19,738 nt of DNA from assembly GCA_017860985.1 (NCBI GenBank), contig JAGFXG010000002.1, forward strand, positions 1-19,738. Reading direction: 5' to 3'. Of this stretch, positions 1-19,738 are shown one piece after another. The number at the start of each line of letters is the position of its first letter. The stretch's first letter is position 1. The notes beneath the pieces were generated by a model. That model was not told where the DNA came from. It worked only from the letters and a program-made list of their open reading frames with translations, and did not search any database. A program made the translations under genes and the position numbers. Source of the stretch: Deltaproteobacteria bacterium (GTDB lineage: Bacteria; Desulfobacterota; Syntrophia; Syntrophales; Smithellaceae).

Positions 1-936
1 TTTGTCTGGAAGCTAAACCGGGAAGGAATTGATGATATTATCATCGTGGATCGGCTGGGCAGCACTGATAAATGGAAAAACCTGGTCAACCTGCGTTACG
101 CGGATTATCTGCATAGGGACACCTTTTTAAAAATGGTGGAGGCAGACGCCGTGCCTTTCGAGGTAAACGCCCTGGTTCACATGGGCGCATGTTCTTCCAC
201 CACAGAACGCGATGCGGATTTTCTCTGGACCAATAATTTCTCCTATACACGAACAATGTCCGAATGGGCATTGAAACACTCGATCCGATTTATCTATGCA
301 AGCTCCGCCGCAACATACGGCGACGGATCGCAGGGTTTTTCCGACGATCACGCTAAAATACCGAATCTCAAGCCCATCAACATGTATGGTTACTCCAAGC
401 AGGTGTTTGATGTATGGGCCCTGAAGCAAAATCTGGAAAACAAGATGGCAGGCATCAAGTTTTTTAATGTTTTCGGCCCGAATGAATACCACAAAGACGA
501 CATGACCAGTGTCATTTTCAAGGCATTTCATCAGATCCGGCAAACCGGCAAAGTCAGGCTGTTCAAATCGTACCTTCCCCAATATGGAGACGGAGGACAG
601 ATGCGCGATTTTGTCTATGTGAAGGATTGTGTCGATGCAATGTGGTGGCTTTTTCAGAATCCATCCGTCAACGGCATTTTCAATCTTGGCACGGGCAAAG
701 CCCGCACCTGGAATGATCTGATCCACGCCGTTTTTGCCGCCATGGCTGTCGGGCCGAATATCGAATACATCGAGATGCCGGAAGGACTGCGCAAACAATA
801 CCAGTACTTTACGCAGGCGGAAATGGGCAAACTCAAAGCAGCAGGCTGCCCGGTAAATTTTTCCCCGCTGGAAGATTCCGTGCGGGATTACGTCGTCAAC
901 TATCTGCAGCAGGACGATCCGCATTTAGGAAGGTAA
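1..936 (+). CDS. hldD: ADP-L-glycero-D-manno-heptose 6-epimerase, 5' end cut off by window edge
   Basis: Converts ADP-D-glycero-D-manno-heptose to the L-glycero form, the cytoplasmic precursor of the lipopolysaccharide inner core. The frame is open from base 1, so the GTG at 46 is an internal codon, not the start; about 15 N-terminal residues with the Rossmann GxxGxxG loop lie outside the window. Visible family hallmarks are the acidic end of beta-2 (IIIVDRLG), the signature GACSSTTERDADFLWTNN, YASSAATYG, and the SDR catalytic pair Tyr/Lys in MYGYSK (residues 129 and 133 from the first visible codon), followed by FFNVFGPNEYHK. The visible 311 residues plus the missing end fit the usual length of about 310-330. 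The stop touches kdsB, another LPS-core gene, so the two are very likely cotranscribed. Confidence 0.95.
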   Translation, partial: FVWKLNREGIDDIIIVDRLGSTDKWKNLVNLRYADYLHRDTFLKMVEADAVPFEVNALVHMGACSSTTERDADFLWTNNFSYTRTMSEWALKHSIRFIYASSAATYGDGSQGFSDDHAKIPNLKPINMYGYSKQVFDVWALKQNLENKMAGIKFFNVFGPNEYHKDDMTSVIFKAFHQIRQTGKVRLFKSYLPQYGDGGQMRDFVYVKDCVDAMWWLFQNPSVNGIFNLGTGKARTWNDLIHAVFAAMAVGPNIEYIEMPEGLRKQYQYFTQAEMGKLKAAGCPVNFSPLEDSVRDYVVNYLQQDDPHLGR

Positions 937-938
937 TG

Positions 939-1685
939 ATGAAAAGAGAGATTGTCTGCATCATACCCTCGCGCTATGAATCCAGCCGTTTTCCGGGCAA
1001 GCCCCTGGCCGATCTTTGCGGCAAACCGATGATTCAGCATGTTTATGAACGCGTCGCCAGAGCCCGGGCCGTGCCCTATGTGGCGGTGGCCACCGACGAT
1101 CAGCGCATCTATGACGCGGTTAAAAAATTCGGCGGCAACGCAGTCATGACCTCAAAAAAGCACCGCTCCGGCACGGATAGAATATCCGAAGCTGTGAAAA
1201 CCCTTAATCTCTCCGCAGACGACATCGTCGTCAACATCCAAGGGGATCAGCCGATTTTTGAACCGGTGCAGGTCGATGAGGTGATCGAACCTCTCCTGAA
1301 AGATCAGGCCATTCAGATGTCCACCCTGATTTATAAAATCATTCTCGACGCCGAGGTTACTCATCCTCATGCAGTCAAGGTGGTTCTTGATCATCAGAAT
1401 TTTGCCCTTTATTTTTCGAGAGCAACCATTCCGTATGTGCGCGACAAAAATCTGAAAGCTGATTATTACAAGCACCACGGGATTTACGCTTACCGCCGGG
1501 ATTTTCTCGACACATTCACAAAACTGCCGGAAGGGAAACTCGAAAAACTGGAAGCCCTGGAACAATTACGCGCGCTGGAATACGGATATAAAATTAAATG
1601 TGTCATCACACCCCATGATTCGGTTGAAGTGGATAACGAGCAGGAGCTGAATCGCGTGCGACAGATTCTTCTGGCCATGAAATAA
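939..1685 (+). CDS. kdsB: 3-deoxy-manno-octulosonate cytidylyltransferase (CMP-Kdo synthetase)
   Basis: Activates Kdo with CTP to CMP-Kdo for transfer to lipid A in the cytoplasm. Family motifs run in order: IIPSRYESSRFPGKPLADL (nucleotide-binding N-terminus), HRSGTDRISEA, VVNIQGDQP (most family members have QGDEP, here Gln replaces Glu), KHHGIYAYRRDFL and LEKLEALEQLRALEYGYKI. Length of about 248 residues is normal. Two ATGs lie in frame at 936 and 939; the Shine-Dalgarno AGGAAGG at 927-933 is 5 nt from the second but only 2 nt from the first, so 939 is preferred. The 936 ATG would overlap the hldD stop by one base. Translational coupling with hldD is likely. Confidence 0.95.
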   Translation: MKREIVCIIPSRYESSRFPGKPLADLCGKPMIQHVYERVARARAVPYVAVATDDQRIYDAVKKFGGNAVMTSKKHRSGTDRISEAVKTLNLSADDIVVNIQGDQPIFEPVQVDEVIEPLLKDQAIQMSTLIYKIILDAEVTHPHAVKVVLDHQNFALYFSRATIPYVRDKNLKADYYKHHGIYAYRRDFLDTFTKLPEGKLEKLEALEQLRALEYGYKIKCVITPHDSVEVDNEQELNRVRQILLAMK

Positions 1686-1721
1686 GAACAAAACATCCGC
1701 CCCGTGTTTTCGGAGGATACC

Positions 1722-2576
1722 ATGAGTCCGCGTAAGAGAGTGGTTTTACTCATAACGATCATGGCTGTTATTGGTGTGATTATTGAATCCATCTCCATTG
1801 CTATTCTTTATCAAACGGCATTTAACGAGGAAAAAGATTTTCTTCGCAACATCGTAACCAGCCAGGCACGGTTGATTGAAGCCACCTACCGGTTTGATCG
1901 TGTTCACAGCCCGAATTTTTCCGGGGGGCCAACTGAGGCGACTTTAAGCAAAATCATTGATGCGCATTTCCATTTTAAAGGATTTGGCGACACCGGTGAA
2001 TTTACTCTGTCGGAAAGACAGGGAGATAATATTGTTTTCATTATCAGCCACCGTCATGATGAGATTTATCAACTCAAGCCGATCCCTTTCATCTCAAAGT
2101 TGGCAGAGCCGGCACGCCTGGCCCTGTCCGGTCAATCCGGAACCATTGTAGGTCTCGATTATCGGGGAGTGCCTGTACTTGCCGCATTTGAACCGGTGCA
2201 GGGATTAGGCTGGGGGATTGTCGCGAAGGTGGACATGTCCGAAGTCCGCGCCCCTTTCATTAAAGCAGCAGCCATTTCCGGAATTCTGGGAATCTTCGCC
2301 ATCATTGTAGGCACGATCATTTTTATTAAACTGACGAATCCACTGATCGATAATTTGAATAAAACTGTCACCGAACTGGAAGATGCCTTGGCCAGTGTCA
2401 ACCAATTGAGCGGCCTGTTGCCTATTTGCGCCTCGTGTAAAAAAATACGTGACGATAAAGGATATTGGACGCAAATAGAAGCTTATATTCATGATCATTC
2501 CGAAGCCAAATTCAGCCACAGCATTTGTCCGGATTGCGTCAAAAAACTTTATGGGGATTTGGATGAAAAGAAATAA
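1722..2576 (+). CDS. Orphan membrane Cache-type sensor protein with C-terminal CxxC/CxxC module, no catalytic output domain
   Basis: Predicted inner-membrane sensor of 284 residues. TM1 is at about 8-30, the periplasmic domain at about 31-180, TM2 at about 183-204, a short helical linker at 210-228 and a cytoplasmic tail at 229-284. The periplasmic part ends with GDTGEF and later YRGVPVLAAFEPV...LGWGIVAKVD, which resembles the membrane-proximal half of Cache domains in Geobacter-type kinases. The tail LLPICASCKKIRDDKGYW...FSHSICPDCVKKLYGDL holds Cys236, Cys239, Cys269 and Cys272, a likely zinc site; I know similar tails on the C-termini of deltaproteobacterial PAS, receiver and kinase proteins. 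No HisKA, GGDEF, EAL or MCP domain follows. The GTG at 1704 is in frame, but the ATG at 1722 has GGAGG 5 nt upstream and is chosen. Ligand and partner are unknown. Confidence 0.75.
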   Translation: MSPRKRVVLLITIMAVIGVIIESISIAILYQTAFNEEKDFLRNIVTSQARLIEATYRFDRVHSPNFSGGPTEATLSKIIDAHFHFKGFGDTGEFTLSERQGDNIVFIISHRHDEIYQLKPIPFISKLAEPARLALSGQSGTIVGLDYRGVPVLAAFEPVQGLGWGIVAKVDMSEVRAPFIKAAAISGILGIFAIIVGTIIFIKLTNPLIDNLNKTVTELEDALASVNQLSGLLPICASCKKIRDDKGYWTQIEAYIHDHSEAKFSHSICPDCVKKLYGDLDEKK

Positions 2577-2621
2577 ATTGGCTGAACTGTTTATTATAAG
2601 ATGGATTCAATATAAACCTTT

Positions 2622-2924
2622 ATGAAAGACTCTCCGAAAATTATTGATGATCAAACCGTCGAAAGTGATTCAGGCTGGAGGGTCGAGATTCTATCCAGCG
2701 ACTCGCTGATGTATTCGGAAGAAGGGAAAAACATCCTTTTCGAGATCGAAGAACACCGGGATTCAGGCGGAGTAGATGTAGAGTGGACGATATATGAGCC
2801 ACTGGTCTGGAGTTGGGACAGGCAAAAAGATCAAATTATTCCACAAAAAAAGAACTCTGAAATATTAAACAGGATCGAGCTGGCTTTCTGGATGCTGGAT
2901 CTAAAAATCAAAGAAATCATCTAA
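2622..2924 (+). CDS. Small acidic hypothetical protein
   Basis: A 100-residue protein I do not recognise with confidence. It is acidic and rich in Asp, Glu, Ile and Trp, with the segments GWRVEILSSDSLMYSEEGK, FEIEEHRDSGGVDVEWTIY and a probably helical C-terminus ending LAFWMLDLKIKEII. It has no signal peptide or membrane segment, so it is probably cytosolic. The layout faintly recalls small beta-rich immunity proteins, but no toxin gene is adjacent, so this is only a thought. The ATG has no strong Shine-Dalgarno upstream. It lies 45 bp after the Cache sensor and converges on ilvD. Base composition is more AT-rich than its neighbours. Confidence 0.55.
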   Translation: MKDSPKIIDDQTVESDSGWRVEILSSDSLMYSEEGKNILFEIEEHRDSGGVDVEWTIYEPLVWSWDRQKDQIIPQKKNSEILNRIELAFWMLDLKIKEII

Positions 2925-2931
2925 CATCTGA

Positions 2932-2959
2932 GAGCGGTCACAGCACGCCGTAACCGCTC
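2932..2959. other. Hairpin between convergent genes
   Basis: The 7-bp perfect stem GAGCGGT (2932-2938) / ACCGCTC (2953-2959) with a 14-nt loop lies between the stop codons of the small hypothetical gene and ilvD. Neither strand has a T-run after the stem, so it is not a textbook intrinsic terminator, but it is the only structured element that could separate the two converging transcripts. Confidence 0.35.
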
Positions 2960-2975
2960 CCTGATGTGCCTCTCG

Positions 2976-4637
2976 TTAATCTTTAAACACTGCTCCTGTT
3001 GAAGCCGATGTAACCATTTTTGCATAGCGGGCCAGATAACCTGTCGTGATGACGGGAGTCCAGGATTTAAGCGATTTACGGCGCTTCTCCAGCTCCGCAT
3101 CATCAACCTTCAGTGTCAATTTCTTGGCCGGAATGTCGATGGCAATGATGTCGCCTTCCTTCACAAGCGCGATGGGCCCGCCTTCCGCAGCTTCCGGTGA
3201 GATATGTCCGATGGCCGCGCCCTGTGTACCGCCACTGAAACGTCCGTCGGTCAGAAGCGCCACGGATTTATCAAGCCCCATCCCGACAATGGCGGAAGTC
3301 GGAGAAAGCATCTCGCGCATGCCCGGACCGCCCTTCGGGCCTTCATAACGAATGACCACAATATCTCCCGGCTTTATTTTCCCTCCCATGATTGCGGCAA
3401 TGGCTTTGTCTTCCGAATCAAACACACGGGCCCTGCCTTCGTTGACCTGCATGGCCGGTGCCACGGCGGATTGCTTGACCACCGCGCCGTCCGGAGCCAG
3501 ATTGCCTCGCAAAACAGCAATGCCACCCTGTTTGGAGTACGGGTTGTCAAGCGGACGGATAACGTCCTCGTTCAACACGCGGGCGGTTTTCAAATTAGCC
3601 CCCGTGGACTTGCCGGTGACCGTCATGGCCTTTTCATCAATGACGCCAAGCTTGCTGATCACTTTCATGACCGCCTGGATGCCGCCTGCCGCATCCAGAT
3701 CCTCGATGTGGTGAGGCCCTGCGGGGCTGAGCTTGCACAGATTAGGCGTTTTCTCGCTGATTTTGTTAAACAGGTCCAAATCCAGTTTTATACCGGCCTC
3801 ATGGGCAATGGCCGGAATGTGCAGGACCGTATTTGTGGAGCAGCCCAGTGCCATATCGACAGCCATGGCGTTTTTGAAGGCGGCCAGTGTAGCAATATCA
3901 CGCGGCTTCACGTTTTTCTTAAGCAGGTCCATAATTTTCATGCCCGCCTGTTTCGCCAGACGATGCCGAGCGGCAAGAACCGCGGGTATTGTACCGTGTC
4001 CGGGCAACCCCAGACCAAGCGCTTCGGTCACGCAGTTCATGGAATTGGCCGTGTACATGCCGGAGCAGGACCCGCAGCCGGGACAGGCACAGTCTTCCAG
4101 TTGCTGCAATTCGGAGAGCGCCATTTTTTTGGCTTTCACCGCGCCAACCCCTTCAAATACCGAGATGAGGTCTACAGCTTTGCCCTGAAGTCTCCCCGCC
4201 AGCATCGGCCCGCCGCTGATGAAAATGGACGGAATATTGAGCCTGAGCGCCGCCATCAACATGCCGGGAATAATCTTGTCGCAGTTGGGAATGAACACCA
4301 GCGCGTCAAAAGGATGGGCGGTCGCCATGATTTCAATGGAATCGGCAATCAGCTCGCGGCTGGCCAGAGAATATTTCATGCCCGCATGATTCATCGCAAT
4401 ACCGTCACACACACCAATGACCGGAAATTCCACGGGCGTCCCTCCGGCCATCCGTATCCCCGCTTTTACATCATTAGTAATCAAGTCCAGATGGATATGC
4501 CCCGGGATAATTTCGTTGGCGGAATTCACCACGCCAATGAGCGGACGTGCAATTTCTTCATCGGTGTAACCCATCGCTTTGAAGAGGGATCGGTGCGGTG
4601 CGCGCTCCAGTCCCTTTTTCATGAGATCACTTCTCAT
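2976..4637 (-). CDS. ilvD: Dihydroxy-acid dehydratase
   Basis: Dehydrates 2,3-dihydroxy-isovalerate and 2,3-dihydroxy-3-methylvalerate to the 2-oxo acids, the third shared step of valine and isoleucine (and leucine precursor) synthesis. It is a cytosolic Fe-S, Mg-dependent enzyme. Family signatures are [14 protein letters not shown] (Cys77, Asp78), [13 protein letters not shown] (Cys119, cluster ligand), [26 protein letters not shown] (Cys191, cluster ligand) and near the C-terminus [22 protein letters not shown]. The 553-residue length is typical. On the minus strand GAGGGAG precedes the ATG with 6-8 nt spacing. It is the last gene of the ilv operon, separated from ilvC by a 143-bp inverted-repeat element. 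A long open frame on the opposite strand is a shadow of this GC-rich gene. Confidence 0.97.
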
Positions 4638-4670
4638 TTTTTTCTCTCCCTCAATCCTAAATTAATAATT

Positions 4671-4813
4671 AACGGTTTCGTAAAAAGATCAATATGCAAG
4701 GCGCGCAAGTCGTGAGGAATGAGGCGTATTTTTCACCTGTGACCTCCAGGTTATACGTCGCAATGACGAGAGATGCAGCGCAACGCAGCAGGTTGGCTTT
4801 TTACGAAGACGTT
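4671..4813. repeat. Terminal-inverted-repeat element (MITE/REP-like) inside the ilv operon
   Basis: The left end AACGGTTTCGTAAAAAG (4671-4687) and the right end CTTTTTACGAAGACGTT (4797-4813) are inverted repeats matching at 15 of 17 positions. The interior is also imperfectly palindromic: CAAGGCGCG...GAGGAATGAGGCGTA on the left against TACGTCGCAATGACGAG...GCGCAACG on the right, so the transcript could fold into a long hairpin. The element stops one base before the ilvC stop codon and fills most of the ilvC-ilvD gap. It has no credible coding capacity. I recall similar CGTAAAAAG...CTTTTTACG intergenic repeats from Desulfobacterota genomes; this could not be checked here, and no second full copy is in the window. 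Confidence 0.65.
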
Positions 4814-4814
4814 C

Positions 4815-5870
4815 CTATTTTTTTCGCTTTTCCGGTCTCAGTCCCCTCACAGCCGCACCGGCCTGCCACATTTCGGAGTCGCGCATTTCCTTAAGCTCGG
4901 CGTTCAATTTTTCCTTGTAATCCGGTGCGCTGTTAACCCTTAGAACCACTTCGGTTTCCTTTCCGGTTGCGACGGAGTTATAAAGTTCGGCAAAAACCGG
5001 TTCGACTGCTTTACGGAATTTGTGGCGCCAGTCGAGCGCGCCTCGCTGTGCTGTAGCAGAGCAATTGGCATACATCCAGTCCATGCCGTTTTCACCGACG
5101 AGGCGAATCAGGCTCTGGGTTAATTCCTCAACCGTTTCATTGAAGGCTTCACTCGGGGTATGACCGTGCTTGCGAAGTTCGGCGTATTGTGCTTCCATCA
5201 TGCCCGCAAGCGCACCCATCAGCACACCGCGTTCGCCGGTCAGATCGCTGAAGACCTCCATCTGGAAGGTTGTCGGGAAAAGAAATCCTGATCCGATGGC
5301 AATACCCAACGCCAGGGTGCGTTCCATCGCACGGCCAGTTGCATCCTGATGAACGGCAAAGCTTGAATTGATACCGCTGCCGTCAACAAAATTGCGGCGG
5401 ACGCTCGTGCCTGATCCCTTGGGTGCGACCATAATCACATCGACAAAGTCAGGCGGAATAACGCCGGTCTGTTCTTTGTAAACGATGGAAAAACCGTGTG
5501 AGAAGTAGAGCGCGTCGCCCTTTTTCAGGTGGGCCTTGACTTTCGGCCACAAAATCATCTGCGCCGCATCGGATACCAGGTACTGAATGATGGTCGCTTT
5601 CTCCACTGCTTCTTCAATCGGGAAAAGGGTCTCGCCGGGAACCCATCCGTCGGAAATGGCTTTTTCCCAGTATTGCTTGTCTTCCGGAGACTGCCCGATG
5701 ATCACATTGACACCGTTGTCTTTCATATTGAAAGCCTGTGCAGGCCCCTGAACACCGTAACCCAGCACTGCGATCACTTCATTTTTAAGAACTTCCTGTG
5801 CTTTTTTGACCGTAAATTCTTCTGCGGTCACCACATCTTCGATCGTACCACCAAAATTGATTTTTGCCAT
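4815..5870 (-). CDS. ilvC: Ketol-acid reductoisomerase, class I, Bacteroidetes/fungal-like branch
   Basis: Catalyses the Mg-dependent alkyl migration and NAD(P)H reduction of acetolactate or acetohydroxybutyrate. Residues 37-42 (GYGVQG) are the dinucleotide loop, SHGFSIVY holds the conserved His125, and SDLTGERG supplies the metal-binding Asp209 and Glu213. Length is 351 residues. Segments such as VAPKGSGTSVRRNF, GINSSFAVHQDATG, SPSEAFNETVEELTQSL-like text and a C-terminus ending RGLRPEKRKK match the yeast Ilv5/Bacteroidetes type as I remember it, rather than the common bacterial type of about 330-340 residues. The cofactor loop after beta-2 reads GQSPEDKQYW: no Arg/Lys at its start and two acidic residues. 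A strong Shine-Dalgarno AGGAGG precedes the ATG. It follows ilvN by 51 bp in the operon. Confidence 0.96.
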   Translation of the reverse strand: MAKINFGGTIEDVVTAEEFTVKKAQEVLKNEVIAVLGYGVQGPAQAFNMKDNGVNVIIGQSPEDKQYWEKAISDGWVPGETLFPIEEAVEKATIIQYLVSDAAQMILWPKVKAHLKKGDALYFSHGFSIVYKEQTGVIPPDFVDVIMVAPKGSGTSVRRNFVDGSGINSSFAVHQDATGRAMERTLALGIAIGSGFLFPTTFQMEVFSDLTGERGVLMGALAGMMEAQYAELRKHGHTPSEAFNETVEELTQSLIRLVGENGMDWMYANCSATAQRGALDWRHKFRKAVEPVFAELYNSVATGKETEVVLRVNSAPDYKEKLNAELKEMRDSEMWQAGAAVRGLRPEKRKK

Positions 5871-5921
5871 AAAACCTCCTGTTCTTCATTTAATTATTAG
5901 TAATGATTGCATTTAGTTATA

Positions 5922-6407
5922 TTAATCTTCCAGCGTCAGCGCGACCAGGCCTGTCCTGGTTATGTCCGTAATTCCCAGCGGTTCCAGACGCGCCAGCGAA
6001 AAATCAACTTGCCTTTTGTCCCCCGTGATTTCAATAATAACGTATGTATCGCCTGAAACTATTACTTTCCATTTATTCATGTCAACAGCGTTCTTTACCG
6101 CTTCTGAATTCTCGGCCGTCAGATTCAGCCTCACCAGAACCATTTCGCGATGGATGGACTCAACATTGGTCAGATCATCGACGGAAATCACATCAACCAG
6201 CCTTTGCAGTTGATTCTCGATTCGAGTGATCGTTGACTGAGAACCCGAGGTGGTCATCACAATTTTCGATATGTCGTTTTGCGTAGTCGTGTTCACGCAA
6301 AGGCTGTCAATGTTATAGCCTTTGCCTCCCAGTGTTCCGGCAACTCTCGCCAGAACGTCCGGTTTGTTATGTACCAGAATTGAAATAATATGATCCTTTT
6401 TCTCCAT
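5922..6407 (-). CDS. ilvN: Acetolactate synthase small (regulatory) subunit
   Basis: Regulatory partner of IlvB that confers valine feedback inhibition and raises catalytic activity. The N-terminal ACT domain (about residues 4-75) shows ISILVHNKPDVLARVAGTLGGKGYNIDSLCV, with the Gly-rich effector loop, then DISKIVMTTSG and LQRLVDVISVDDLT. The C-terminal half (REMVLVRLNL..., VIIEITGDKRQVDFSLARLEP) is the second ACT-like domain. With the ATG at 6407 the protein has 161 residues, standard for the long IlvN/IlvH form. A GTG at 6422 is in frame, but AGGTGAGG lies just ahead of 6407 (9 nt) and overlaps the GTG, so the ATG is preferred. It sits 56 bp downstream of ilvB and both are surely cotranscribed. 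Confidence 0.95.
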   Translation of the reverse strand: MEKKDHIISILVHNKPDVLARVAGTLGGKGYNIDSLCVNTTTQNDISKIVMTTSGSQSTITRIENQLQRLVDVISVDDLTNVESIHREMVLVRLNLTAENSEAVKNAVDMNKWKVIVSGDTYVIIEITGDKRQVDFSLARLEPLGITDITRTGLVALTLED

Positions 6408-6433
6408 GCTATATAACCTCACCTTTATTTTTT

Positions 6434-6458
6434 AACCATTGATGGTTTCGTCAAAACC
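6434..6458. repeat. Small palindromes in the ilvB-ilvN gap
   Basis: AACCAT-TG-ATGGTT (6434-6447) is a perfect 6-bp inverted repeat, and the overlapping GGTTTCGTCAAAACC gives a second small hairpin. GGTTTCGT-CAAAA resembles the terminal sequence GGTTTCGTAAAAAG of the element between ilvC and ilvD, so this may be a decayed end of the same repeat family. The similarity is short and could be chance. Confidence 0.25.
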
Positions 6459-6463
6459 TACTG

Positions 6464-8167
6464 CTAATTAATCATTTCTCTTGATCCCAGGGTCATTTGC
6501 GTGATCGACCCTCCCGGATGCACCATGGGATACACACATTCCTCTCTGGATATACGGAAATCCATCAACACGGGTTTATCGGCAGCCAGTCCCTGCTCCA
6601 AAACGGTTTCCACTTCGGCGGGTTTGGTCGCACGCAGACCAATGACGCCAAAAGCTTCCGCAAGCTTTACAAAATCAGGCGCGTACGTCATGTCCGTGTG
6701 AGAATATCGCTTATTGTAAAACATTTCCTGCCACTGGCGCGGCATGCCTAAGAATTCATTGTTTAATAAAACCACTTTCACGGCGATGTTATACTGGGCG
6801 GCAGTTGCAAGTTCCTGAATGTTCATCTGGATGCTTCCGTCACCGGCAATCGCCACAACCTGCCTGTCCGGAAAAGCGCATTTGACGCCAATGGCGGCGG
6901 GCAGGCCAAATCCCATCGTGCCCAATCCGCCGGATGAAACAAACGTATTGGGCCGGTCAAAATTGAAAAACTGCGCCGTCCACATCTGATGCTGACCGAC
7001 ATCCGTCGTTATCAGCACATCGCCCTTGGTAAGCTTTTGCAATTTTTCAATCACGTACTGCGGTTTAATGACTTCGCCGTTCTGGCAGTAGCTCAACGGC
7101 ACTTTTTCCCGCCATTCGGCAAGCTCACGAAGCCATTCGGCTCTTGAGCCGGCATCCTGCGTGTAGTGATGTTCTTCCAGAAAACGCAGGATATCCTTCA
7201 GTGTGGCCTTGGTGTCGCCGATAATCGGCAGGTCAATGGTTACATTTTTATTGATGGAGGAAGGATCAATGTCAATATGGACAATCTTTGCGTTGGAGGC
7301 AAACGTTTCAATCGAGCCGGTCACGCGATCGTCGAAGCGCACTCCCACGGCCAGCATAAAATCGCAGTGGCTGACGGCCATGTTCGCGTAATAGGTGCCG
7401 TGCATCCCCAGCATCCCCAGCCAAAGGGGATCAGTGCCCGGAAACGATCCGAGCCCCATCAGGGTCCCCGTAACGGGAATCTCGTATTTACGGGCCAGAA
7501 GGGTTAATTCGTCAGAAGCTTTACCGAGAATCACGCCTCCTCCGGTCATGATCAGGGGCTTTTTCGCGGCATTGAGCATATCTAATACATTAGCCATTTT
7601 TTTCGGCGCCGGTTTGTATATCGCTTCTTGATTGCGAATTTTTACGTTTGCCGGATCATAATCATATTGCGCGGCCATGACATTTTTCGGCAGATCCACG
7701 AGAACCGGCCCCGGTCGTCCGGAACGGGCGATGTGAAACGCTTCCTTGATTGTTGAAGCCAGTTCCTCAATGTTGCGCACCAGGAAATTGTGCTTGGTGC
7801 AGGGCCGGGTGATGCCGGTAATGTCGCACTCCTGAAATGCATCATTGCCGATAAGCCCCGTCGGAACCTGTCCGGTAAATACCACCAGGGGGATGGAGTC
7901 CATATTTGCCGTGGCAATGCCGGTAACGGTATTGGTGGCGCCGGGGCCGGACGTTACCAAGCAAACGCCAACTTTTCCCGTCGCGCGCGCGTAACCATCG
8001 GCGGCATGCACTGCGCCCTGTTCGTGGCGGACCAGAATGTGCCTGAGATTGCTTTGATAAAGCTGATCATAGAGATCCAGGACAGCCCCTCCCGGGTAGC
8101 CAAAAATAATGTCAACTTTTTCTTCTTCGAGCGCTTTCAGAAAAATTTCTGTGCCTTTCAACTTCAT
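6464..8167 (-). CDS. ilvB: Acetolactate synthase large (catalytic) subunit
   Basis: Thiamine-diphosphate enzyme that condenses two pyruvates, or pyruvate and 2-oxobutyrate, in the first common step of branched-chain amino acid synthesis. The N-terminal TPP-binding domain has FGYPGGAVLDLYD and the catalytic Glu49 in RHEQGAVHAADGYAR. The central domain carries FAD-binding family text (GVRFDDRVTG). The C-terminal domain has the TPP/Mg motif GDGS (442-445) through NN (469-470) and LGMPRQWQ, where most homologues read LGMVRQWQ. Its 567 residues are typical. On the minus strand GGAGGAG (8183-8177) lies 9 nt before the ATG. It is the first structural gene of the operon and is preceded by a leader peptide and attenuator. 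Confidence 0.97.
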   Translation of the reverse strand: MKLKGTEIFLKALEEEKVDIIFGYPGGAVLDLYDQLYQSNLRHILVRHEQGAVHAADGYARATGKVGVCLVTSGPGATNTVTGIATANMDSIPLVVFTGQVPTGLIGNDAFQECDITGITRPCTKHNFLVRNIEELASTIKEAFHIARSGRPGPVLVDLPKNVMAAQYDYDPANVKIRNQEAIYKPAPKKMANVLDMLNAAKKPLIMTGGGVILGKASDELTLLARKYEIPVTGTLMGLGSFPGTDPLWLGMLGMHGTYYANMAVSHCDFMLAVGVRFDDRVTGSIETFASNAKIVHIDIDPSSINKNVTIDLPIIGDTKATLKDILRFLEEHHYTQDAGSRAEWLRELAEWREKVPLSYCQNGEVIKPQYVIEKLQKLTKGDVLITTDVGQHQMWTAQFFNFDRPNTFVSSGGLGTMGFGLPAAIGVKCAFPDRQVVAIAGDGSIQMNIQELATAAQYNIAVKVVLLNNEFLGMPRQWQEMFYNKRYSHTDMTYAPDFVKLAEAFGVIGLRATKPAEVETVLEQGLAADKPVLMDFRISREECVYPMVHPGGSITQMTLGSREMIN

Positions 8168-8195
8168 GTTTTATGACTCCTCCATTACCTTTGAT

Positions 8196-8265
8196 CCCGC
8201 TTCTGCGGGGCGAACGTTAATTCTCCGCAGCTTGCCGCGCTATAATAACGTTCATTTCATGCCCC
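8196..8265 (-). promoter_or_regulatory. Structured segment with mutually exclusive hairpins just upstream of ilvB
   Basis: Between the attenuator terminator and the ilvB ribosome site the transcript contains GGGGC (8265-8261) and GAACGTTA (8253-8246), which can pair with TAACGTTC (8219-8212) and GCCCC (8211-8207). This makes an 8+5 bp stem with a 7-nt bulge and an inner GC-rich arm. The GCCCC arm overlaps a second hairpin, CCCGC-AGAA-GCGGG (8209-8196), so the two folds exclude each other. The region has no credible ORF. It could be a second RNA switch, a processed or stabilising structure, or the remnant of a GC-rich repeat. I see no T-box consensus. Confidence 0.35.
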
Positions 8266-8309
8266 GATAGCTCACTTCGAGGTGTTTCATTAATCAGCCC
8301 TGAAAACTG

Positions 8310-8345
8310 AAAAAGCCGCCAGTTTCTTTAGGAAAAAGCGGCCTT
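8310..8345 (-). terminator. Attenuator terminator of the ilv leader
   Basis: On the minus strand GCCGC (8342-8338) pairs with GCGGC (8319-8315). An inner TTTC/GAAA pairing is possible, and the stem is followed directly by TTTTT (8314-8310). It sits about 60 nt after the leader-peptide stop and about 140 nt before ilvB, the right position for an attenuator that ends transcription before the structural genes. The right arm GCGGCTT can instead pair with AAGCCGC at 8390-8384, which would break the terminator. Confidence 0.65.
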
Positions 8346-8350
8346 GACTA

Positions 8351-8394
8351 GATACAGCAAAGCCGCGGGCTTTTCGGGGCCCGCGGCTTGTATC
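8351..8394 (-). promoter_or_regulatory. Long GC-rich leader hairpin (attenuator arm) after the leader peptide
   Basis: A perfect 10-bp stem, AGCCGCGGGC (8388-8379) / GCCCGCGGCT (8370-8361), has an 8-nt loop and is extended by GATACA (8394-8389) with TGTATC (8356-8351) across a small bulge. GATACA can alternatively pair with another TGTATC at 8412-8407, inside the last codons of the leader peptide. That three-way choice is the competing-structure logic expected of a translation-sensing attenuator. It is followed by only TTT, so by itself it is a weak terminator. Confidence 0.65.
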
Positions 8395-8401
8395 TCTTTT
8401 C

Positions 8402-8506
8402 TTAAAGATACAGAGCGGCAGACCCCATGGGTACGACTACTACGACGAGTAATCTTACAATGGCCTGCTTCAAAATTCTGCCGCTGTCTAAACCTTTAAG
8501 AAACAT
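8402..8506 (-). CDS. ilv operon leader peptide (Val/Leu/Ile-rich, 34 residues)
   Basis: A short gene whose translation, not its product, matters. Its middle reads AIVRLLVVVVVPM, with five consecutive valine codons (GTC GTA GTA GTC GTA at 8446-8432) right after Leu-Leu and shortly after Ile-Val. The start is ATG at 8506, 7-8 nt after AGGGA, and the stop TAA (8404-8402) lies 7 nt before the downstream hairpin. Its own coding RNA contains AGCGGCAGA (8485-8477) and TCTGCCGCT (8422-8414), which pair perfectly around the valine run. This parallels the E. coli ilvB (ivbL) and ilvGMEDA (ilvL) leaders: scarcity of charged tRNA-Val or tRNA-Leu should stall the ribosome and allow read-through into ilvB. 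The gene is too short for most gene callers. Confidence 0.88.
   Translation of the reverse strand: MFLKGLDSGRILKQAIVRLLVVVVVPMGSAALYL
8414..8485 (-). promoter_or_regulatory. Leader 1:2 pairing around the valine codons
   Basis: AGCGGCAGA (8485-8477) and TCTGCCGCT (8422-8414) form a 9-bp perfect stem enclosing the Leu-Leu-Val5 codons. Segment 2 also contains GCCGC, complementary to the GCGGC right arms of both downstream hairpins, so a stalled ribosome covering segment 1 would free segment 2 to act as an antiterminator. The pairing is directly visible; the regulatory outcome is inferred from the classical attenuation model. Confidence 0.6.
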
Positions 8507-8531
8507 AATTAATTCCCTGTTTAATGATTGT

Positions 8532-8560
8532 TCTTTAACGAAAAAATTGTCTGTTGTCAA
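8532..8560 (-). promoter_or_regulatory. sigma70-type promoter of the ilv operon
   Basis: On the minus strand a perfect -35 TTGACA (8560-8555) is followed after exactly 17 nt by TAAAGA (8537-8532) as a weak -10. The expected start is near 8525, about 20 nt before the leader-peptide ATG, which leaves room for its AGGGA site. A strong -35 with a weak -10 suits a promoter whose main control is downstream attenuation. Confidence 0.6.
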
Positions 8561-8586
8561 GAGACATTGTTGATGGCTTTCATTTT

Positions 8587-10608
8587 TTAACGGAACAACT
8601 CCTCGGTTTCTTCCGTCAGATTATCTTCCTTTTTCTCGGGCATGGCGTTTTCCAGAAAGGTTTCATAGACCGTTCCCGAGCCTGTGCCCTGCGACGGAGC
8701 ACCGGTTTGCTGATCGACCTTGACAAAAACAACACCTTCCGGAACGGGGAATTCCTCCACCGGCTTGTCTTTCAGGACTTCTTCCATAAAATAGAGCCAG
8801 ATTGGCGCGGCCGCGCGGCCGCCCACTTCCTGTCTTCCCATGGGTCTTTCCTGATCAAAACCAACCCAGACGCCGGCAATCAAAGACGGTGTAAACCCGA
8901 TAAACCAGGCATCGCGGGTATCGTTGGTCGTGCCTGTCTTTCCGGCAACCGGTCTGCCGATACTTTTAACTCGCTGGCCCGTACCGCTTTCCACGACTTC
9001 CTGCATGACATGGGTCGTTATGAAAGCGATGCGGGGATCAATGACCTGTTCCGGCTGCACCTTCGTTTCCTCGAAAACATTGCCGGTGCGGTCAACAATT
9101 TTGCGGATAAAGTAGGGTTTGACTTTTTTCCCTGCATTTCCCAGAACAGCATAAGCGCGCACCAGTTCCTGCAGGGTAACGCCCGATGATCCCAGCGCCA
9201 GAGAATAATTCCTGACCAGCGGAGAGGTAATGCCCATATTGGCGGCGTACGACGTTGCATAATCAATGCCGATATCCTGCAGGATTTTCACTGTTACGAC
9301 ATTGCGCGATTGCACCAGGGCCTTCCGCAAGGTAATCGGTCCGAGGAACTTCCCGTCATAGTTTCTCGGTCTCCAAACACCGTCCGCCTGCGATCGATCT
9401 TCAAACATAATTGGAGAGTCAACAATCCGCGTGGAAGGAGTCATACCCTTGTCAAAAGCAGCCGTATAGATCAGCGGCTTAAAGGCTGAACCCGGTTGCC
9501 GGCGCGACTGCGTCGCGCGGTTAAATTCACTTTTTTCATAGTCGCGCCCGCCCACCATTGCGACAATGGCACCGGTTTTAATATCCATGCAGAAAATCGC
9601 TCCCTGCACAATGCCTTTCTCGTATTTTTCCCGTTCTTCCATTTCGGTCAGGCCTTTAATCAGAGCGTCCCGGGCCGCCTTCTGAGCCGACATATCAAGG
9701 GTTGTGTAAATCGACAACCCTTCTTTATAAAGAATATCCGTCCCGTATTTTTCCTGCACATAGCGACGGACCGTCTCAACAAAATGCCCGGCAACTTTGT
9801 CCTTCGGCTGGGCCCGCTTCAGTTTCAGGGGGGCGGCAACGGCCGCGTCCATTTGTTCCCTCGTAATGAAACGTTCCTCCATCATGCGGTTCAATACGTA
9901 TGTCTGCCTTTGTTTCGCGCGGTCAAAATAAAAATACGGTGAATACGTGGTGGGGGCTTTCGGCAAACCCGCAAGCATGGCCGCTTCCGGCAATGTCAGA
10001 TCCTTCGCGCTCTTGCCAAAATAGCCGATCGAAGCCGATTCTATGCCATAGGTTCCGTGTCCCATGTAAATCTGGTTAAGATACAGATAGAGAATTTCAT
10101 CTTTTGTCAGATACCGGTCAATGCGATAGGAAAGAACTGCTTCTTTGAACTTTCGAATGTACTTTCTTTCGGGCGTCAGGTACATCATTTTGGCTACCTG
10201 CTGTGTTATGGTGCTGCCGCCCTGAACAATTCTACCTGCTTCCACATTTTTGAACATGGCACGGAAGATACTGACCGGATCAAATCCCTTATGCTGATAA
10301 AAACGGGAATCCTCCGCCGCGACAAAAGCATACTTAACCATACCTGGAACTTCTGAAATTTTAATGATTTTTCTGTCTTCTAAAAAGAACTCCTCCAGAA
10401 GTTCATCGTTTGCGTCATACACACGGGAAGCAATACTCGGCCGGTAATCCTTCAATGCGTCAATCCCCGGAAGGTCCCTGGTCAACGCGTAATATGCCGT
10501 GACCCCGCTTATCGTCAGCACCAAAAGCAGCAGGAACAAAACAAATAATATTTTAAAAAGGATCCATAGCTTGCTGGATTTCTTTTTCTTTCGTTTGAGT
10601 TCAGACAT
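8587..10608 (-). CDS. mrcA: Penicillin-binding protein 1A, class A bifunctional peptidoglycan synthase
   Basis: Polymerises lipid II (glycosyltransferase GT51) and cross-links stem peptides (DD-transpeptidase) on the periplasmic face. A basic N-terminus is followed by one membrane anchor (about 14-42). The GT51 domain shows AAEDSRFYQHKGFD (catalytic Glu99) and GGSTITQQ (130-137). The transpeptidase has SxxK as Ser374-Ala-Phe-Lys377 within QPGSAFKPL, SRN at 434-436 and KTGT at 557-560. The 673 residues make it compact compared with E. coli PBP1A (about 850), so the OB/ODD insert is reduced. The tail after the transpeptidase is short and acidic. It lies 30 bp after tatC and is probably cotranscribed; no terminator is evident after its stop, so reads may run into the ilv promoter region. 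Confidence 0.95.
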   Translation of the reverse strand: MSELKRKKKKSSKLWILFKILFVLFLLLLVLTISGVTAYYALTRDLPGIDALKDYRPSIASRVYDANDELLEEFFLEDRKIIKISEVPGMVKYAFVAAEDSRFYQHKGFDPVSIFRAMFKNVEAGRIVQGGSTITQQVAKMMYLTPERKYIRKFKEAVLSYRIDRYLTKDEILYLYLNQIYMGHGTYGIESASIGYFGKSAKDLTLPEAAMLAGLPKAPTTYSPYFYFDRAKQRQTYVLNRMMEERFITREQMDAAVAAPLKLKRAQPKDKVAGHFVETVRRYVQEKYGTDILYKEGLSIYTTLDMSAQKAARDALIKGLTEMEEREKYEKGIVQGAIFCMDIKTGAIVAMVGGRDYEKSEFNRATQSRRQPGSAFKPLIYTAAFDKGMTPSTRIVDSPIMFEDRSQADGVWRPRNYDGKFLGPITLRKALVQSRNVVTVKILQDIGIDYATSYAANMGITSPLVRNYSLALGSSGVTLQELVRAYAVLGNAGKKVKPYFIRKIVDRTGNVFEETKVQPEQVIDPRIAFITTHVMQEVVESGTGQRVKSIGRPVAGKTGTTNDTRDAWFIGFTPSLIAGVWVGFDQERPMGRQEVGGRAAAPIWLYFMEEVLKDKPVEEFPVPEGVVFVKVDQQTGAPSQGTGSGTVYETFLENAMPEKKEDNLTEETEELFR

Positions 10609-10638
10609 GGTCCAATCCTAGCCCCTCTCCCTCCGGTC

Positions 10639-11382
10639 TTAAGCGGATACCTCTTTTTTTCGGCCTGCAAACTTTGCAACAAATATACTCACTTCATATA
10701 GAAACAGCAAGGGAATCGCCATTAACAGTTGGCTTAACGCATCCGGAGATGGCGTAAGAATCGCGGCGGCAATAAACATTAATAAAATAGCATACTTTCT
10801 ATTTTGAGAAAGCATCTTATCGGTCACAATCCCCAGTTTTGCCAGAAAGAAGATTAAAACCGGCAACTGGAAGGACAAACCGAAGCCCAGCAAAAACTTA
10901 ATAAAAAGACCAAGGTATTCGTTGAAAGAAATCATTGCCTGCAAATATTGATTATTGAAACTGACAAAAAAACTAAACGCCGGAGGCAGAACGACCAAAT
11001 AACCGAAAGTGACGCCGCTCAAAAAAAGCAGGGTGGAAGACAGGACAAACGGCACCACGTACTTTTTTTCCTGCGGAAGCAGCGCCGGCGAAATAAACTT
11101 CCACACCTGGTAGAAAATGAAAGGACTGGTTAATATCAGGGAAGAAAAAAAAGCGACTTTCATATACGTGAAAAAAGCCTGGGTCAATCCGGTGTAAATC
11201 AGATAGCTGTTTTTGGGAAGAGCTTCGACCAGAGGTTTGGTTATGACGGCAAACAGCGCGTCTTTATAGTAGTAGCAAACGAAGAAACCGATGCCCAGCG
11301 CAATCAGCGCGTTTGTCAGTCTTTTGCGCAATTCAATCAAATGTTCAGTCAAAGACATTTTGGCATCTTCGGTGGTTTCCAT
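10639..11382 (-). CDS. tatC: Sec-independent protein translocase TatC
   Basis: Six-helix membrane receptor that binds twin-arginine signal peptides of folded proteins. The N-terminal MSLTEHLIELRKRL cytoplasmic signature is followed by hydrophobic segments and the family block SPFIFYQVWKFISPALLPQEKK, then GYLVVLPPAFSFF and, in the C-terminal half, LLMFIAAAILTPSPDALSQ. The 247 residues are standard. The chosen start METTEDAK is 8 residues before Met9 (MSLTE), where many homologues begin; neither start has a strong Shine-Dalgarno, so the exact start is open. It follows tatA by 47 bp and forms the minimal TatAC translocase with it. Confidence 0.96.
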   Translation of the reverse strand: METTEDAKMSLTEHLIELRKRLTNALIALGIGFFVCYYYKDALFAVITKPLVEALPKNSYLIYTGLTQAFFTYMKVAFFSSLILTSPFIFYQVWKFISPALLPQEKKYVVPFVLSSTLLFLSGVTFGYLVVLPPAFSFFVSFNNQYLQAMISFNEYLGLFIKFLLGFGLSFQLPVLIFFLAKLGIVTDKMLSQNRKYAILLMFIAAAILTPSPDALSQLLMAIPLLFLYEVSIFVAKFAGRKKEVSA

Positions 11383-11429
11383 AATTACCGTTTTTCAGGG
11401 TGCTGAAATTGCAGACGTTATTTTGGATT

Positions 11430-11708
11430 TTATTTTATCCCGGCATCATTGCCGGCTGCTTCATTCTTTTCTTCGGATTCAGTTTTTTTTACCAGGAGTG
11501 AATTTTCCAATCCATTACCCTGATCGGCCTTCTTGTCTTCTTCCTTAAAGGTATCTTTCAGATCATCGGTAATTCCGTCGGTCGCGTTCTTAAAATCCCG
11601 AATCCCCTTGCCGAGCGTTTTGGCCAGATCAGGCAGTTTTTTGGGCCCGACGATTAAAAGTGCAATGATCGCTATGATAATCAGTTCCTGAAAACCTATA
11701 CCAAACAT
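11430..11708 (-). CDS. tatA: Sec-independent protein translocase subunit TatA (TatA/B family)
   Basis: Pore-forming or membrane-weakening subunit of the Tat pathway. A short N-terminal transmembrane helix (about 5-21, with Glu8) is followed by the hinge GPKKLP and the amphipathic helix [17 protein letters not shown], then a long charged, probably disordered tail, for 92 residues in total. Position 8 is Glu, as in E. coli TatB, but the [15 protein letters not shown] block is that of single TatA proteins in Tat systems without TatB, so TatA is preferred. AAAGGAG lies 10 nt before the ATG. It is the first gene of the tatA-tatC-mrcA unit, downstream of a good sigma70-type promoter. Confidence 0.93.
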
Positions 11709-11739
11709 GTATGGACAACTCCTTTAAAATTATTGCTTA

Positions 11740-11767
11740 CCTATATATTGATTGCCGGTTTTGTCAA
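11740..11767 (-). promoter_or_regulatory. sigma70-type promoter of tatA-tatC-mrcA
   Basis: On the minus strand TTGACA (11767-11762) and TATAGG (11745-11740) are 16 bp apart, about 30 nt before the tatA ATG, with the Shine-Dalgarno between. The -35 is perfect and the -10 matches at four of six positions. Confidence 0.55.
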
Positions 11768-11896
11768 TATTTTTCACACAAAACGCCTCCCTGTCCGGCC
11801 GGAATTCACGGGATATCCATACAAAATCAAATATGGTCTTCTGTATTATTAACATTTCAACTTGACTGGGCTTTATCGATCTTATACGCCAAGAAT

Positions 11897-12258
11897 ATGA
11901 CCGTTGATGAAAAAATTACAGACGTTATCCGAACGGGATCCGGTAAAATGATCGATCTGGCACGATTAGGCACTGCTTTGCCGACGGCGGCTTTATTGCT
12001 GGCCGGTGCATTTACCGGCAATCCGGTTTTTTACGGGATCGCCACGAATCCTGCCACGGGCTGATTGCCATGGATAACCAGCCCCTGTGGCAAATGGAGT
12101 TTGTGACCTCGCAGCACTGGCAGCCCCTGGAACGAAAATATTCTGCGCAGCTGGTTTATGTCCCCGGCGTGGAGTGGCCGGTTGTAATCCTTACCGACGA
12201 CGGGCTGCTTTATCCCCGTTTGAAACCCAGGCGCGCGGACGGTTTCCAAAAATCATGA
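11897..12258 (+). pseudogene. Frame-broken ORF, candidate pseudogene or sequencing error
   Basis: Two reading frames join into one plausible protein. Frame A starts at ATG 11897 (or 11948) and reads ARLGTALPTAALLLAGAF, resembling a signal peptide or membrane segment, then NPVFYGIATNPATG and stops at 12062-12064. Frame B continues as LIAMDNQPLWQMEFVTS...VPGVEWPVVILTDDGLLYPRL to the stop at 12256-12258. Adding one G to the GGG run at 12058-12060 would fuse them as PATGLIAMD. The second part has normal GC-rich codon use but no ribosome site for its ATG at 12070. I do not recognise the family. A weak -35/-10 pair (TTGACT at 11862, TATACG at 11883, spacing 15) precedes it. The stretch 11709-11896 shows no further gene. 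Confidence 0.4.
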
Positions 12259-12281
12259 ACACATATTAATCAATAAAAACC

Positions 12282-12310
12282 TTTACAAAACCACTCACTC
12301 CATTTATCAA
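12282..12310 (+). promoter_or_regulatory. sigma70-type promoter of the M48 protease operon
   Basis: TTTACA (12282-12287) and TATCAA (12305-12310) are separated by 17 bp in an AT-rich gap, about 33 nt before the protease ATG. Matches are five of six and four of six to consensus. Confidence 0.45.
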
Positions 12311-12343
12311 TTAAAAAACCATGATGATCAGAAACAGGACCGT

Positions 12344-13606
12344 ATGGAAAAAATACTTTTAGCGGTTTTTCTTATTTTATTTATCGGGCGAATGGCGCTG
12401 CGTTATGTCCTCGAGCGGCTCAATACAGGTCATCTGAAAACGCATGGCCGGGAGATACCGCCGGTGTTCCGGGACGAACTCGATGAAGCAACTCTCCACA
12501 GGATGGTAGACTACACCTGTGACCAGTCGCATCTGGAATCATGGGAGCATCTGGCGGGGGACGCGATTGAACTGGCCGTGATATTCCTGCTGCTGCCTTT
12601 GGGAATCGGGTGGCTTGCCGGAATCAATATCCATCTCATCGTGCAGGCACTGATCTTTTTCGCCTGCCTGGCACTCATCAGCGGGGTAGCGGGACTTCCG
12701 TTTGATATCTATCACACCTTCGTACTGGAAAGAAAATACGGATTTTCAACCATAACATGGAAGCTGTGGCTCGAGGATCTTTTCAAATCGGTGCTGATTT
12801 CTGCGATCCTGATGACCATTATCGTCAGCGCCCTCATGGCATTTGTGACGTATCTGCCCAAAAGCTGGTGGTTCTGGGGCTGGGTGTTTTTTACCTTATT
12901 CCAGCTGACGCTTCTGTGGCTATATCCGGTGCTGATCGCGCCGCTCTTCAACAAATTTGAACCGATCAGAGACGCGGCGCTCAAGGAAAAAATCGTGGCT
13001 CTGCTCGCCAGCGCCGGCATTGAGGCCAAGGGCATTTATCAGGTGGATGAAGGCAGACGATCCAAACATACCAACGCCTATTTCACCGGGATCGGGAAAA
13101 CCAAACGCATTGTTTTATATGACACACTACTGGCTTCTAATACACATGAAGAAATAGTATCGGTGCTGGCGCACGAAATCGGCCACTGGAAAAAGAAGCA
13201 TATTCTCAAACAGCTGGCTTTCATGGTCACTGTTTCACTGTTCCTGTTTTATTTTGTATATTTTGCCGTGGGGCATCCGCCTCTATACCGCGCCTTCGGG
13301 ATTGATCGCACCCCTGTTTATGCCGGATTGTTTCTTGTCTCTCTCTATCTCGGAGCGGCCGGTTTTTTCCTTGCCCCGCTTGGCGCGGCCGTCACGCGGC
13401 ATTTCGAACGCGAAGCCGACCGGATAGCTTATGAGCTTAGCGGTACCTCGCGGCCCATGATCAATGCACTTAAACGCCTGGCCAAAGATAATCTCAGCAA
13501 TCTTCATCCCCACCCTTGGTATGTCGTATTCTATTATTCGCATCCGCCGCTCACTGAACGTATTGAATATTTGCAGGCAATGGATTATAAAAAGGGAGAT
13601 GCTTAG
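12344..13606 (+). CDS. M48 family membrane metalloprotease, Ste24/CAAX-prenyl-protease type
   Basis: Integral membrane zinc protease of 420 residues, related to eukaryotic Ste24; in bacteria it probably acts in membrane-protein quality control, since the prenylation substrate is absent. Several hydrophobic segments cover about 4-20, 75-115, 145-200, 290-310 and 325-350. The Peptidase_M48 N-terminal region is followed by the catalytic block: SKHTNAYFTGIGKTKRIVLYD, HEIGH (His277-His281) as zinc ligands and base, and FEREADR with Glu355 as the likely third ligand and Asp359. The C-terminal family signature DNLSNLHPHPWYVVFYYSHPP is intact. AGGA lies 4 nt before the ATG. The stop codon overlaps the Shine-Dalgarno of the next gene, indicating an operon. 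Confidence 0.93.
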   Translation: MEKILLAVFLILFIGRMALRYVLERLNTGHLKTHGREIPPVFRDELDEATLHRMVDYTCDQSHLESWEHLAGDAIELAVIFLLLPLGIGWLAGINIHLIVQALIFFACLALISGVAGLPFDIYHTFVLERKYGFSTITWKLWLEDLFKSVLISAILMTIIVSALMAFVTYLPKSWWFWGWVFFTLFQLTLLWLYPVLIAPLFNKFEPIRDAALKEKIVALLASAGIEAKGIYQVDEGRRSKHTNAYFTGIGKTKRIVLYDTLLASNTHEEIVSVLAHEIGHWKKKHILKQLAFMVTVSLFLFYFVYFAVGHPPLYRAFGIDRTPVYAGLFLVSLYLGAAGFFLAPLGAAVTRHFEREADRIAYELSGTSRPMINALKRLAKDNLSNLHPHPWYVVFYYSHPPLTERIEYLQAMDYKKGDA

Positions 13607-13617
13607 GAGACTCCGAT

Positions 13618-14109
13618 ATGCCGATATATGAATTTTATTGCCGGAAGTGCAACACCATTTATAATTTTTTCTCCAGATCCGTCAACACGGATAAAATCCC
13701 GTCATGCCCGCGTTGTAAAAACGTCCCCCTGTCGCGGCAGATGTCCGTTTTTGCAGCCATCACCGGAGGGAAGAAGGATGAACCCGCAAACGACCCGTTG
13801 GGCGGACTTGATGAGAGTAAAATGGAAAAAGCCATGATGCAATTCGCAGCGGAGGCGGAAAAAATGAATGAAGATGATCCGCGCGCTGCGGCAAAGCTGA
13901 TGAGAAAATTGTCGGAAACAACCGGTATGAAGCTGGGAGAAGGTTTTCAGGAAGCCCTGAAGCGTATGGAGGCGGGAGAAGATCCGGACAAGATCGATGA
14001 AGAAATGGGTGATATCCTGTCGTCTGAAGATCCATTCGGGGAAAAGCAGGGCGGCAAACGGTCTGTTTTACGCAAACCCCGCAAGGATGAAACACTTTAT
14101 GATCTTTAA
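13618..14109 (+). CDS. FmdB-type zinc-ribbon protein with long acidic extension
   Basis: Small cytosolic protein of 163 residues, opening with the FmdB/CxxC_CXXC_SSSS-type zinc ribbon: MPIYEFYCRKC (Cys8, Cys11) and PSCPRC (Cys30, Cys33). The remaining 130 residues are charged and mostly helical (KMEKAMMQFAAEAEKMNEDD, EEMGDILSSEDPFG), much longer than the 60-110 residues of typical FmdB regulators. Such proteins are of uncertain role; the founding member was tied to formamidase gene regulation. TAGGAG, which overlaps the stop of the upstream protease, lies 8 nt before the ATG, so it is tightly coupled to that gene. Confidence 0.8.
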   Translation: MPIYEFYCRKCNTIYNFFSRSVNTDKIPSCPRCKNVPLSRQMSVFAAITGGKKDEPANDPLGGLDESKMEKAMMQFAAEAEKMNEDDPRAAAKLMRKLSETTGMKLGEGFQEALKRMEAGEDPDKIDEEMGDILSSEDPFGEKQGGKRSVLRKPRKDETLYDL

Positions 14110-14139
14110 CCCACCGTGCGGAATAATGGATAAAACAAC

Positions 14140-15279
14140 ATGAACGTTTTCGAACCGGCAGCCATCGGCTCCATTAACCTTTCCAATCATCTTATACGTT
14201 CCGCGACGGCGGAGGGACTTTCAACGAGTCAGGGCTTCTGTTCAGCTCCGTTGACAACGTTCATGGTGCGACTGGCCAAAGGCGGTGCCGGTCTGATCAT
14301 CACGGGCCATATGACGGTAAGCAGCGAAGGACGTGCGGGAGAAAGGCAATTATGTATCTGGCATGACGATCATCTTCCCGCACTGATGGACATGACCCGC
14401 CAGGTACATGAAGCAGGCGGTAAAATTGTGGCACAAATCAGCCACGCGGGAATTTTTGCAAATACATCCCTGACCGGCGAGGCGGCTATGGGACCGACGG
14501 TGCGGCGAAAAAGCGACGCAACCATATGCCGGGAAATGACGTCTGTCGATATTCGTAAAACGGTGAAAGCGTTCGCAAACGCTTCACGTCTGGTGAAGGA
14601 GGCGGGTTTTGACGGTGTGCAGATTCACGCCGCGCATGGTTATCTTTTAAGCTCATTCCTTTCGCCCCATTATAACAGCCGTCGTGATGAATATGGAGGA
14701 ACGGCCGAAAACCGGTCGCGTTTTTTGCTGGAAGCGGTGCAGGCTGTCCGGGCAGCCACGGGAGACAATTTTCCGGTTCTGGTGAAAATGAATGCCAATG
14801 ATTATCTGGAAAACGGTGTGGGCATCGATGATATAATCTATGCCGCAACCGCAATGGAAGCGGCCGGGGTCAAAGCCATTGAGCTCAGCGGCGGAACACC
14901 GGAATCGGGAAAGATGATTCCCGCGCGCCGAGGCAGCATCAAGCCGGAAAACGAAGGCTATTACAAAGAGGAAGCAAAATATTTCAAGGAAAAAATCGGC
15001 ATTCCCCTAATCCTGGTGGGCGGTTTCCGCACGCTTTCCGTTGCGGAAAAATTTTTACAGGACGGCATTTGTGATTTCATCGCCATGTCCCGCCCGTTCA
15101 TCTGCGAACCGGACTTAATCATGCGCTGGAAAAACGGCGAGCAAAATTATTCATCCTGCAATTCGGACAATCTATGCTATCGGCCGGTTCACGCGGGAAA
15201 GGGACTTTACTGCCTGACCCAGGTACGGAAAAAGAAACCGGACGTTAGCCTAAACCCGCCGTCCCGCTCCAGGTATTGA
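14140..15279 (+). CDS. NADH:flavin oxidoreductase, old yellow enzyme family
   Basis: FMN-binding TIM-barrel oxidoreductase of 379 residues; relatives reduce activated C=C bonds with NAD(P)H. The start NVFEPAAIGSINLSNHLIRSAT matches the barrel entry, Gln99 in AQISHAG contacts flavin, IHAAHGYLLSSFLSPHYN carries the His163/His166 pair, followed by YGGTAENRSRF, LVKMNANDY and the phosphate-binding end LVGGFRTLSVAE...FIAMSRPFI. It lacks the extra Fe-S and FAD domains of 2,4-dienoyl-CoA reductase. The C-terminus keeps Cys340, Cys346 and Cys358 in SSCNSDNLC...GLYC, a degenerate form of the CxxCNxC...C pattern seen in relatives. Only a GGA with wide spacing precedes the ATG. It lies 30 bp after the FmdB gene. 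The substrate is unknown. Confidence 0.9.
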   Translation: MNVFEPAAIGSINLSNHLIRSATAEGLSTSQGFCSAPLTTFMVRLAKGGAGLIITGHMTVSSEGRAGERQLCIWHDDHLPALMDMTRQVHEAGGKIVAQISHAGIFANTSLTGEAAMGPTVRRKSDATICREMTSVDIRKTVKAFANASRLVKEAGFDGVQIHAAHGYLLSSFLSPHYNSRRDEYGGTAENRSRFLLEAVQAVRAATGDNFPVLVKMNANDYLENGVGIDDIIYAATAMEAAGVKAIELSGGTPESGKMIPARRGSIKPENEGYYKEEAKYFKEKIGIPLILVGGFRTLSVAEKFLQDGICDFIAMSRPFICEPDLIMRWKNGEQNYSSCNSDNLCYRPVHAGKGLYCLTQVRKKKPDVSLNPPSRSRY

Positions 15280-15322
15280 AAAATGCCGCTTTCTCAAAAG
15301 GAAATCTCCATGACGGCCATCA

Positions 15323-15601
15323 TTATTTAAAAAGGGCTTCCAGTTTTGCCCTGGGATCAGAAGACAGGGGCTCCGCCTTTCCACATGTATCACGGAATCG
15401 GAAAAAGTCACAGAAATTAGAGCGGTTTTTATCCACAACCCGATCCGCCTGATTTTCCCTGCAGTCATTGTAGACGCCGTGTTCATAAAAAACACAGTTC
15501 AAACAGCAGTGAAGATCCTCACCGCAGCCGGGACACTGCGCCTGTCTGCCGATCGGAAAATCCGCGGGTACTTCCTTTTTACAAAAATGACAGACTTTCA
15601 T
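15323..15601 (-). CDS. Small ten-cysteine conserved hypothetical protein
   Basis: A 92-residue soluble protein with Cys4, Cys7, Cys23, Cys26, Cys32, Cys33, Cys36, Cys47, Cys64 and Cys73. It opens as a zinc ribbon (CHFCKKEV...CPGC) and goes on with LHCCLNCVFYEHGVYNDC and a C-terminal DKNRSNFCDFFRF. I know this combination as a recurring uncharacterised family in deltaproteobacteria, and its function is not established. Two metal sites, or one zinc ribbon plus a cluster, are possible. There is no Shine-Dalgarno before the ATG, but a promoter ends only 9 nt upstream, suggesting leaderless translation. It converges with the oxidoreductase and is divergent from the dehydratase pair. Confidence 0.78.
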   Translation of the reverse strand: MKVCHFCKKEVPADFPIGRQAQCPGCGEDLHCCLNCVFYEHGVYNDCRENQADRVVDKNRSNFCDFFRFRDTCGKAEPLSSDPRAKLEALFK

Positions 15602-15610
15602 AAGCGAAGA

Positions 15611-15638
15611 AATACAGGCAATGAGGGGACATTGTCAA
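15611..15638 (-). promoter_or_regulatory. sigma70-type promoter of the ten-cysteine protein gene
   Basis: On the minus strand TTGACA (15638-15633) and TGTATT (15616-15611) are 16 bp apart. The -10 ends 9 nt before the ATG at 15601, so transcription should start within two or three bases of the start codon. This fits the missing Shine-Dalgarno. Confidence 0.5.
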
Positions 15639-15746
15639 GAGCGTTTCATCACTCGCTGCGGGATTCAAGCATTTATCATAAGAGGTGAAATTATCAACGG
15701 ACTGTGGTATTAAAATTAATATGTCCCTAATCCATCGGAGGTTGCT

Positions 15747-16220
15747 ATGGCGGATAAATCGAAACTCGGCATGGAGTTCCCTGTTCGCTCCATTGAGGTT
15801 CCCAAAAACAAAATCGCCGAATTTGCTGCGGCGGTGGCACAACTGGATGCCATCGACGATGTTAAAGAGATTTACCGGGATGTCGACGCGGCAAGGAAAG
15901 CCGGCTACGAAAATATACCGATTCCGCCGACTTTTCCCACCTGCTTCCCCTTCTGGACGGGCGGCGGCCTGATGGGCATTGTCAACGCCGTAGGCGTTGA
16001 TTTGAGCAAGCTGCTGCACTCCGAAGAAGAATATGAATTTTTTGCGCCGATCTGCGCAGGGGACATTATTACCTGTACAATGAAAGTAGCGGAGATGTAC
16101 GACCGGGGGAAAAAAGAAAGAAAGGGCTGGCACATTCAGGTGACGGTGCTGATAACGGAAGCCTTTAATCAAAAAGGCGAAATGGTGCTCAGGGCGCGTA
16201 CAACTTTTATGGAAAGATAG
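15747..16220 (+). CDS. MaoC N-terminal-type (FAS1-like/HadA-like) dehydratase subunit
   Basis: Hot-dog-fold protein of 157 residues matching the MaoC_dehydrat_N type, the non-catalytic or substrate-binding partner in (R)-3-hydroxyacyl dehydratase heterodimers such as mycobacterial HadAB. Recognisable text is the opening LGMEFPVRSIEV, then DVDAARKAGYENIPIPPTFPT and FWTGGGL, and the later FFAPICAGDIITCTMKV. The GDxNPxHxD catalytic motif is absent; the corresponding stretch reads LDAIDDVKEIYRD. GGAGG lies 5 nt before the ATG. The next gene follows after 9 nt and carries the catalytic motif, so the two products very likely assemble together. The substrate, probably an acyl-CoA or acyl-ACP thioester, is not shown by the sequence. 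Confidence 0.85.
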   Translation: MADKSKLGMEFPVRSIEVPKNKIAEFAAAVAQLDAIDDVKEIYRDVDAARKAGYENIPIPPTFPTCFPFWTGGGLMGIVNAVGVDLSKLLHSEEEYEFFAPICAGDIITCTMKVAEMYDRGKKERKGWHIQVTVLITEAFNQKGEMVLRARTTFMER

Positions 16221-16229
16221 GATGACAAG

Positions 16230-16679
16230 ATGACCATTGATTTTGATTCGATAGCCGTAGGTGACAGCATGCCAACCTATACGTCCCAACCCATCACGCG
16301 AATGCAGCTTGCGCGCTATGCAGGAGCATCCGGCGACTTTAATCCCCTGCACACGGATGAGACGTTTGCCAAAGCGATCGGTTTGGATTCCGTCATTGCC
16401 CACGGAATGTTCATTGCGGGCATCGCGGGCGAAGCCGTCACAGCCTGGATCGAAAATAAATATCTGAGAAAAATTTCCGTGCATTTCCTGAGCATGACAC
16501 AACCCGCCAATCTGGATGATTTTGAAAACACCAGGGATCGGGCAACTGTCACCGTGACCGGCAAAGTAACCGACAAGTATGAAGAAAACGGAGAGAAAAG
16601 AATCCGCTGCGAAATAAGTGTCCGCGATGCGCAGGGCGGTAGAAAGCTCAAGGGTTTCTTTGTGGCCGCGCTGCCCTGA
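16230..16679 (+). CDS. MaoC-like (R)-hydratase/dehydratase catalytic subunit
   Basis: Hot-dog-fold hydratase of 149 residues that reversibly adds water to enoyl thioesters to give (R)-3-hydroxyacyl products. The catalytic signature ARYAGASGDFNPLHTD gives Asp36, Asn38 and His41, followed by the overhang segment IGLDSVIAHGMFIAGI. The C-terminal strands (ATVTVTGKVTDKY, RCEISVRD) complete the fold. AGGA precedes the ATG, 9 nt after the upstream subunit, so the pair is translationally coupled. HadB-type proteins are the closest functional analogy. No beta-oxidation or fatty acid synthesis genes are next to it, so the pathway is open. Confidence 0.9.
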   Translation: MTIDFDSIAVGDSMPTYTSQPITRMQLARYAGASGDFNPLHTDETFAKAIGLDSVIAHGMFIAGIAGEAVTAWIENKYLRKISVHFLSMTQPANLDDFENTRDRATVTVTGKVTDKYEENGEKRIRCEISVRDAQGGRKLKGFFVAALP

Positions 16680-16714
16680 TATCCTCTTTCTCGAAAGGCG
16701 CAGCAGGTGATTAT

Positions 16715-18046
16715 ATGAAAGCCCGTATACTCGTCATTGATGACGATGCCGTTGCCTGTGAATTCCTGCAGGAAGTTCTCCTGCGCGACGGATATGACGT
16801 CACTGCGTTTACCTCCGCCCTTGACGCTCTTCAACAAGACCTTTCCAAATACGATTTATTAATGTCCGACATTCGCATGCCCGATATGGACGGTCTGCAA
16901 TTCTTAAGTGAAGTTCAGAAAACATGGCCGCATCTACCTGTCATCCTGATGACGGCATACGGTTCCCTGGAAACCACCATGGAAGGAATCCGGCTGGGCG
17001 CCTGGGATTACATCAGCAAACCTTTTTCTCCCGAAGACTGCCGCACAATCGTTAAAAAAGTCCTGGAAGTGCGCGAACTGCGCGAGCGTCGGCAAGACGG
17101 GCCTCCGGAAGCCCATGAAGAGGCGAAGCTGATCGGCTCTTCCGCCACAATGGTCGATTTTTACAAGCAGATAGCGCGTGTCGCAGATTCCCCGGCAAGC
17201 GTGCTCATAGAAGGTGAAAGCGGCACGGGAAAGGAACTGACTGCGCGGTCTCTGCATTTCATGTCGTCGCGACGCCAGAAGCCGTTTGTGGTGGTGCACT
17301 GCGGGGCGATTCCCGACAACCTGCTCGAATCGGAACTTTTCGGGTACGAAAAAGGGGCCTATACGGGAGCGGACCATCAGCATAAGGGTCTGCTTGAAAC
17401 CGCGCAGGGCGGCACCGTTTTTCTTGATGAGATTACGGAAATGTCAACCGCACTGCAAAGCAAGTTCCTGCGTTTCATGCAGGATGGTGAAGTGCGCAGA
17501 ATCGGCGGCCATGACGTACTGCATGTTGCGGTTCGCGTGGTCGCGGCAGCCAATAAAAACATTGATGATGAAGTAAGCGCGGGCCATTTCCGTCTGGATC
17601 TTCTATACCGCTTCATTGTGCGGCTGCGCATCCCTTCTTTACGGGAGCGGAGAGATGATATTCCCCTGCTGATTGAGACCATGTTAAAAAAACTGGGCTA
17701 CCCCGGCGTGCGGGTTTCGAACGAGGCCATTGAATTACTGATGGCCTACGACTGGCCGGGCAACGTGCGCGAACTGGAAAATGTCCTGCAACAAACCCTT
17801 CTGCTCTCGCCATTTGTGGTGATTCTGCCCGATAATCTGCCTGCCCGGTTCCGTAAGAAAAAAACAGACCTGAAAAACGGCACTATGCCGGATATGACGC
17901 CTCTTGAGGAAGCACAAAGAGAGCAGATTGCTCACACCCTCCGGGAAACCTCCTGGAATCAATCCAGGGCCGCCGAAATTCTGGGCATCGACCGCAAAAC
18001 CCTGCGGATGAAAATCCGCCGCTACGGCCTTCAGGATGAAAAGTGA
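16715..18046 (+). CDS. Sigma54-dependent response regulator, NtrC family
   Basis: Activator of sigma54 (RpoN) promoters, 443 residues. The receiver domain (1-115) has the acidic pocket IDDDA, phospho-acceptor Asp52 in MSDIRMPDMDG, Thr80 and Lys102. The AAA+ domain (about 137-370) has Walker A GESGTGKE (167-174), the sigma54-contact loop as GAYTGA (214-219; GAFTGA is the commoner form and Tyr is a known natural variant), Walker B GTVFLDE and arginine-finger region FRLDLLYRF. A Fis-type helix-turn-helix closes the protein (WNQSRAAEILGIDRKTLRMKIRRYGL). AGGTG lies 5 nt before the ATG. It is 35 bp after the dehydratase gene and meets the kinase gene tail to tail. No sigma54 -24/-12 site was found in the window. 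Confidence 0.95.
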   Translation: MKARILVIDDDAVACEFLQEVLLRDGYDVTAFTSALDALQQDLSKYDLLMSDIRMPDMDGLQFLSEVQKTWPHLPVILMTAYGSLETTMEGIRLGAWDYISKPFSPEDCRTIVKKVLEVRELRERRQDGPPEAHEEAKLIGSSATMVDFYKQIARVADSPASVLIEGESGTGKELTARSLHFMSSRRQKPFVVVHCGAIPDNLLESELFGYEKGAYTGADHQHKGLLETAQGGTVFLDEITEMSTALQSKFLRFMQDGEVRRIGGHDVLHVAVRVVAAANKNIDDEVSAGHFRLDLLYRFIVRLRIPSLRERRDDIPLLIETMLKKLGYPGVRVSNEAIELLMAYDWPGNVRELENVLQQTLLLSPFVVILPDNLPARFRKKKTDLKNGTMPDMTPLEEAQREQIAHTLRETSWNQSRAAEILGIDRKTLRMKIRRYGLQDEK

Positions 18047-18057
18047 GCGTTTCGGCC

Positions 18058-19665
18058 CTAACCGGGAACGTTATCGGCCATCCGCAGGTAAAGCGTAACG
18101 GTTGTCCCGGCACCGGGCGTGCTTTGGATATTCCACTGCCCGCCATGAGCCTTGATGATATCACGCACAATGGCCAGTCCGAGACCGCGCATGCCTTCAT
18201 CCGTGTGGGAGCTGAAGAACGGCTCGCATACCTTTTGCAGAATATCAGCCGCAATGCCCTGCCCGTTGTCGGCAATGGATATTCTGATGTTGCCGGCTGT
18301 ACGGTCATCTTCAGCAATAATACTGATTCTGCCTCCGTCCGGCATGGCATCAATTGAATTTTGAATAATATTCAAGAGTGCTGTCTGAATCCTGTAACGA
18401 TCAACGTATAAAGATTCCGTCGATCGGTCAATGTTAGCTTCAATGGTTATATGGCTTTTTTGGATCAGCGGTTCAACCAGAGGCAGTGTATCGGTCAATA
18501 TCGTCTGGACCGTCATCAACTCAAAATGAGGCTCGGGAAGACGTGTTGCTTTACGGATATTTTGAATAACGGTGTCGAGTCTTCGGGTCTGTTCGACGAT
18601 CAGATTTAACTTGTGTGCCACATCCGGCGGCCAGCCTTCCCGTTCCAGCATCAATTGGGCAAGTCCCGCGATGGAATGAAGCGGAGTTCCCAGATCATGC
18701 GCCAGGTTCGCCGTTAAATGACCCAGGGCTGTTAACTGTTGCAGATCATCAACCTGTTTTTGGAGATGAACAACTTTGAGCGTTTCTTCGCGCACCCGAT
18801 CGGATAAACTGTTGGTTAAATCAAGATTTCTGGCCATGACATTTTGAATTTCGCCGGCCATTTGGTTGAAATGATCAGCCAGGTGTCCCCATTCATCTTC
18901 TCGAACGATAGGAATACGCTCCACGTATCTTCCCTTCCGAAATTCATCGATGGTTCCGATAATCAGATTAAGCGGCTTGCCGATCATCCAGCCATAGCTC
19001 ACCCCCAGGAGCAAAAGGATCACCAGCAGCAATCCAACACTGGTGAAAAGCAGCAGAAACCGGGCGCTGTTCATAATTTCGGCGTTCGCACGCGAAAAAG
19101 CAATGATGCCCACAACAATACGGGAATCCTTTGCATCTCCGGAAACGGGATAGAGCAGCCCTGTTGAAGGTCCGGCTTCCGTTTCCAGTTTAACATAGCG
19201 GGATTTCCCCCTGACACTGACCTCGGCTACCATCTTATCCGGCCATTCATACTGAACACGGCTGGCACCGGCGACATAATCAACATGGTGGCGGCGTGTG
19301 TCAAAAATATCAATTCTGGCCAGGCGAACATCCGTCTGGATATGATCCTGCAGGGCGGAGTCAAGGGCTGCAATGCCCCGTTTCGTTGGAAAGTGCTGAT
19401 AAAAAGTACTGACCGTTTCGGCGACATTCTCCAGCCGTTTCACCTGTTGATCGACCAGGAGCCTGTCCAGGACAGTCAGTTGGATGACACCCCAGACGGC
19501 CATGGCAATGGCAAGCCCTGCAACGGTCAGCACAACAAGCCTGATCCGTACAGTCAAATTACTGTTGTAAGCAATAAATTTTGTCAGCAGGTTTTTCAGC
19601 ATGATGAAAAAGCATATAACAGAATGTAATAAATTAAACCACGACGAGTTTGTTCTACGCAGCAT
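18058..19665 (-). CDS. Membrane sensor histidine kinase
   Basis: Two-component kinase, probably the partner of the convergent NtrC-type regulator. In the 535-residue form, TM1 is at about 40-62, a periplasmic sensor of about 140 residues follows, and TM2 is at about 202-225. Then come HAMP (226-280), a coiled coil, DHp with the phospho-acceptor His323 in LTANLAHDLGTPLHSIAG, and HATPase_c with the N box around Asn436 (NIIQNSIDAM), DNGQG (466-470) and GLGLA (494-498). The start is uncertain: ATG 19665 has only GGA ahead and leaves 22 bp to a strong terminator, whereas ATG 19602 (MLKNLL, 514 residues) lies 10 nt after an extended -10 TGtTATATG. The gene's stop is 11 bp from the regulator's stop. 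Confidence 0.92.
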   Translation of the reverse strand: MLRRTNSSWFNLLHSVICFFIMLKNLLTKFIAYNSNLTVRIRLVVLTVAGLAIAMAVWGVIQLTVLDRLLVDQQVKRLENVAETVSTFYQHFPTKRGIAALDSALQDHIQTDVRLARIDIFDTRRHHVDYVAGASRVQYEWPDKMVAEVSVRGKSRYVKLETEAGPSTGLLYPVSGDAKDSRIVVGIIAFSRANAEIMNSARFLLLFTSVGLLLVILLLLGVSYGWMIGKPLNLIIGTIDEFRKGRYVERIPIVREDEWGHLADHFNQMAGEIQNVMARNLDLTNSLSDRVREETLKVVHLQKQVDDLQQLTALGHLTANLAHDLGTPLHSIAGLAQLMLEREGWPPDVAHKLNLIVEQTRRLDTVIQNIRKATRLPEPHFELMTVQTILTDTLPLVEPLIQKSHITIEANIDRSTESLYVDRYRIQTALLNIIQNSIDAMPDGGRISIIAEDDRTAGNIRISIADNGQGIAADILQKVCEPFFSSHTDEGMRGLGLAIVRDIIKAHGGQWNIQSTPGAGTTVTLYLRMADNVPG

Positions 19666-19689
19666 AGTTTATCCATAGTCCAGCGCGAA

Positions 19690-19723
19690 AAAAAAGGGAT
19701 GAGTTTTCACTCATCCCTTTTTT
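19690..19723. terminator. Strong intrinsic terminator, effective on either strand
   Basis: Perfect stem GGGATGAG (19696-19703) / CTCATCCC (19710-19717), loop TTTTCA, flanked by an A-run on the left (19688-19695) and T6 on the right. Read on the minus strand it is followed by eight Ts. It probably ends a minus-strand gene entering from beyond the right edge, since the kinase starts just after it. Confidence 0.8.
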
Positions 19724-19738
19724 GGCATTTCATAAGTT

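Follow-up and report, generated by a model that had tools for sequence, protein, structure and literature searches.

A conserved valine-codon leader with two tandem terminator-like hairpins, a likely attenuator of the ilvBNCD operon in syntrophic bacteria

The ilvBNCD operon in the window analysed here, a 19,738-nt stretch that forms one contig of a 1.9-Mb draft genome (67.6% complete), is preceded by a leader that is probably a ribosome-mediated transcription attenuator sensing charged tRNA-Val, with two terminators in series. The leader ORF and its helices are conserved, the competing helices are mutually exclusive and folding predicts two states for the RNA. Ribosome-mediated attenuation was already the reading of a first-pass annotation of this DNA, and it is supported by the conserved ORF with its branched-chain codons and by mutually exclusive, covarying pairings of region 2 with region 3 (2:3, the antiterminator) and of region 3 with region 4 (3:4, the first terminator hairpin, T1).

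In the mechanism that we propose, Val-tRNA would be the signal, the operon would respond to valine, and both T1 and a second hairpin, T2 (5:6), would terminate transcription in the cell. With valine plentiful, the ribosome would reach the stop codon and cover the 3' part of region 2, whereupon region 3 would pair with region 4 (T1) and region 5 with region 6 (T2), and transcription would stop before ilvB. With valine scarce, the ribosome would stall at V21-V23, where the Val run begins; region 2 would capture region 3, and region 4, left free, would capture region 5, because the two are complementary, before region 6 is made. Both terminators would then fall like dominoes and ilvBNCD would be transcribed.

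Results

The leader and operon in the window

As first annotated, a 34-codon Leu-Leu-Val5 ORF lies between a TTGACA element and ilvB, and all of its parts were located on the minus strand, to which all features given below in the window belong. The ORF (MFLKGLDSGRILKQAIVRLLVVVVVPMGSAALYL and stop; 8402..8506) runs from an ATG at 8506 to a TAA ending at 8402, and its control codons, GTC GTA GTA GTC GTA (V21-V25; 8432..8446), are five Val codons after Leu-Leu, a run of end-product codons ahead of the biosynthetic operon. Region 1 (TTTCTTAAAG...AGCGGCAGA, codons 2-10; 8477..8503) pairs in the MFE structure with region 2 and the ORF end. The 9-bp pairing reported around the Val run is indeed perfect (AGCGGCAGA, 8485-8477, with TCTGCCGCT, 8422-8414), but its extent was understated: codons 2-5 (TTTCTTAAAG) additionally pair with CTTTAAGAAA at the ORF end, which enlarges it. 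Region 2 (GGGGTCTGCCGCTCTGTATCTTT; 8404..8426) is followed by its antiterminator partner, region 3 (AGAGATACAAGCCGCGGGCCCC; 8376..8397), which contains the T1 5' arm. The antiterminator can span GGGG (8426) to CCCC (8376), far longer than the GATACA/TGTATC pairing singled out at first. It had been suggested that GATACA (8394-8389) chooses between two TGTATC partners; both are present (8412-8407 and 8356-8351) and the upstream one holds, but the second occurs in just 3 of 45 aligned family leaders, plus one further genome by eye (G017), and was dropped as a core element.

T1 (3:4, AAGCCGCGGGC/GCCCGCGGCTT; 8360..8389) has a stem whose GGC is followed in the window by UUUGCUGU; the UUUGCUG that follows the hairpin is a poor U-tract. 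Its 3' arm, region 4 (GCGGCTTT; 8359..8366), is complementary to region 5 (AAGGCCGC; 8338..8345), the 5' arm of T2. T2 with its U5 (8310..8345) is the GCCGC/GCGGC hairpin said to end the leader, and was found as such at 8345-8312, with the U5 at 8314-8310. The 239-nt leader has a folding energy of -89.9 kcal/mol (z = -6.0), a value equalled by none of 200 shuffles. A promoter/terminator consensus scan missed both T1 and T2 on the minus strand, because few T follow T1 and the T2 loop is above the limit of the scan; the T1 palindrome was called on the plus strand only. Rfam (release 15) gave no match at gathering score in the whole window, and the seven matches within 8150-8600, at E 0.11 or worse and all far under gathering, are at chance level.

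Upstream of the ORF lies a putative promoter, TTGACA-N17-TAAAGA (8532..8560). The TTGACA of the first-pass annotation is present (8560-8555), and TTGACA is also found upstream of most family leaders, but the -10 element (TAAAGA) is weak and the promoter consensus scan was negative. The identities of the four downstream genes are upheld by NCBIfam: ilvB, the acetolactate synthase large subunit (6464..8167; TIGR00118, E 3.8e-251), ilvN, the small subunit (5922..6422; TIGR00119), ilvC, ketol-acid reductoisomerase (4815..5870; TIGR00465), and ilvD, dihydroxy-acid dehydratase (2976..4637; TIGR00110).

Between T2 and ilvB, outside the attenuator, lies one copy of a dispersed repeat of ~104 nt (8190..8294) with three small hairpins; two genomes (G014 and G016) are without the repeat at the ilvB site. 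Its 43-base core (at most 3 mismatches) occurs in 7 copies in the analysed part of the window's draft genome and 16 in G016, and in 17 of 49 genomes, with 0 for a reversed-pattern control. The distance from leader to ilvB in the family ranges from 126 to over 350 nt, and by eye several family loci seem to carry other repeat-like insertions just past T2.

Conservation of the leader upstream of ilvB

The window's genome has one close named relative, Syntrophaceae bacterium bog_1110, at 84% IlvB identity, and belongs to a Syntrophaceae-like family of the order Syntrophales. The first-pass annotation had named homologous operons without a leader or conserved stems as what would speak against it; the leader is instead kept in 48 of the 49 family genomes (51 searched) that have an ilvB match, and a branched-chain-rich leader is found at 54 of 60 ilvB loci fetched from other families of the order. 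The 48 comprise the 45 of the folding set, L123, L132 (at a contig end) and that of G047, which is counted by DNA and model match only, its start codon being unread. In the exception, the near-identical genome G017 (L002, G017:C262), IlvB is 99% identical and 54 bases with the ORF start and region 1 are missing, which may be a natural variant or, since G017 is a draft, a fault of assembly. Folded to the end of T1, the G017 leader has 2:3 as its best structure; folded to the end of T2, T1 returns.

The 54 other-family leaders consist of 18 of form A, the two-terminator leader, 34 of form B, a related one-terminator version that is mostly isoleucine-rich, L159, and L179, the last of these assigned by eye. 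Six loci were without a leader at first reading: L134 and L176, both contig ends, L165, L168, L180 and L183. A later model scan found a form A leader at L165 (G076), with which the count would become 55 of 60, and at L168 (G084) ilvN and ilvB2 precede ilvB with the leader in front of them (leader, ilvB2, ilvN, ilvB1). Two further loci, L114 and L125, have no full leader in the stretch read; in the genomes concerned (G047 and G041) it lies farther upstream or on a different contig. A short ORF rich in Val, Leu and Ile with a score of at least 7 of 8 is present at 38 of 50 family loci (1.4% of shuffles) and at 30 of 58 loci elsewhere in the order (0.7% of shuffles); at a looser score of at least 6 these become 47 of 50 and 49 of 58, with 12% and 8% of shuffles. 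Outside the order, a branched-chain-rich ORF (score at least 6) was seen at 8 of 78 ilvB loci, near the 8-12% for shuffles of other loci, and none was convincing by eye. That sample was drawn from 80 named loci, two of which were dropped for having less than 150 nt upstream, and includes one family locus (L033, the same as L115) whose leader was missed at the 450-nt cut.

The gene upstream of the leader, an NCBIfam PBP1A-family protein, is co-oriented and ends at 8587, and some terminator would be expected there. That the hairpins simply terminate this gene and the ORF arose by chance is an explanation to which we give almost no credence, as it is contradicted by the order-wide conservation and the shuffle controls.

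R1, a covariance model built from the form A leaders, matches 144 of the 155 genomes of the class, all in the same order; 127 of the matches, by hand count, have an E of 2.6e-15 or better, and 63 are training genomes. All 20 matches that were read in other-family genomes (L250-L269) contain a branched-chain-rich leader ORF. In 14 genomes (G053, G064, G065, G067, G080, G081, G101, G102, G110, G116, G121, G122, G126 and G130) the match lies directly before an IlvB of 45-48% identity. Two IlvB matches are found in 13 genomes (families f4, f6, f13, f15, f16 and f18), and in 11 of these the second IlvB directly follows a Val-type two-terminator leader; the first IlvB of those 11 has an Ile-rich one-terminator leader in nine (none was found in G121, and G116 was not fetched). 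We had considered a switch from Val to Ile at a single ilvB; the two IlvB matches with different leaders point instead to two AHAS operons.

Reading frame, helices and covariation

Of the 45 family leaders, 42 preserve the phase of the distance from the ATG to region 2 (GGGG). In the other three (L122, L124 and L127) the frame shifts after the Val run, GSAALYL becoming GLPL..., yet GGGGTCTGCCGCT within region 2 is retained unchanged. With phase kept to the Val run and RNA kept past the frame change, the constraint is on the reading frame through the Val run and on the RNA beyond it.

Aligned across related genomes, as the first-pass annotation proposed, the leader ORF is conserved and the mutually exclusive helices 2:3 and 3:4 covary, weakly so in other-family form A. 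In the family (45 leaders), pairing holds in 87.6% of cells for 1:2 and 95.8% for 2:3, both with covariation scores that none of 500 shuffles reaches, and in 92.3% for 3:4, with a weak score that 6 of 500 shuffles reach; related sequences can beat shuffles without structure, a caveat on all such comparisons. Measures based on numbers of pairs or of pair types show no excess over shuffles, either in the family, where 56, 228 and 418 of 500 shuffles reach the values for 1:2, 2:3 and 3:4, or in form B, where 177 and 64 of 500 do. In the 18 other-family form A leaders 2:3 is paired in 83.6% of cells, with a weak score that 22 of 500 shuffles reach and two slid versions exceed.

The competing helices covary most clearly in form B, which has a single terminator (AACCGUUACCAG/CUGGUAACGGUU) and, as a rule, a stop UGA within region 2. 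Cells changed on both sides number 15 for 2:3 and 24 for 3:4 (33 distinct rows), and none of 500 shuffles is as high. At a key pair, the 34 leaders have T-A in 22, C-G in 7 and T-G in 5, and never C-A; in the seven C-G leaders, read by eye, the usual stop is lost through the T-to-C change and a later one ends the ORF.

Helix 1:2 is conserved and covaries, but region 1 stops 10 codons short of the first Val in the run, upstream of and outside the footprint of the stalled ribosome, so that its masking would need a following ribosome. Folding places a hairpin of at least 6 pairs after the ORF in 99 of 100 leaders (L132 is too short); in L014, L020 and L137 folding after the ORF gives 4:5 first.

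Proposed coupling of the two terminators

In form A leaders the T1 3' arm (GCGGCUUU) can pair with the T2 5' arm (AAAGCCGC). Within the family, 99.2% of the cells of this 4:5 helix are paired, and in other-family form A leaders 98.1%; 4:5 and 5:6 alike are nearly invariant, with no covariation of their own. Covariation is silent on 4:5 because its columns hardly vary, and since T1 and T2 share a seed the complementarity of 4 and 5 follows regardless. The mean duplex energies are matched, at -20.8 kcal/mol for both 2:3 and 3:4 and at -14.6 and -14.3 kcal/mol for 4:5 and 5:6. We count in favour of the model that AAGCCGC/GCGGCTT hairpins occur at three places in the window's draft genome, T1 among them.

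Folding was simulated with the ribosome at different positions on 63 form A leaders (45 family and 18 other-family). With the ribosome at the stop codon, T1 forms in 63 of 63 and T2 in 62. Before region 6 emerges, 4:5 forms in 62 of 63 leaders with a stalled ribosome as against 3 of 63 with the ribosome at the stop, by a strict measure of 4:5; a looser count, of any partner downstream of the T1 5' arm, gave 23 of 63 at the stop. When the stretch of spacer and region 5 is shuffled, 4:5 forms in 31 of 315 stalled cases. With region 6 present and equilibrium assumed, the stalled leaders form 4:5 in only 20 of 63 and T2 in 39; since 4:5 is mostly lost at full equilibrium, the domino model relies on folding in the order of synthesis.

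The first step depends on where the ribosome stands. At the chosen stall codon 2:3 reaches 0.5 in 39 of 63 leaders and T1 in 23; 2:3 beats 3:4 at one or more stall positions in 54 of 63 and at every position in 22. In the window, a stalled ribosome gives 0.86 for 2:3, 0.00 for T1, 0.98 for 4:5 and 0.01 for T2, and a ribosome at the stop gives a final 1.00 for both T1 and T2, with 4:5 at 0.30 before region 6 is out. Simulated stalls at V21-V23 free region 2, V24 hinges on the edge of the footprint and V25 fails.

A strict finder of tandem hairpins detects both in 36 of the 63 form A ilv leaders, a number held down because the finder misses many T2, and strong 4:5 in 24; among form B leaders it detects tandem hairpins in 2 of 34 and strong 4:5 in none.

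These results can also be read as an attenuator of the classical type, with regions 1-4 and a single terminator, in which T2 would be a duplicate of T1 serving as redundant or partial back-up and 4:5 a by-product; we consider this reading rather unlikely. It is in keeping with the lack of covariation specific to 4:5, with the likeness of the arms that a seed common to both hairpins brings, with the single terminator of the 34 form B leaders and of the Leu leader L306, and with T2 mostly beating 4:5 at equilibrium. We would argue against it that a strong and unregulated T2 would keep the operon off after antitermination at T1. Coupling of the two terminators, a plausible variant on known attenuation in which 4:5 would operate, is the reading that we prefer.

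Leaders of tryptophan, aromatic and leucine operons

Weaker R1 matches in the window's genus are Trp leaders, and in the window's genome one such match (G000:C151:4374-4505) encodes a Trp leader peptide, MKNIAVKLNLNNWWWWNLTGRIFRR, with tandem hairpins. The gene after the Trp leaders, where tested, is anthranilate synthase component I (L271, partial, and L298). Because R1 models two hairpins and its hits are therefore biased, trpE loci were picked by gene instead. A protein search found trpE in 78 of 110 genomes, and upstream DNA was taken from a hand-chosen 40 (L318-L357), representing 32 genera with 10 loci in the window's family; three of the genomes (G013, G108 and G114) are also R1 matches. 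A Trp-rich leader ORF, mostly with WWW or WWWW, is present at 39 of the 40 loci, the other being a 93-base contig end, and 37 of the 39 leaders have tandem terminator-like hairpins. E(4:5) is -10 or lower in 36 of these 37 as against 10.7% when arms are shuffled. With a stalled ribosome 28 of the 37 form 4:5, and with the ribosome at the stop codon 4 do. On shuffled downstream DNA the same finder gave tandem hairpins in 15 of 390 cases and such 4:5 pairing in none.

The seed shared by the two hairpins differs between leader classes, being GCCGC in ilv leaders and mostly GCCGTG in trp leaders, and is common to both hairpins within each class, which argues against T2 as a mere back-up. The finder passes 23 of 63 ilv leaders and 32 of 40 trp leaders. 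Among these, arms swapped between ilv and trp still pair, with means of -14.5 and -11.4 versus -15.9 and -16.0 for their own arms, which weighs against the coupling model; G-U pairs bridge the two seeds. Other terminator-like hairpins, a set of only 21 that includes leader pieces, give -5 to -8 and seldom match, with -13 or lower in 6-14%, which likewise tells against a one-terminator reading.

A scan of the phylum with R1 matched 49 of 198 genomes, 44 of them outside the order and all of those weaker (best 2.5e-11). By eye and with no control, an ORF with many Trp, Tyr/Phe, Leu or branched-chain codons was read at each of the best 15 outside-order loci. Two hairpins are found in 13 of the 15 (the exceptions are L244 and L247), and in all 13 E(4:5) is -10 or lower as against 28% when arms are shuffled; 4:5 formed in 12 stalled, and also in 4 at the stop. 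Ten of the 15 downstream proteins were compared with NCBIfam, and their best matches are to acetolactate synthase (one protein), ADH synthase and DAHP synthase (two each), anthranilate synthase (three, of which two are truncated), a TrpB-like protein and 2-isopropylmalate synthase. In relatives, tryptophan and tyrosine/phenylalanine operons seem to share this wiring.

Two smaller groups of leaders were also seen. L296, L280 and L282 encode leader peptides rich in Phe (FFSFFGFF and similar) and have tandem hairpins. Downstream of L296 lies a gene for a periplasmic binding protein (PF13458), a hint of a transporter for aromatic amino acids. L306, L307 and L244 encode Leu-rich leader peptides with one hairpin seen, and 2-isopropylmalate synthase lies downstream of L306 and L244.

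The leaders of these several operons bear on whether the ORF needs to be translated at all. A leader conserved as a riboswitch or a protein-bound terminator would account for the strong conservation of structure and for the folding of the whole untranslated leader into T1 in 54 of 63 cases. We find this very improbable, as the control codons suit the gene identified downstream (ilvB, trpE, leuA or aromatic-pathway genes), the ORF stays in phase up to region 2 and no Rfam family matches. The fit of codons to gene is not universal: what follows the Phe-rich leader L296 is the gene of a binding protein without an assigned substrate.

Discussion

We lean, by a modest degree, towards the view that an attenuator of six regions, where a single stalled ribosome disarms two serial terminators because the 3' arm of the first doubles as antiterminator of the second, is a common design of amino-acid operons in the phylum, giving tighter shut-off and a steeper response than a four-region attenuator. 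As part of the same claim, the design would cover Val (ilvB), Trp (trpE, trpB-like and DAHP synthase) and Tyr/Phe (DAHP and ADH synthase).

The ilvB (ivbL) and ilvGMEDA leaders of E. coli encode Val/Leu- or Ile-rich peptides and form competing antiterminators and terminators before the AHAS genes. The leader described here resembles them in having a branched-chain leader peptide and an antiterminator and terminator ahead of AHAS genes. It differs from them in that region 1 lies at the ORF start, upstream of the Val run, and in having a second terminator with arms common to the first. The earlier remark that two stacked hairpins with shared arms are not simply the enterobacterial layout is borne out, as T1 and T2 look like coupled terminators.

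Among other systems, the ilvB-II motif of Corynebacterium has, in the portion of the source available, a uORF with branched-chain codons whose peptides are usually of 15-17 residues (PMC10272879), and the Corynebacterium ilvBNC attenuator, according to the sections available, has three hairpins including an anti-antiterminator (PMC11857589). Both share with our leader a branched-chain uORF, an antiterminator and a terminator; unlike it, the Corynebacterium attenuator is described in those portions with one terminator, and no Rfam sequence match links the two here. The ilvB-OMG and Leptospira ilvB motifs, for which the same partial source gives branched-chain-rich uORFs and suspected attenuation (PMC10272879), are similar in their uORFs; this comparison is by description, no Rfam family having matched here. 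The Salmonella mgtCBR leader, as outlined in the part of its report available, contains two attenuators that use two ORFs and respond to two signals (PMC3641672); it is like ours in having two attenuators per leader and unlike it in that we propose one ORF and two coupled terminators. The rimP-leader, in the excerpted account, has a second terminator in tandem and a possible antiterminator (PMC2965389), and unlike our leader it is described there without a control-codon peptide and with its extra terminator lying upstream. The terms ilvB, Geobacter, Syntroph and Deltaproteobacteria are absent from the main text of that paper (PMC2965389).

Attenuation is a known kind of control, of which this leader is probably a new member, with a plausible coupling of its two terminators. 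Among the listed results of full-text literature searches, covering titles and the starts of abstracts and few subscription papers, neither this leader nor a second terminator coupled to a first was described. The leader would extend attenuation, with an additional step, to a group of syntrophic bacteria. It points to a cascade in RNA that passes a single decision on to a second terminator, and the coupling would explain why two GC-rich hairpins share their arms and predicts which Val codons matter. The Val, Ile, Trp and Tyr/Phe leaders, with one terminator or two, offer natural variants for comparison.
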